From: Peteryoungia ipomoeae
Lineage (GTDB): Bacteria > Pseudomonadota > Alphaproteobacteria > Rhizobiales > Rhizobiaceae
Direction of reading: 5' to 3'
Assembly (NCBI RefSeq): GCF_004912165.1
Contig: NZ_STGV01000001.1
Span: forward strand, 620,001 to 684,000
DNA: 64,000 nucleotides
Positions 1 to 64,000 of this stretch are shown in pieces. The position numbers and the translations under genes are program-made. How positions within the stretch are numbered: position 1 is the first letter of the stretch; each line of letters opens with the position of its first letter. The notes beneath the pieces were generated by a model. It had not been told where the DNA came from and did not search any database. It worked only from the letters and a program-made list of their open reading frames with translations.

Positions 1-1159
1 TCTTGTTCTTGATGCCGTCGAGGCCCGCCATCAGCATGGCGGCGAAAGCGAGGTATGGGTTGGCTGTCGGATCCGGGAAGCGGATTTCGACCCGCTTTGC
101 CTTCGGGTTGGAGCCGAAGGGAATGCGGCAGGAGGCCGACCGGTTGCGCGCAGAATAAGCGAGCAGAACCGGTGCCTCATAACCCGGAACAAGGCGCTTA
201 TAGGAGTTGGTCGACGGGTTGGTGAAGGCGTTGATTGCCTTGGCGTGCTTGATGATGCCGCCGATGAAAAAGAGGCAGCTTTCCGAAAGGCCGGCATATT
301 CATCGCCAGCAAAAGTCGGCTTGCCGTCTTTCCAGATCGACATATGCACGTGCATGCCCGAACCGTTGTCGCCGAAGATCGGCTTCGGCATGAAGGTTGC
401 CGTCTTGCCATAGGCATTGGCGACCTGGTGGACGACGTATTTGTAGATCTGCATCTTGTCGGCGTTGCGCACGAGTGCATCAAATTTGATGCCGAGTTCG
501 TGCTGCGCGGCGGCGACTTCGTGGTGGTGCTTCTCGACGACAACGCCCATTTCCGACAATACAGTCAGCATTTCGGAGCGCATGTCCTGGCAGCTGTCGA
601 TCGGTGGAACAGGGAAATAGCCACCCTTGACGCGCGGGCGGTGACCGAGGTTGCCGGTCTCGTAATCGGTATCGTCATTCGAGGGCAACTCGGTGGAGTC
701 GAGCTTGAAGCCGGTATTGTAGGGATCTGCCTTGTACTTCACGTCGTCGAAGATGAAGAACTCTGCTTCCGGACCAACGAAGATGGTATCGCCGATCCCG
801 GATGCCTTCAGATAGGCTTCGGCCTTCTTGGCTGTGCCGCGGGGATCGCGGTTGTAGGCTTCGCCCGATACTGGATCGAGAATGTCGCACATGATGACCA
901 GCGTCGATTGTGCGAAGAACGGGTCCATATGGGCCGTTTCGGGGTCGGGCATCAGCACCATGTCGGATTCGTTGATGGCCTTCCATCCGCCGATCGACGA
1001 GCCGTCGAACATGACGCCGTCGGCAAACATGTCTTCATCGACGCAGACCACGTCCATGGTGACGTGATGCAGCTTGCCCTTCGGGTCGGTAAACCGCAGG
1101 TCGACGAACTTGATGTCGTTGTCCTTGATCTGCTTGAGAATGTCGTTGGCAGTCGTCAT
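1..1159 (-). CDS. glnA: Glutamine synthetase type I, C-terminus cut by window edge
   Basis: Condenses glutamate and ammonia to glutamine with ATP in the cytoplasm, the entry point of ammonium assimilation. The 386 visible residues start [12 protein letters not shown] at the ATG at 1159-1157. They include the beta-grasp N-terminus, the FVGPEAEFF metal-site strand, the HHHEVA segment, the NGSGMHVH segment and the [12 protein letters not shown]/glutamate-site segment. About 80 C-terminal residues, including the adenylylation tyrosine loop, lie off the window. It follows glnB by 60 bases on the same strand, the usual rhizobial glnB-glnA operon, so it is probably transcribed from the sigma-54 promoter upstream of glnB. 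Identity is secure. Confidence 0.97.
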
Positions 1160-1219
1160 GATCTTGAGTTCCTCGTATGGGCTGGCGATGAAGACCCAAA
1201 GGGCTTTCATCCTGTCGGT

Positions 1220-1906
<687 letters not shown>

Positions 1907-3394
1907 ATGCAGGACACTCCTTCAAACTGGCTGATTACGCCGGCCACGATGGCCAAAATCGATGCGGATGCGATCCGCTCCGGCATTCCTGGCTCGGCTT
2001 TGATGGAGCGCGCCGGACAGGCTGTCGCCGCCACTGCCTTGCGTCACTTTCCAGAAACCCTGCGCTTCTGCGTGCTTTGCGGGCCTGGCAACAATGGCGG
2101 TGATGGTTATGTGGCGGCGCGTGCACTGGCGGGGGCAGGGGCGGACGTGGCGCTGTTCCATCTGGGCGATCCGGATCGCCTTTACGGGGATGCTGCCGAA
2201 GCGCGGCGATCATGCCCGCTCGCGTCTGCACCGCTTGAGGCCTACCGTCCATATGCCGGTGATCTCGTGATTGATGCCATTTTCGGAGCGGGTCTGGCGC
2301 GCGACGTGCCTGATGTCGTGGCCCAATGCATTGAGGAGGTGGCCGCAATTGGTATTCCCGTGCTTGCCGTTGATCTGCCTTCGGGGATCGATGGCTTGAC
2401 GGGGAGGGTGAGGGGTGCTGCCTTTGTTGCAAAGCGCAGCGTGAGCTTCGTTGGCTTGAAACCCGGACATGTTCTGCTGCCCGGCAGAGACAGTTGCGGG
2501 CCGGTCGAGGTCTACGACATTGGCATTCCCCGGCGTATCGTCGAGGCCAATCGTGGCCTTGTCAGCCTGAATTCCCCTCGGCATTTGCGCCCGCATCTGC
2601 GCAAGGCTTCGGCGGCTGATCACAAATACCGGCGGGGGCATCTCACTGTCTTTTCAGGGCCTGTTTTGGCGACCGGCGCTGCCCGTCTCTCGGCCGAAGC
2701 AGGGTTGCGCGCGGGGGCCGGCGTCGTAGCACTTGCAAGCGGCGGCGCAGCACTTGCCATCAATGCGGCCCATACAACAGCGGTGATGCTGACACGGATC
2801 GATACAGCAGGCGACCTCGCAGCCTGGCTTGAGGACGATCGTCGCTCCACCTTCGTGCTTGGCCCCGGCTTTGGCGACAGGGCGCTTGCCCGAAGCTATG
2901 CGCGTGCCATTCTGGGCTCTGGCCGCAAATTGGTTCTCGATGCCGATGGCCTCACAGCTTTTGCCGAAACGCCGGAACTGCGCGCCAGCCTGCAGGGGCC
3001 GACGGACGGCGCGCTGGTGATCACCCCGCATGAAGGCGAGTTCGCCCGGCTGTTCCCAGCGCTTTTCGGAAGCGGATCTGGAAAGCTGGACATGGCGAGC
3101 GCGGCAGCGGCACAGATCGGCGGTGTCGTCGTCTTCAAGGGGGCCGATACCGTTATTGCCGCGCCGGATGGGCGCGTTGCGGTGGAGACCTCCGCGCCGC
3201 CGAGCCTTGCCACTGCGGGATCTGGCGATGTGCTGGCAGGCATCATCGGTGCCCATCTGGCGAATGGCGTTCCCGCCTTCGAGGCCGCCTGTGCCGGTGT
3301 GCATCGCCACAGTCAAGCAGCCCTCAAAGCGCTGATGCCGATGACGGCAGAGGATCTGGTTCGGAACATCCCGCCCTTGGACGCTCTTGACTAG
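1907..3394 (+). CDS. nnr: Bifunctional NAD(P)H-hydrate epimerase / dehydratase
   Basis: Repairs hydrated NAD(P)H: the N-terminal domain epimerises R- and S-NAD(P)HX and the C-terminal domain dehydrates S-NAD(P)HX using ADP. Its 495 residues match the fused YjeF form. The epimerase domain (about 1-215) has GPGNNGGDGY. The ribokinase-like dehydratase domain (about 225-490) has LDADGLTAF, ITPHEGEF and GSGDVLAG. The ATG at 1907 lies 16 bases after AGGAG; a later ATG at 1949 is possible but would trim the conserved N-terminus. It stands alone between the divergent glnB and the convergent symporter gene. Confidence 0.93.
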   Translation: MQDTPSNWLITPATMAKIDADAIRSGIPGSALMERAGQAVAATALRHFPETLRFCVLCGPGNNGGDGYVAARALAGAGADVALFHLGDPDRLYGDAAEARRSCPLASAPLEAYRPYAGDLVIDAIFGAGLARDVPDVVAQCIEEVAAIGIPVLAVDLPSGIDGLTGRVRGAAFVAKRSVSFVGLKPGHVLLPGRDSCGPVEVYDIGIPRRIVEANRGLVSLNSPRHLRPHLRKASAADHKYRRGHLTVFSGPVLATGAARLSAEAGLRAGAGVVALASGGAALAINAAHTTAVMLTRIDTAGDLAAWLEDDRRSTFVLGPGFGDRALARSYARAILGSGRKLVLDADGLTAFAETPELRASLQGPTDGALVITPHEGEFARLFPALFGSGSGKLDMASAAAAQIGGVVVFKGADTVIAAPDGRVAVETSAPPSLATAGSGDVLAGIIGAHLANGVPAFEAACAGVHRHSQAALKALMPMTAEDLVRNIPPLDALD

Positions 3395-3412
3395 GAGAAC
3401 GCTCTACCGAGC

Positions 3413-5089
3413 TCAGAAATCGGCAACTTGAACCAGCCGGCTCCTGTGCAGCAATCCTTCGCCTTCAAGCAAAGGATACGCGATCGAGACGAACAGCGAG
3501 TTTATTTCTTTCAGATCACGCATCGTATCGATGTGAAGCGAGCTTGTTTCGAAACTTGCAGAATTGCCCCGCCGCAATCGCTGCAAATGGCTTTCCTCAC
3601 TGGATTTGACCAATTGCCGGATTGCCTCCTTGCGCGCCACAAGGTGGCGGGCTTGGGCAACGTCACGCGACAGCAGGAGATTGAAGGCGAGACGCGCGTT
3701 TTGGACCACCTCGCCATGCATGGCGGTGATCTCAGTCCAGCCTTCGGGTGAAAAGGCGATGTTGCGCTCGTTCTTCTTGCGTGCGCGGGTCAACATGCTC
3801 TCGGAAATGATGTCGGCCGCCTGTTCGATCTTGATGGTTGCGCCCAGTATGTTCTGGAACAATGCGGCCCGCTCCTCGTCGAGAGCCGCCTCTGATATGC
3901 GCGCCAGATAGAACTTGATATCGTTGTGTATCCTGTCAATCTCGTCATCGAGCGCCTGTATGCGCTCCATCTTCTTCTGGTCCCAATGCTCGTAGAGTTC
4001 GAAAATGCCGTTCAGCATGAACTCTGTCTTGTCGCAGACGGTCAAAACCTCGCGTGTCGCATTGGACAGAGCCTGTTGCGGATTGGACAGGTCATTTCCG
4101 TTGAGAGCAGAGAGCCGCTCAGTCCGCGGGGACTGTTCGCCCGGGGTCGACAAGGCGCCCTCCAGCAGACGGGCGATCGCACCAGCGAAGGGAAGGCCGA
4201 TCAAGAGGACCGCAAGATTCATCGAGAGGTGGACAAGAACGACCGATTCGCCCGGTTGTGCCGAGAAGACCGCAGGGTCGAGCATGACGGCGAACTGCCC
4301 AAGCAGCGCGGCCAGCGTCAGGGCGCCGCGGATCATCACATTGGCGAGCGGCGCGACGCGAGCATTCGGCTCCGCATTCTTGGTCAGCATCGCGGCAACA
4401 ATCGCGGCACCAAAGTTGATGCCGAGCACGACGGGAATGATCAGTGCGTCCGGCAGAAGGTTTTTGTCTGCGAAGGATGCTACCAGCAGAATGGCAGCGA
4501 CACTGGAGTGGAAACTCCAGGCCAAAAGCGCCGCCAAGGCAAAGGCACTGATCCAGTCCGTGGCAAGATAGTCGAACAGGATCGGCAGGACCTTGCTGGA
4601 CCTCAGCGGCTCTGAAGCCTCGCCAATCAGCTGCAGTGACAGGAGAAGAAGCCCAAGGCCAAACAAGATCCGCCCGATCTGGCGCAAGCCTCGTGCTTCA
4701 TCGGTGCGAAACGCGATCGTACCGGCAAGCAGCAGTATGGGGACGAGAAGGGAAAGATCGTAGCGCAATACGCGGACGACAAAGGCGGACCCCAGATCCG
4801 CGCCCAGAAGGGTTGCAACCCCGATCGCCGGCACCACGTAACCCGCGGCAGAGAAAGACGAAATGATCAGCGCCACGGCTGTGGCACTTTGGAGCGCCAC
4901 TGCAAGGAAAAAACCTGCCACGGCGGCTGACGCGCGATTGCTGACAGCAGAGCGCAATCTGGTTTTCAGAAACTTGCCATAGGCGCGCTCAATGCCGGTT
5001 CGCACCATGCGCGTCGCCCACAAAAGCAAAGCGACGGCGCCAGCCAGATGAATGAAAACGACAATTCCCGACATGGACGCCCCGGACAT
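3413..5089 (-). CDS. Na+/phosphate cotransporter family protein with PhoU-like tail
   Basis: Probable inner-membrane sodium-dependent phosphate transporter of the PNaS/NptA (YjbB-like) family. Of 558 residues, about the first 310 form hydrophobic helices with the duplicated family motif: QSATA at 67-71 and a second HSSVA copy near 192. Residues about 340-540 are charged, helical and PhoU-like. A second in-frame ATG at 5074 gives a protein five residues shorter. The gene ends 18 bases from the nnr stop, convergently. The substrate is inferred from the family; export rather than import is possible for YjbB-like members. Confidence 0.85.
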   Translation of the reverse strand: MSGASMSGIVVFIHLAGAVALLLWATRMVRTGIERAYGKFLKTRLRSAVSNRASAAVAGFFLAVALQSATAVALIISSFSAAGYVVPAIGVATLLGADLGSAFVVRVLRYDLSLLVPILLLAGTIAFRTDEARGLRQIGRILFGLGLLLLSLQLIGEASEPLRSSKVLPILFDYLATDWISAFALAALLAWSFHSSVAAILLVASFADKNLLPDALIIPVVLGINFGAAIVAAMLTKNAEPNARVAPLANVMIRGALTLAALLGQFAVMLDPAVFSAQPGESVVLVHLSMNLAVLLIGLPFAGAIARLLEGALSTPGEQSPRTERLSALNGNDLSNPQQALSNATREVLTVCDKTEFMLNGIFELYEHWDQKKMERIQALDDEIDRIHNDIKFYLARISEAALDEERAALFQNILGATIKIEQAADIISESMLTRARKKNERNIAFSPEGWTEITAMHGEVVQNARLAFNLLLSRDVAQARHLVARKEAIRQLVKSSEESHLQRLRRGNSASFETSSLHIDTMRDLKEINSLFVSIAYPLLEGEGLLHRSRLVQVADF

Positions 5090-5214
5090 TTCTTCGGCCC
5101 GACAGCGGGCGGCATACCGATTTACAAAGCCGGACCCTGCAGGACCATACGATTCTGCGACTGAGGCTAATCCACTTTCGTCAGCTACTCAAATCGTCAG
5201 ACAATGCGGAGCTG

Positions 5215-6027
5215 CTAGGCAGCCCTGACCTTGCTCTGCAAGAGGCGCGCGCCATTGGGAGCGTTGACCTTGCCGCCAGTGATGAAGAAGGCAAATACGT
5301 CTCTCGGACGGGATGGAGCAGCGCTCTCTGGTGCGGCCAGGGGGAGGTCAGAGGGAATGCCGCCGGTGGCATAGACGTCGATGCGCTTGGCCCAAGCCTC
5401 CACTTCCGCGGGCGGATAGCAGGTGGGGGTCTCGTCGGTGCCTTTCTGTAGCCGCGCGTAGATGAAATCTGCGGTCGGGTCGGCGAACATCGGATAATCA
5501 TGGTGATCAGCGCAGACTGCCGCCACATCATGCCGGCGCAACATCTCGACAAATTCCGGGACCTGGAAGGAGGCATGGCGTGGCTCGACGACATGGCGCA
5601 ACGGCAAACCATCGAGCGTTTTCGGGAGAAGGGACAAAAACCCTTCAAAGTCGACAGGATCGAACTTCTTCGTTGCCATGAACTGCCAGAGGATAGGACC
5701 GAGATGCGGTCCAAGTTCGGCAATCCCTTGTCCAAGAAACTTGCCGATGGACTCCCCGGCCTCTGCAAGGACCTTGCGATTGGTGCAGAAGCGGCTTGCC
5801 TTCAACGAGAAGACAAAATCCTCAGGCACCTCGGAGGCCCATTTGGCAAACGTTGCAGGCTTCTGGCTGGAATAATAGGTGCCGTTGACCTCGATTGCCT
5901 TGAGTTCCCGGCTGGCAAATTCCAACTGGCGCTTCTTGGCAAGCTTTTCCGGATAAAAAGAGCCTTCCCATGGGTCGAAGGTCCAGCCCCCAATTCCGGT
6001 CCGAATAATGCCAGCATTCGTCATCAT
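5215..6027 (-). CDS. DUF72 domain-containing protein (TIM-barrel, YecE-like)
   Basis: About 270 residues covering the whole DUF72 domain: N-terminal RTGIGGWTFDPWEGSFYP, then the EVNGTYYS, LWQFM and VVEPRHASF motifs of this family. Its biochemical function is unknown. The start at 6027 was chosen because a GGGGGC ribosome binding site sits four bases upstream; an earlier ATG at 6051 adds eight residues unlike the family. It lies 101 bases downstream of uvrA on the same strand and may be cotranscribed. Confidence 0.88.
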   Translation of the reverse strand: MMTNAGIIRTGIGGWTFDPWEGSFYPEKLAKKRQLEFASRELKAIEVNGTYYSSQKPATFAKWASEVPEDFVFSLKASRFCTNRKVLAEAGESIGKFLGQGIAELGPHLGPILWQFMATKKFDPVDFEGFLSLLPKTLDGLPLRHVVEPRHASFQVPEFVEMLRRHDVAAVCADHHDYPMFADPTADFIYARLQKGTDETPTCYPPAEVEAWAKRIDVYATGGIPSDLPLAAPESAAPSRPRDVFAFFITGGKVNAPNGARLLQSKVRAA

Positions 6028-6128
6028 ATGCCCCCGAACATGCAAAAACACCTGCCCGGCGATCGATGCGACGTGACAATGCCGCCGAGGACCCGCCGAA
6101 GCTCTGAAACGACCTCAAGGAGAGGCGG

Positions 6129-9050
<2,922 letters not shown>

Positions 9051-9191
9051 GTCAGGCTCTGATCGGCAAAGGGATTGGAACAGCGTCCGGGAGAACTGTC
9101 CTTATGTAGGCAACCGCGCCGTCGAGTCGAGGCAGGAACGGCGGCAGCGGCAGATTTTCGATTCCGTTGACAGGACTATACGGAAATACTA

Positions 9192-9206
9192 GAACAAATA
9201 AAGAAC
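9192..9206. promoter_or_regulatory. LexA (SOS) box between uvrA and ssb
   Basis: GAAC-AAATAAA-GAAC, an exact match to the alphaproteobacterial LexA operator (GAAC-N7-GAAC, equivalent to GTTC-N7-GTTC). It lies in the divergent uvrA/ssb gap, 142 bases from uvrA and 135 bases from ssb, so it could control either gene or both. Confidence 0.85.
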
Positions 9207-9340
9207 ATATTTTCTCAGCCGACAAGCTTGTGGATTTCACTGTTTGGCGGGCCGTCGGCATGCCAATCCGGGAGCGGATTGGATAAGGTGAAATTTGATT
9301 GAATTCAAAGCCGCGGCGGTGCGGCAGTTAGGTGAGTGTC

Positions 9341-9883
9341 ATGGCTGGTAGCGTCAACAAGGTCATTTTGATCGGCAATCTCGGCGCCGATCCCGAAATC
9401 CGCCGGACCCAGGATGGTCGCCCGATCGCCAATTTGCGCATCGCGACCTCTGAAAGCTGGCGCGACAAGAATTCCGGCGAGCGCAAGGAAAAGACCGAGT
9501 GGCATAGCGTGGTGATCTTCAACGAAGGTCTGTGCAAGGTCGCGGAGCAGTATCTGAAAAAAGGGTCGACGGTTTATGTCGAGGGCCAGTTGCAGACACG
9601 CAAGTGGCAGGACCAGAACGGCCAGGATCGCTATTCGACCGAAGTCGTGCTGCAGGGCTTCAATGGCAACTTGACCATGCTGGGCGGTCGCGGCGATGGC
9701 GGTGGCGCCTCGCGTGGGGGCAACGACTTCGGGGGCGCCGATTACGGCGGCGGTGGTGGCTATGATGGCGGATACGGCTCGCCGGCCCCGTCGCGCGGCG
9801 GCTCGTCCGGTGGCGCAAGCCGCGGCGGCAGCGCTCCTTCGGGCGGCTTCTCGCGCGATCTGGATGACGACATTCCGTTCTGA
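9341..9883 (+). CDS. ssb: Single-stranded DNA-binding protein
   Basis: Coats single-stranded DNA in replication, repair and recombination. The 180-residue protein has an N-terminal OB fold (about 1-112, starting [15 protein letters not shown]), a glycine/serine-rich linker and the acidic C-terminal tip DDDIPF that binds partner proteins. The ATG at 9341 was chosen because AGGTGAG immediately upstream is a good ribosome binding site. The GTG at 9332 lies inside that site and is unlikely to be used. A terminator follows at 9911-9941. Confidence 0.97.
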
Positions 9884-9910
9884 GGCGCGGAAAAAGCCTA
9901 ATTGCATGTT

Positions 9911-9941
9911 GCGGCGCCCCGTCATCCGGGGCGTTGCTTTT
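9911..9941 (+). terminator. Rho-independent terminator of ssb
   Basis: GCGGCGCCCC pairs with GGGGCGTTGC (10 pairs, two of them G-U) around a seven-base loop, followed by a TTTT run. It lies 28 bases after the ssb stop. Confidence 0.75.
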
Positions 9942-9947
9942 CCGGCC

Positions 9948-11219
9948 TCAGATGCGCGTATCGTCCCTGAGGCGTTGCAGATCAGCTTCGATCGGTAGGG
10001 CTTTCGCGGCCCGCTGGTGTGCCAGCATCGACTGACGCCTCGCTGCCGCGCGAAATGCGGCATCGCCGGTTTCGGCAAGGACCGCGAGGCATTTTTGCAG
10101 GCGCAACTGCACCTCAACTTGTTGCGCACCGTCGCGCGCGATCGTCATGAAGGCATCTTCGAACAGGTCGTCCGCTTCCAGGGCGGGAACGAAGACCCTC
10201 GGAAAGGAAGGCTCCCTGTCTTCCGCCGGCTCGGCCCATGCGCTCAACAGACGCGTCGCTCTGCCCAGCACGTCGATGGCTGTTCCGGGATCATTGACGG
10301 CCGGGGAGAGCGCCCGTTGTGCGGTCTCGCTAAGGACCACAAGACCGAAGCGTGGATCCTGGTCAAAACTCCGGTCGCTGCCGATCGTTACCGCATGCCG
10401 GACGGTGTCTTCAGGTGCATCCTGGGCTTCGTGCTCGCTGTCTCCGCGCTCCAGATAGGCGATAGGGGGATTGCGATACACAAAGGCGCCGGGGTTGACG
10501 ACGAGATATACGTTGCCGTCGACGCTGTCGGCGAAGTCGGACAGGGCGTGCATGTCGATGTGCTGGATATAGCCGATGGCCTTGGCACAAACCGGCGTCA
10601 TGTCCTCCAGACGAGACCGGTCGCTCTGCGATAGCGGGCTGCCGCCGAGATAGGGGTTGTTGCGTCTGACCTCGATGGCCTCTGCGGCTGCTTCTTCAAT
10701 GCGGCTGGTGGTCTCTCCCACGCGTCCGAGTTTTGTCAGATGGTCAATCCAGCGTAGCAACTGGAACACGATCAGCACGATCACGCCAATGGTGACGACG
10801 AAGAGAATGACGCGGCCCTTGTCCCCATAGGCGCCGGTCTGCAGCACCACGATGCCAACGATTCCATAGAGAAACGAGCCGACAAAGGTTGAGAGGACGT
10901 TCTGCGTCAACCTGTCTTCAACGAGGAGCCTGGTTGCGCGCGGTGTGACATTGCTCGTGGCGGAGCCATAGGCCGAAGTCATGGCGCTTAACGAGAATGT
11001 CGTCACCGCCAGCATGCTGGAGGCAATGATGTTGAGGATCGTGTCGACGGAGTCCGCTTTGATCGAGCCGGGGATCTCGAAGGGTAGAAACCGCTCAGCG
11101 ACAGCCGCGAGGATGGCGGCGAGAATGCCGACCGCGCCGATGGCCGAAGCGCGAACCCACAGACGGCGGGTGAATTGCCTGAGCAGGAATGTCCAGCGGG
11201 TCGACAGGGGGTGAGCCAT
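9948..11219 (-). CDS. DUF2254 family membrane protein
   Basis: A 423-residue predicted inner-membrane protein with about four N-terminal transmembrane segments (roughly residues 18-40, 60-85, 110-135, 140-160). A long soluble C-terminal part carries the family's conserved GDYV-like and SPAVNDPGTAID segments. Function is unknown. The start is MAHPLSTRWTF at 11219; the open frame upstream is only an out-of-frame reading of marC. It begins 14 bases after the marC stop and is likely cotranscribed with it. Confidence 0.87.
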   Translation of the reverse strand: MAHPLSTRWTFLLRQFTRRLWVRASAIGAVGILAAILAAVAERFLPFEIPGSIKADSVDTILNIIASSMLAVTTFSLSAMTSAYGSATSNVTPRATRLLVEDRLTQNVLSTFVGSFLYGIVGIVVLQTGAYGDKGRVILFVVTIGVIVLIVFQLLRWIDHLTKLGRVGETTSRIEEAAAEAIEVRRNNPYLGGSPLSQSDRSRLEDMTPVCAKAIGYIQHIDMHALSDFADSVDGNVYLVVNPGAFVYRNPPIAYLERGDSEHEAQDAPEDTVRHAVTIGSDRSFDQDPRFGLVVLSETAQRALSPAVNDPGTAIDVLGRATRLLSAWAEPAEDREPSFPRVFVPALEADDLFEDAFMTIARDGAQQVEVQLRLQKCLAVLAETGDAAFRAAARRQSMLAHQRAAKALPIEADLQRLRDDTRI

Positions 11220-11233
11220 CAGAGGGTCTTTCC

Positions 11234-11863
11234 TTAGCCGGCAAATGCCGATTTTGCGCCGTCGATGACGAACTGCACCGAGAGTGCCGCCAGCAGCACG
11301 CCGAGAAGACGCGTCAGCACTGCCCGACCGGTAACACCCAGGAAGCGGTTGAGACGCTCCGCGACGGACAGCGAAGCAAAGACCAATGCCGAAACGACGG
11401 CGATCACACCGATCAGGAGCAGCTTGTCCATCCATCCCGGCATCGTGCCCGAGATCAGAACCGTGGCTGAAATCGCGCCAGGTCCTGCAATCAGCGGGAT
11501 GGCCAGCGGAAAGGCCGCCAGATTGTGGATGTGATCCTTGGTTATCGCATCTCCGGTGGTCTTTTCCTTCCGCTCGTTGCGTTTCTCGAAAATCATTTCG
11601 AATGCGATGGTGAACAGCAACAAGCCACCCGCGATGCGCAGCGCGCTGGTGTTGATCCCGAGCGCCCCCAGGATCGCCGCGCCGAACAGAGCAAAGGCGG
11701 TGAGGATCAGGAACCCGATGACCGGGCCGCGGATTGCCACCTGTCGACGCTGCGCGTTCGTCATGCCCTGCGTCAGCCCCAGAAAGAGCGGAGCAAGGCC
11801 TGGCGGGTCCACCGTTACCAACAGGGTTGTAAATGCGTTGATCAACGCTTCGCTGGTGGCCAT
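11234..11863 (-). CDS. MarC family integral membrane protein
   Basis: A 209-residue, six-helix inner-membrane protein of the MarC/NAAT family. Family features are TVDPPGLAPLFLGLT near the N-terminus and AFPLAIPLIAGPGAISATV in the middle. Its substrate is unknown; the old link to multiple antibiotic resistance is not supported for most members. It is divergent from gyrA and is followed after 14 bases by the DUF2254 gene. Confidence 0.9.
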   Translation of the reverse strand: MATSEALINAFTTLLVTVDPPGLAPLFLGLTQGMTNAQRRQVAIRGPVIGFLILTAFALFGAAILGALGINTSALRIAGGLLLFTIAFEMIFEKRNERKEKTTGDAITKDHIHNLAAFPLAIPLIAGPGAISATVLISGTMPGWMDKLLLIGVIAVVSALVFASLSVAERLNRFLGVTGRAVLTRLLGVLLAALSVQFVIDGAKSAFAG

Positions 11864-12056
11864 CGATGTTCTCCCACGTGATTTGGCCCCATAAAGTCAA
11901 AGTGGCGACGCCCATGCAAGGGACAGGTGCGCTTTATGTTCCCAGCCGCTTTGCCATGGGGGAAAAGCCTGTTTATAACCGGCGGCAAAATTGGCGTCTT
12001 GACGCCCGTTCCGCTATAAAATCCCCAGTGATTCCGAACAGAGATCGTGACCTGAT

Positions 12057-14852
12057 TTGACTGAGCAAAGCACTTCCGGCGGCGGCAAGTTCCCGTCCGA
12101 CATCGAGCCGATTTCCATCATGGAGGAAATGCAGCGTTCGTATCTCGATTACGCCATGAGCGTCATCGTGAGCCGCGCGCTGCCCGACGTACGCGACGGC
12201 CTGAAGCCCGTCCATCGCCGCATCCTTTACGGCATGAACGAGCTGGGCCTCGACTGGAACAAGAAATACGTCAAGAGTGCGCGCGTCACCGGTGACGTCA
12301 TGGGTAAATATCACCCGCATGGCGATGCCGCGATCTATGACGCTTTGGCGCGCATGGCGCAGCCCTGGTCGCTGCGCATGCCGTTGATCGACGGTCAGGG
12401 CAACTTCGGTTCCGTCGACGGTGACCCGCCGGCCGCACAGCGTTACACGGAGTGCAAGCTCGAAAAGGTCGCGCATTCGCTGCTCGACGACCTCGATAAG
12501 GAAACCGTCGACTTCCGCGACAACTACGACGGCACGATGTCGGAGCCGGTCGTCGTTCCCGCCAAGTTCCCGAACCTGCTTGTCAACGGCGCCGGTGGCA
12601 TCGCGGTCGGCATGGCGACCAACATTCCGCCGCACAATCTCGTCGAGGTTCTCGAAGGCTGCACGGCGCTTATCGACAATCCGGCGATCGAGCTTCCCGA
12701 ACTGATGCAGATCATTCCCGGGCCGGACTTTCCGACCGGTGCCATGATCCTCGGCCGATCCGGCATCAAGTCAGCCTATGAGACGGGCAGGGGCTCCGTC
12801 GTCATGCGCGGCGTTGCCCGCGTCGAGCCGATGCGCGGTGACCGCGAGCAGATCATCATCACCGAGATCCCCTATCAGGTGAACAAGGCGACGATGATCG
12901 AGAAGATGGCCGAACTGGTGCGCGAGAAGCGCATCGAAGGAATCTCCGACCTACGCGACGAATCCGACCGCGATGGCTACCGCGTCGTCATCGAATTGAA
13001 GCGCGATGCCAATGCCGATGTCATCCTGAACCAGCTTTACCGCTATACGCCGCTGCAGACCTCGTTCGGCTGCAACATGGTGGCGCTCAATGGCGGCAAG
13101 CCGGAACAGTTGACGTTGCTCGACATGCTGCGTGCTTTCGTCTCGTTCCGCGAGGAAGTCGTCAGCCGCCGCACCAAGTATCTGCTGCGCAAGGCGCGCG
13201 AGCGTGCGCATGTCTTGGTGGGCCTTGCGATCGCGGTTGCCAATATCGATGAGGTCATCGCGCTCATCCGCAAAGCGCCGGATCCGGCGACGGCACGTGA
13301 GCAGTTGATGACGCGCCGCTGGCCGGCCCATGACGTCGAGTCGCTGATCCGTCTGATCGACGATCCTCGTCACCGCATCAATGAAGACCTGACGTACAAT
13401 CTCTCGGAAGAGCAGGCGCGCGCCATCCTCGAACTGCGTCTTGCCCGCCTGACGGCGCTCGGTCGCGACGAAATCGACGAGGAGCTCAACAAGATCGGTG
13501 CCGAGATCTCGGATTATCTCGACATTCTCTCGTCGCGTGTCCGCATCCAGACGATCGTCAAGGACGAGTTCGCCGCAATCCGTGACGAATTCGGCACGCC
13601 GCGCCGTACGCAGATCGTCGATGGCGGTCCCGACATGGATGACGAGGACCTGATCGCCCGCGAGGAAATGGTCGTGACCGTTTCCCATGCCGGCTATATC
13701 AAGCGCGTACCGCTGACCACCTATCGCGCCCAGCGTCGCGGCGGCAAGGGCCGCTCCGGCATGGCGATGAAGGACGAGGATTTCGCGACGCGTCTCTTCG
13801 TTGCCAACACACATACGCCGGTGCTGTTCTTCTCCTCACGCGGCATCGTCTACAAGGAAAAGGTCTGGCGTCTGCCGATCGGCACGCCGACCTCGCGCGG
13901 CAAGGCGATGATCAATATGTTCCCGCTGGAGCCCGGCGAGCGCATCACGTCGATCATGCCGCTGCCCGAGGACGAGAAGAGCTGGGAAAACCTCGACGTC
14001 ATGTTCTCCACGACTCGTGGAACCGTGCGTCGAAACAAGCTCTCCGACTTCATCCAGGTCAACCGCAACGGCAAGATCGCGATGAAGCTCGAGGAAGAGG
14101 GCGACCAGATTCTCGGCGTCGAGACCTGTACGGATCGCGACGACGTGCTGCTCACAACCGCGCTCGGCCAGGCCATCCGCTTCCCGGTCGACGAAGTCCG
14201 TGTCTTTGCGGGACGCAATTCGATCGGCGTGCGCGGCATGACCATGGCGGACGGTGACCGGCTGATCTCGATGACGATCCTTGCGCATGTCGATGCCGAG
14301 CCATGGCAGCGTGCGGCCTATCTCAAGCGCTCTGCTGCCGAGCGTCGTGCCATGGGCGTCGACGAAGATGATATTGCCCTGGTCGGCGAAGAAGTCGGCA
14401 CCGAGGGTGAGTTGTCTGAAGAACGCTATCAGGAGCTCAAGGCGCGCGAACAGTTCGTGCTGACGGTGTCTGAGAAGGGCTATGGCAAGCGGTCTTCGTC
14501 GTATGACTTCCGCACTTCGGGCCGCGGCGGCAAGGGTATCCGCGCCACCGACACCTCGAAGACGGCGGAAATCGGCGAACTGGTTGCTGCCTTCCCGGTC
14601 GAGGATAGCGACCAGCTCATGCTGGTGTCCGATGGTGGACAGCTGATCCGCGTCCCTGTGAACGGCATCCGTATCGCAAGCCGCGCAACCAAGGGCGTGA
14701 CGATCTTCTCGACGGCCAAGGATGAGAAGGTCGTGTCCGTCGAGCGCATCAGCGAGCCGGAAGGCGATGAAGACGTCGTCGGCGGGGAAGATCAGGGCGG
14801 CGATGTTGCCGCAACCGAGACCCCGGCTCAGGACGAGGGCGCCAGCGAATAA
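12057..14852 (+). CDS. gyrA: DNA gyrase subunit A
   Basis: Breaks and rejoins DNA during ATP-dependent negative supercoiling, with GyrB. The 931 residues begin with a TTG codon ([21 protein letters not shown]), directly before the universal N-terminal region. The catalytic tyrosine is Tyr130 (AAQRY). The quinolone-resistance region reads [12 protein letters not shown], with Ala91 at the position of E. coli Ser83. The C-terminal beta-pinwheel includes a GyrA box (QRRGGKG) near 560. An acidic insert around 760-800, common in Rhizobiales, explains the length. Terminators lie downstream. Confidence 0.98.
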
Positions 14853-14860
14853 GGGCAGAA

Positions 14861-14966
14861 GAGCCGGGGCATGGCACACCCGGCTCTCGTCGCTCCGCAA
14901 TTGTCGTCGGCCCTGGAAATGGCACACGAAAAAAGCCGTTCGGACCAAGTCCGGACGGCTTTTGTC
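14861..14966 (+). terminator. gyrA terminator region (two hairpins)
   Basis: The first hairpin, GAGCCGGG/CCCGGCTC at 14861-14886, starts eight bases after the gyrA stop and has no U-tract. The second is stronger: AAAAGCCGTTCGGAC pairs with GTCCGGACGGCTTTT around a CAA loop at 14931-14963, a 15-pair stem with one G-U pair that runs into T residues. Its A- and T-rich flanks could let it work in both directions, also ending transcripts from the small genes on the opposite strand. Confidence 0.85.
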
Positions 14967-15004
14967 TGGGATGATGTCTATCGTTGCCGATCAGTCCAAT
15001 ATCA

Positions 15005-15139
15005 TCAGAAAGCTCGCTGGCGCTCCATCAGGGCACGATAGTCCTGATCTTCGCGCTTCAGCGCTGAAATCGTGGAGGCGACGGAGGCAACGAACATGCC
15101 GCTGATCAAAGCGGCCAGAACCGTGAGTGTCAGTACCAT
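15005..15139 (-). CDS. Small hydrophobic protein, 44 residues
   Basis: The frame begins MVLTLTVLAALISGMF and ends in a charged tail with ALKREDQDYRALM. One transmembrane helix is likely at about 2-23, with a short cytoplasmic tail. AGGAAAGGA about eight bases before the ATG is a good ribosome binding site. No family is recognised. It is one of three small, same-strand, single-helix proteins in the gyrA-coaD gap. That the frame, the ribosome binding site and the hydrophobic segment coincide in all three argues that they are real, but no homology could be tested. Confidence 0.6.
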   Translation of the reverse strand: MVLTLTVLAALISGMFVASVASTISALKREDQDYRALMERQRAF

Positions 15140-15203
15140 GGTCTATCCTTTCCTTGTCAGCGTTGATGCCGAAAGCCGAAGCTACACCGTCGCCTGAGGT
15201 CAC

Positions 15204-15356
15204 TCAGTGACCGAAGCTATGGTAACGTGCGGCCATTGGCGGACCGTAAAACTTGGCATCATTGCTGTCTTTGACGTAAAAAGTTGCTGAAGTTGCAACC
15301 ATGGCAGTCATCAGCGTCACCCACACGAGGTTGATCATTGTAACTTTGTCATGCAT
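15204..15356 (-). CDS. Small membrane protein, 50 residues
   Basis: The frame starts MHDKVTMINLVWVTLM. It has one hydrophobic segment (about 7-27) and a polar C-terminus ending AARYHSFGH. AAAGGACC eight to ten bases before the ATG is a credible ribosome binding site. A second in-frame ATG at residue 7 is possible. No family is recognised. It is the middle gene of three same-strand small genes, 64 bases upstream of the 44-residue gene. Confidence 0.6.
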   Translation of the reverse strand: MHDKVTMINLVWVTLMTAMVATSATFYVKDSNDAKFYGPPMAARYHSFGH

Positions 15357-15440
15357 TGCGTTGGTCCTTTGAACTTCGGCAGTACAGCCGATAAATGTAC
15401 AGGTACCGGAAAGGTTCCGGTATAGTGCGAGATCAATCTA

Positions 15441-15599
15441 TCAAGCGTTCACTGACGTCGGCTTGAACGCGCCGTTCATCTGCCGTTCATCTTGAAAGCC
15501 ATCACGGGATGCTTCGGAGATTTCGCGGGCGACCATCAATCCAAGCTCGACGAGCAAGGCTGCGGCGACGGCGGTAGCAATAAGCAGAACAAGCATCAT
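15441..15599 (-). CDS. Small membrane protein, 52 residues
   Basis: The frame starts MMLVLLIATAVAAALLVELG, one strongly hydrophobic helix, followed by a polar tail with EISEASRDGFQDERQMN. AGAGGATAA just before the ATG provides a ribosome binding site, so the start is set at 15599 rather than the further upstream ATG at 15677. The last 13 codons are part of a diverged direct repeat whose second copy lies upstream at 15655-15693. Function is unknown. Confidence 0.6.
   Translation of the reverse strand: MMLVLLIATAVAAALLVELGLMVAREISEASRDGFQDERQMNGAFKPTSVNA
15453..15491. repeat. Direct repeat copy A (39 bp), inside the 52-residue gene
   Basis: This 39-base segment matches 15655-15693 at 31 of 39 positions in the same orientation. 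On the minus strand it encodes the C-terminal tail of the 52-residue protein (DERQMNGAFKPTS). Confidence 0.7.
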
Positions 15600-15654
15600 T
15601 TTATCCTCTGCAGATCTTCGATACGTCGATGATGTGACGATAGAGTGCGTCCCG

Positions 15655-15693
15655 TGAAGTCGCCTTGAACGACGCATTCATCCGCCGTTCATG
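15655..15693. repeat. Direct repeat copy B (39 bp), upstream of the 52-residue gene
   Basis: Second copy of the 39-base repeat. On the minus strand it reads HERRMNASFKATS in the frame matching copy A, continuing open for 13 more codons to a stop just before the 52-residue gene. It may be the decayed 3' end of a duplicated small gene, or a 26-residue leader peptide starting at its ATG (15681); no ribosome binding site was recognised for it. Confidence 0.6.
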
Positions 15694-15792
15694 TGACGGC
15701 GGCGGGAATGTGGACGTCTCATTTCCCGGCAATAAGCTTGCGGTCGGCCACGGTCCGTGACAAAAGGCGATCCAAACAACGCTCAGGCAACC

Positions 15793-16287
15793 ATGACGAT
15801 CGGCTTTTATCCCGGCTCCTTTGATCCCTTAACTAACGGACATCTGGACATTCTCGTTCAGGGTCTAAACGTCGTTGACAGGATCGTTGTCGCAATCGGA
15901 ATTCATCCTGGGAAGACACCGCTGTTTTCCTTCGACGAACGCGCCTCTCTTGTGCGCGCCGCGATGGCAGAGGTCGTGCCGGCGCGGGCAGGGGACATAG
16001 ACGTCGTTTCGTTCAGCGGGCTTGCGGTCGATGCTGCCCGGCAGAACAAGGCAACGATCATGCTGCGCGGCCTGCGCGATGGCACTGATCTCGATTATGA
16101 GATGCAGCTTGCAGGGATGAACGGCGCGATGGCGCCGGACATCCAGACCATCTTTCTGCCCGCGTCGCCCGCTTCGCGACCGATTACGGCCACATTGGTC
16201 CGACAGATCGCCGCAATGGGTGGCGATGTCCAGGCCTTCGTACCTGGCCCCGTTCGTGCTGCCTTGAATTTGAAACATGGGCGCTAA
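15793..16287 (+). CDS. coaD: Phosphopantetheine adenylyltransferase
   Basis: Transfers AMP from ATP to 4'-phosphopantetheine, the penultimate step of coenzyme A synthesis. The 164-residue protein starts [17 protein letters not shown], containing the nucleotidyltransferase (H/T)xGH motif as TNGH. The substrate loop [12 protein letters not shown] is also present. The ATG at 15793 fits the family N-terminus; the GTG at 15757 would add 12 residues not found in CoaD. It precedes two cyclophilin genes on the same strand. Confidence 0.95.
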
Positions 16288-16311
16288 GCCCTGATCTTTA
16301 TCGGAGAGAAC

Positions 16312-16881
16312 ATGAAGCTCGCCCAAATTGCCACTGCCTTTGTCCTCGCTATCGCTGCCTTCGGCCCGGCCAAGGCCCAGTCAACCGAAGAATTCCTGAC
16401 CATCCAGCTGAAAGACGGTCCGGTCGTCGTGCAGCTGATGCCCGATGTCGCGCCGAAGCATGTGGCGCAGATCAAGGATCTCGCTGCCAAGGGCGAGTAT
16501 GACAATGTTGCCTTCCACCGCGTCATCGAAGGTTTCATGGCCCAGACGGGTGACGTTCAGTTCGGCGATATGGAAAACGGCTTTGAGCCGGGTCGTGCCG
16601 GAACCGGCGGTTCGAACCTGCCGGACCTGCCTGCCGAGTTTTCGGACAAGCCTTTCGTGCGCGGGACTGTCGGCATGGCCCGCAGCCAGGATCCGAACTC
16701 CGCCAATTCGCAGTTCTTCATCATGTTCGGTGATGGCAGCTTCCTGAACAGTCAGTATACCGTTGTCGGTCAGGTGGTTGCCGGTATGGAAAACGTCGAC
16801 AAGATCAAGCGCGGCGAAGGCGGCAATGGCGAAGTGAGCGATCCAGACCGCATGGTCAAGGTCACCGTTGGCCGCAACTAA
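16312..16881 (+). CDS. Exported peptidyl-prolyl cis-trans isomerase (cyclophilin)
   Basis: Catalyses prolyl bond isomerisation during protein folding, in the periplasm. The 189-residue protein has a signal peptide (about residues 1-22, hydrophobic core FVLAIAAFGP, likely cleavage AKA|Q) and one cyclophilin domain with FHRVIEGFMAQTGD and ANSQFFIMF. It starts 24 bases after coaD. The next gene is a cytoplasmic paralogue, so the pair gives an exported and an internal version. Confidence 0.93.
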   Translation: MKLAQIATAFVLAIAAFGPAKAQSTEEFLTIQLKDGPVVVQLMPDVAPKHVAQIKDLAAKGEYDNVAFHRVIEGFMAQTGDVQFGDMENGFEPGRAGTGGSNLPDLPAEFSDKPFVRGTVGMARSQDPNSANSQFFIMFGDGSFLNSQYTVVGQVVAGMENVDKIKRGEGGNGEVSDPDRMVKVTVGRN

Positions 16882-16920
16882 TACCTATCGGGCCTATGGC
16901 CCCAACCAAGGAGAAACACC

Positions 16921-17430
16921 ATGGCCGAGATCAAGGATCCGGAAAATACCATCCTGATGGAAACCACCAAGGGCAAGGTCGTCATTGCGCTCTTCCCGGA
17001 TCTGGCCCCTGGCCATGTCGCCCGCATCAAGGAATTGTCGCGTGAAGGTGCCTATGACGGCGTTGTCTTCCACCGCGTCATTGAAGACTTCATGGCCCAG
17101 ACCGGCGACGTGCAGTATGGCAAGCAGGGCGGTGCCGACTTCAACCCGGGTCGCGCCGGTATGGGCGGCTCCTCGAAGCCGGACCTGAAGGCGGAGTTCT
17201 CGGCGACGCCGCATACCCGTGGCACCTGCTCGATGGCGCGTTCGCAGAACCCTAACTCTGCCAATTCGCAGTTCTTCATCTGCTTTACCGATGCGCCCTG
17301 GCTGAACAAGCAGTATTCCGTCTGGGGCCAGGTCATCGAAGGTATGGATGTCATCGACCAGATCAAGCGCGGCGAGCCTGTACGCGAGCCTGACTCGATT
17401 GTCTCGATGAAGGTTGCCGCCGACGCCTGA
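16921..17430 (+). CDS. ppiB: Cytoplasmic peptidyl-prolyl cis-trans isomerase (cyclophilin B type)
   Basis: A 169-residue single-domain cyclophilin without a signal peptide. FHRVIEDFMAQTGD carries the catalytic arginine, followed by GTCSMARSQNPNSANSQFFI. Clearly paralogous to the exported cyclophilin 39 bases upstream. AAGGAGAAA just before the ATG is a strong ribosome binding site. A terminator follows at 17446-17482. Confidence 0.94.
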   Translation: MAEIKDPENTILMETTKGKVVIALFPDLAPGHVARIKELSREGAYDGVVFHRVIEDFMAQTGDVQYGKQGGADFNPGRAGMGGSSKPDLKAEFSATPHTRGTCSMARSQNPNSANSQFFICFTDAPWLNKQYSVWGQVIEGMDVIDQIKRGEPVREPDSIVSMKVAADA

Positions 17431-17445
17431 TGGCTTTAAGCACGC

Positions 17446-17482
17446 AAAGCCCGCCTTGGTGCGCCGCACCTGGGCGGGCTTT
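17446..17482 (+). terminator. Terminator after ppiB
   Basis: AAAGCCCGCC and GGCGGGCTTT are perfect 10-base inverted arms around a 17-base loop, 15 bases after the ppiB stop. It separates coaD-ppi-ppiB from queA-tgt. Confidence 0.75.
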
Positions 17483-17519
17483 CGCGTTTTGACATTATCG
17501 ACAAAGCGAACAGAGTGAG

Positions 17520-18614
17520 ATGCGTGTAGATCTTTTCGATTTCGACCTGCCGGACGAAAACATTGCGCTGAGGCCTGCAAGCCCGCGCGATCACGCGCGC
17601 TTTCTTGTCGTTCGCCCGGAGGCCGATCCCATTCTCGGCGACCATCATGTCTACGATCTGCCGTCCTTTCTAAAGCCAGGGGATGCGCTGGTGTTCAACG
17701 ACACCAAGGTGATCCCCGCGCAACTCGAAGGCATCCGCCATCGTGAGGGCGCCGAGGAAATCGCCGTTTCCTGCACGCTGCACATGCGGGTCGGTGCTTC
17801 CAGATGGAAGGCCTTCGCCAAGCCCGGCAAGCGCATCAAGCAGGGAGATCGCATCGATTTTGCGATGGGGCAGGGCGAAGGTGCGGCATGCCTTATGGGC
17901 TCGCTCGTGGCGACTGTCGCGGAAAAAGGCGAGGCCGGCGAGATCGAACTCGCCTTCGACCTCTCAGGGCCCGATCTCGACCAAGTGATCGCCAATGTCG
18001 GCCATATCCCGCTTCCGCCCTACATCGCGGCCAAAAGGCCGGAGGATGGTCAGGACCGCGTCGACTACCAGACCATCTATGCGCGAGAGGAGGGCGCCGT
18101 TGCGGCGCCGACCGCCGGGCTGCATTTTACCCCTGACCTCTTCGCCGCGTTGGATGCTGCCGGCATCGAACGTCATTTCCTTACGCTGCATGTTGGCGCC
18201 GGCACCTTCCTGCCGGTGAAGGCGGATGATACCGCCGAGCACAAGATGCATGAGGAAATCGGCTATATCTCGCCCTCAACAGCCGCAGCTCTCAACGCGG
18301 TCAGGGCCCGAGGCAACCGGATCGTTGCCGTCGGCACTACGTCGCTGCGATTGCTCGAAAGTGCTGCAGCAGACGATGGCCACATTCCCGCCTGGTCGGG
18401 TGCGACGGACATCTTCATCACGCCCGGCTATCGTTTCAAGGCGGTGGATATGCTGATGACCAATTTCCACCTGCCCAAATCGACACTCTTCATGCTGGTT
18501 TCCGCCTTTGCCGGTCTCGACACGATGCGGGCGGCCTATGCCCATGCGATCGAAACCGGCTACCGCTTCTACTCCTATGGCGATTCCAGCCTGCTTTTCC
18601 GGAAAGACGACTGA
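17520..18614 (+). CDS. queA: S-adenosylmethionine:tRNA ribosyltransferase-isomerase
   Basis: Converts preQ1 in tRNA to epoxyqueuosine using the ribosyl group of SAM. The 364 residues, starting [11 protein letters not shown], fit the family. Visible motifs are [31 protein letters not shown] and [19 protein letters not shown]. The stop lies three bases before tgt, so the two queuosine genes form an operon, although Tgt acts before QueA. Confidence 0.96.
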
Positions 18615-18617
18615 CCG

Positions 18618-19748
18618 ATGTCCGAGAATTTCACGTTCAATCTGAAGGCCACCAGCGGCAAGGCACGCCTTGGCGAGATCACCATGCCGCGCGGCACGGT
18701 CCGCACCCCGGCCTTCATGCCTGTCGGCACGGTGGGCACGGTGAAGGCCATGTATCTTGACCAGGTGAAAGAGGGTGGGGCCGACATCATCCTTGGCAAT
18801 ACCTATCACCTGATGCTGCGCCCCGGCCCGGAACGCGTCGCGCGCCTTGGCGGCCTGCATAAGCTGATCCGCTGGCCCGGGCCTATCCTGACCGACAGCG
18901 GCGGCTTCCAGGTGATGTCGCTGTCGGGCCTGCGCAAGCTCGACGAGCAGGGGGTGACCTTCAAGAGCCATATCGACGGCTCCTTGCACCACATGTCGCC
19001 GGAGCGCTCGATCGAGATCCAGGGGCTGCTCGACAGTGACATTCAGATGCAGCTTGACGAATGCGTCTCGCTGCCCAATGAGCCGCGCGAGATTGAACGC
19101 GCCATGGAACTGTCGCTGCGCTGGGCCGAGCGTTGCCGAGTCGCCTTCGGCAATCAGCCCGGCAAGGCCATGTTCGGCATCGTCCAGGGCGGCGACCAGC
19201 CGGCGCTGCGCATCCGCTCTGCTGAAGGGCTCAAGCAACTCGATCTGAAGGGATATTCGATCGGCGGTCTCGCCGTCGGCGAGCCGCAGGCCGTCATGCT
19301 CGACATGTTGCGGATCACGCTTCCCGTTCTGCCGACAGAAAAGCCGCGCTATCTGATGGGCGTCGGCACGCCTGACGATATGCTGAAATCGGTCGCCGAG
19401 GGCATCGACATGTTCGATTGCGTGATGCCGACCCGTTCGGGCCGCCACGGGCTGGCCTTTACTCGCCGCGGCAAGGTCAACATCCGCAACGCCCGCCATG
19501 CCGAGGATATGCGTCCGCTGGACGAACAGTCCTCGTGCCCGGCGGCGCGCGATTACTCCCGTGCATACCTGCATCATCTTGTCCGCTCCAATGAAGCGCT
19601 GGGCGGCATGCTGCTCTCGTGGAACAATCTCAGCTATTATCAGGAGCTGATGCAGGGCATCCGCCAGGCGATCGCCGAAGATCGATTTGAGGACTTCAAG
19701 GCTGAAACCATCGAGATGTGGGCGCGCGGAGACATCGACCCGGTCTGA
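18618..19748 (+). CDS. tgt: tRNA-guanine transglycosylase with degenerate zinc site
   Basis: Exchanges guanine-34 of GUN-anticodon tRNAs for preQ1 in queuosine synthesis. The 376 residues have the family length. The catalytic aspartates are present: DSGGFQ at 93-98 and [10 protein letters not shown] near 264. The zinc site is unusual. Aligned on the flanking YSRAYLHH, the E. coli ligands C302, C304, C307 and H333 correspond to S305, C307, A310 and N336, so only one ligand remains. Tgt folding or RNA docking may therefore be zinc-free here. Cotranscribed with queA. Confidence 0.95.
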
Positions 19749-19798
19749 TCGTCTGAACTCAGAGCAGGCAAGGGGATGCGTTCTGCTGGAGCCGCGCG

Positions 19799-20233
19799 TC
19801 AGATGCCCTGGCTTGATGTCTCGCGTTTCATGCGGACGCCATTGATGGTGAAATTGCCGTCGCGCTGGCGTTTGAGCTCATAATAAACCGCCCAGTCCTT
19901 ACCATCAGGCGCCGATATCAGCACCTCCTGGAAAGCGACCGTCCCGTCCTTTGAAAGCCTGTTTCGGCCAAAGGCATAGTTGCCCGGCCGAAAGACAGGT
20001 GCGTAGGTCCTCTTGACCATGTCGAAAAACCGCTCGGCATTGGGAAAGACCGATTTGATCTCCGGGGACGCAAAGGAATAAGCGGTCTTTGCGTCGTCAT
20101 TGAGAAATGCAGTGATCTGCTGCGTGATGACCGCGCGCGCCTGAACGCCGAGATCACTTTCCTCTGCGGATGCGGGCGTCGAAATCGCCGCGACAAGCCC
20201 GGCCAGGGCCAATGCAATGGACATTCGCATCAT
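19799..20233 (-). CDS. DUF4864 domain-containing exported protein
   Basis: A 144-residue protein with a signal peptide (about 1-23, likely cleavage SA|E after STPASA), then a single small domain. ITAFLNDDAKTAYSFASPEIKSVFPNAERFF and a YAPVFRP segment place it in DUF4864. The predicted location is the periplasm; function is unknown. It is convergent with tgt and divergent from the metallophosphoesterase gene across a 233-base gap in which nothing else is recognised. Confidence 0.83.
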   Translation of the reverse strand: MMRMSIALALAGLVAAISTPASAEESDLGVQARAVITQQITAFLNDDAKTAYSFASPEIKSVFPNAERFFDMVKRTYAPVFRPGNYAFGRNRLSKDGTVAFQEVLISAPDGKDWAVYYELKRQRDGNFTINGVRMKRETSSQGI

Positions 20234-20466
20234 GCTACCCCTCGCTTTTCAGATATTCCTGATGAAAGGATAGGCCGATTCTTTGACTTGGGAAGAGGGG
20301 CCATGAAATGGTGGCCGGCTATCAAGCCGATGTGACCTGGAATTCATGGTTTGGCGTGGGCAGGGCGCACTGCACGGGGTCCTCTTTGCCGCCCAAACCT
20401 TGCGATCGGCGCTAATTCCTGCAATGGCAGAACCATGCACGCAGAACATTTCCGGAGATCCTGAGG

Positions 20467-21222
20467 ATGCGTCTCTTCCTGGGCTCCGATTTTCATGTCG
20501 ACTACGCTCAGAACCTGCACTGGCTGGGACAGCTTTCGCGTCAGGACTTTACCGACGACGTCCTGATCGTGGCTGGCGACCTATCTGACGACGTCGATCT
20601 GATACAGAGTTGTTTCGACATACTCGTTCCGCGATACAAAAAGCTGCTCTTCCTGCCTGGCAATCATGACCTTTGGACCGCGCGCAGCGGGCGAGGGCCA
20701 TCGTTCGACAAGTTCGAGTTATTGCAAACGCTCTGTGGCGGCTATGGCATCGAGACGCGGCCTGTTGCCTTCGGAGGCACGCTGATCGTACCGATCCTCG
20801 GTTGGTACGATTATTCCTTCGGTGAGCCGGATGCTCGCATTCGCCGCGGATGGATGGACTTCTACAAGTGCAACTGGGAGGGTCTTGCACCGGCAGATGT
20901 CGCCGAGCGTTTCGACCAGATGAACCTGATACCGGACACCCTTGATTTTGAGAGGGTCTACAGTTTCTCGCATTTCGTTCCGCGGATTGACTTGATGCCC
21001 GTACGCTATCCCGAGAAACACAAGGCATTGTTTCCCGTCCTAGGCTCAGCCCGAATTGAAGAGCGCATCCGCGAACTCGGCTCATCCATGCATTTTTACG
21101 GGCACAGCCACCTGAACCGCAACAAGGTGATCGATGGCGTCACCTATATCAACAATGCCTTTGGCTATCCCTCGGAAACCGAGATTACGGCCAAAACGAT
21201 CCTGCATGTTGCAGATCTCTAG
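20467..21222 (+). CDS. Calcineurin-type metallophosphoesterase
   Basis: A 251-residue predicted hydrolase with the two-metal phosphoesterase motifs in order: GSDFHVD (DxH, residue 8), AGDLSDD (GDxxD), LPGNHDLW (GNHD) and GHSHLNRN (GHxH near the C-terminus). The substrate is unknown. Monocistronic, with its own 5' gap and a 168-base gap downstream in which nothing is recognised. Confidence 0.86.
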   Translation: MRLFLGSDFHVDYAQNLHWLGQLSRQDFTDDVLIVAGDLSDDVDLIQSCFDILVPRYKKLLFLPGNHDLWTARSGRGPSFDKFELLQTLCGGYGIETRPVAFGGTLIVPILGWYDYSFGEPDARIRRGWMDFYKCNWEGLAPADVAERFDQMNLIPDTLDFERVYSFSHFVPRIDLMPVRYPEKHKALFPVLGSARIEERIRELGSSMHFYGHSHLNRNKVIDGVTYINNAFGYPSETEITAKTILHVADL

Positions 21223-21390
21223 GGCGGAGAGGCAGACAAGTGCTGCCGCTGAGGCCCGTTGGAAATGGCATCTGCCCCGCTACACATATAAATCGCATAA
21301 GATAGATTATGGAACGTCTTGATATCTCGGTTTATCCATTTCCAGCCGTTTGCGCCAAATGTCCACGACGTCAGGAATTCATGCGCCTGT

Positions 21391-22218
21391 TTAGTAAGGC
21401 TTGATATCCATCTGAAATTCAACGATCATCTGATCGTGGCCTGGCTCTACACTGTCAGGCGTTTCCCGCATCACCGTCTCGTAGTCGAGCGGTGTGTGCA
21501 TGTGCGTCAACACGGCTTTTTTCGGCGCGAGTCGGCTGATCCAGGCCAGCGCCTGCTCAAGCGACAGGTGGCTCGGATGCGGCCGGTATTGGAGAGCGTC
21601 GATATAGAGCATGTCGAGGTCGGCGAGTTTTTCGACCGTTTCCGGCGGAAAGTCAGAGACGTCGCAACAATAAGCGACGTCACCGATCCTGAGGCCAAGT
21701 GAGATGATGTCGCCGTGCTGCTGCTTCAAAGGCATAATCGAGAGCGGACCGCCGGCGCCGTCGATCAAAATCGGCTGCTCGAGATCTTCAATGATCTGTG
21801 GTTTGACGATCGGCGGATAATTGCTGCCGGGCGGCGTTTCCAGGCAGTAGCCAAAGCCTTCCGCGATGCGGCTCATGGTATAGGGTTCGGCATGAATGGG
21901 AATCCGATGGTGCTGGCTGTGAAAGTAGCCGCGCAGATCGTCAATACCGTGCAGATGGTCCGCATGGGCGTGGGTATAGATGACGGCGTCGATATGCTCG
22001 ACCTTCGAGCGGATCATCTGCTCGCGAAAATCCGGTCCCGTGTCGATGACGACGGTCGTCTGGCCACCGTCAGGGCCGATCTGTTCAATCAGGAAGGCAG
22101 CCCGCGTCCGTCGGTTCTTCGGATTGTTCGGGTCGCAATTGCCCCAGTCGCCATTGATCCGGGGAACGCCTGGCGACGAGGAACAACCGAGCAGCGTGAA
22201 CCGGCGCGTGACCTGCAT
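21391..22218 (-). CDS. MBL-fold metal-dependent hydrolase (PhnP-like)
   Basis: A 275-residue metallo-beta-lactamase-fold hydrolase. The metal motif THAHADHLHG (HxHxDH) is near residue 82; further ligands lie in DVSDF and LTHMHTPLDY. The N-terminal LLGCSSSPGVPRINGDWGNCDP resembles PhnP-type phosphodiesterases. It is last in the metG-tatD-MBL run, 10 bases after tatD, an order common in alphaproteobacteria. The substrate is unproven. Confidence 0.87.
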   Translation of the reverse strand: MQVTRRFTLLGCSSSPGVPRINGDWGNCDPNNPKNRRTRAAFLIEQIGPDGGQTTVVIDTGPDFREQMIRSKVEHIDAVIYTHAHADHLHGIDDLRGYFHSQHHRIPIHAEPYTMSRIAEGFGYCLETPPGSNYPPIVKPQIIEDLEQPILIDGAGGPLSIMPLKQQHGDIISLGLRIGDVAYCCDVSDFPPETVEKLADLDMLYIDALQYRPHPSHLSLEQALAWISRLAPKKAVLTHMHTPLDYETVMRETPDSVEPGHDQMIVEFQMDIKPY

Positions 22219-22228
22219 CGGGGCTTCC

Positions 22229-23014
22229 TCAGCTCAGTCTGGGCATCTTAGAGAAACAGCGAAAAGCATTCGCGGTCGTCACGTCCGCCATCTCCGGGTA
22301 GCTCACACCCTTGACCTCCGCCAGAACCTCCGCCGTGTTCACCACATAGGATGGCTCATTGCGTTTTCCACGCCAGCGCTTTGGCGCCAGATACGGCGCA
22401 TCCGTCTCGACCAGCAACCGGTCCATTGGCACGCTCTTGGCAATTTCGCGCAATTCCTCCGATTTCGGAAATGTCACGATGCCGGAAAACGAGACATAGC
22501 CACCGAGCGCCACACCGGTATCGGCCAGCGCCTGGCCGGAGGAGAAGCAATGCAGGATGAAGGGGAAGGCGCCCTTCCCTGTTTCCTCGGTCAAAATCGC
22601 CGCCATATCGTCGTCGGCGCTGCGGCTATGGATAACAAGCGGAAGCTGCGTGCGACGGGCCGCCTCGATATGGCGGATGAGTCCGGTCTTCTGGTCCTCG
22701 GGTTTCTGCGTGTCGTAGAAATAGTCGAGGCCGGCCTCGCCGATCGCCACGATCTTGTCGTGGCTTTCCGTCAGCCGCACCAGTTCGTCGGCGGTCACAT
22801 CAAGTTCGTCGCCGGCATTGTTCGGATGCGTGCCGACCGAGCAGAAGACGCTCGGATAGCGTTCCGTTAGTGCCAGAAGCGTGTCGAGCTTCCGCACCCG
22901 CGTCGAGATCGTCACCATCTGTTTGACGCCTGCCTGATGGGCGCGCATGACAAGCTCGTCACGCTCGCTGTCGAAGTCGGCGAAGTCCAGATGGCAATGG
23001 GTATCAATCAGCAT
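22229..23014 (-). CDS. TatD family metal-dependent deoxyribonuclease
   Basis: A 261-residue TIM-barrel hydrolase starting MLIDTHCHLDF, the TatD metal-binding HxH. Other family features are EAGLDYFYD, QLPLVIHSR, FILHCFSSG and LVETDAPYLAP. Probably a 3'-5' nuclease or D-aminoacyl-tRNA deacylase-like enzyme in the cytoplasm. The start at 23014 leaves four bases after metG; the longer frame to 23233 is inside metG. Confidence 0.92.
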   Translation of the reverse strand: MLIDTHCHLDFADFDSERDELVMRAHQAGVKQMVTISTRVRKLDTLLALTERYPSVFCSVGTHPNNAGDELDVTADELVRLTESHDKIVAIGEAGLDYFYDTQKPEDQKTGLIRHIEAARRTQLPLVIHSRSADDDMAAILTEETGKGAFPFILHCFSSGQALADTGVALGGYVSFSGIVTFPKSEELREIAKSVPMDRLLVETDAPYLAPKRWRGKRNEPSYVVNTAEVLAEVKGVSYPEMADVTTANAFRCFSKMPRLS

Positions 23015-23018
23015 CGTC

Positions 23019-24572
23019 TCAGGCCTTGGCCGCTTCCGGGGCAACATAGCGCGGATAAACCGGCGCCGGCGCCGGCAGCTCCGTGCCCGGTTGCAGACGT
23101 CCTGCGGAACCAAGCTTCGCAAACACGCGGTCTTCTTCTGCCACGGCCACGAGATCGAGGATCTGCGCCGAAGATGCCGGCATGATCGGTTGGAACAGGA
23201 TCGCGATCTGGCGCACAACGTCTGCGGCCACATAAAGCACCGTGCCCATACGCGCCTCGTCGGTCTTCTTCAAAACCCACGGTGCCTGAGCCGCGAAATA
23301 GCGATCGGCCTCGTTGACGATGTTGATGATGGCCGCGACCGCCTTGTGGATCTGCTGCTTGCCCATCTCCTCGCGGCAGATCTCGATCGCCTCGTCGGCA
23401 ATCTTCAGGATCGCCTCGTCTTCTGCGGTGAGCGGACCGGGTGCCGGCACCCTGCCCTCGCAGTTCTTGTTGATCATCGACAGCGAGCGCGAGGCAAGAT
23501 TGCCGATGCCATTTGCGAGGTCGGCATTGATGCGTGTGCCGATGCCCACTTCAGAATAGCTGCCGTCCTGGCCGAAGGAGACTTCGCGCAGGAAGAAGTA
23601 GCGCACCTGATCGAGGCCGAAATGGTTCACCAGATTGACCGGATCGACAACGTTGCCAAGCGACTTCGACATCTTCTCGCCCTTGTTGAGCAGGAAGCCG
23701 TGCGCATAGACGCGCTTGGGCAGCGGTAGGCCCGCCGACATCAGGAAAGCCGGCCAATAGACGGCGTGGAAGCGGATGATGTCCTTGCCAATAATGTGCA
23801 CGTCGGCTGGCCAGTATTTTGCTCGCGGACCCTTCTCGTCCTCGACATAACCGGTCGCGGTGATGTAGTTGGTGAGCGCATCGACCCAGACATACATGAC
23901 ATGCTTGTCGTCGCCGGGAACCTTGATACCCCAGTCAAACGTCGTGCGCGAGATCGACAAGTCCTTCAGGCCCGACTTGACGAAGGAGATGACCTCGTTG
24001 CGGCGCTCGTTCGGGCCGATGAAATCCGGCTGGTCTTCGTATAGCTTCAGGAGCTTGTCTTCATAGGCCGAAAGCTTGAAGAAGTAGCTTTCCTCCTCCA
24101 CCCATTCGACCGGCGTGCCCTGAGGCCCGTAGCGCACGCCATCGGCGCGCAACTCGGTTTCCTCTTCGTGGTAATAGGCTTCGTCGCGGACCGAATACCA
24201 GCCCGCGTAACCACCCTTGTAGATGTCGCCGTTTTTCTCCATCCGGCGCCAGACTTCCTGCACCGTCTCGTGATGGCGCTTCTCGGTCGTGCGGATGAAA
24301 TCGTCGTTCGAGGAATTGAGCAGCTTGCCCATCTCGCGGAATTCGTTCGAGTTCCGCTCGGCAAGCTCCTCCGGCGAAATGCCTTCGGCGCGCGCCGTCT
24401 GCTGCATCTTCTGCCCGTGTTCGTCGGTCCCCGTCAGGAAGAAGACATCCCGACCGTCGAGCCGCTGGAACCGCGCCATGGCGTCGGTCGCGATCAACTC
24501 GTAGGCATGGCCGATATGCGGCTTGCCGTTCGGATAGGAAATGGCAGTCGTGATGTAGAAGGGATCGCTCAT
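23019..24572 (-). CDS. metG: Methionyl-tRNA synthetase
   Basis: Charges tRNA-Met. The 517-residue protein has the class I motifs PHIGHAYE (HIGH) near 18-21 and KMSKS near 302, and lacks the C-terminal EMAP/tRNA-binding extension found in E. coli. The connective-peptide region has no cysteines, so this is a zinc-less form. The start was set at [14 protein letters not shown] (24572); the upstream frame is not conserved. A 200-base gap separates it from holB, so it may also have its own promoter. Confidence 0.96.
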
Positions 24573-24772
24573 GGCTTCTTGTTGTCTTTTCGTCGGTTGC
24601 GATTGTGTTTTGCTGCTGTCTTGGAGCCAGACCACGGCGACGCGGGCCGGCCCGCCATTGGCAGCGAATGCTTATGGGGTTGAACGCTCTTAAAGCATTC
24701 TTCAGGGTTTAGGAACACGGTTTTGCTGCGATGCCGCGCAATAGGCGATCAAGGACTATACTTGCCAGTGCC

Positions 24773-25798
24773 TCACCGGGTCACGGCTGAGAGGACATCG
24801 AGCATGGTCTGCTTCTTGTCGAGATTGTAGGCAGCAGCGACGGTCAGTTGTTCGTTGATCGACGAACTCAGTCTTGCGAAGTGGTCGGCATTATCCAGAT
24901 CGCCGCGAAGCGCCAAGGTGCGTGCCGTGTCGCCGAGATAATCGGTGAGATGCTCGACGAAGAAGCCGTGGACAACCTCGCCATCCTTTGCCGACAGAGC
25001 GTCGGCGATCTTGAACATCATCTTGCGCTGGCTTGGACCGGAAGCGGCCATCATGGCTTCGAAGGCCTCAAGGATATCGACGCCACCGTAGTTCACGAGT
25101 TTCAGCGCGCGCGCCACGCTGCCCCTTGCAAGCCGCAGGACGCTTTCCCGTTTGTCGCCTGGTAGTGCGAGGCCAAGCTGCGCGAGCGCCTGGTCCATGG
25201 CTTGCGGATTGAGTTCCTGCAGCCGGAGTGGCAGGCAGCGTGAGCGGATCGTCGGCAAAAGCTTGCCGGGCGCATGGCTGAGCACGAGAAACATCGCACG
25301 CTTGGGCGGCTCCTCAAGAATCTTCAAAATTGCGTTCGCAGCATTGCGATTGAGATCATCAGCTGGATCGATGATCACGATGCGCCAGTTGCCGGTGCCC
25401 GACGTCTGGGCGAAGAAATGCCCTGCCTTGCGCACCTCATCGACAGTGATCGCACTTTTTACCCGTCCCGTCTTCTCGTCGACGGGCCGAGACAAATGCA
25501 GGAGATTGTGGCTTGCACCCGCGGCAAGTTGGCGGCTGATCGGATGGGTCGGGTCGGGATCTTCAAGCCTGTCGGGAGCCGTCAGGGGATCGGGATAGCG
25601 CAAGATGTGGTTGGCAAAGCGGAATGCAAGCGTCGCCTTGCCGATACCTTCCGGTCCCTCGATGAGAACGGCATGATGCCCCTTCCCCGAGCGATAGCTG
25701 CGAGCGAGGAACGCTTCCGCCTCCTCATGGCCATAGAGACGTGTATTCAAGACCGGTGCAATTGCCCCGTCCAGGACGCCGGCCCTTTCCTCACTCAT
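24773..25798 (-). CDS. holB: DNA polymerase III subunit delta'
   Basis: Clamp-loader subunit of the replicative polymerase. The 341-residue protein has an AAA+ fold with a P-loop (IEGPEGIGKATL), DPADDLNRNAANAILKILEEPP, and an SRC motif (TIRSRC) typical of delta'. The start at MSEERAGVLDG (25798) overlaps the tmk stop by four bases (ATGA), showing translational coupling. Confidence 0.94.
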   Translation of the reverse strand: MSEERAGVLDGAIAPVLNTRLYGHEEAEAFLARSYRSGKGHHAVLIEGPEGIGKATLAFRFANHILRYPDPLTAPDRLEDPDPTHPISRQLAAGASHNLLHLSRPVDEKTGRVKSAITVDEVRKAGHFFAQTSGTGNWRIVIIDPADDLNRNAANAILKILEEPPKRAMFLVLSHAPGKLLPTIRSRCLPLRLQELNPQAMDQALAQLGLALPGDKRESVLRLARGSVARALKLVNYGGVDILEAFEAMMAASGPSQRKMMFKIADALSAKDGEVVHGFFVEHLTDYLGDTARTLALRGDLDNADHFARLSSSINEQLTVAAAYNLDKKQTMLDVLSAVTR

Positions 25799-26514
25799 GA
25801 AGGCACTCCCGGCGTGAGCTTTGGCTGCCCGTCGGCCCTTTGGGCCTCTCCTGTCCCAAGACGCTGTGCCATGACAAGCAGGACTTCGGCCAGGATGTCG
25901 CGGGCGATACGGTCGACATCCAGCGACGCATCGATAATGCGGCAACGCCCGGGTTCCCGTGCGGCGATATCGAGAAATCCCTGGCGGCGCTTCTCATGGA
26001 TATCGATGTTTTCCTTTTCGAAGCGGTCCGGCGCCTCGGTTTCAGGTGCACCTCCCGCACGGCGGCGGGCACGCGCAAGTCCCACATCGGCGGGGAGATC
26101 GAGGATCAAGGTGAGATCCGGCATGCTGGGACCGATCGATACCCGTTCGAGGGCGGCCATGAGAGCCGGTTCCAGATTGCCGGTAACACCTTGATAAACG
26201 CGGGAGGAATCCACAAAACGATCGCACAAGACGATCTGGCCTGCCATCAGAGCCGGACGAATGACGCAATCCAGGTGATCGGCGCGCGCTGCGGCAAAGA
26301 GCATGGCCTCCATGCGAACGCCGAAATCTTCGGCGGCTCCCGAAAGCAGGACGTGGCGCAGCGCCTCCGCACCCGGTGACCCTCCGGGCTCGCGCGTGAT
26401 TATCACATCATGGCCGCGGGTTCGCAGCGCGTCGGCGAGCAGGCGGATCTGGGTCGATTTACCCGCCCCCTCGCCGCCTTCGAAAGTGACGAACATTCCC
26501 CGATCGGTAGCCAC
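25795..26514 (-). CDS. tmk: Thymidylate kinase
   Basis: Phosphorylates dTMP to dTDP. The 239 residues include the P-loop FEGGEGAGKST near 11-21, the TREPGGSPGAE dTMP-binding segment and a DRFVDSS motif. The lid is RARRRAGG, and the C-terminal tail is about 20 residues longer than in E. coli. It lies 127 bases after the carboxypeptidase gene and is coupled to holB by a four-base overlap. Confidence 0.96.
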   Translation of the reverse strand: MATDRGMFVTFEGGEGAGKSTQIRLLADALRTRGHDVIITREPGGSPGAEALRHVLLSGAAEDFGVRMEAMLFAAARADHLDCVIRPALMAGQIVLCDRFVDSSRVYQGVTGNLEPALMAALERVSIGPSMPDLTLILDLPADVGLARARRRAGGAPETEAPDRFEKENIDIHEKRRQGFLDIAAREPGRCRIIDASLDVDRIARDILAEVLLVMAQRLGTGEAQRADGQPKLTPGVPS

Positions 26515-26641
26515 GTCTCGTTCAACCCCGCCTTTGAAGCTTGCCGATTCCCATCAGCACTGAACATAGCGCTGTAAACCAAGACAGCGAGGGTTGAAAC
26601 CGGACAACTCCACGGATTGCCGAAAATTCAACTGGCGGGGC

Positions 26642-27817
26642 TCAGAGCCAGAAGAACAAAGCTTCGAGAACCGCGTCAAGCGCTCTCTGCCGCAAGGTCC
26701 CCTGCCCCACCGGCGCATTGGCGTAAAGAGGCACTGTCAAAAGCGGTCGTTCGCCAGAAAAAACAGCCAGGGAGCCAATGGCCTGCTCGGCGGCGACGGG
26801 GGGCCGCAGCGGCCAGGCATAGGTAATCTTGGCCTGCAATCGGTCCGGATTATTGATGGGCACGTAAACTTCGACAGGCGCATTGGCTTTCAGGGGAACA
26901 GTGGATTGCGCGCCGCCATAGACGCTGGCATCCGCAATTACCTCGCCGCTCTTGAAGAGCGTGCGCATTTCGAAGCCATCCAGCCCCCAATTCAGCAGTT
27001 TCATCGCCTCTTCGGTGCGCTCCTTGTCGGTGGCAAGGCCGGAAATGGCGAGGAAGAGTCGCCGGCCATTGCGCTCGATGGAGGCGACAAGCGCATAGCC
27101 ATCTCCTTCGGCGAAGCCGGTGCCCAGACCGTCAGCCCCCATGCTCAAGAGAGGGTTGCGATTGCGCTGGAGGATCTTGTTCCATTCGAATTCCGGCTGC
27201 CGGAAAGTCTCGTAGAGGTCCGGGTAACGGCTGTGCAAATGCTTGGCAAGCGTAACCAGATCGCGTGGCGTCGAGCGATTTTCGGGATGCGGAAGCCCCG
27301 TGGCATTGGCAAATTGGCTGCCGGTGAGGCCAAGTTCGGTCGCGCGCCGGTTCATCCGCTCGACGAACCTGGCTTCCGATCCGGACATGCCCTCAGCGAT
27401 GATGAGGCATCCGTCATTGGCCGTCTGCACTGCAATTCCACGGATCAAATCGGCAACCGGCACCTCAGATTTTAGTGCCGCGAACATGGTTGCGGTGCGC
27501 GAAGGGGCGCCACCGGTGCGCCAAGCAAATTCGGACACGGGATAGGCCGTCTCGAGACTGATTTCGCCGCGGCTGACAGCGTCGAACACGACTTCGAGCG
27601 TCATCAACTTTGCAAGCGAAGCGGGTGCGAAAGTCTCAGTGTCCTTTTTCGCCAGAAGCACTGTGCCCGTCGAAGCTTCGATGAGATAGGCCTTGGCGGC
27701 TTTAGTTTCGATCGGTTGTTTCAACTCGACGGAAAGCGCATGCACCGGTGACGCCTGCCCGATGAAGAGCGCGCAAGTGAAGCTGGCAATGACAAAAGCG
27801 ATAAGCGATGTGCGCAT
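26642..27817 (-). CDS. D-alanyl-D-alanine carboxypeptidase family protein with altered active-site motifs
   Basis: A 391-residue exported penicillin-binding-protein homologue of the S11 (DacF/DacC) family that would trim peptidoglycan stem peptides in the periplasm. It has a signal peptide (1-27, cleavage after VHA), the SxxK tetrad Ser67-Leu-Ala-Lys70, and a C-terminal PBP5_C-like domain (about 280-380). The second motif SxN is Thr132-Ala-Asn134 (QTANDG). The third motif KTG is Gly232-Thr-Gly234 (DGLGTGF). Loss of the KTG lysine may weaken activity or change substrate. It follows rlpA and precedes tmk on the same strand. Confidence 0.88.
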   Translation of the reverse strand: MRTSLIAFVIASFTCALFIGQASPVHALSVELKQPIETKAAKAYLIEASTGTVLLAKKDTETFAPASLAKLMTLEVVFDAVSRGEISLETAYPVSEFAWRTGGAPSRTATMFAALKSEVPVADLIRGIAVQTANDGCLIIAEGMSGSEARFVERMNRRATELGLTGSQFANATGLPHPENRSTPRDLVTLAKHLHSRYPDLYETFRQPEFEWNKILQRNRNPLLSMGADGLGTGFAEGDGYALVASIERNGRRLFLAISGLATDKERTEEAMKLLNWGLDGFEMRTLFKSGEVIADASVYGGAQSTVPLKANAPVEVYVPINNPDRLQAKITYAWPLRPPVAAEQAIGSLAVFSGERPLLTVPLYANAPVGQGTLRQRALDAVLEALFFWL

Positions 27818-27886
27818 GAATTATTTCAACCGAGAACGGACTTGTTTGGCGGACCGGTGCGGCGACCAACCGCCTGCCCTTGGCAA

Positions 27887-28927
27887 TCAGCGCCCGCTTC
27901 CCAGTTGTATGCCGCCTGAAGCAACAGCCGCCAGAATCGACGCTTCGTCAAGCGTTGTATTGCCCACAAGTACGGCGTCGAAGGCAAGTGACGCGTGACT
28001 GCTCTGCGGCGCATCATAGGCCGAGACCATCGAAACGCCAGAATAGATGCCCATTGTATTGGGACGCAGGCTGGGCAGCGGCCCCTCTTCCGGCAACAGC
28101 GCGAAATCGGCCGGCATGGCGCTGGCGGTCATGAATTCTGCAGCGGCTCTCTGGGCATCCAAGGTCTGCGTGCTGGTTCCGCCAGACGGCGTCGAGCCCG
28201 AAAGGGCCGTCCGGAAGCTTGGGGCAACCGGGTCAGCCGACGCCACCATGACGCCTGTGGCGATCTGGCCAGCCGGATCGACAACCGGCCCCTTGCCACC
28301 CTTGGGTGTGTACGATGCCATCAGATACGGCATGTCATGCCCGTCCATCCGCGCGGGACCGACATATTGCACGCGCACTTCGCCGGTTCCGCTGTGGGCG
28401 AGATCCAGCATGTCGGCCGTCTTGCGCGACAAATCGATGATGCGGCCCTTGTGGAACGGGCCGCGGTCATTGATGCGCACGATCACTGAACTGCCGTTCG
28501 AGGTATTCGTCACGCGGGCATAGCTTGGCAGCGGCAAGGTTGGATGGGCAGCCGAGAGATGCGTCTTATCGTAGAGCTCGCCGTTTGCCGTCATGCGACC
28601 ATGGAAGGCGTCACCATACCAGGATGCGACGCCGACCTTGTCATAGTTCGGATTGTCCTTGGGCACGAATGTCTTGCCCTTCACCACATAGGGCTTGCCA
28701 ACGATGTAGCGCCCGCCACCTTTGGGCACCTGACCGCTTGTAACGAGCCGCGGGCTGGCTTTGACGCCGTAAACGGATTCGGCAAAATATTCCTTCGAGC
28801 GTTTCGGCTTTTCTGCGGTCTGCTTCGTTGTGGAGCAGGACGCCATGAATGAACAGACAAGCGCAAGGCCAAGCCATTTGCTAACGGTGGCCACGCGGCC
28901 GAATCTATCAGATTGCATATGTCCCAC
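27887..28927 (-). CDS. rlpA: RlpA family septal-ring lipoprotein / lytic transglycosylase
   Basis: A 346-residue outer-membrane lipoprotein that, in characterised homologues, cleaves naked glycan strands at the septum. A lipoprotein signal with lipobox FMASC (Cys31) is followed by the double-psi beta-barrel RlpA domain (about 97-190) with GVASWYGDAFHGRMTANGE and VRINDRGPF. The rest is low-complexity linker; no C-terminal SPOR domain is evident. A start at the ATG at 28918 is an alternative. The cell-wall gene dac follows 69 bases downstream. Confidence 0.9.
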   Translation of the reverse strand: MGHMQSDRFGRVATVSKWLGLALVCSFMASCSTTKQTAEKPKRSKEYFAESVYGVKASPRLVTSGQVPKGGGRYIVGKPYVVKGKTFVPKDNPNYDKVGVASWYGDAFHGRMTANGELYDKTHLSAAHPTLPLPSYARVTNTSNGSSVIVRINDRGPFHKGRIIDLSRKTADMLDLAHSGTGEVRVQYVGPARMDGHDMPYLMASYTPKGGKGPVVDPAGQIATGVMVASADPVAPSFRTALSGSTPSGGTSTQTLDAQRAAAEFMTASAMPADFALLPEEGPLPSLRPNTMGIYSGVSMVSAYDAPQSSHASLAFDAVLVGNTTLDEASILAAVASGGIQLGSGR

Positions 28928-29157
28928 TTTTGATCATCTCAGCTCAGGCCATCCCACAAGCCCGACGCGAGCAGCCGCACGCGAGCGAAACGAAACCCTT
29001 GGAAAATGGCCAAAATGGGAAAACCCACAACTTCGCAAGGGCCAAACGTCCCGTATGGTTTCCGGTCGGTTAACGGATGGCGTCGCCACACCCCCGTTGC
29101 GGGCGCAAGAAAGCCTCTTGCCAAGTGCGTGCGAGTTCCGCATAACGCGGTCTGTCC

Positions 29158-29247
29158 GGATGGGTGTCCGAGTGGTTTAAGGAACCGGTCTTGAAAACCG
29201 GCGTGCGGGAGACCGTACCGTGGGTTCGAATCCCACCCCATCCGCCA
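29158..29247 (+). tRNA. tRNA-Ser, anticodon UGA
   Basis: A 90-base type II tRNA. The acceptor stem GGATGGG pairs with CCCATCC, with discriminator G and encoded CCA. The anticodon loop CTTGAAA gives UGA, read between ACCGG and CCGGC arms. The long variable arm is GTGCGGG...CCGTACC and the T loop is GGTTCGAATCC. It reads UCA codons and wobble partners. It stands between rlpA (divergent) and treY. Confidence 0.97.
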
Positions 29248-29525
29248 AAATTCCTTTTACACGTTGATTTTGCTAGATTTTATGGAAGGCTTCATTCGGC
29301 CTGCCATCCCACTCCTATTCTCAGGCATGACGCGCGTTGGTGATTTTTCCAGTCGCTGGGGACGCCCTTCTTGGGTGCGCCGGAGCTTGCGGAACCAAAG
29401 CATGGTCTCCGGGTTACCTCGTCGCCTGATCCGAACCGATAGCGCTCGTCGCGCTATGTTCTCTGTCAGCGCGCGTACCCTGCTCTCAGCCGATTCAGCC
29501 GTCACTCCAATCGACAAGGCATCTC

Positions 29526-32081
29526 ATGTGCATTCCAACCGCCACCTATCGCGTCCAGTTTCGCAACGGCATGACCTTCGATCGTCTGACGACGCATATT
29601 TCCTATCTGAAACAGCTCGGGATCAGCCATCTCTACGCATCCCCGATCTTCACGGCGACCGATGGATCCAGCCACGGATATGATGTCACCGATGCGAATG
29701 AAATCGATCCTGCAATTGGCGGACGGGCGGGCTTCGACCGCATGGTCGATGCGCTGAAGGCGGAAGGACTTGGGCTCATTCTCGACATCGTACCAAATCA
29801 CATGGCTGCCTCACTGGAGAACCGCTGGTGGTATGACGTGGTCGAAAATGGCCCGGCCAGCGCCTATTCCGGACATTTTGACATAGATTGGTCGCGTCGG
29901 TTGACGCTCCCGGTGCTCGACACGTCATTTGAAGCCGCTCTAGAGGGCAACGAGATTGGCGTCGGTCGCGATCCTTCAACGGGGAAGCCGAGCCTGACGT
30001 ACCGAGGCAGTTTTTTCCCGCTCGCCCCATACAGCTATGCTGGCCGGTCAGAAGAGATCATGAAGGCCGCCGATCGCGAGACGATTGCGGCCTTGCACGA
30101 TGAACAGGCTTATCAGCTCATTCCGTGGCGCGACGTTCCTCGAGCCCTTTCCTATCGCCGCTTCTTCGAGATTGCCGGCCTTGTCGGCGTGCGGGTTGAA
30201 GACAGACAGGTGTTTGACGACACGCATCGGCTGATCCTGGAGCTCGTGAGATCAGGCGCCGTTCAAGGATTAAGGATTGATCATGTCGACGGGCTGACCG
30301 ATCCCAAAGCCTATCTTGATCGCCTGCGCGCGGCCGTCGGACCTGACTGCTACCTGACGGTCGAAAAGATCCTGGGCGACGACGAGACACTGCCTGCCGA
30401 CTGGCCGGTATCCGGCACCACCGGCTACGAGTTCATCTCCGCCATCAGCGACGCCCTGGTCGATGGTGACAATGTCGGCAGGCTGCGGCAGCGCTACGAA
30501 GCCCTGACCGGCCATAGTGTGGATGGCAGCGCCGATGTCCACGCGGCCAAACGGCTTCTGCTTGAAAAGAATTTCGTCGGAGAATTGACGCGGTTGGGTG
30601 ACTTGGTTCTCGAGGCAGCCGAGATCGAGCGTTACGATATGGCTGAGCTCGAAAGATCCGCGCGAGCAGCCGTGACGGAGTTGCTCATCGCCTTTCCGCG
30701 CTATCGCACCTACGGAACGGAAACTGGACTGACTTCCGAGGATGCGGACCTGCTGGAGACGGCGAGGAGCACCATCCAGGTTGAAGACGGCTCGCCGATC
30801 TCGCAGGCGCTCGACGTTGGGCTTCGCCTGTTGAAGGGCAGCGTTTCGGTCGATGCGCGTCCAGTCGCGGCATCCTTCCGAACACGCTTCCAGCAATTGA
30901 CCGGCCCCTTGATGGCGAAGTCCGTCGAAGACACGGTCTTCTTCCGCGACAATGCTGTGCTGGCGCTCAACGAAGTCGGCTCGGAAGCGGCGCAGGCACA
31001 GTTTTCAATTGAGCGCTTTCACGAGAAGATGCGGATGCGGGCGCGCCACTGGCCACATGCGCTTTCGGCAACCAGCACGCATGATACGAAGCGTGGCGAA
31101 GACGCGCGTGCGCGGCTCTATGCGCTGACTGAGATGCCCGATGTCTGGGCGCAGGCGGTTGACCGTTGGCAATCGATGAACAGCGGCGCGCTGGCCAACG
31201 CTGAAAAATCGCGAGCACCTGAGCCGAATGTCGAGTGGATGCTCTACCAGGCCTTGGCTGGTGTCTGGCCGGTCGAGACGGGTGTCGCCGATGCTGCCTC
31301 CCTGAAAGCGCTCGAAGAACGGTTTATCCCCTATGTCGAAAAGGCGTTGCGCGAGGCGAAGTTGCGCACCAGCTGGCTCGAACCCGACGAGGACTATGAG
31401 GCGTCGGTTATCGCCTATGCCCGCCATCTACTGTCGCCGGACAATCGTCGTTTTCTCGAGGACTTCACCGAGACCATTGTCCCGTTGGCCCGCGCAGGAT
31501 TTGTCAACAGTCTCAGCCAGACGGTGATCAAGCTGATGGCGCCGGGGGTGCCGGATGTCTATCAGGGAAGCGAAGCGCTTGATCTGAGCCTGGTCGACCC
31601 CGACAATCGCCGGCTGCCGGATTTCGCCTCACTGGACTCTAATCTTGCAACCGCTGAAGTCACAAACTTGGATCTGTCTGATCCCGGCTCCTGGGCTCGC
31701 TTGAAGCAAGCGCTTGTCGCCCGGCTTCTCACCCTACGCCGGGACGACCCAGGCCTTTTTGCGACGGGAGCTTACACACCCCTTGCTGCATCCGGAGCGG
31801 CAGCGGACGCCGTGATCGCCTTTGCGAGGACCGACGGCGCGCGGGCTGTCATCATTGCCGGGCCACGACTAGTGGGACGCACTCTCAGACAGCAATCCAT
31901 AGTCGGCCTCCCAGAACTGCTTTCCGATGTCGAGATCAGCTTACCGACGCCCTTGGCTGACAGACGGTATAGAGACCTCTGGTCCGGCCGGTCTAGGTTC
32001 GTCGGCAACAGCATTCAAGCCATTGCCGAAGCCTCTCCCGTCCCGTTCTTGGTTCTTGTCAGCGATGAGCCTGCGGCGTGA
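29526..32081 (+). CDS. treY: Malto-oligosyltrehalose synthase
   Basis: Isomerises the reducing-end alpha-1,4 bond of malto-oligosaccharides to alpha,alpha-1,1, the first step of the TreY-TreZ trehalose route. The 851 residues show a GH13 barrel: LYASPIFTATDGSSHGYDVTD, DIVPNHMA, GLRIDHVDGL with the nucleophile Asp near 251, TVEKIL with the acid/base Glu near 280, and STHDTKRGEDAR near 516. The ATG at 29526 follows AAGG. Its partner treZ and glgX/treX are not in the window. It lies directly after tRNA-Ser. Confidence 0.94.
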   Translation: MCIPTATYRVQFRNGMTFDRLTTHISYLKQLGISHLYASPIFTATDGSSHGYDVTDANEIDPAIGGRAGFDRMVDALKAEGLGLILDIVPNHMAASLENRWWYDVVENGPASAYSGHFDIDWSRRLTLPVLDTSFEAALEGNEIGVGRDPSTGKPSLTYRGSFFPLAPYSYAGRSEEIMKAADRETIAALHDEQAYQLIPWRDVPRALSYRRFFEIAGLVGVRVEDRQVFDDTHRLILELVRSGAVQGLRIDHVDGLTDPKAYLDRLRAAVGPDCYLTVEKILGDDETLPADWPVSGTTGYEFISAISDALVDGDNVGRLRQRYEALTGHSVDGSADVHAAKRLLLEKNFVGELTRLGDLVLEAAEIERYDMAELERSARAAVTELLIAFPRYRTYGTETGLTSEDADLLETARSTIQVEDGSPISQALDVGLRLLKGSVSVDARPVAASFRTRFQQLTGPLMAKSVEDTVFFRDNAVLALNEVGSEAAQAQFSIERFHEKMRMRARHWPHALSATSTHDTKRGEDARARLYALTEMPDVWAQAVDRWQSMNSGALANAEKSRAPEPNVEWMLYQALAGVWPVETGVADAASLKALEERFIPYVEKALREAKLRTSWLEPDEDYEASVIAYARHLLSPDNRRFLEDFTETIVPLARAGFVNSLSQTVIKLMAPGVPDVYQGSEALDLSLVDPDNRRLPDFASLDSNLATAEVTNLDLSDPGSWARLKQALVARLLTLRRDDPGLFATGAYTPLAASGAAADAVIAFARTDGARAVIIAGPRLVGRTLRQQSIVGLPELLSDVEISLPTPLADRRYRDLWSGRSRFVGNSIQAIAEASPVPFLVLVSDEPAA

Positions 32082-32174
32082 CCGACCGCCGGCCACCTCG
32101 CTTAGAGAGGATCGAGCCCATAGACGTGGGTACTTCGCATTGTCATTGAGGCAGGCACGCAGTAAGACGCGGCG

Positions 32175-32525
32175 ATGACACGATGGTTCTTGAAGTTTTC
32201 GGCGTGGCTGGCGCTTGCTTTATGCCTGGCAGCCACAATCGTCCCTGTCGGCTTTCGACCTCAAGTCGCGATACCGCCTGATGCCGACAGGATTTTGGCT
32301 TTTATCGTCCTCGGTTTTCTTTTCGCCCTCGCCTACCCTTCGAAGAGTAAGCTGGTTGCACTGGTGCTGGTCGCAGCCGCCTTTGCCATAGAAGCTACGC
32401 AGTTTCTCCAGCCCTCTCGCCACCCACGGATCGATGATGCCGCGATCAAGGCAGTGGGGGCAGTGCTGGGCGTCGGCTTGGCTTGGTTCCTGGCACGGCT
32501 GCGGCAAACCTCGTCCCGCCCTTGA
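32175..32525 (+). CDS. VanZ-like small membrane protein
   Basis: A 116-residue protein with four hydrophobic segments (about 8-25, 37-53, 58-76, 90-107). The FIVLGFLFALAYP stretch and an ATQFLQPSRHPRIDDAAIKAVGAVLG segment are typical of VanZ/YjbL-like proteins. Function is unknown. It lies 93 bases after treY and could be cotranscribed with it. Confidence 0.72.
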   Translation: MTRWFLKFSAWLALALCLAATIVPVGFRPQVAIPPDADRILAFIVLGFLFALAYPSKSKLVALVLVAAAFAIEATQFLQPSRHPRIDDAAIKAVGAVLGVGLAWFLARLRQTSSRP

Positions 32526-32643
32526 CGCCCTTTACCAGGCCTCGGCTGGACGCGTGCCGGGTGCCTGGATTACCGAAGTTTCACTAGGGTTTTTCGCTAG
32601 AGGCTCTAGATAGATCGGGAGGTGCACTGGCTCAGGACGTGAA

Positions 32644-32657
32644 TTGACCTTGGTCAA
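32644..32657. promoter_or_regulatory. Crp/Fnr-type palindrome upstream of macA
   Basis: TTGACCTTGGTCAA: TTGAC and GTCAA half sites four bases apart, as in Crp/Fnr-family operators (FNR consensus TTGAT-N4-ATCAA). It ends 35 bases before the adaptor gene's ATG. The regulator is not known. Confidence 0.45.
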
Positions 32658-32692
32658 TGGGCTTTCGGCACGGATAAGCAATTGTCGACCAG

Positions 32693-34009
32693 ATGAAACA
32701 TGACACGGTGGATCAAGACGTGACGCATAGCGACAGCAGCAGCCCGCAAGGCATATCCTCTGAGGACGAGCTTCGCACTCTTTTGGCTCAGGCTGGTCGC
32801 AAACGTCCCCGCTGGAAGATGCGTCTGCTGGCGCTCATGCTTATCCTTGGCGGCGGATATCTCGCTTTTACCGTTTTGGGCCGGACTGAGAGTTATAGCT
32901 ACACCACGGCACCCGTAACAAAGGGCGACCTGTCCGTCCTGGTAACGGCCACAGGATCGGTCGAGCCGACGGTCCAGGTCGACGTCTCAAGCGAGCTGTC
33001 GGGCACCATTCGGGACGTGCTCGTTGATCACAATTCGACGGTCAAGAAGGGGGACGTTCTGGCGAGGCTCGATACGGACAAGCTTTCGGCCGAACTGAAG
33101 GCCAAGGGAGCGGCATTGTCTGCCGCCAGGGCCAATGTCGCCAAGGCCGAAGCGGACGAAAAGTCGGCCTCGGCAAGCCTTGAACGCCTGCGGGCATTGG
33201 TCAGCAGTCGGGTGTCTAGCAAGCAGGATCTCGAGTCTGCTGAATTCAGCTATCTGGCGACGCAAGCGGGCCGGGAGAGTGCACAGGCCGATGTGAGCTC
33301 GGCCGAGGCAGCGCTCGAGCTGGCAAAGTTGTCGCTGAGCAAGGCGACGATCCTCTCGCCCATCGACGGCATCGTTCTCACGCGCAGCGTCGATAGCGGA
33401 GCCACGGTCGCCGCCTCGCTCGAAGCGCCGACACTCTTCACGATTGCCGGTGACCTGCGCCAAATGGAGGTGCAGGTTTCGATCGATGAAGCAGATGTCG
33501 GTCAGGTTGCTGTCGGCCAGAGCGCGACCTTCACGGTGGACGCCTTTCCCGATCAGCGTTTTCCAGCGACGATCACGTCTATCCGCTACGCATCGGAAAC
33601 CGTGAACGATGTCGTGACGTACAAGGGCATTCTGTCCGTCCGCAATGACGAACTGCTGCTGCGCCAGGGCATGACGGCGACCGCCGACATCGTTGTGCAG
33701 GCCGTGCGGGGATCGCTACTCATTCCAAATGCTGCCCTTCGCTTCACGCCGCCAGACACGGCGAGTGCAGAGCAAACCTCCTCAGGTGGCGGTGGATTGT
33801 TCGGCATGTTCCGTCCGCCGCGTCGTTCGCCGGCAAGTACCCCGGAGCCCGCCGGGACCGGGCGAACGATCTGGCTTCTGAGAGACGGTGCACCTTTGGC
33901 AGTCAAGGTCGAGATTGGCGCAAGCGACGGCCAGAATACAGCTGTGGTCGGCGGTGATATCAAAGAGGGGGATGCCGTAATCGTCGATGCAACCCTGCGA
34001 AAGACCTAA
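32693..34009 (+). CDS. Efflux periplasmic adaptor (MacA/HlyD family)
   Basis: A 438-residue membrane-fusion protein linking an inner-membrane ABC transporter to an outer-membrane channel. It has a cytoplasmic N-terminus, one transmembrane helix (about 43-62, LLALMLILGGGYLAF), a biotinyl-lipoyl barrel half near 80-115, an alpha-helical coiled coil (about 118-215, alanine-rich) and the second lipoyl half (SPIDGIVLTR). A beta-barrel domain and a proline/serine-rich insert follow near 365-390. Followed at 10 bases by an ABC ATPase. Confidence 0.9.
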   Translation: MKHDTVDQDVTHSDSSSPQGISSEDELRTLLAQAGRKRPRWKMRLLALMLILGGGYLAFTVLGRTESYSYTTAPVTKGDLSVLVTATGSVEPTVQVDVSSELSGTIRDVLVDHNSTVKKGDVLARLDTDKLSAELKAKGAALSAARANVAKAEADEKSASASLERLRALVSSRVSSKQDLESAEFSYLATQAGRESAQADVSSAEAALELAKLSLSKATILSPIDGIVLTRSVDSGATVAASLEAPTLFTIAGDLRQMEVQVSIDEADVGQVAVGQSATFTVDAFPDQRFPATITSIRYASETVNDVVTYKGILSVRNDELLLRQGMTATADIVVQAVRGSLLIPNAALRFTPPDTASAEQTSSGGGGLFGMFRPPRRSPASTPEPAGTGRTIWLLRDGAPLAVKVEIGASDGQNTAVVGGDIKEGDAVIVDATLRKT

Positions 34010-34019
34010 GGGAGCGACG

Positions 34020-34736
34020 ATGAGCCGTCAGCCACTGATCGCGTTCCGGCAGGTGTCCCGCGTCTATGGATTGGGCGAGGCTCGCATTCGTGCCCTTGAT
34101 GGTGTCGACCTCACGATCGGCACCTCGGAATTCGTCGCGATCATGGGGCCCTCCGGATCCGGCAAATCGACGGCCATGAACATTCTCGGCTGCCTGGACG
34201 TGCCGACATCCGGTCAGTATTTCTTCGACGGCATAGACACGCATGGATTTGATCGGGCGCAATACACGCTGCTTCGTCGCCATATGCTCGGTTTCGTCTT
34301 TCAAGGCTTCAACCTCTTGGCGCGGACATCGGCGGTTGAAAATGTCGAGTTGCCGCTGATCTATCGTGGGGTGGATCCTCGCGAAAGGCGGATCAGAGCT
34401 TTGAGGGCGCTTGGCCAGGTCGGGCTTGGCGGGCGCGAAGGTCATACGACCCAGGAGCTTTCAGGTGGGCAGCAGCAACGTGTCGCCATCGCGCGGGCGA
34501 TCGTGACAAGTCCAGCCGTACTGCTTGCCGATGAACCGACAGGCAATCTGGACACGAAGACAAGCCGGGAGATCATGGAGCTCATCACAGCGCTGAACCG
34601 CGACAACGGCATCACCGTCATCATGGTAACCCATGAGGATGATATCGCGGCTTACGCAAAGCGGACGCTGCGCTTTGTTGACGGGCGCATCCAGTCTGAC
34701 AGCCGGGATGCGGAGGCTGCAGCGCATGTTCCTTGA
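34020..34736 (+). CDS. ABC transporter ATPase (MacB/LolD type)
   Basis: A 238-residue ATPase for a MacB-like export or mechanotransmission system. Walker A is GPSGSGKST near 42-50, the signature is LSGGQQQRVAIARA, Walker B is VLLADEPTGNLD, and the H-loop is VTHE. The start at 34020 (MSRQPLIAFRQVSRVYG) follows GGGAGCG; upstream codons lie in the adaptor gene. It overlaps the permease gene by 11 bases, so the MacB function is split over two genes. Confidence 0.92.
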   Translation: MSRQPLIAFRQVSRVYGLGEARIRALDGVDLTIGTSEFVAIMGPSGSGKSTAMNILGCLDVPTSGQYFFDGIDTHGFDRAQYTLLRRHMLGFVFQGFNLLARTSAVENVELPLIYRGVDPRERRIRALRALGQVGLGGREGHTTQELSGGQQQRVAIARAIVTSPAVLLADEPTGNLDTKTSREIMELITALNRDNGITVIMVTHEDDIAAYAKRTLRFVDGRIQSDSRDAEAAAHVP

Positions 34737-35931
34737 GACCATCAAGCTCGCACTGCGCGCAATCAGGCGCAATCTTCTGCGCTCTTTCCTGACCGTGCTT
34801 GGCGTCGTCATCGGTGTCGCGGCTGTGATTGCCATGGTGACCATCGGCAATGGCACAACCGCGCAGGTGACGGCCGAGATCTCCAAGCTCGGAACCAATC
34901 TCCTGTTTGTCCGCCCCGGCCAGTTTGGACCAGGACGCGCGTCCACCGATGCGAAGCGGTTTACGATCCGCGATATCGAGGCTGTTCGCGCGCAAATAGG
35001 CGGACTGAGGGCCGTGGCTGGCGTCAACCAGTCTGTCCAGACCGTGGTGTTCGGCGGCGAGAGCCGGCAAGTCAGCATCATCGGCAGCGGTGCAGATTAT
35101 CTGGTCGCTCAAGACTGGCCTTTGCAAAGCGGTCGCAACTTTCTTCCGTCGGAAGAGCGAGGCGGACAGTCGGTCTGCCTGATTGGCGAAACCGTTCGCA
35201 GCCGGCTGTTTGGCTCGACACCACCGCTCGATCAAAGCATTCGCGTTGGCAGCGTCCCATGCACGGTGATCGGCGTGCTGGCCCGCAAGGGCCAGAGCGG
35301 CATGGGCAGCGACCAGGATGATGTAGTGATGATGCCGATGAAGGTGTTTCAACGCCGGATCGGCGGCTCCAACGATGTTTCCAGCATGATGGTATCAGCC
35401 GAAAATGGCGTATCGACTGCCAAAGTTCAGGCCGATATCGAACGGCTCTTGCGCGAGCGCCGCAAGATCGTCGCGGGACGCGATGACGATTTTACGGTCA
35501 ATGACATGGCCCAGATGGCAGCAACATTGACCGGCACGACCACACTCATGACTGGTCTTCTCGGCGCCGTGGCCGCCGTTTCCCTGCTTGTCGGCGGAAT
35601 CGGCATCATGAACATCATGCTGGTCTCGGTGACAGAACGCACCCGCGAGATTGGCATCCGTCTGGCAATTGGCGCCGTTGAGGGCCAGGTGCTGATGCAG
35701 TTCCTGGTCGAAGCGGTAACACTGTCAATTTTCGGCGGACTTGTCGGGATCGCACTTGGTCTTGCCATCGCCTATGGCGCAGTCAGCCTGATGCAGGTGC
35801 CGTTTGTCGTCAGCCCGACCATCGTCCTCTTTGCCTTTGCCTTCTCTGCAGCCATCGGCATGGTCTTTGGCTATTTTCCAGCGCGACGGGCGGCGCAGAT
35901 GAACCCGATCGATGCTCTCAGACACGAATAG
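34726..35931 (+). CDS. ABC transporter permease (MacB/FtsX type)
   Basis: A 401-residue inner-membrane protein: an N-terminal amphipathic/transmembrane segment (about 18-42, LRSFLTVLGVVIGVAAVIAM), a periplasmic MacB core domain (about 50-250) and three C-terminal helices with NIMLVSVTERTREIGIRLAIGA, the conserved FtsX-family motif. The start is the ATG at 34726 (MFLETIKLALRAIRRN). Third gene of the adaptor-ATPase-permease operon; probably exports a peptide, lipid or antibiotic. Confidence 0.91.
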   Translation: MFLETIKLALRAIRRNLLRSFLTVLGVVIGVAAVIAMVTIGNGTTAQVTAEISKLGTNLLFVRPGQFGPGRASTDAKRFTIRDIEAVRAQIGGLRAVAGVNQSVQTVVFGGESRQVSIIGSGADYLVAQDWPLQSGRNFLPSEERGGQSVCLIGETVRSRLFGSTPPLDQSIRVGSVPCTVIGVLARKGQSGMGSDQDDVVMMPMKVFQRRIGGSNDVSSMMVSAENGVSTAKVQADIERLLRERRKIVAGRDDDFTVNDMAQMAATLTGTTTLMTGLLGAVAAVSLLVGGIGIMNIMLVSVTERTREIGIRLAIGAVEGQVLMQFLVEAVTLSIFGGLVGIALGLAIAYGAVSLMQVPFVVSPTIVLFAFAFSAAIGMVFGYFPARRAAQMNPIDALRHE

Positions 35932-35947
35932 GTTTGCCCAACAAAAG

Positions 35948-35969
35948 ACGCCCGGCAGACACCGGGCGT
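35948..35969. terminator. Bidirectional terminator between the MacB-type permease gene and fpr
   Basis: ACGCCCGG and CCGGGCGT arms around a six-base loop, in the 62-base gap between convergent genes. On the minus strand the stem is followed by a CTTTTG run, so it best fits termination of fpr. Confidence 0.75.
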
Positions 35970-35993
35970 TCAAGGGGTAGATTTGCGGGTAGA

Positions 35994-36806
35994 TCAGCCG
36001 ACGAAAGCGCGCTCGATGACGAATTCGGCCGGCTTGTTGTTGGCGCCTTCGGTAAGCCCCGCCTTTTCCAAGAGTTCCTTTGTGTCTTTCAGCATCGCAG
36101 TCGAGCCGCAGATCATGCCACGATCGATCGCCGGATCGAGTGGCGGCACGCCGAGATCGGTAAATAGCTTGCCATTCTCGATCAAAGTCGTGATGCGTCC
36201 CTTGAAGGGATAGTCTTCACGGGTCACCGTCGCATAGTGCTTAAGCTTGTCACCGACCACCTCAGCGAGGAATTCGTGGTTCTTGATCTCGTCCACGAGA
36301 TCGAAGCCGTATTTCAGTTCGGCAACATCGCGGCAGGTGTGGGTGAGGATGACTTCCTCGAACTTCTCATAGGTTTCCGGATCGCGGATCAGACTTGCGA
36401 AAGGTGCGATGCCGGTGCCGGTCGAGAACATGTAAAGGCGCCTGCCCGGCGTCAGCGCGTCGAGCACAAGCGTGCCGGTCGGCTTCTTGCGCATCAGCAC
36501 CCTGTCACCCGGCTGGATGCGTTGCAGATGCTGGGTCAGCGGGCCGTTCGGCACCTTGATCGAGAAGAATTCGAGTTCCTCGTCCCAGGAAGGGCTCGCA
36601 ATCGAATAGGCGCGGTAGATCGGCTTGCCCTCGACCATCAGGCCGATCATCGCGAATTCGCCCGAGCGGAAACGGAAACCGGCGGGGCGGGTCATGCGAA
36701 AACGGAAGAGATGATCGGTGTAATGCGTGACGCTCAGCACCGTCTCGGCATAGACGCCCTCGGGCACGATCAGTTGGGCATTGTCGGTCTTCACGGGAGC
36801 ATTCAT
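35994..36806 (-). CDS. fpr: Ferredoxin/flavodoxin-NADP+ reductase
   Basis: Flavoenzyme that moves electrons between NADPH and ferredoxin or flavodoxin. The 270 residues show an FAD domain with RAYSIASPSW (RxYS) and GPLTQHLQ, then an NADP domain with STGTGIAPFASLIRDPET and CGSTAMLKD. The C-terminal end FVIERAFVG is typical of the bacterial class. The neighbouring sulfite reductase cluster ends 170 bases upstream, so this enzyme may supply its electrons through ferredoxin. A Crp/Fnr-like palindrome lies at 36929-36942. Confidence 0.95.
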   Translation of the reverse strand: MNAPVKTDNAQLIVPEGVYAETVLSVTHYTDHLFRFRMTRPAGFRFRSGEFAMIGLMVEGKPIYRAYSIASPSWDEELEFFSIKVPNGPLTQHLQRIQPGDRVLMRKKPTGTLVLDALTPGRRLYMFSTGTGIAPFASLIRDPETYEKFEEVILTHTCRDVAELKYGFDLVDEIKNHEFLAEVVGDKLKHYATVTREDYPFKGRITTLIENGKLFTDLGVPPLDPAIDRGMICGSTAMLKDTKELLEKAGLTEGANNKPAEFVIERAFVG

Positions 36807-36928
36807 AGGCTGTCGGTCCTATCGTTCGGTCGATTGGGAAGAGCCTATAATCCAGACCGTCCCATTCCACAATTCAGCCGGCGTGCTATTTCGCAGCTGA
36901 GATATTCAAGAAAGCAAAGGCGGCAACC

Positions 36929-36942
36929 TTGACCGAGGTCAA
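36929..36942. promoter_or_regulatory. Crp/Fnr-type palindrome upstream of fpr
   Basis: TTGACCGAGGTCAA: six-base arms TTGACC/GGTCAA around GA. It lies in the gap between the DUF934 gene stop (36976) and the fpr start (36806), about 130 bases from the fpr ATG. It resembles the sites at 32644 and 46608. Regulator unknown. Confidence 0.45.
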
Positions 36943-36975
36943 CTCGCCGCCATCACATAGCGATTTATCGATGTC

Positions 36976-37488
36976 TCAGGCGCCAGTGGTGCCAAGGCGG
37001 CGCCAGCTGAAACCACCAACAGCCTCAGAATCCCGGGCTGCCGGCTGGTAACGCTGGGCAACGCCCGTGAGACAGTTTTCCGCCAGCCGCCGCTGGGCGA
37101 CCGGATTGGTGACAGCGAAACTGTCGAAGCCGGTGCGCAGCATCAGCGGCACCTGGTCGATCAACACGTCACCAACCGCACGCAGTTCGCCGGTATAACT
37201 CAGTCGCTCACGCAGCAGCGTGGCATGGCTGAAGCCGCGGCCATCGTTGAAGGCGGGGAAGGCCACGGCGATGAGCGCGATGCGGTCGAGATGGGGCGTA
37301 AGCTTCGTCACGTCATCAGCCGGCGCGATCAGGACGCCAAGGCCGACGTCGTTGGTCTCACCCACAGCTTCTAGGAAAGCGTCGAGCGGCAAAAGGGCCT
37401 TTTCGCCCTCGCCCGCCTTGCGCTCTTCCGTTTCCGTCACCCAGATGTCGCCCTCGACGAAACCGGTTTCTTTCCAGATCTTGGTCAT
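36976..37488 (-). CDS. DUF934 domain-containing protein (sulfite-reduction cluster)
   Basis: A 170-residue protein of the DUF934 family, typically found next to ferredoxin-type sulfite reductase genes. It has GVLIAPADDV, FPAFNDGRGFS, LRERLSYTGELRAVGDVLIDQVP and RTGFDSFAV, which are the family core. The role is not established; an accessory function in sulfite reduction is inferred from context. The start at 37488 lies 13 bases after the cysI stop. Confidence 0.88.
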   Translation of the reverse strand: MTKIWKETGFVEGDIWVTETEERKAGEGEKALLPLDAFLEAVGETNDVGLGVLIAPADDVTKLTPHLDRIALIAVAFPAFNDGRGFSHATLLRERLSYTGELRAVGDVLIDQVPLMLRTGFDSFAVTNPVAQRRLAENCLTGVAQRYQPAARDSEAVGGFSWRRLGTTGA

Positions 37489-37501
37489 TACGTTTCCAGT
37501 C

Positions 37502-39175
37502 TCATGCGGCTTCGACAGAGGCACTGCCGTAAAGCGCGTCCTTGAATGGCTTTGGGCCGACCCGACGATAGGCTTCGAGGAAGGTTTCCTTCGGATCGCG
37601 GCGCAGGCCAAGATAGGTATCGACGATCGTCTCGACGGCGTCCGTTACCTTTTCCGGCTCGAAGCCGCGTCCGATGATTTCGCCAATCGACGAATTCTCG
37701 TCACCGGAGCCACCCAGCGTGATCTGATAGAGTTCGGCCCCCTTCTTCTCGACACCGAGCAGGCCGATATGGCCGACATGGTGGTGGCCGCAGGCATTGA
37801 TGCAGCCGGAGATCTTGATTTTCAGTTCGCCGATTTCCTGCTGGCGCTCCAGCGAGCCGAAGCGGGTCGAGATTTCCTGTGCGACCGGAATGGACCGTGC
37901 ATTGGCCAGCGCGCAGTAGTCGAGCCCGGGACAGGCGATCATGTCGGTGATGAGGTTCGAATTGGCTGTCGCGAGGCCGGCCTTTTCGAGCGCCTGGTAG
38001 AGCGGATAGAGATCGCCCTTCGCAACATGCGGCAGGATGAGATTCTGCTCGTGGCTGACGCGGATCTCGTCGAAGGCATAGCGCTCGGCCAAGTCGGCGA
38101 CGAGATCCATCTGCGCATCGGACGCGTCGCCCGGTGTGCCACCGATCGGCTTCAGCGAGATCGTCACCATGCCGTAATCGGGATGACGATGTGGCTGGAC
38201 GTTCTGATTGACCCAGGCGGCAAAGGCCGGATCCGCCTTCTGGGCGCGCGCAAGCGCCTCCCAGCCCTCTGGACGGGCCGTGAGCGCGGGCGGGGCGAAA
38301 TAGGTCTCGATGGCACGGATATCGCCTTCCGGCAGCTTCAATTCGCCATCGCGGATCTCGGCAAATTCGGCTTCCACCTGACGGGTCAGTTCCTCGACAC
38401 CAGTTTCGTGGACCAGGATCTTGATGCGCGCCTTGTACTTGTTGTCGCGGCGACCATGCAGATTGTACACGCGCACGATCGCTGTGATGTAGGTCAGAAG
38501 ATCGGCTTCCGGCAGGAAGTCGTTGATCTTCTTGGCAATGAGCGGCGTGCGGCCCTGGCCACCGCCGACATAGACGGCAAAGCCGAGTTCGCCCGCCTCG
38601 TTCTTCTTCAGATGCAGGCCGATGTCATGCACCTGGATCGCGGCGCGGTCCTTTTCGGCGCCGGTGACGGCGATCTTGAACTTGCGCGGCAGGAATGAGA
38701 ATTCCGGATGCAGCGAAGACCACTGGCGGAGGATTTCGGCATAGGGCCGCGGGTCGGCGACTTCGTCGGCGGCAGCGCCGGCGAAATGGTCGGCCGTCAC
38801 ATTGCGAATGCAATTGCCAGAGGTCTGGATCGCATGCATCTCGACGCTTGCGAGATCGGTCAGGATATCAGGCGTGTCGGAGAGCTTCGGCCAGTTGTAC
38901 TGGATGTTCTGACGGGTGGTGAAGTGACCATAGCCGCGGTCATACTTGCGGGCGATATGGGCCAGCATGCGCATCTGCTTCGAATTCAGCGTGCCATAGG
39001 GAATGGCAACGCGCAGCATATAGGCGTGAAGCTGAAGATAGACGCCGTTCATCAGGCGCAGCGGCTTGAACGCGTCTTCGGCAAGTTCACCCGACAGGCG
39101 GCGAGCAACCTGATCTCGGAACTGCTCTACGCGCGCCGATACGAAGGCGTGGTCGAATTCGTCATAACGATACAT
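37502..39175 (-). CDS. cysI: Sulfite reductase, hemoprotein (nitrite/sulfite reductase family)
   Basis: Reduces sulfite to sulfide with six electrons at a coupled siroheme and 4Fe-4S centre. The 557-residue protein has two ferredoxin-like half domains. The cluster/siroheme cysteines are in CPGLDYC (C-x5-C) and CINACG (C-x3-C), and a siroheme-binding GYGHFTTRQNIQYNW segment is near 75. Proteins of this family can also reduce nitrite. The neighbours cysG, DUF2849 and DUF934, and the absence of nitrate-uptake genes nearby, favour sulfite. Confidence 0.93.
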   Translation of the reverse strand: MYRYDEFDHAFVSARVEQFRDQVARRLSGELAEDAFKPLRLMNGVYLQLHAYMLRVAIPYGTLNSKQMRMLAHIARKYDRGYGHFTTRQNIQYNWPKLSDTPDILTDLASVEMHAIQTSGNCIRNVTADHFAGAAADEVADPRPYAEILRQWSSLHPEFSFLPRKFKIAVTGAEKDRAAIQVHDIGLHLKKNEAGELGFAVYVGGGQGRTPLIAKKINDFLPEADLLTYITAIVRVYNLHGRRDNKYKARIKILVHETGVEELTRQVEAEFAEIRDGELKLPEGDIRAIETYFAPPALTARPEGWEALARAQKADPAFAAWVNQNVQPHRHPDYGMVTISLKPIGGTPGDASDAQMDLVADLAERYAFDEIRVSHEQNLILPHVAKGDLYPLYQALEKAGLATANSNLITDMIACPGLDYCALANARSIPVAQEISTRFGSLERQQEIGELKIKISGCINACGHHHVGHIGLLGVEKKGAELYQITLGGSGDENSSIGEIIGRGFEPEKVTDAVETIVDTYLGLRRDPKETFLEAYRRVGPKPFKDALYGSASVEAA

Positions 39176-39190
39176 GTCTTACCTCAGGCC

Positions 39191-39505
39191 TTACGCCGCG
39201 ATGAATGCCGGGTCGGCATAGCCGTGCCCTTCTGCATATGCAATGGTCGGGCCTTCCGCCCGGATACGTTCGCGCAGGCGCAGCGGGCGCAACTTGCCAT
39301 CCTTTTCCTCGATCTCAATGACGTTCACATCGACGACGAGATTGCTGGCGAAGGCCTGTTTGCCGGCGGCTTCGAGCGCCTCGACAGCTTCTGCGTGGCG
39401 GGCGACGAAGGCGTCCTGCAGACGCTCGGTCCACTGGCCGCTGGCGTCCAGCCATACGGCGATGCCGTCGGTCAGTCGGTTTGCTGTCAGAACCTTGTCT
39501 ACCAT
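39191..39505 (-). CDS. DUF2849 domain-containing protein
   Basis: A 104-residue soluble protein starting MVDKVLTANRLTDGIAVWLD, matching DUF2849, a small family seen almost only between cysG and cysI in alphaproteobacteria. Function is unknown; a helper role in siroheme enzyme assembly is an inference from position. Separated by one base from the cysG stop and 15 bases from cysI. Confidence 0.88.
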   Translation of the reverse strand: MVDKVLTANRLTDGIAVWLDASGQWTERLQDAFVARHAEAVEALEAAGKQAFASNLVVDVNVIEIEEKDGKLRPLRLRERIRAEGPTIAYAEGHGYADPAFIAA

Positions 39506-39506
39506 G

Positions 39507-40949
39507 TCAAATCCTCTGCGTTTCCAGTTCAGCCGTCACGCGCGCACCCAAAGGCTCGGAGCGGCTGAAATCGGCGCCGGCGACAGCGTCGCCGATGATG
39601 ACCATGACCGGACCTGTCAGCTCCGTGCGAACCTCCAGGCCTGGCAATTCCTTGAGCGTCCCGTGCAGCAGGCGGCTGTCGCGGCGCCCGGCATTTTCGA
39701 CGACCGCAACAGTCGTGTCTTCGGCGAGGCCGCCTGCCATCAGGCGTTCGGCGACGGAGGCTGCGACCGTGCGGCCCATATAGACGGCGACGGTGGCACC
39801 CGACAAAGCAAGCGTGGCCCAATCGGGCAGCACATTGCCCTGCAAGTCATGGCCGGTCGTGAAGACGAGCGACGAGGACACGCCGCGGAGCGTCAGCGGC
39901 AGCTCAAAATCAGCGGCCGCGGCGAGCGCTGAGGTGACGCCGGGAACGATCTCATAAGCGATGCCGGCGTCGCGGAGCGCCGCCATTTCCTCGCCTGCCC
40001 GACCGAAAATCAGGGGATCGCCAGACTTCAAGCGCACGACACGCTTGCCGGCCTGGCCGAGTTCGACGAGCAATGCGTTGATCTCGCTCTGGGATTTGGA
40101 GTGGCAGCCCTTGCGTTTGCTGACAGGGATGCGCTCGGCGTCACGGCGGCCCATGTCGACCACTTCGCGCGGCACCAAAGCATCATAGACGATGGCGTCG
40201 CACTCCATCATCAAGCGATGGGCGCGCAGCGTCAAAAGATCTTCGGCACCCGGGCCTGCACCGACGAGAAACACCCGGCCTTCCAGACGGTCGGCGGCAA
40301 CGCCTTTCAGCAGGCGGGTGGCTTCCCGGCGCGCGAGACTGATCTCGTCGGATTCGACGTGGTCGGCGACCGTTCCCTTGAAGAAGTCGCGCCAGAAGAG
40401 GCGGCGCGGGGCGCCACGCGGCACCAGACGATCAACGGCGCGGCGATAGGAGTTGGCCAGGCGACCGAGCTTGCCAAGCGAACGGGGCAGCAGTCGGTCA
40501 ATGTCGGCGCGGATCATCTGGGCGAGAACCGGGCCGACCCCTTCGGTGCCGATGGCGACAGCGATCGGGGCGCGGTTGACGAGCGCAGGTGTGTAAAAGT
40601 CGCAATAGTCTGGCTGATCCACGGCGTTGGCTGGGATGCGGGCCGCGCGGGCTGCCGCGACGATCTTACGGTCGAGAGCGCCCTCACCCGTCGCCGCAAA
40701 GACCAGGCGCGCACCTTCCACCTGCGCGGGGTCAAAAGCCTCGGCGATCTGAAAGATCGCGTTCGCGGCAAGGTAGGCCGCGTAGTCCGCTTCCGGGGCA
40801 TCGGCATAAGCGACAATGCGGGCCTCGGTGTTCTTCAGCAGACGCACCTTCGCATAGGCCTCATCACCGTTCCCAAAAACGGCGGCGACCTCACCTTCGA
40901 CCTTGAAGAAGGCCGGAAAGACCGAAAGCTGTTTGTCCTGCTGCGTCAT
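39507..40949 (-). CDS. cysG: Siroheme synthase (multifunctional)
   Basis: Makes siroheme from uroporphyrinogen III. The 480 residues combine an N-terminal precorrin-2 dehydrogenase/ferrochelatase domain (about 1-210, NAD-site region VFGNGDEAYAKVRLL) with a C-terminal uroporphyrinogen III C-methyltransferase (about 220-465; VGAGPGAEDLLTLRAHRLM, VRLKSGDPLIFGRAGEE). The dinucleotide motif is GNGDEA rather than the usual GGGxxA. It leads the cysG-DUF2849-cysI-DUF934 operon and supplies its cofactor. Confidence 0.95.
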   Translation of the reverse strand: MTQQDKQLSVFPAFFKVEGEVAAVFGNGDEAYAKVRLLKNTEARIVAYADAPEADYAAYLAANAIFQIAEAFDPAQVEGARLVFAATGEGALDRKIVAAARAARIPANAVDQPDYCDFYTPALVNRAPIAVAIGTEGVGPVLAQMIRADIDRLLPRSLGKLGRLANSYRRAVDRLVPRGAPRRLFWRDFFKGTVADHVESDEISLARREATRLLKGVAADRLEGRVFLVGAGPGAEDLLTLRAHRLMMECDAIVYDALVPREVVDMGRRDAERIPVSKRKGCHSKSQSEINALLVELGQAGKRVVRLKSGDPLIFGRAGEEMAALRDAGIAYEIVPGVTSALAAAADFELPLTLRGVSSSLVFTTGHDLQGNVLPDWATLALSGATVAVYMGRTVAASVAERLMAGGLAEDTTVAVVENAGRRDSRLLHGTLKELPGLEVRTELTGPVMVIIGDAVAGADFSRSEPLGARVTAELETQRI

Positions 40950-41213
40950 GAATCATCCGATGGCATTCGGTCGCACTATCGCCGTTACATCAGCCAATTT
41001 GAAGAAAGATGAATCCCCTCTCTCTCCAGGTCCGGTATTTCTTTCCTAGCCGATGCACAGTTGCGAGCAAAAGTGACCGTGTCGCGGGAACGCGGTGTTG
41101 AACCTGGCTGAACAGACCGACGGCACCGGAAAACTTGGTGACTGCAGATCATTTTTCTTCCAGTGACGGCGCTCTAGCGGATAGGATCGCTTTGCGCACG
41201 AATGGAGGTGCAA

Positions 41214-41801
41214 GTGACGTCTTTCCAACTGACCCGTCGACTGCTCGACGTGATCGAACACGATATCCTTCCCCTCACCGAACGTGGCGTGTCGCTTGGC
41301 AACAAGGTGTTCGGTGCTGCAATCCTGCGCAAGTCCGATCTTTCGCTCGTGCTCGCGGAAACAAACAACGAGCTCGAAAATCCGCTCTGGCACGGCGAAG
41401 TGCATACGTTGAAACGTTTCTACGAACTGGGCGAGCGACCGAACACCAAGGACCTGATCTTGCTCTCGACGCATGAACCCTGCACCATGTGCATGTCGGC
41501 GATCACCTGGGCGGGTTTCGACAATTTCTACTATTTCTTTAGCCATGAAGACAGCCGCGACGAGTTTGCGATTCCGCACGATTTGAAGATCCTGAAGGAA
41601 GTCTTCGGCCTCGAACCGGGCGGCTATCGGCGACAGAATGCCTTCTGGCTCAGCCATGCGATGATCGAGATGGTGGCGTCGGCTGATGACGGCGAGCGGC
41701 CTGCCCTTTTCGAGCAGGTCAGCCGCATTAGGGCCGCCTATGACCGGCTTTCGGGAGCTTACCAGTCGACAAAGCAGGACAATGACATACCGCTTAACTG
41801 A
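41214..41801 (+). CDS. Cytidine/nucleoside deaminase-fold protein
   Basis: About 195 residues with the zinc deaminase motifs: WHGEVHT, where the usual HAE is HGE, and HEPCTMCMSAI (PCxxC). A purine or nucleoside deaminase activity is likely, but the substrate is unknown. The start was chosen as GTG 41214 because GGAGGTG sits four bases before it. The ATG at 41202 lies inside that ribosome binding site and would add four residues. Divergent from cysG across a 264-base gap in which nothing else is recognised. Confidence 0.8.
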   Translation: MTSFQLTRRLLDVIEHDILPLTERGVSLGNKVFGAAILRKSDLSLVLAETNNELENPLWHGEVHTLKRFYELGERPNTKDLILLSTHEPCTMCMSAITWAGFDNFYYFFSHEDSRDEFAIPHDLKILKEVFGLEPGGYRRQNAFWLSHAMIEMVASADDGERPALFEQVSRIRAAYDRLSGAYQSTKQDNDIPLN

Positions 41802-41846
41802 CTTTGCCTGATGCCGCTCGGCCTTGTCACACAGGATTGCCCCCGA

Positions 41847-42233
41847 ATGTCGATGATCGACCACATCTCGCTCGCTACCGCCGACCTCGGCAAGGCCCGC
41901 CGTTTCTACACCGCAGCGTTCGCGCCACTCGGCGCAGTCGAGGTGGCTGTGACAGATGTATCGGCCGGCTGGGCGATTGATGGATCCGATGACTTCTACG
42001 TCAACCTTGTTGCTCCGGAGACGATCTCAAATAATCCAAAGACCCACTATGCGTTCTCTGCCCCGTCACGCGCGGCGGTCGACGCCTTTCACGCGGCAGC
42101 GCTGGAGAATGGCGGCACGGATGATGGTCCGCCGGGGCTCCGACCGCAATATCATCAGAACTACTATGCGGCCTTCGTTATCGATCCCGATGGTCGTCGT
42201 ATCGAAGCCGTCTGTCATCGCGCACCAGACTAA
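41847..42233 (+). CDS. VOC (glyoxalase/bleomycin-resistance) family protein
   Basis: A 128-residue metalloenzyme-fold protein, MSMIDHISLATADLGKARRFYTAAFAPLG at the start and DPDGRRIEAVCH at the end, both classical VOC features. The central GLRPQYHQNYYAAFVIDPDG segment carries the metal-site positions. Substrate unknown. The ATG at 41847 is favoured; the frame upstream shows no homology. Followed 14 bases later by mazG. Confidence 0.85.
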   Translation: MSMIDHISLATADLGKARRFYTAAFAPLGAVEVAVTDVSAGWAIDGSDDFYVNLVAPETISNNPKTHYAFSAPSRAAVDAFHAAALENGGTDDGPPGLRPQYHQNYYAAFVIDPDGRRIEAVCHRAPD

Positions 42234-42247
42234 CCAAAGGCATCCGC

Positions 42248-43081
42248 ATGCAATCCTCCAAAGACATCAACCGCCTCATCGAGATCATGGCGGCCCTGCG
42301 TCACGCTGAAACAGGCTGCCCTTGGGATATTGTCCAGACCTTCGAAACCATCAAACCCTACACGATCGAAGAGGCCTACGAAGTCGCCGATGCCATCGAG
42401 CGGCGGGATCCGGACGATCTTTGCGAGGAGCTCGGCGATCTCTTGTTGCAAGTGGCCTTTCACGCCCGCATTGCCGAGGAAGAGGGGCTGTTTTCGTTTG
42501 GTGACGTCGTTGAGGCAATCACGCGCAAAATGATCCGGCGGCACCCGCATGTGTTTGCCCGGTCTGACGCCGACACGCCGGAGGCGGTGAAGGCACAGTG
42601 GGATGCGATCAAGCAGCAGGAAAAGGCTGACCGCAAGGCACGACGGGCAGCACGCGGCGCCGCAGCTGATCCCGATACAGGTTACCTCGGGTCTGTGCAG
42701 CGCTCATTCCCAGCCCTGACCGAGGCTTTGAAGCTGCAGGAGCGAGCTGCCAAGGTCGGTTTCGACTGGTCGGAGGCCGCACCTATCCTCGACAAGATCG
42801 AGGAAGAGATCGGCGAATTGCGGGAAGCGTTGGCAGAAAACCGGCCTGAAAAAGTGAAGGATGAGCTGGGAGATCTGTTCTTCGCGCTCGTCAATATCGG
42901 ACGGCACGTGGGGGCCGAGCCGGAACAGGCTTTGAGGGGAACAAATACAAAATTTCGGCGTCGCTTCAGCTACATAGAGAAGACGCTTTATGCTTCAGGT
43001 GAGGATATCTCGGCAGCGAGCCTCGATCGGATGGAAGAACTCTGGCAGGCTGCCAAAGCCCTTGAGCGGCAGATCGGCTGA
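42248..43081 (+). CDS. mazG: Nucleoside triphosphate pyrophosphohydrolase
   Basis: Hydrolyses NTPs to NMP and pyrophosphate, a house-cleaning activity. The 277 residues contain two MazG domains. The first has GCPWDIVQTFETIKPYTIEEAYEV and ELGDLLLQVAFHA; the second has KIEEEIGELREAL and DELGDLFFALVNIGRH, giving the EExxE/ExxD metal sites. In many rhizobia mazG is close to hflX-hfq; here an extra block lies between them. Confidence 0.95.
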   Translation: MQSSKDINRLIEIMAALRHAETGCPWDIVQTFETIKPYTIEEAYEVADAIERRDPDDLCEELGDLLLQVAFHARIAEEEGLFSFGDVVEAITRKMIRRHPHVFARSDADTPEAVKAQWDAIKQQEKADRKARRAARGAAADPDTGYLGSVQRSFPALTEALKLQERAAKVGFDWSEAAPILDKIEEEIGELREALAENRPEKVKDELGDLFFALVNIGRHVGAEPEQALRGTNTKFRRRFSYIEKTLYASGEDISAASLDRMEELWQAAKALERQIG

Positions 43082-43087
43082 TCGATC

Positions 43088-44304
43088 ATGCAGCTTCAAC
43101 GGTTTGAGGTCGCCATTGCCGGTGCTGGTGTCGGCGGACTTGCTTTGGGCACGATGCTTGCCCGTCATGGCGCTTGCGTCACGGTCTATGACCAGATGGA
43201 TGCACCCCGCCCTGTCGGTTCCGGCTTCGTGCTTCAGCCGACTGGCGCGCAGGTGCTGGAGGCCATGGGCCTGCTAACGCCTGTCGCCGCGCGCGGACGG
43301 CGCATCGATCGGATGATTGGACGTTTGAAAACCGACGGCGCGCCGGTGCTCGACGTGCGCTACCGCCGAGGCGAATTCGGCATCGCCGTGCAGCGGGCGG
43401 CACTGTTTTCCACCCTGTTCGAGGCGGCGAAGTCCGCTGGCGCGCGATTTGAAGCAGCAGCAAAAGTTGCCGATGTCGATACCGGTCTTGAGCCCCGCCT
43501 CGTTTTCAACAATGGGACGAAATCGGCATCCGCCACACTTCTCGTTGATTGCATGGGCTCCAGCTCTCCACTCGGCAATCGTGCTGACAGCGAGCTGCAA
43601 TACGGCGCGCTCTGGGCTACGTTCCCTTCCCAACCGATGGGCCGTTTCAGGAAAATCTGCTTGAACAGCGATATGCGCGGGCTGCCTATATGGCGGGTGT
43701 CCTGCCGGTCGGTACCGCCACGGAAGACGCCCCAGCCATGGCGACGTTCTTTTGGAGCCTGCGGGGAGCCGATTACGCCGGTTGGGTTAAGGACGGTCGC
43801 AAGGCGTGGCTGCCGCAGGTCGAGCGGCTCTGGCCGGAGGCGGTCCCGCTTGCCGAAATCGCCGAGCCGGTGCATGCGCGTTATCGCCATCTGACCCGAC
43901 CACCCGTCATCGGCCGGCATGCGGTCCGCATCGGTGATGCCTGGCATGCGACGAGCCCGCAACTCGGCCAAGGGGCAAACATGGCGCTGCTTGACGCGGC
44001 GTCGCTGACCTCCGCTCTCGTCCATGCCCCGGATCTTGATGCGGCCATCCGGGTTCATCTGCGCCAGCGCCGACTGCATGTTTCAAGCTACCAGTTTCTC
44101 AGCCGGGTGCTGACGCCGTTCTACCAGTCGGATAGCCGGTTGCTGCCTGTCCTGCGCGACCATGTTATCGCGCCGATCACCACGCTTCCCGGCATCCGGG
44201 CAATCGTATCCGCGCTTGTCACGGGTGACCTGCTCGATCCTGTCGCGCGTCTGCGGCTTCAAGAAGCTTTGGCGACCGCGACCGATTTGGTTTCTCGGCC
44301 TTGA
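43088..44304 (+). pseudogene. FAD-dependent monooxygenase, frameshifted
   Basis: UbiH/PheA-like flavin monooxygenase remnant of about 405 residues. The first part, from the ATG at 43088, holds the FAD motif AGAGVGGLALG and reads to about 43635. The second part is in a different frame (43636-44304) and carries the RIGDAWHATSPQLGQGANMALLDA (GD-x-AH-like) motif. The break is in TTCCCTTCCCAACC (about 43622-43635), where one missing base would restore DGPFQENLLEQRY. A sequencing error is possible. Its end overlaps the bchJ end by 86 bases on the opposite strand. Confidence 0.8.
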
Positions 44305-44941
44305 TCACCCACTCGCAGAGAGCATTGCCGCGCCCGCAGCAACGGGCATGCGCGATGACGACGTGCGCTGACGTCAGAGCCTCGAACAGTCCTTTGAAGA
44401 CTGCGCCGTGCCACGGGCAACCCGGTGTTGCCAGCGGATTGCCGGCAATCACCAGGGTCGGGACCGGGTGCCGCCAGCCCCGCACCCTCGCCGCGAAACG
44501 GCCGCTGCCGGAAAAAGTCCAGGCGTGGCGGGAGATGGCGGAGACGAGGGCGCGCGAGGCGATTGCCGAAGGCAAGAGCGGCAGGATCTGCCGCGCGGTT
44601 TTCGGGATCCTGTTCTTTAGAATGTACTGCGCTGTCCGGCTCCCGGCTTCAGACAGTACCTTGTCGGCTTCGCCCGCCGGCAAGGCTTGGCGGATGGCGG
44701 CAAAGAGTGCTTGGGCTTCCCGTTCGTCGATCAAGGCTTCCGGTGGCGTTTGGATGTAACGAGACAATCCGGCTGCCTCGTAGATCCGGCTGGCGGCGCC
44801 AAAGCCGTAACGCGACGACAGGACCTCGCCTGCTTGGATGATGGCATTGGGGCCGAGGCGGGCGGGCGAAGGCTCAACCGCATCTGTCCCCTTTGCCTCA
44901 ACGTCGAAGAGCCTGCCAAGGCCGTATTCAGAGGACGGCAT
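44219..44941 (-). CDS. bchJ: Bacteriochlorophyll synthesis V4R protein
   Basis: A 240-residue protein with an N-terminal helical region ([23 protein letters not shown]) and a C-terminal V4R domain with [16 protein letters not shown] and [15 protein letters not shown]. Early work named BchJ a 4-vinyl reductase; later work favours a tetrapyrrole-binding helper role. The ATG at 44941 overlaps the bchE stop by 14 bases, giving the bchE-bchJ order of Rhodobacter photosynthesis clusters. The last about 20 residues, a charged tail, are unlike the rest, and the gene runs 86 bases into the convergent monooxygenase remnant. Confidence 0.88.
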
Positions 44942-46553
44942 CGTGGCTCTCCGGCCCGCCGCCGCAAGCCATAACCGGTGTGGGGATGCCATCCGCCTCG
45001 CCGGCCTTGCGGGCACGCATTTGGCTTGCGCGGTCGGAGGCCGCCTGCCAGTCGGCCATCTGCGCCGGGGCGATGCGGCGGGTCATGTCAAAGCCGAAAT
45101 CAACCTTGTCCTTCGATTGAGGGCCCCAGTAATTATGCTTGCCGAGATCGTAGAACTTGCGCTCGAAGCCTGCCTTGAGGAAGGCCTTGAGGCAGCCCAG
45201 CAGATAGCGGCGCCGAAAACCCTTTCCGCGCCAGGGGTAATGGAAAAGCGCCTTGATCATGTAGAAGCGACGGTAATTGTTCATCACGCGGTCGAGCAGC
45301 TCGGCGCGGTCCATGGCGTCGGGCTTCATGATCGGGGTAACGAAATTGTACTTCGAGAAGTCGAAAATCTCGACTTTATCGCCCAGTTCCTGGAAGAGCG
45401 GCGAGAAGGGCCACGGCGTATACATGGCCCAGTTGGCGAGATCCGGATTCCAGTCGCGGGCCATGCGATAGGTTTCCTCGAGCGTCTCGGCCGTCTCGTT
45501 TTCAAGGCCGACGATGAACTGCGCTTCGGTGAAGATGTCCGCTTCGCGCAGGAGCCGGATCGCCTTCTTGTTCTGTTCGACCTTGGTTTCCTTGTTGAAC
45601 CGATCGAGTTTCAATTGGGCCGCGGCTTCCGTACCGAGCGAGACATGCACAAGGCCTGCCTTGCGGTATAGCGCCAGATAGTCCTCGTCACGGATGATGT
45701 CGGTGACGCGGGTGTTGATGCCCCATTTGACCTTGTCCGGCAGGCCACGCGCGATCAACTCCTCGCAAAAGGCGATGAACTTCTTGCGGTTGATGGTTGG
45801 CTCCTCGTCCGCAAGGATGAAGAACCCGACCTGGTGATCCTTGACCAGTTTTTCGATCTCGTCGACCACCTTCTTCGGATCGCGAATGCGGTAGTCGCGC
45901 CAGAACTTCCATTGCGAGCAGAAGGAACAGGTGAAGGGACAGCCGCGCGCCATATTGGGAATGGCGACCCGCACACCAAGAGGAAGGTAGATGTATTTCT
46001 CCCATTCGAGAAGCGTCCAATCGGGTTCGACGGCGTCGAAATTCTTGACGGTTGGCGCTGCGGGCGTGGCGACGATCTTACCGTCGTCGGTGGTGTAGGC
46101 GAGCCCCCTGATCCCTGCCCTCGCCTCCTTCCAGCCACCGGTTGCAAAAGCGCGGACAAGCTCGACAATGATCTCCTCGCCCTCACCGCGAACGATAACA
46201 TCGACTTGGGGCGCTTCTGTCAGGACCTGCTGGTACATGAAGGTGGCATGGACACCGCCGAGCACACGCAGGGCTTCTGGGCAGACCTGCTTTGCCAACT
46301 CGAGGCAACGCTCTGCCATGTAAATTGACGGCGTGATCGCGGTACAGCCGATGATGTCAGGCTGCAGGCGGCGTAGTTCCCCGCGCAGACGGTCCTCGGA
46401 CATATCGTTGGTCATGGCATCGAGGAAATGGATGTCGGTGAAGCCCGCGGATCTCAGTGCTCCGCCGAGATAGGCGACCCAGGCGGGCGGCCAGTTGCCG
46501 GCGATCTCGGCGCCGCCGGAGTGATAGTTCGGATGAATGAAGACGATGCGCAT
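44928..46553 (-). CDS. bchE: Mg-protoporphyrin IX monomethyl ester oxidative cyclase, oxygen-independent
   Basis: Forms the isocyclic ring E of (bacterio)chlorophyll without oxygen, using cobalamin and radical SAM chemistry. The 541 residues match BchE throughout: [20 protein letters not shown] at the start, a B12-binding domain (about 1-140), the radical-SAM motif C205-x3-C209-x2-C212 (GCPFTCSFC), and a C-terminal region with [19 protein letters not shown]. No truncation or missing key residue is visible. The start at 46553 follows GGAGG by five bases. Upstream lie an anaerobox and a TGT-N12-ACA inverted repeat. The gene sits between hflX and mazG, without other bch, puf or crt genes in the window. 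Confidence 0.93.
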
Positions 46554-46561
46554 GACCACCT

Positions 46562-46597
46562 CCCCAAATGTGTAAATAAAAGTTGACACATTTGGGG
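46562..46597. promoter_or_regulatory. Perfect inverted repeat upstream of bchE (TGT-N12-ACA)
   Basis: CCCCAAATGTGT and ACACATTTGGGG are perfect 12-base arms around a 12-base spacer. The inner triplets give TGT-N12-ACA, the operator pattern of CrtJ/PpsR. In the bchE transcript the same bases could form a 12-pair hairpin that takes in two G residues of the ribosome binding site GGAGG (46563-46559). It ends nine bases before the start codon. No U-tract follows on either strand, so it is not a terminator. Confidence 0.75.
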
Positions 46598-46607
46598 TCG
46601 GGACCAC

Positions 46608-46621
46608 TTGACCTGGATCAA
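46608..46621. promoter_or_regulatory. FNR/FixK-type anaerobox upstream of bchE
   Basis: TTGACCTGGATCAA fits the anaerobox TTGAT-N4-ATCAA with one mismatch per 10 conserved bases. Its centre is 61 bases upstream of the bchE start, in the 85-base hflX-bchE gap. Oxygen-independent cyclase expression under anaerobic control would be logical; R. sphaeroides bchE is reported to be FnrL-dependent. Confidence 0.65.
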
Positions 46622-46638
46622 TCGGCGGAAAGCGCTCT

Positions 46639-47973
46639 TCAGCGCTCCCAATCTTCTTCAGGCTTTGGCTTCAATCCACCGAGCTTCCGTTCGAGCTCAT
46701 TCGCCTGGCGATCGGTCAAGCGCACATCGAGGCTGACGGAACCGTCTTCATGGTCCTCGCGCTCGCTGACAACGGCGTTCTCATACAGCCAGGATATTAC
46801 GGCGTGTTTGTCGGCGGGAATAGTGATCGTCGCCTCGGTGAGGACACCGGAGAGCCGTTGCGAAATTACGTCAAGCAGCGTCTCGACGCCCTCGCCGCTG
46901 ATGGCGGAAACCGGCAAGACATTGTCGCGGCTGGCAGCCTTTTGCAGGAGACCATCGTGATTTTCCGGATCGAGCCGGTCGATCTTGTTCCAGACTTCCA
47001 AGATGCGCTCGGAACGTTCCTTCTCGTCGATGCCGAGATCGTCGAGAATGCGCAGCACATCCGCCGATTGGGCACGGTTGTCCGGGTCCGACATGTCGCG
47101 GACATGCAGAATGAGATCGGCTTCCAGCACCTCTTCCAACGTGGCCCGGAAGGCGGCGACGAGGTGGGTCGGCAGGTCGGAGATGAAGCCGACGGTGTCG
47201 GACATGATGACCGTGCGGCCATGCGGCAGCTTCATGCGGCGCAGCGTTGGATCGAGGGTCGCAAAGAGCATGTCTTCGGCAAGCACGCCGGCACCCGTAA
47301 TACGGTTGAACAGCGTCGACTTGCCGGCGTTGGTATAGCCGACCAGCGCCACGATCGGATGCGGCACCTTGCGACGTTTGGCGCGGTGCAGCTGACGGGT
47401 ACGAACGACCTGTTCCAGCTCGCGCTCGAGCTTGATGATCTTGTCCTGCAGCTGACGGCGGTCGGCTTCGATCTGGGTTTCACCCGGACCACCCATGAAG
47501 CCCGCCCCACCGCGCTGGCGTTCAAGGTGGGTCCAGGAGCGAACCAACCGACCCTTCTGATAGTTCAGATGGGCAAGTTCAACCTGCAGCGTGCCCTCCT
47601 TCGTGGAGGCTCGGCGGCCGAAAATCTCAAGGATGAGGCCGGTTCGGTCGATGACTTTTGCGCCCCATTCCTTCTCAAGATTGCGTTGCTGCACCGGTGT
47701 CAGCGGATGATCGACGATGACAAGGCCGGCGTCCAATTCATCGAGCAGCGCCTTTATTTCCGCAATCTTGCCAGTGCCGAGCAAGGTCGCAGGACGGGGC
47801 TGGTTCACCGCCACAATCAGCCCCTGAACAATCGTCAGATCGATTGCGCGGGCAAGGCCGATTGCTTCTTCAAGGCGCGCTTCGTTGGAACGGCTTGGCG
47901 CCGGCGGCGCGCCTTCCGGCAGAGGCTGAACCTTTGCCTGCTTCAACACCGGCACAAGCACAAGCGCCCGCAT
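46639..47973 (-). CDS. hflX: Ribosome-associated GTPase HflX
   Basis: GTPase that splits or rescues stalled 70S ribosomes. From [10 protein letters not shown] the protein has about 444 residues. An N-terminal nucleotide-binding-like domain ([28 protein letters not shown]) and a coiled coil ([20 protein letters not shown]) precede the G domain: [11 protein letters not shown] (G1), DPTLR (G2), DTVGF (G3), NKID (G4) and SAISGEG (G5). The frame stays open for about 20 more codons upstream (TSRDTKNDSIIPEDEK) that look conserved but lack an ATG, so an alternative start is possible. It lies 67 bases downstream of hfq. Confidence 0.93.
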
Positions 47974-48040
47974 GTCATCCCGGGATTTTTCGTCCTCCGG
48001 GATGATCGAATCGTTCTTTGTATCGCGGCTGGTGATGATC

Positions 48041-48292
48041 TCAATCCTGTCCGGATGGGGCGTCGTCGTTCTCGAACATATCCATCGGCTGGCCAGGCAT
48101 GATGGTCGAGATTGCGTGCTTGTAGACCAGCTGCGAATGACCGTCGCGGCGCAGGAGAACGCAGAAATTGTCAAAGGATGTCACGACACCGGTCAGCTTC
48201 ACGCCGTTGATCAGGAAGATCGTCAGCGAAATCTTTTTCTTACGAACGGTGTTGAGGAAAAGATCCTGCAGGTTTTGAGAACGTTCCGCCAT
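48041..48292 (-). CDS. hfq: RNA chaperone Hfq
   Basis: Hexameric Sm-like protein that pairs small RNAs with mRNAs. The 83-residue protein starts [20 protein letters not shown]. Sm1 and Sm2 motifs are visible ([21 protein letters not shown] and KHAISTIMP), followed by a short acidic tail. Typical size for rhizobial Hfq. It is in the usual hfq-hflX order. Confidence 0.98.
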
Positions 48293-48401
48293 GGCGCCGC
48301 TTCTTTCTTTATTGCCGGTCGTTTTCGGCCGGTGTGATTATTCTTAGGTGCTGATAGGACGCAGGAAATGCCCCCGCACTCCGCCTCAGGCGAATGTGGT
48401 A

Positions 48402-49265
48402 TCAAATCGCTGTCTTCTCCGCAACGTCGAAAAACGCCATGCGGATGCGCTCTGCCATTGCGCCAGGGTGGCCATTGGCAACGGTCTGACCATCGATTTC
48501 AACGATGGGAAAGCAGATGCTCGTTGCCGCCGTTATGAAGACTTCCCGTGCGGCCAGCATCTCGTCACGCGAGAAGCGCCGTTCAACGATATCGATCCCA
48601 AGCTTTGCGGCCACATCCTGAATTCCGGTGCGGGTGATGCCCCGCAGGATGCCGTGATCGGCGGGGCGCGTTACCAGCCTGCCATCGCCGTCGACGATCC
48701 AGACATTGGTGGCGGCACCTTCGGTCACCATGCCGTCGGCGTCGACATAGATTGCCTCTTGGGCGCCGGCTTCCTTGGCAGCCTGGCGTGCCATGGCATT
48801 GGGCAGAAGACCGACAGTCTTGATATCCACGCGATCCCAGCGGTTGTCCGGCAAGGTGATTGCCTTCAGGCCCTTGGCATTCTTTGCAGCGATAATCGCA
48901 GGGTCTGTCTGCTTGGCCGTGATGACCAGAGAGACGGGTGTCTCGGCCTTGGGATAGACATGGTCACGCCGCGCGACCCCGCGCGTCACCTGCAGATAGA
49001 ACAAGCCGTTGCGCACGCGATTCCGCCGAACCACCTCTCGTATCACAGCTGTCAAAGCCGCTCTGCTCATCGGCTGCGCAATCGCCAACTCGCGGAGCGA
49101 TCGATCCAGACGATCGAGGTGACGGGTCAGATCAACAATCAGACCATGGCGGACTTCGCAGACTTCATAAACACCGTCGGCGAATTGGAACCCGCGGTCT
49201 TCGATGTGAACAGCTGCACCGGCATGCGGCAGGTAGCGGCCGTTGACATAGGCAATTCTCGACAT
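48402..49265 (-). CDS. PLP-dependent class IV aminotransferase (D-amino-acid transaminase type)
   Basis: A 287-residue fold-type IV aminotransferase. MSRIAYVNGRYLPHAGAAVHIEDRGFQFADGVYEV at the start is the D-amino-acid transaminase pattern. The PLP-binding lysine is in DIKTVGLLPNAMARQ, the substrate-site region is EGAATNVW, and LRGITR is near 205. The substrate, a D-amino acid or branched-chain amino acid, cannot be decided from sequence alone. It lies eight bases after trkA in the same run. Confidence 0.88.
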   Translation of the reverse strand: MSRIAYVNGRYLPHAGAAVHIEDRGFQFADGVYEVCEVRHGLIVDLTRHLDRLDRSLRELAIAQPMSRAALTAVIREVVRRNRVRNGLFYLQVTRGVARRDHVYPKAETPVSLVITAKQTDPAIIAAKNAKGLKAITLPDNRWDRVDIKTVGLLPNAMARQAAKEAGAQEAIYVDADGMVTEGAATNVWIVDGDGRLVTRPADHGILRGITRTGIQDVAAKLGIDIVERRFSRDEMLAAREVFITAATSICFPIVEIDGQTVANGHPGAMAERIRMAFFDVAEKTAI

Positions 49266-49273
49266 GGATGGCC

Positions 49274-50650
49274 TCAGAAATACTGGATGGATACGCGGAA
49301 GAGCTGTTCGACATGGCGGACCGCATCTGCCGCCGCAAAGAGCACGACACGATCTTTCGCCTTGATCTTCGTGTCGCCACTGGGCCTGATCACCATCTTG
49401 TCGCGATAGATCGCGCCAATTCGCAAGCCAGGCGGCAATTCAAGATCGCGGAACGGGCGACCGACCAGAGGCGAGGTTTCCAAGGCTTCCGCTTCGATCA
49501 CTTCCGCCTTGCCCTTTTGCACGGCATAGACCGCGCGGATGCGACCCTTGCGGACATGCTGCAGCACGCGCGAAATGGTCACGGCGCGGGGGTTTATCGC
49601 AGCATCGATTCCGATCGATCCGGCAATATCGTGGAAGGACGGGTTGTTGATCAGCGCCATCCCCGATTTGCAGCCAAGACGCTTCGCCATGGCAGCACCG
49701 AGGATATTTGTCTGGTCGTTGTTGGTAAGGGTCACCATCAGGTCGGCGTCCTGGATGTCCGCCTGCTGAAGAATTGACTGATCAAGTGCGGAGCCGTGCA
49801 GCACGATTGCGTTCGGCAGCTGATCAGACACCATCAAGGCCCGCTCACGATCGCTCTCGATTATCTTCAGCCGCATCCGCGGCTGCATCTGCTCGATGGT
49901 CTGAGCAACATAGTAGCCGATATTGCCTCCGCCAGCGATGACGATGCGGGCGGCTTCCTGTTCTTCATGGCCGAAAAGGCCCAGCGTGCGGCGTGCGTGA
50001 TCCTTCTGGCAGATGACATAGGCGAGATCGCCCACATGCAACTGGTCCTGCGAACGCGCCACCGTCAGTCGGCCGTTGCGATAGATTGCACAAACCGTCG
50101 CCATCAGATCCGGGAAAAGTTCGCTGAGCTGATTGAGTGGCGTATCGACAACCGGGCAATCCTCCATGCATTCGATGGCCAGCATCGCCACGGCATCGTC
50201 AGCAAACCGAACGATATCGGTCGCGCCGGGAAAGGAAATCCGGCGCAAGACCATTTTGCCGACTTCGATTTCCGGCGAAATGGCCACATCGATCGGAAGA
50301 TTGTCGCGGCTGAACAGGTCCGAATATTCCGGAAGCAGATAGTTCTGCGAACGGATGCGGGCAATCTTTGTTGGAACGTTGAAAAGAGAATGGGCCACCT
50401 GGCAGGCGGTCATGTTGATTTCGTCATAGAGTGTCACGGCGATCAGCATTTCGGCTTGATCGGCTCCGGCGCGCGCCAGAACATCAGGGTGTGCGCCGTG
50501 ACCGACATAGCCGCGGACATCAAGAGTCTCGGTGATGTTGTTGATCAACGAGGCCGAGGTATCGATGATCGATACGTCGTTATCCTCCTGTGACAATCGC
50601 TCGGCGATACCGAATCCAACCTGTCCCGCACCGCAAATGATGACTTTCAT
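49274..50650 (-). CDS. trkA: Trk potassium-uptake regulatory subunit
   Basis: Peripheral NAD-binding subunit controlling TrkH/TrkG potassium uptake. Its 458 residues show two RCK modules: GAGQVGFGIAERLSQE near 6 and GGGNIGYYVAQTIEQ near 237, each followed by a C-terminal TrkA_C subdomain (second ends VVLFAAADAVRHVEQLF). The usual position downstream of ntrX in alphaproteobacteria is kept. Confidence 0.95.
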   Translation of the reverse strand: MKVIICGAGQVGFGIAERLSQEDNDVSIIDTSASLINNITETLDVRGYVGHGAHPDVLARAGADQAEMLIAVTLYDEINMTACQVAHSLFNVPTKIARIRSQNYLLPEYSDLFSRDNLPIDVAISPEIEVGKMVLRRISFPGATDIVRFADDAVAMLAIECMEDCPVVDTPLNQLSELFPDLMATVCAIYRNGRLTVARSQDQLHVGDLAYVICQKDHARRTLGLFGHEEQEAARIVIAGGGNIGYYVAQTIEQMQPRMRLKIIESDRERALMVSDQLPNAIVLHGSALDQSILQQADIQDADLMVTLTNNDQTNILGAAMAKRLGCKSGMALINNPSFHDIAGSIGIDAAINPRAVTISRVLQHVRKGRIRAVYAVQKGKAEVIEAEALETSPLVGRPFRDLELPPGLRIGAIYRDKMVIRPSGDTKIKAKDRVVLFAAADAVRHVEQLFRVSIQYF

Positions 50651-50699
50651 GCCCTAGTTCCCATGTCGGCTGACGGTCTAGCCAGACTCGTCTCAGCGC

Positions 50700-52064
50700 T
50701 TATACGCCAAGCGATTTGAGTTTGCGATGCAGGGCTGAACGCTCCATGCCGACAAATTCCGCGGTACGCGAAATATTGCCACCGAAGCGGTTGATCTGGG
50801 CGATCAAATAATCGCGTTCAAACATTTCACGCGCTTCCCGGAGCGGCAGGGTCATGATGTGGGTATCGTTGCGCGCAGAGACCTTGGGCAGCATATCCGA
50901 AAAGTCCTGCGGCAGCATGTCGGCACTGATGGGGGTTTCAGGGCTGTCCGCCTGAACCAGGATCATCAGACGTTCCATGTTGTTGCGCAACTGACGAATA
51001 TTACCCGGCCATTCATTTGCCTGAAGCACGGCCATGGCGTCATCACCGATCTTGCGCTGGCGGATGCCGGCCTGTTCGGAAATCTGGCGCATGAAGAGAT
51101 CGACAAGGAACGGAATATCCTCGCGCCGCTCTGCCAGCGCCGGGACCTTGATCGGAACCACAGCCAATCGATGGAACAGGTCCTCACGGAAACGGCCCTC
51201 GGCAATCATTCCTTCAAGGTTATAGGCGCTGGAGGAGATGATGCGGACATCGACCTTGACGCGCTTTGAGCCCCCCACCCGCTCGAACTGCTGCTCGACC
51301 AGAACCCGCAAAATCTTGTTCTGCGTTTCTCGCGGCATTTCACCGATCTCATCAAGATACAGGATACCCCGATGCGCTTCTTCCAAGGCGCCGATTTTGC
51401 GTGGCTGACCGGGGGTGCCTTCTGTTCCGAAGAGTGCCATTTCCATGCGCTCCGGCGTGATGGCCGCTGCATTCAGCGAAACAAAGGGGCCTGTCGCACG
51501 GCTGGAGCGCTTATGGATCATCCGCGCGACCAGTTCCTTGCCCGAACCGGAGGGTCCGAGGATCATGATCCGGCTGTTGGTCGGTGCAACCTTCTCGATC
51601 GTCTGGCGCAGTTGTGAGACAGCAACCGAGGTTCCGATGAGCTCCATCGCATCACCGGTGCGGCGCTTGAGTTCAGACACCTCGCGCTTGAGCTTGGAGT
51701 TTTCGAGTGCTCGCTCTGCAATGAGGATCAATCGATCGGCCTTGAACGGCTTCTCGATAAAATCAAAGGCGCCGCGTTTGATGGCGGAGACGGCTGTCTC
51801 GATATTGCCGTGGCCGGAGATCATGACAACCGGTAGGTCGGGATGCCGCTGCTTAATCTCATCGAGCAACGACAGACCATCGAGCCGGCTTCCCTGCATC
51901 CAGATGTCGAGAAAAACCAATCTTGGCGCGCGATCCGAGATGGCGGCGAGCGCGCTGTCGGCATCATGTGCCGTGCGGGTTTCATGACCCTCGTCGCTTA
52001 AGATACCGGAGACGATCTCGCGGATGTCCTCTTCGTCGTCCACTACCAGAATATCAGAGGCCAT
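50700..52064 (-). CDS. ntrX: Nitrogen regulation response regulator NtrX
   Basis: DNA-binding response regulator of the NtrY/NtrX pair, controlling nitrogen, redox and envelope genes. The 454 residues are a receiver domain (phospho-Asp in FLDIWMQG near 53), an AAA+ domain with GPSGSGKEL and YLDEIGEMP, and a C-terminal Fis-like helix-turn-helix. The sigma-54 contact motif GAFTGA is missing: FGTEGTPGQPRKIGALEEA stands in its place. It overlaps the ntrY stop by 11 bases. Confidence 0.95.
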   Translation of the reverse strand: MASDILVVDDEEDIREIVSGILSDEGHETRTAHDADSALAAISDRAPRLVFLDIWMQGSRLDGLSLLDEIKQRHPDLPVVMISGHGNIETAVSAIKRGAFDFIEKPFKADRLILIAERALENSKLKREVSELKRRTGDAMELIGTSVAVSQLRQTIEKVAPTNSRIMILGPSGSGKELVARMIHKRSSRATGPFVSLNAAAITPERMEMALFGTEGTPGQPRKIGALEEAHRGILYLDEIGEMPRETQNKILRVLVEQQFERVGGSKRVKVDVRIISSSAYNLEGMIAEGRFREDLFHRLAVVPIKVPALAERREDIPFLVDLFMRQISEQAGIRQRKIGDDAMAVLQANEWPGNIRQLRNNMERLMILVQADSPETPISADMLPQDFSDMLPKVSARNDTHIMTLPLREAREMFERDYLIAQINRFGGNISRTAEFVGMERSALHRKLKSLGV

Positions 52065-54321
52065 TCGTCATTCCCTTATCGCGTTCGGGGTCCGCGACCG
52101 GCAATTCCGCGCGTGGCAGGATAATGCGGATCATCGCACCCCTGCCCCTGTCGAAATCTACCGGTGCATCGTGCAGCTCCAGCTGCCCACCGTGTTCTTC
52201 AATTATCTTCTTGACGATAGCGAGGCCGAGACCGGTGCCCTTCTCGCGCATCGTCATATAGGGTTCGAGAATCCTGTGCCGGTTCTCGCTTGGCAAACCG
52301 CGTCCGTTGTCGATCACGTCTACGGTGAAACAATCATTCGCGTCATCGAAGTGCGACCGGACCAGAATACGTCCGCCCTCCGGCAAATCTTCAGGTGGAA
52401 CTGCCTCAATGGATTCGGCGGCGTTCTTGACGATGTTGCCGACCGCCTGCGCCAGCATTCGGGCATCGAAGTTGCCCATCAAAGGCGCGTCGCCGAATTC
52501 GCGCTCAAATTTTATGTCCGCACTGCCAATCTCGCGTAGGAAAACGGCATCGGTCAGGACGTCGCGAAGGTCGACACTCTGCTTGGTGGGTTTCGGCATG
52601 CGGGCGAAGGATGAGAACTCGTCGACCATACGCCCGATATCCTCGACCTGCCGGACGATGGTGTCTGTGCACTGGTTAAAGACGGCCTTGTCATCCTCGG
52701 CAATCTGCTTGCCGTAGCGACGCTTCAGGCGCTCTGCAGAGAGCTGGATCGGGGTGAGCGGATTCTTGATTTCATGCGCGATGCGGCGCGCGACATCCGC
52801 CCAGGCCGTCGAACGCTGCGCGACCACCAGATCGGTGATGTCGTCGAGCGTGATGACATAGCTATCGGCGGACCCGCGTGTTTCCTCCCGCGTCACCTGT
52901 ACATTGAGCGTCCGCTCCTTGCCTGTCCGGATCATGTTGATCTGTTCGCGATACTCGCCGCGATGGCGGACGGCGGCTTCTGAAAGCACGCGGTCCACTT
53001 CCGGTGCGACCAAAGCCAGTTTATGGCCAATTAGCTGATCCGCAGGCAGGGCCAGGAAGAATTCCGCTGACGGGTTGACGATCGTGATGATGCCATCGTC
53101 CTCGACGCCGATCACCGCCGCGGTTACCCCTGACAGCACAGCCTCAATGAAGCGGCGCCGATCGTCGACTTCGTCCTTTGCCTCGAGAATTTCATCGCGT
53201 TGCGAGCGAATCTGCGAGACCATCTTGTTGAAGGTGCGCGACAGGCTGCCAACGTCACCGTCAGCGGCGCGGACGGGAACGATCACATTCAAATTGCCCG
53301 AGGCAATGCTGTCGGCCGCACCGATCAGCAGCCGGATCGGCCTCACAATGCGGTCGGCCACGGCAATCGCCGTCCAGATGGCTGCGAGCAATACGATGAG
53401 CGCAAAGCCCAGATAGAGGATCGCAAAAGCAATCTGCAGCGTTGTGCGGCCGTCCTCCATCGCCTTGTATTCGGCGGTATTCTCTTCCATCAGGCGCATG
53501 GCCTGCATTACCTTCGGGTCGACGGCCCTGATGGTGTAGAGGTAGGTTCCGGCCAGTGAGTCGAGCTTGATGATGGCTCCGACCAGGTTCGTTACCCCCG
53601 GCGGGATCAGCGTCGGCTGACCTGCTGCGGCGCTCGACAAGGCATCCTTGGGGATCGCCGGCAAAGGCTTGTCGGTATCGATGTCCGCCTGGGTGATTGC
53701 GGTGCCATCCTCGCGAACGAGGAATGCGCCCAGCATGCCGCGCCCCCGGGCCTGACGGGTCATCAATTCCACAAAGCCGGTACGATCAAGGTAGAACAGA
53801 GCCCTGTTGCGCTCGAGGTCATTGGCCATCGAGATCGTCTGCCCCTGCAGATAGCTGGCATTTTCCAGCATATAGGCTTGCGCCACATTGAGCGATGAGG
53901 ACACGATGGATTGCGTGCGCAGCGAGAACCATCGGTCCAGACCGACATTCAAGGTGATCGAGGCAAAAATGGCGACCAGGATCGCGGGCGTAATCGCAAT
54001 CACCGAGAACAGCGCAACGATGCGAACATGCAGCCTGGCAGCGGCGCGTCCTCGGTTGCGCGCCTTGAACAGACGAAGCACCTCGCGGACGATCAAAACC
54101 ATCAGGCCGACGATGAAAAGGGAATTGATAACCGCAGACGCCGCCAGCACCTGCGTCGTCGGCTCGATTGGCGTCAGTCCGAGAAGAATCGGCAGCGTAA
54201 AGCTCGCGCTCAACAGCGCGCCACCGGCGAGCAAAAGGCCCGGCAAGGCAAAAGAGGCCCGCCGGTCCCTGCCCAATGCCGCATCCATGTCGGCCACAGA
54301 GGTCGCTGGCGCGCCTGTCAT
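52054..54321 (-). CDS. ntrY: Sensor histidine kinase NtrY
   Basis: Membrane sensor kinase partner of NtrX. The 755-residue form has four N-terminal transmembrane helices, an extracytoplasmic region (about 125-280), a HAMP (about 320-370), PAS, and HisKA with [15 protein letters not shown] (phospho-His) followed by the ATPase with NAAESIEAV, DNGRGLP and GTGLGLAIVKK. The start at 54321 was preferred, since GGGGGAA lies just before that ATG; a GTG at 54366 is an alternative. It overlaps ntrX. Confidence 0.94.
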   Translation of the reverse strand: MTGAPATSVADMDAALGRDRRASFALPGLLLAGGALLSASFTLPILLGLTPIEPTTQVLAASAVINSLFIVGLMVLIVREVLRLFKARNRGRAAARLHVRIVALFSVIAITPAILVAIFASITLNVGLDRWFSLRTQSIVSSSLNVAQAYMLENASYLQGQTISMANDLERNRALFYLDRTGFVELMTRQARGRGMLGAFLVREDGTAITQADIDTDKPLPAIPKDALSSAAAGQPTLIPPGVTNLVGAIIKLDSLAGTYLYTIRAVDPKVMQAMRLMEENTAEYKAMEDGRTTLQIAFAILYLGFALIVLLAAIWTAIAVADRIVRPIRLLIGAADSIASGNLNVIVPVRAADGDVGSLSRTFNKMVSQIRSQRDEILEAKDEVDDRRRFIEAVLSGVTAAVIGVEDDGIITIVNPSAEFFLALPADQLIGHKLALVAPEVDRVLSEAAVRHRGEYREQINMIRTGKERTLNVQVTREETRGSADSYVITLDDITDLVVAQRSTAWADVARRIAHEIKNPLTPIQLSAERLKRRYGKQIAEDDKAVFNQCTDTIVRQVEDIGRMVDEFSSFARMPKPTKQSVDLRDVLTDAVFLREIGSADIKFEREFGDAPLMGNFDARMLAQAVGNIVKNAAESIEAVPPEDLPEGGRILVRSHFDDANDCFTVDVIDNGRGLPSENRHRILEPYMTMREKGTGLGLAIVKKIIEEHGGQLELHDAPVDFDRGRGAMIRIILPRAELPVADPERDKGMTNGL

Positions 54322-54473
54322 TTTCGATTCCCCCGGGTCCGCCCAGTGCGGTACCCGCACAGTCACACGTCATTGCAAAGTCTATGCTGCGCAAATCAAA
54401 AGCCGTTCGACGCAGGCATCGTGGCTTTTGAGCAACGCAATGTGGCGAAATTGCAACGGAGGTTCCCGACCTG

Positions 54474-55925
54474 TCAAGCCGAGCGTGAGCTGCGATACAC
54501 AGAGACGCCCAACTCGCGGATTTTCTTGCGCAGAGTGTTGCGATTAAGGCCGAGAAGATCCGCTGCCTTGATCTGATTTCCACGCGTTGCGGTCAGGGCT
54601 GCCAGGATCAGGGGGTATTCCATCTCGGTCAACACGCGGTCGTAGAGACCCGATGGCGGAAGTGAGTCGCCAAAGCTTGCAAAATAGGTCCGCATATTCT
54701 CTTCGACCGCCTGGCCAATGGTCATGCTGCCACCCGCCATGCCGAGCTTCACAACGGGACTGTCGGCAATATCGGTACGCAGTTCCTGCTCGACAATCTC
54801 ACGGCCGATGACATCCTGCGGATAGAGCGCCATCAGTCGGCGGACGACGTTTTCGAGCTCGCGGACATTTCCCGGCCAGGAATATGCTTTCATTGCCTCC
54901 AGCGCATCCTGGTCGAACCGCTTGACGTCCAGTCCTTCCTTCTCACCCTGCTGGATGAAATGGCGGACCAGATCCGGAATGTCCTCGGCGCGATCCCTGA
55001 GCGGCGGCAGGCGCAGAGGCACGACATTGAGTCGGTAGTACAAATCCTCGCGGAAGAAGCCCTGATTGATTGACTGCTTCAGGTCCTTATTCGTGGCGGC
55101 GACGATCCGCACGTCGGTTCGAATGGGCGTGCGACCACCGACAGTCGTGTACTCGCCCTGCTGCAGCACACGCAGCAGGCGGGTCTGTGCGTCCATTGGC
55201 ATGTCACCGATCTCGTCGAGAAACAGCGTGCCGCCCTCGGCCTGCTCAAACCGCCCAGTAGAGCGGGTCTGCGCACCGGTAAAAGCCCCCTTTTCGTGGC
55301 CGAACAGCTCCGATTCGATGAGATCGCGGGGGATCGCGGCCATGTTGATGGCAACAAAGGGACCGTTGCGGCGCTTGCCATAGTCGTGCAGCGCCTTGGC
55401 GACCAGTTCCTTGCCGGTGCCGGACTCGCCCGTAATCATCAGGGTCAGATCGGTCTGCATCAGACGCGCCAACACCCGGTAGATTTCCTGCATTGCCGCC
55501 GAGCGGCCGACCAGCGGCATGCCGTCCTGGGTGTCATCATCAAGTCGGGCTGGACGCTTCTTCGGCTCAGACAGCGCCCGTCCTATAATCGCGATCAGCT
55601 CCGTCAGGTCAAAGGGCTTCGGCAGATAGTCATACGCCCCCTTCTCCGAGGCCTTGATGGCGGTCATGAAGGTGTTTTGCGCGCTCATCACGAGAACCGG
55701 CAGGTCAGGACGCGCCTTCTTGATGCGAGGCAGCAAATCGAAGGCGTTTTCGTCCGGCATGACCACGTCGGTGACGACGAGATCGCCTTCGCCAGCCGAG
55801 ACCCAGCGCCACAGTGTGGCGGCGTTCGAGGTGATGCGTACATCATATCCGGCACGGCTGAGAGCCTGATTGAGGACCGTACGGATGGCCGCATCATCGT
55901 CTGCAACAAGGATCGTCGCCGTCAT
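54474..55925 (-). CDS. ntrC: Nitrogen regulation response regulator NtrC
   Basis: Sigma-54 activator that, phosphorylated by NtrB, turns on nitrogen-scavenging genes such as glnBA. The 483 residues hold a receiver (phospho-Asp53, VTDVVMPD), an AAA+ domain with GESGTGKEL, the intact GAFTGA motif in [21 protein letters not shown], and a Fis-type C-terminus ([14 protein letters not shown]-like). The start at 55925 is four bases inside ntrB. A 152-base gap, with nothing recognised, separates its stop from ntrY. Confidence 0.97.
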
Positions 55926-57058
55926 TCGTGTGTTCCCGTCATGGTGCTGGGTGGAGCATCGTCCTGCGCGCTTTCCCTGGACATGGGCATCAGGACGCGA
56001 AATGTGGTGCGGTTCGCCTGGCTTTCGCATTCGACAATGCCGCCATGCGCGCCGATAATCTTTGCGACCAGCGCCAGACCAAGCCCGGATCCGTTCGTCT
56101 TCGTCGTGATGAAGGGATCGAAGAGGTGCGGCAGCAGATCGGAAGGCACGCCGGGGCCGTTGTCGTGTACGCAAAATTCGAGCGGCAGCGATATTTTCTC
56201 CCGTGAGCCGGCCACGGACAGTCGGATGCCTGGCCGATAGGCCGTGGTCAGCTGGATTTCGCCGTCCGACCGCTCCCCGATGGCTTCCGATGCATTCTTC
56301 ACCAGATTGAGGAAGACCTGGACGAGTTGGTCACGATTGGCAAAGACCGGCGGCAGCGAGGGGTCGTAGTTTTCGGTGATGCGGATGTTGCGGGCAAAAC
56401 CAGCTTTCGCAACCGCCTTCACCTGATCGAGGACCGAATGGATGTTGATCGACTGCCGGTCCACCGGGCGCTCGTCGGAAAATACCTCCATACGGTCGAC
56501 GAGGGAAACGATACGGTCCGTCTCGTCGCAGATCAGGCGGGTCAGTGCGCGGTCTTCATCCGTCACGGCCGTTTCCAGCAGCTGGGCGGCGCCACGGATC
56601 CCTGAAAGCGGGTTCTTGATCTCATGCGCAAGCATCGAGGCAAGGCCCGTGACCGATCGCGCCGCAGCGCGATGCGTCAACTGCCGATCAATTTTGTCTG
56701 CCATGGATCTCTCCTGGAAGACGACAACGACGTTGCCGGACTGGCTCAGTACCGGTGCAACATAGAGGTCCACCAGTTTTTCCTGACCGAGCCGCGGCGA
56801 ACTCAAATCCACGCGATACTCATTGACGGGTGCACGACGCTCGCGAACCTGTTCGATGAGCGACAGAAGCGGGCTGCCGAAGGGAATGAACGTGGAAATC
56901 CGATAACGGGCGAGATGCGTGGCGCTGGCGCCGAAGAACGCTTCAGCCTCCCAGTTGGCAAAGGCGATGTGCCCGTTCGCATCCACCATGACCACGGGGT
57001 TTTGAATGGCATTCAGGACAGCCATTGCAAGGCCGTTGCCCTTGTCGCTCACTATCAT
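55922..57058 (-). CDS. ntrB: Nitrogen regulation sensor kinase NtrB
   Basis: Cytoplasmic PAS-type kinase/phosphatase that phosphorylates NtrC and responds to PII. The 378 residues comprise a PAS domain (about 10-90), HisKA with [15 protein letters not shown] (phospho-His near 145), and an ATPase with [18 protein letters not shown] and GSGLGLALV. It overlaps dusB and ntrC by four bases each. PII and its kinase partner are thus both encoded in this window. Confidence 0.96.
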
Positions 57059-58056
57059 GCGGCCTCCTGTTGTGCCCGGTCGACAAGGCCCTGGGCGAGC
57101 GCTTCAACCAAGTTCGCCTCGACAAAGGCTGCATCTTTCGACGTCATCAGCGCGGTCTTGATATCGCGCGGTGCTGACGGGGCATGGCGATCGAGATACC
57201 AACCGAGATGTTTGCGCGCATGCCGGACACCGACTTCGGCACCGTAGTGCGAGAGCATCATGCGATAATGTTCTGCAGCAAGCGCCGGTATCGCATCGGG
57301 GTTCGGGCCAGCATCACCGGCAAGCCACCCCGCATGCCAGGGCCGCCCGTAGCTTGATCGTCCCACCATCACGGCATCGGCGCCGGAGCGTCTAAGGATC
57401 TCGGCTGCATCCGTCTTCGTCTCGACGTCGCCATTGGCGACAAGTGGAATGCGCACTGCGTCGCGCACGGCCGCGATCGCATCCCAGTCCGCACGACCTT
57501 CGTAGAACTGCATGCGCGTGCGTCCATGGATCGTCACCATCTGAACGCCCGCCGCCTCAGCGCGCGCGGCGATTTCGGGTGCGTTGATCGAGGCATGATC
57601 CCAACCCAGGCGCATCTTCACCGTGACCGGCACCTTGACGGCGCGCACGGTCGCCTCGATCAGCGACAGAGCATGGTCTGGTTCGCGCATCAGGGCCGAG
57701 CCCGCATAGCCGCCTATGACCTTCTTGGCGGGGCACCCCATGTTGATGTCGATGATATCCGCGCCATTGGCTTCCGCGATGATGGCGGCCTCGGCGAGCC
57801 AGCGGGCTTCGCGACCTGCCAGTTGGACCATGTGCGGGGTCAGGCCCGCCCCCTTCAGTCGCGCCCAGCTTTCGGCCGCATTGAACACCAGCTCCCGGCT
57901 GGCGACCATTTCGGTCACCACGAGGCCCGCGCCGTGTCGAAATGCCAGTTGACGGAAGGGCAGATCCGTCACGCCCGACATGGGGGCCAGGATGACACGA
58001 TTTCGCACTGGAACGGATCCAATGTGAAAGGCGCTATCCAGGGAATGCGATGGCAA
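57055..58056 (-). CDS. dusB: tRNA-dihydrouridine synthase (NifR3 type)
   Basis: FMN enzyme reducing uridines in tRNA D-loops. The 333 residues show [17 protein letters not shown] near 19, [21 protein letters not shown] (catalytic Cys), the IHGRTR motif and NGDV. The first codon is TTG (58056); no ATG comes before residue 26, so TTG is the likely start although its ribosome binding site is weak. First gene of the dusB-ntrB-ntrC operon, as in many rhizobia. Confidence 0.94.
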
Positions 58057-58229
58057 ATGACTATCTTTCGAGCATTGGTGTTAGCTGCATGATTTTTAGC
58101 CATTGCGTGGCCAAAAGCCAAGAGGGCATTTCCCCACGGCAACAAAAAATCATGGCTATGCTGGAAATGCTTCGTTCAAGCCGATAGAGCACGCGTTTGA
58201 AGGCAATGTGTCATGGACCAGGTGGGGCG

Positions 58230-59438
58230 ATGGAGCAAGAGCAGATCGGCGCAATCGGTATCGTGGTGGTGGCGGCCGGCCGGGGCGAACGCGCAGGCGC
58301 TTCCGTGGAGGGGCCCAAGCAGTATCGTCGGATCGGCGGCAAGCCGGTCATCTGGCATACACTACGGCGCCTGCTTGACTGGCCCCGAGGCGGACCTGTC
58401 ATTGCCGTGATCCATCCGGATGACGAAGGCCTCTTTGCCGCAGCAACCGGCGATCTCGACTTCGGATCGCGACTGACGCTGGTTCATGGTGGCGCGAGCC
58501 GGCAGGTGTCCGTGTTGAACGGGCTGCTGGCACTCGAAGACCGCGGCGTTTCGCATGTGATGATCCACGACGCGGTCCGTCCTTTCATCGAGCCGGACCT
58601 TCTCGATGCGATCGCCAATGAGTTCGATCGCGGACGACCAGCCGTCCTGCCGGCGCTGCCGGTCGCGGATACCATCAAACGCGCGAACCGGACTCGTAGC
58701 ATTGTGGAAACGGTGCCGCGCGCCGATCTCTTTGCCGCGCAGACGCCGCAAAGCTTTACGTTCGAGCCTATCCTTGCCGCGCATCTACGGGCAGCTGATG
58801 GCGGATCCAATGAATTTACCGACGACGCCTCGATCGCAGAATGGGCCGGCATTCCGGTTCACATCGTCGCCGGGTCGCCAGACAACGTGAAACTGACTAT
58901 CCAGAGGGATATTGCCATGGCCGATGAGAAGCTCAGCCGCAGGACGCTGCCGGATGTTCGCACAGGCAATGGTTATGACGTTCACCAGCTGGAAGCTGGA
59001 GACGGAGTGACCCTTTGTGGGATCTTCATTCCGCATGATCAGAGGCTGAAGGGTCATTCCGACGCCGACGTCGCGCTGCATGCGCTGACCGATGCCCTGC
59101 TTGCGACCTGCGGCGCCGGTGACATCGGCGATCATTTTCCGCCATCGGACATGCGCTGGAAAGGAGCCCCCTCGCGGATCTTCCTTGAGCATGCGGCGAA
59201 CCTCGTTCGCGAAGCCGGCGGCACAATCATGAATGCGGACATCTCGCTGATTGCAGAAGCCCCCCGGATCGGGCCGCACCGTCAGGCCATGCGCGAGCAA
59301 CTCTCGGAGATCCTGTCCATCACGCTCGACCGATGCTCCGTCAAGGCGACGACGAATGAGACAATCGGCTTCGTCGGTCGCCGCGAGGGCATTGCGGCGA
59401 TTGCGACGGCCACGGTCGTCTATCAGGGGCGCGACTGA
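58230..59438 (+). CDS. ispDF: Bifunctional IspD/IspF isoprenoid enzyme
   Basis: Two MEP-pathway steps in one chain: CDP-ME formation and ME-cPP formation. The 402-residue protein has IspD (about 1-220; [27 protein letters not shown]) joined to IspF (about 240-395; [28 protein letters not shown]). The ATG at 58230 follows GGTGGGG by five bases. The stop overlaps the start of the next gene by one base. Confidence 0.97.
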
Positions 59439-59944
59439 TGGGTCTCCTCCCCGCAGACATCGAAGCCCAGGCCTCTGGTGTCATTGACCTGTATTCAAAA
59501 CGCGGCTGGCGGATCGCGACGGCGGAATCCTGCACTGGCGGATTGATTGCAGGTGCACTCACTGAAATCGCCGGGTCTTCGGCAGTCATCGACCGCGGCT
59601 TTGTTACCTATAGCAATCAGGCCAAGATGGACCTGATCGGCGTTTCCGCCGCTGCACTCGAGCGCTTCGGTGCTGTGTCACGCGAGACCGCTTTGCAGAT
59701 GGCGCGGGGCGCGCTGATGCGGTCGGATGCCGAGGTTGCGGTGGCGGTGACAGGCATTGCCGGCCCAGGTGGCGGATCGGCGGAAAAGCCGGTCGGCCTC
59801 GTGCATCTGGCGCTCGCCACGCGAAGCGGAGACATCGTCCACCGCGAAATGCGCTACGGCGATGTCGGGCGAAGCATGGTGCGGATGCAGACGATCAGAA
59901 CAGCTCTCGAGATGCTGTTAGCAGCCGCCCACCCTCAGGCGTAG
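59438..59944 (+). CDS. CinA C-terminal family amidohydrolase (nicotinamide-nucleotide deamidase)
   Basis: A 168-residue CinA_C domain protein, the stand-alone form of the PncC nicotinamide-mononucleotide deamidase. It has TAESCTGGLIAGALTEIAGSS, GFVTYSNQAKMDL, AVAVTGIAGPGGGS and VGLVHLALA. The family role is recycling NMN to nicotinate mononucleotide. It overlaps ispDF by one base and the convergent RatA gene by 10. Confidence 0.9.
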   Translation: MGLLPADIEAQASGVIDLYSKRGWRIATAESCTGGLIAGALTEIAGSSAVIDRGFVTYSNQAKMDLIGVSAAALERFGAVSRETALQMARGALMRSDAEVAVAVTGIAGPGGGSAEKPVGLVHLALATRSGDIVHREMRYGDVGRSMVRMQTIRTALEMLLAAAHPQA

Positions 59945-60381
59945 ATCTTGTCGGCCCGCGCCTCGAAGGCTTCCGAGAACATCCGGAAGGCGCGGTCGAA
60001 CATCGAGCCCATGAGGGCGCCGAGGATGCGATTCTTGAACTCGTAGTCGATGAAGAACTGGACCGCACATCCGCCGTCGGCTGTTTCTTCAAAGCGCCAG
60101 CGATTGTCGAGATATCTGAACGGGCCTTCAATGTATTTCACGTCGATGGCGCGCTCCGCGGGCGTTAGAAGCACTTGTGTTGTAAAGGTCTCGCGAATGG
60201 CCTTGTAGCCAACCGTCATGTCGGCCAGCAGCAGTTCCTTGCCGTCGCGTTCGCGCCGCGAGCGAATGTTCAAGGCCTCGCAGAGAGGCAGAAATTCCGG
60301 ATAGCGCTCGACATCGGCGACAAGGCTGTACATCCGATAGGGCGAGTGCTTGACGAGGCGGCGAGTTTCGAACTGAGGCAT
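59935..60381 (-). CDS. RatA/Coq10-type START-domain protein
   Basis: A 148-residue SRPBCC (START-like) protein with PQFETRRLVKHSPYRMYSLVADVERYPEFLPLCEAL at the start and FIDYEFKNRILGALMGSMFD near the end, matching Coq10/RatA. The family binds ubiquinone or, as RatA, the 50S subunit. Here it lies downstream of lipA, an order common in alphaproteobacteria. The exact role is undecided. Confidence 0.88.
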   Translation of the reverse strand: MPQFETRRLVKHSPYRMYSLVADVERYPEFLPLCEALNIRSRRERDGKELLLADMTVGYKAIRETFTTQVLLTPAERAIDVKYIEGPFRYLDNRWRFEETADGGCAVQFFIDYEFKNRILGALMGSMFDRAFRMFSEAFEARADKIYA

Positions 60382-60390
60382 GTCAGGGAC

Positions 60391-60963
60391 TTAATGAGGA
60401 AGCCCCGCAAGATCAAGCAGGTGCGCCATTTCGCCATGGGATTTGAGTGTAACAACCGGAACATCTGGGCCGTGTCGGTCGATTCCCTCAACGATCCTCG
60501 GCGCAAAGCGGCGCTCGAAGGTCCAGATATAGGAAAGGAATTCCCGGTCGGGCCATTTTTCGATGCAGCCCACGGCCATTTCAGGACGATGGCGACCGAC
60601 ATGCCGACTGGCGCGACGGTAGACTCCGAGCAAGCAGCGCCACCGAGAAAGCCTTACCCAAATCACCAGATCGGCACGCGGCATGCGCAGGTCAAAGCTC
60701 GAGGGATTGGTTCCATCGATGAGCCAGCGCTCGCCTCTGACAATCTCGGTTATGATCTGCCTCTGCTCCGCCCGGGGGCGCTGGACCCAATCGGGAAGCC
60801 AGAACACTTCGCGGTCCATCGAATGATTGGGAAGATCAAGACCGCTCGCGATTTTGCGGGACAAAGTCGATTTGCCGCCACCGGAACAACCGATCACCAT
60901 GACGCGCCGCGCATTCCGCAGGTGCGCCGCCCCATCCTCAATCGTCTCTACGTGACACACCAT
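60391..60963 (-). CDS. P-loop kinase-like protein (adenylate-kinase/FlaR-type)
   Basis: A 190-residue P-loop NTPase with VIGCSGGGKSTLSRKIA (Walker A) near 23-39 and RYxGTN-like WLIDGTN near 82. It belongs to the AAA_17/topology-modulation (FlaR-like) group of small kinases. Substrate unknown. A start at the internal ATG (residue 22) is possible, as the first 20 residues are not clearly conserved. It lies between lipA (65 bases) and the RatA-like gene (nine bases). Confidence 0.82.
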   Translation of the reverse strand: MVCHVETIEDGAAHLRNARRVMVIGCSGGGKSTLSRKIASGLDLPNHSMDREVFWLPDWVQRPRAEQRQIITEIVRGERWLIDGTNPSSFDLRMPRADLVIWVRLSRWRCLLGVYRRASRHVGRHRPEMAVGCIEKWPDREFLSYIWTFERRFAPRIVEGIDRHGPDVPVVTLKSHGEMAHLLDLAGLPH

Positions 60964-61028
60964 GTCCCTGCGCTCCTCGTTGAAGGCGGCCTAACGCCTC
61001 CTGCGAGGTTGAGGAAGCTCTTAGTCAG

Positions 61029-61994
61029 TTAGACCTTTGCGAGCAGCTTTTCGCGCGCTGCCCTCAACCGTGTGAAATCGTCGCCGGCATGGTGCGACGA
61101 GCGGGTCAGAGGGCTCGAGGATACCATCAGGAAGCCCTTGGTATAGGCGATATCCTCATAGGACTTGAACTCTTCAGGCGTTACGAAGCGCTCGACCTTG
61201 TGATGCTTGCGCGTTGGCTGGAGATACTGGCCGATGGTCAGGAAGTCGACATCCGCGGAGCGCAGGTCATCCATCAACTGCAGCACCTCGTTGCGCTCTT
61301 CGCCGAGACCGACCATGATTCCGGATTTGGTGAACATGGTCGGATCCAGTTCCTTGACCCGCTGCAGCAGGCGCACGGAGTGGAAGTAACGGGCGCCCGG
61401 GCGAACAGTCAGATAGTTGCCCGGCACGGTCTCCATGTTGTGGTTGAAGACGTCGGGCTTGGCCGCAACGACGCGTTCGAGAGCGCCCGGCTTTTTCAGG
61501 AAGTCCGGCGTCAGGATTTCGATCGTCGTCTCTGGTGATGCTTCGCGGATCGCCCAAATCACCTTCTCGAAATGCTCGGCACCGCCGTCGGCCAGATCGT
61601 CACGATCGACCGAGGTGATGACGACGTGGGAGAGGCCCATCTGGCGGACCGCCTTGGCAACGTTGGCGGGCTCTTCCAGATCAAGTGGGTTCGGCCTGCC
61701 TGTTGCGACATTGCAGAAGGCGCAGGCACGGGTACAGATTTCACCCATGATCATGAATGTGGCGTGCTTCTTGTCCCAGCATTCGCCGATATTGGGGCAG
61801 CCGGCCTCTTCGCAGACGGTGACAAGCTTGTGCGACCGGACGAGGTCACGGGTTTCGTGGTACCCCTTGGACGTCGGGGCCTTGACGCGGATCCACTCCG
61901 GCTTGCGCAGCACTTCCGTATCGGGCTTGTGCGCCTTTTCGGGATGGCGCACGCGCTTGTCTTCGGGGGCGGTTCTGTCCAGAATCGTAACCAT
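61029..61994 (-). CDS. lipA: Lipoyl synthase
   Basis: Radical-SAM enzyme that inserts two sulfurs into octanoyl groups of lipoyl-dependent complexes. The 321 residues carry the auxiliary cluster motif [12 protein letters not shown] (C-x4-C-x5-C), the radical-SAM CTRACAFC (C-x3-C-x2-C) and the C-terminal [15 protein letters not shown] (RSSYHA-like) serine ligand. The start [12 protein letters not shown] is at 61994. Encoded near lpdA, whose complexes need lipoyl groups. Confidence 0.97.
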
Positions 61995-62120
61995 GCAGTC
62001 CTCGTCGGTTGCCACAGCCCTCAAGGCCGGTCGGCTTTGCCGTTACATATACATTCCGAGGATAAAAGTCAGGCCGCCAAATGCATGGCGGCCCAGACAT
62101 CTCTGCATGGGGAGCAGATG

Positions 62121-62375
62121 TTATCGTCGGACCATTCTGCCAACGGCAATCAGCAGGCAAGCGCCAAGGAAGCCGATGATCAGGTATGCGATTGCCCCGG
62201 CATAGGCGACGTTGAAAACCTGCGCCAGGATAAAATTGAGCGCGATCGCGCCCACGATGCCGAGCACGATGTTCATGATGAGCCCCATGTTGCTCCGCAT
62301 GAACCGCTCGGCGAGCCAGCCGGCCAGACCACCGATCACGATTGCGCCAATCAGGCCTACACCATTGAGATCCAT
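62121..62375 (-). CDS. GlsB/YeaQ/YmgE family stress membrane protein (copy 1)
   Basis: An 84-residue protein, almost all hydrophobic: three helices with the family pattern IGAIVIGGLAGWLAERFM and GLIMNIVLGIVGA. Predicted inner-membrane; function unknown, linked to stress in enterics. ATG at 62375 is preferred, in-frame ATGs at 62381 and 62399 are alternatives. A second copy lies 133 bases upstream on the same strand. Confidence 0.85.
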   Translation of the reverse strand: MDLNGVGLIGAIVIGGLAGWLAERFMRSNMGLIMNIVLGIVGAIALNFILAQVFNVAYAGAIAYLIIGFLGACLLIAVGRMVRR

Positions 62376-62507
62376 TGTCATTCTCCATCCAGTTTTCAAT
62401 GATGGAACAATGTATCCCCGTGGCGAAAGTTCCCGATCCGGCGACCGCTTCCATTGCGAATGCCGTAGCCTGTGACCGATTGCACAACGCTCTCTCGCGA
62501 CACAGGC

Positions 62508-62756
62508 TCAGCGGCGCAGCAGCTTGACCAGGAACAGCAAGAGGCTTGCACCCAAAAACGCCGTGACGAAGTAACCGAGTCGAGTGTCTGCGACGAGGAC
62601 GCCGAAGACCCTGAGTACGGCAATAGCGACAACGGAGCCGACAATTCCGAGCACGATGTTCATGAAGATGCCGTAGCGCATGTCCATGAATTTGCCAGCG
62701 AGCCAACCCGCCAGCCCTCCAAAGAAGATCGCACCGATCCAGCTGACGCTTTCCAT
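62508..62756 (-). CDS. GlsB/YeaQ/YmgE family stress membrane protein (copy 2)
   Basis: An 82-residue paralogue of the neighbouring gene, starting MESVSWIGAIFFGGLAGWLAG, with MRYGIFMNIVLGIVGS and a C-terminal KLLRR tail. AGGAACGGGA sits just before the ATG at 62756. It lies 47 bases downstream of lpdA. Confidence 0.85.
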   Translation of the reverse strand: MESVSWIGAIFFGGLAGWLAGKFMDMRYGIFMNIVLGIVGSVVAIAVLRVFGVLVADTRLGYFVTAFLGASLLLFLVKLLRR

Positions 62757-62802
62757 TCCCGTTCCTTTCCCTGCACTCACGGGTGCCCGCCGAAACGCCC
62801 GA

Positions 62803-64000
62803 TCAGGCGTTCAGCACGCGACCATAGGCGTCAAGCACACTTTCCTTCATCATTTCCGACAGCGTCGGATGCGGGAAAATCGTGTGCATCAATTCCTCTT
62901 CCGTCGTCTCCAGGTTCATGGCGACGACGAAGCCCTGGATCAGTTCGGTCACTTCCGCACCCACCATATGGGCGCCGAGCAGCTCGCCGGTCTTCTTGTC
63001 GAAGATTGTCTTGATCATGCCCTGGTCTTCGCCAAGCGCTATCGCCTTGCCGTTGGCATTGAAGTTATAGCGGCCAACGCGAATGTCGCGACCGGCTTCC
63101 TTCGCCTTGGCTTCCGTCAGGCCAACCGAGGCGACCTGCGGATTGCAGTAGGTGCAGCCAGGGATCTTTGCCTTGTCCATCGGGTGAACGTTCGGCAGGC
63201 CGGCGATCTTCTCGATGCAGATGACGCCCTCATGCTCGGCCTTGTGAGCAAGCATCGGTGGGCCGGCAACGTCGCCGATCGCATAGAGGCCCGGCACATT
63301 GGTCTTGCCATAACCATCGATGACAATGCAGCCGCGATCGGTCTTCACGCCGAGTGTTTCAAGGCCGAGGTTCTCGATATTGCCCTGCACGCCAACGGCC
63401 GAGATCAGGCGATCGGCGGTGATCTGCTGCACCTTGCCATCCTTGGTCTCGACATGGGCGGTGATGGAGTTTGCACCCTTTTCGACCTTGGAGACCTTGG
63501 CCTCGGTGATGATCTTGAGCCCACGCTTTTCGAGCTGCTTGCGGGCCAATGTGGAGATCTCGACGTCTTCCACCGGCATGATGTTCGCCATCAACTCGAC
63601 AACGGTCACATCGACACCCATCGAGCGGTAGAAAGAGGCGAATTCGATGCCGATAGCGCCCGAGCCCATGACGACAAGCGATTTCGGCATGAAGTCCGGC
63701 TTCATCGCCTCGAAATAGGTCCAGATCAGCTTGCCATCCGGCTCGATGCCGGGCAGCGCGCGCGGCCGTGCACCGGTCGCTACGATAATATGCTTGGCGG
63801 TGTAGGTGCCCTCGCCCTTGACGCCCTTCGGAACCGGGTTTTGCGGCTCGACGACAGGCTTGGTCATTTTGCCAACGATCACTTCGCCGGGCTTGGAAAG
63901 CTTGGCTTCGCCCCAGATCACGTCAACCTTGTTCTTCTTCATCAGGAAGGCGACGCCGCCATTGAGGCGGGCCGATACGCCGCGCGAGCGGGCAACCACG
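62803..64000 (-). CDS. lpdA: Dihydrolipoyl dehydrogenase, N-terminus cut by window edge
   Basis: E3 flavoprotein that reoxidises dihydrolipoamide of 2-oxoacid dehydrogenase complexes. The 398 or so visible residues carry the NAD motif GSGAIGIEFASFYRSMG, the second FAD motif YAIGDVAGPPMLAHKAEHEG and the C-terminal dimerisation domain with catalytic FPHPTLSEMM. The N-terminal GxGxxG and active-site disulfide are beyond the window. Nearby lipA and the RatA-like gene suggest the pyruvate dehydrogenase locus. Confidence 0.96.
   Translation of the reverse strand, partial: VVARSRGVSARLNGGVAFLMKKNKVDVIWGEAKLSKPGEVIVGKMTKPVVEPQNPVPKGVKGEGTYTAKHIIVATGARPRALPGIEPDGKLIWTYFEAMKPDFMPKSLVVMGSGAIGIEFASFYRSMGVDVTVVELMANIMPVEDVEISTLARKQLEKRGLKIITEAKVSKVEKGANSITAHVETKDGKVQQITADRLISAVGVQGNIENLGLETLGVKTDRGCIVIDGYGKTNVPGLYAIGDVAGPPMLAHKAEHEGVICIEKIAGLPNVHPMDKAKIPGCTYCNPQVASVGLTEAKAKEAGRDIRVGRYNFNANGKAIALGEDQGMIKTIFDKKTGELLGAHMVGAEVTELIQGFVVAMNLETTEEELMHTIFPHPTLSEMMKESVLDAYGRVLNA

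Follow-up and report, generated by a model that had tools for sequence, protein, structure and literature searches.

According to PMC12654162, the majority of aerobic phototrophs have no bchEJ in the photosynthesis gene cluster (Rhodobacterales) or lack the two genes altogether, and in Roseobacter litoralis only bchEJ lie on the chromosome, the cluster being carried on a plasmid. Similarly, as described in PMC6052148, the cluster list of Dinoroseobacter shibae contains acsF, and bchJ and bchE are given separately, as further genes whose locus numbers are remote from those of the cluster. In R. sphaeroides, the bchE promoter has an FnrL/CrpK site in which a change of the TCAA thymine, at −57, cut reporter activity, and deletion of fnrL raised the bchEJGP transcripts, although the reporters indicated activation (both as reported in PMC4263372). 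The exact role of BchJ is described as unsettled, and support of chlorophyllide a reductase has been suggested (PMC4432870). Here, we describe a bchE–bchJ pair of Peteryoungia ipomoeae that lies among housekeeping genes and that, judging from sequence, is very probably an operon that encodes the oxygen-independent cyclase under FNR/PpsR control, separated from the photosynthesis cluster of the same genome and complementing its AcsF.

The window, i.e., the whole stretch of DNA analyzed, comprises 64 kb of contig C1 (positions 620001–684000) in an assembly of 4.39 Mb and 23 contigs; its features are collected in Table 1. In a profile search, BchE matched TIGR02026 over model positions 1–497 of 497 (832.3 bits; cut-off 481.35) and contained B12-binding (PF02310, 81.4 bits) and Radical_SAM (PF04055, 90.3 bits) domains, with the cysteines of the CxxxCxxC motif at C205, C209, and C212, which bears out the initial annotation of a full-length protein with a B12 domain and these three cysteines. 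The TIGR02026 cut-off alone is not decisive for BchE, as a second BchE-like family passes it too. The start codon of bchJ lies inside the 3′ end of bchE, and the 14-base overlap read earlier from the sequence was confirmed at 44928–44941. Among the 17 genomes of the genus that carry bchE, bchJ read from its first ATG overlaps bchE by 14 bases in 14 genomes and by 17 bases in three, two of which have another bchJ ATG giving 14 bases; the frames of both genes are open in all 17 (537–543 aa for bchE). BchJ, annotated earlier as intact with its V4R domain, scored 158.4 bits against TIGR02019 (cut-off 74.3) and retains the common residue at 43 of the 45 columns in which a single residue exceeds 80% of 80 BchJ rows. 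Its V4R match is weak (22.6–22.9 bits, E 9e-5) and under the Pfam cut-off of 31, whereas three control BchJ proteins scored 42.0, 57.4, and 62.2 bits, all above the window protein.

Table 1. Features of the bchE–bchJ locus, in coordinates of the 64-kb window.
Feature	Position	Strand	Remarks
bchE, oxygen-independent Mg-protoporphyrin IX monomethyl ester cyclase (predicted)	44928..46553	-	541 aa, ATG 46553; TIGR02026
bchJ	44219..44941	-	240 aa, ATG 44941; TIGR02019
FNR/FixK-type box TTGATCCAGGTCAA (candidate)	46608..46621	-	begins 68 bases before bchE ATG
PpsR/CrtJ-type box TGT-N12-ACA, TGTCAACTTTTATTTACA (candidate)	46571..46588	-	begins 35 bases before bchE ATG
hflX	46639..48174 (ORF as listed)	-	TIGR03156, 449.5 bits; bchE neighbor
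hfq	48041-48292	-	124.6 bits, cut-off 95
mazG	42248..43081	+	NF007113, 352.9 bits; neighbor on the other side; synteny

The flanking genes hflX, hfq, and mazG were all identified by profile score, in agreement with the initial annotation; since the listed hflX ORF overlaps hfq, the true hflX start lies further in. The earlier statement that the 64 kb contain no further photosynthesis gene holds for the sets searched, which are without pufA/B: 35 cluster proteins of Roseinatronobacter matched the window at bchE and bchJ only, the genome's own bchY and bchZ gave no match in it, and PF00124 (pufL/M) had none there, its only two matches in the genome both lying on contig C11. Two explanations had been offered for so isolated a pair, namely that the rest of a photosynthesis cluster is elsewhere in the genome, or that the pair persists because it serves another tetrapyrrole reaction. 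The first is correct. A search of the genome for bch, acsF, puf, and crt genes found a cluster on C11 without bchE and bchJ. It was located by PufL and PufM in the PF00124 search and read as 80 kb around pufLM, in comparison with the annotated Roseinatronobacter cluster. By tblastn, 30 of the 35 reference proteins were matched, from bchI (about 153 kb) to tspO (about 197 kb), i.e., over 44 kb: bchIDO, crtIB, crtCDEF, bchCX, idi, hemA, puhE, acsF, a small ORF, puhBA, lhaA, bchMLHBNF, ppsR, bchG, pucC, bchP, and tspO. The proteins with no tblastn match on this stretch of C11 were puhC, aerR, crtA, bchE, and bchJ. BchY and BchZ, absent from the reference set and scored separately, are encoded by frames after bchX on C11 (688 bits against a cut-off of 425, and 752 against 529, respectively); AcsF scored 495 bits (cut-off 192.5) and PpsR 288 bits (cut-off 275). 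Remnants of bchE and bchJ in the resident cluster were considered and rejected, the best E values in the 80 kb being 0.23 and 0.49, which we take as chance.

By gene content, P. ipomoeae is thus a predicted phototroph. It is also predicted to have two ring-E cyclases, BchE and AcsF, that seem to be controlled by oxygen in different ways. Photosynthesis clusters have been listed for Agrobacterium albertimagni and for some strains of Rhizobium. We recognized no paper on the cluster of this genus in the open-licence literature on rhizobial clusters; given those carriers and the restriction to open-licence literature, we do not claim the cluster as unpublished.

The predicted oxygen control is read from the 85-base gap between hflX and bchE, which contains both candidate boxes, defined by patterns that we take to be the PpsR (TGT-N12-ACA) and FNR/FixK consensus. 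The two boxes occurred together in none of 5000 shuffles of the gap. Across the 64 kb, counts of the patterns are unremarkable (TGT-N12-ACA, 9 against 6.4 expected; FNR-like, 8 against 4.7). Within the genus, an FNR-type box is found at −67/−68 in 17 of 17 bchE loci and a PpsR-type box at −34/−35 in 16 of 17, with no exact PpsR-type box upstream of bchE in G320; the positions in G336 are offset by 6, a later start codon having been used. In the 150 bases upstream of 105 bchE loci, which include some genomes twice, a PpsR-type box occurs at 92, an FNR-type box at 93, and both at 87, one or both being missing in 18. The bchE loci gathered include those of Rhizobium rosettiformans and Rhizobium sp. 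RU33A. Conversely, among 38 stretches of 150 bases downstream of hflX from 37 genomes without bchE, none had both boxes, none a PpsR-type box, and one an FNR-like site; a genome with a bchE fragment, G332, was left out of this count. The control region thus goes with the bchEJ operon.

In the C11 cluster, TGT-N12-ACA occurs seven times against 3.4 expected (largest shuffle, 8), a number not beyond chance. Five of these fit the strict PpsR-type box and lie close to the start of an operon (bchI, crtD/crtE, bchC twice, and bchG), and two more are loose; only the placement of the five is suggestive. The 44-kb cluster has no FNR-type box, against 2.9 expected. Among the regulators of the genome is a Crp/Fnr protein whose N-terminus is Cys-rich and whose recognition helix reads ETVSR; it scored best against FnrL, at 231.5 bits, below the cut-off of 300 for that model.

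The distribution of bchE was followed in 63 genomes of the genus, counting bchE at more than 800 bits and taking PF00124 as the mark of a reaction center. Reaction-center genes were present in 26 of the 63 and bchE in 17, all 17 of which have PF00124 (in G334 as a fragment at a contig end); none of the 37 genomes without reaction-center genes has bchE at this score. The association has a Fisher p of 3e-9, uncorrected for kinship. On a tree built from the hflX of 55 genomes (8 of the 63 are absent, two rows are partial, and the incomplete genomes G335 and G344 had no hflX over the cut-off), bchE needs three changes and reaction centers five, the G332 fragment being left out of the bchE state. 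The co-occurrence therefore amounts to few independent events, and with its three independent pairs a sign test on this tree is too small to give a significant result. Of 297 genomes sampled from the family, 39 had reaction-center genes over the cut-off and 13 had bchE at more than 800 bits, two of them members of the genus, again all 13 with PF00124; G262, which has reaction-center genes and a partial match of 455.7 bits, was placed in neither bchE class. The family-sample bchE and genus hflX searches used top matches only.

As to position, bchE adjoins hflX in 17 of 17 carriers of the genus. The two matches are 89–130 bases apart in 15 of them, whereas G313 and G333 have about 700 bases in between. 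An eighteenth genome, G332, has a 64-residue piece of bchE next to hflX where a contig ends. In G304, G320, G321, and G345, a single contig carries both bchE and pufM, more than 1 megabase apart; in these genomes the separation is thus within a replicon.

Under the reading that we prefer, falling oxygen would lead an Fnr-type protein to activate the bchE promoter and PpsR to release it. BchE would then use its B12 and radical-SAM centers, and water as the source of oxygen, to close ring E of Mg-protoporphyrin IX monomethyl ester, and would replace AcsF, which needs O2, when oxygen is low. BchJ may aid later steps, either in substrate delivery or in support of chlorophyllide a reductase.

How the pair came to lie apart from the cluster is less certain. 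We built a quick tree of 89 rows, comprising 85 BchE and, as outgroup, four members of the second BchE-like family, with 28 of the 85 inner branches open (L039 was dropped for its short frame). The window protein falls inside BchE, beside Rhizobiales loci, grouping with nine rhizobial rows (support 99) and then with L017 and L018 (99), two loci with cluster genes near bchE. The gene order is bchP–cytochrome–dxs–ORF–bchE–bchJ–tspO in L017 and in G123 (perhaps one genome) and bchP–tspO–cytochrome–dxs–ORF in C11, where ‘cytochrome’ is our own reading of the sequence; the cytochrome, dxs, and ORF proteins of C11 are 64, 67, and 47% identical to those of L017/G123. As this cluster end is common to both and bchEJ are gone from it here, their departure from that end is plausible. 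We therefore consider it plausible, with less assurance than the functional reading, that the operon once stood at the cluster end and then moved to the hflX–mazG site. A simpler version, in which bchEJ left a place between bchP and tspO, is contradicted by the order in L017/G123, which puts the lost place after the ORF; tspO would then have moved as well.

One rival concerns origin only: bchEJ may have been gained separately by horizontal transfer and not moved from the resident cluster. The pair does occupy a site of its own, and for G327 compared with the clade the dS of bchE (0.61) is below that of hflX (0.84) and pufL (1.14), which hints at exchange between lineages. Likewise, tspO follows bchJ in L017/G123 and lies elsewhere in the cluster here, so that one clean excision is not enough to account for the gene order. 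Against separate transfer, the closest outside loci, L017/G123, hold bchEJ within the cluster, after the very block shared with the C11 end. We regard separate transfer as quite possible, although it is not the origin that we favor.

A second rival holds that AcsF does the work and that bchEJ are a decaying remnant, on the way out as in many aerobic phototrophs. Nine of the 26 reaction-center genomes of the genus are without a full bchE (one has a contig-end fragment and one is an 86% complete genome), which makes bchE dispensable for phototrophy, and in seven of the nine (G297, G312, G318, G331, G337, G339, and G341) the hflX site has no bchE or bchJ match. On the hflX tree, G297 lies among bchE carriers with modest support (86/82), and about 38 bases separate its match to hflX from that to mazG. 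Besides its weak V4R match, bchJ evolves fast, with a median dN of 0.35 and a dN/dS of about 0.26 at a dS near saturation, i.e., under far looser constraint than bchE. Where BchE is 94–99% identical, the median BchJ identity is 0.61 in the clade (26 pairs) against 0.86 at other loci (7 pairs), and where BchE is 90–94% identical it is 0.53 (19 pairs) against 0.72 (9 pairs), which may point to decay of BchJ in this clade, although the bchJ frames are open in all 17 carriers. However, the median dN/dS of bchE is 0.04–0.05 (0.042 over 120 non-independent pairs), similar to that of hflX (0.058) and pufM (0.046, 105 pairs), and the uniformly open bchE frames and the promoter boxes kept in place in the carriers also argue against the remnant reading, which we consider very unlikely.

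A role outside photosynthesis, in some tetrapyrrole or other B12 radical-SAM reaction, the second explanation in the initial annotation, might be suggested by the housekeeping neighbors and by the second BchE-like family of rhizobia, without reaction-center genes in 12 of 14 cases among the matches listed for the family sample, but it finds no support and is rejected as highly improbable, because bchE never passes 800 bits without PF00124 in the 63 genus and 297 family-sample genomes, its promoter boxes are those of other bchE genes, and the second family is only 30–34% identical over the aligned part (five compared), four of these, the outgroup of the tree, standing apart from the 85 BchE rows on a long branch with full support.

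With the low-oxygen cyclase operon as the preferred reading, a window that looks non-photosynthetic and rhizobial belongs to a predicted phototroph, and neither a housekeeping neighborhood nor a TIGR02026 match alone says reliably what a bchE gene does. One genus also offers a natural series of genomes with the cluster and bchEJ, with the cluster and no bchEJ, and with neither, which allows the value of a low-oxygen cyclase to be tested. A bolder proposal, which we put forward tentatively and with some doubt, is that bchEJ between hflX and mazG may be a separable low-oxygen module that rhizobial phototrophs gain, lose, and exchange, always at this one place in the chromosome and independently of the main cluster, and that sets the low-oxygen limit of their bacteriochlorophyll synthesis. 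On this view, as the cluster here has no FNR-type box, bchEJ would stand alone among the bch operons in being directly controlled by an Fnr-type regulator.

Compared with the systems described so far, the locus is ordinary in kind, bchEJ outside the cluster being already in print for Rhodobacterales (in the accounts of PMC12654162 and PMC6052148). As described there for R. litoralis and D. shibae, bchE and bchJ lie away from the photosynthesis cluster; unlike in those Rhodobacterales, the pair is found here in rhizobia, at hflX–mazG. The bchEJGP operon of R. sphaeroides, as presented in PMC4263372, likewise has bchE followed by bchJ, with an FnrL-type box at a nearly equal distance from the start codon (the TCAA thymine is at −58 here), but includes bchG and bchP, which here belong to the distant C11 cluster. 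A search of plasmids gave 76 records with a match, four of them at 60–80% identity by best place; three matching regions were read, one of which supplied the reference proteins. Plasmid pSM-1 of Skermanella mucosa also carries a bchE–bchJ pair, overlapping by 29 bases as annotated and with no other photosynthesis gene within 20 kb either way in an incomplete annotation; unlike the pair described here, it sits on a plasmid, beside a BLUF-domain gene. To this known arrangement, the conserved hflX–mazG site of rhizobia is a modest addition.

The two proteins of the predicted oxygen-independent cyclase pair evolve at very different rates in the window's clade, BchJ far faster than BchE (median dN of 0.35 versus 0.024). 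In the window and its relatives, BchJ varies in length between 218 and 259 aa, and the match of the window's protein (44219-44941) to V4R, the domain expected in BchJ, scores below those of three control BchJ proteins. The pair is also found at the same hflX site in relatives that are more distant by HflX (L016 and G327), whose HflX is 84% and whose BchE is 93% identical to that of the window; bchEJ may thus have been exchanged between lineages.

The monooxygenase gene beside bchJ is split into pieces of 268 and 204 aa lying in different frames, while in all ten loci of relatives compared, two of which probably represent one genome, it is a single ORF of 395-413 aa. Its 3' end overlaps that of bchJ, encoded on the opposite strand. 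At locus L006, the ORF next to ppsR matched no family in NCBIfam or Pfam, and a partial alignment gave 28% identity to the ORF between dxs and bchE in G123, a close outside relative with bchEJ inside its photosynthesis cluster.

Features and their locations (positions in the window unless prefixed by a locus handle)
Feature	Location	Strand	Remark
FAD-dependent monooxygenase gene, in two pieces	43088-44304	+	2 overlapping ORFs
317-aa ORF	L006:339-1292		directly upstream of ppsR
Second B12 radical-SAM family	L207, L208, L209, L210, L215		rhizobial genomes

In the five cases compared, proteins of a second B12 radical-SAM family share 30-34% identity with the window's BchE. With scores of 517-555 bits, this family exceeds the cut-off of the BchE model TIGR02026 in 14 of the 297 family genomes, 12 of which lack reaction-centre genes (PF00124, pufL/M). 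In L215, the gene adjoins those for an Lrp/AsnC regulator and a phenylalanine 4-monooxygenase. This second family probably gives rise to wrong bchE annotations.
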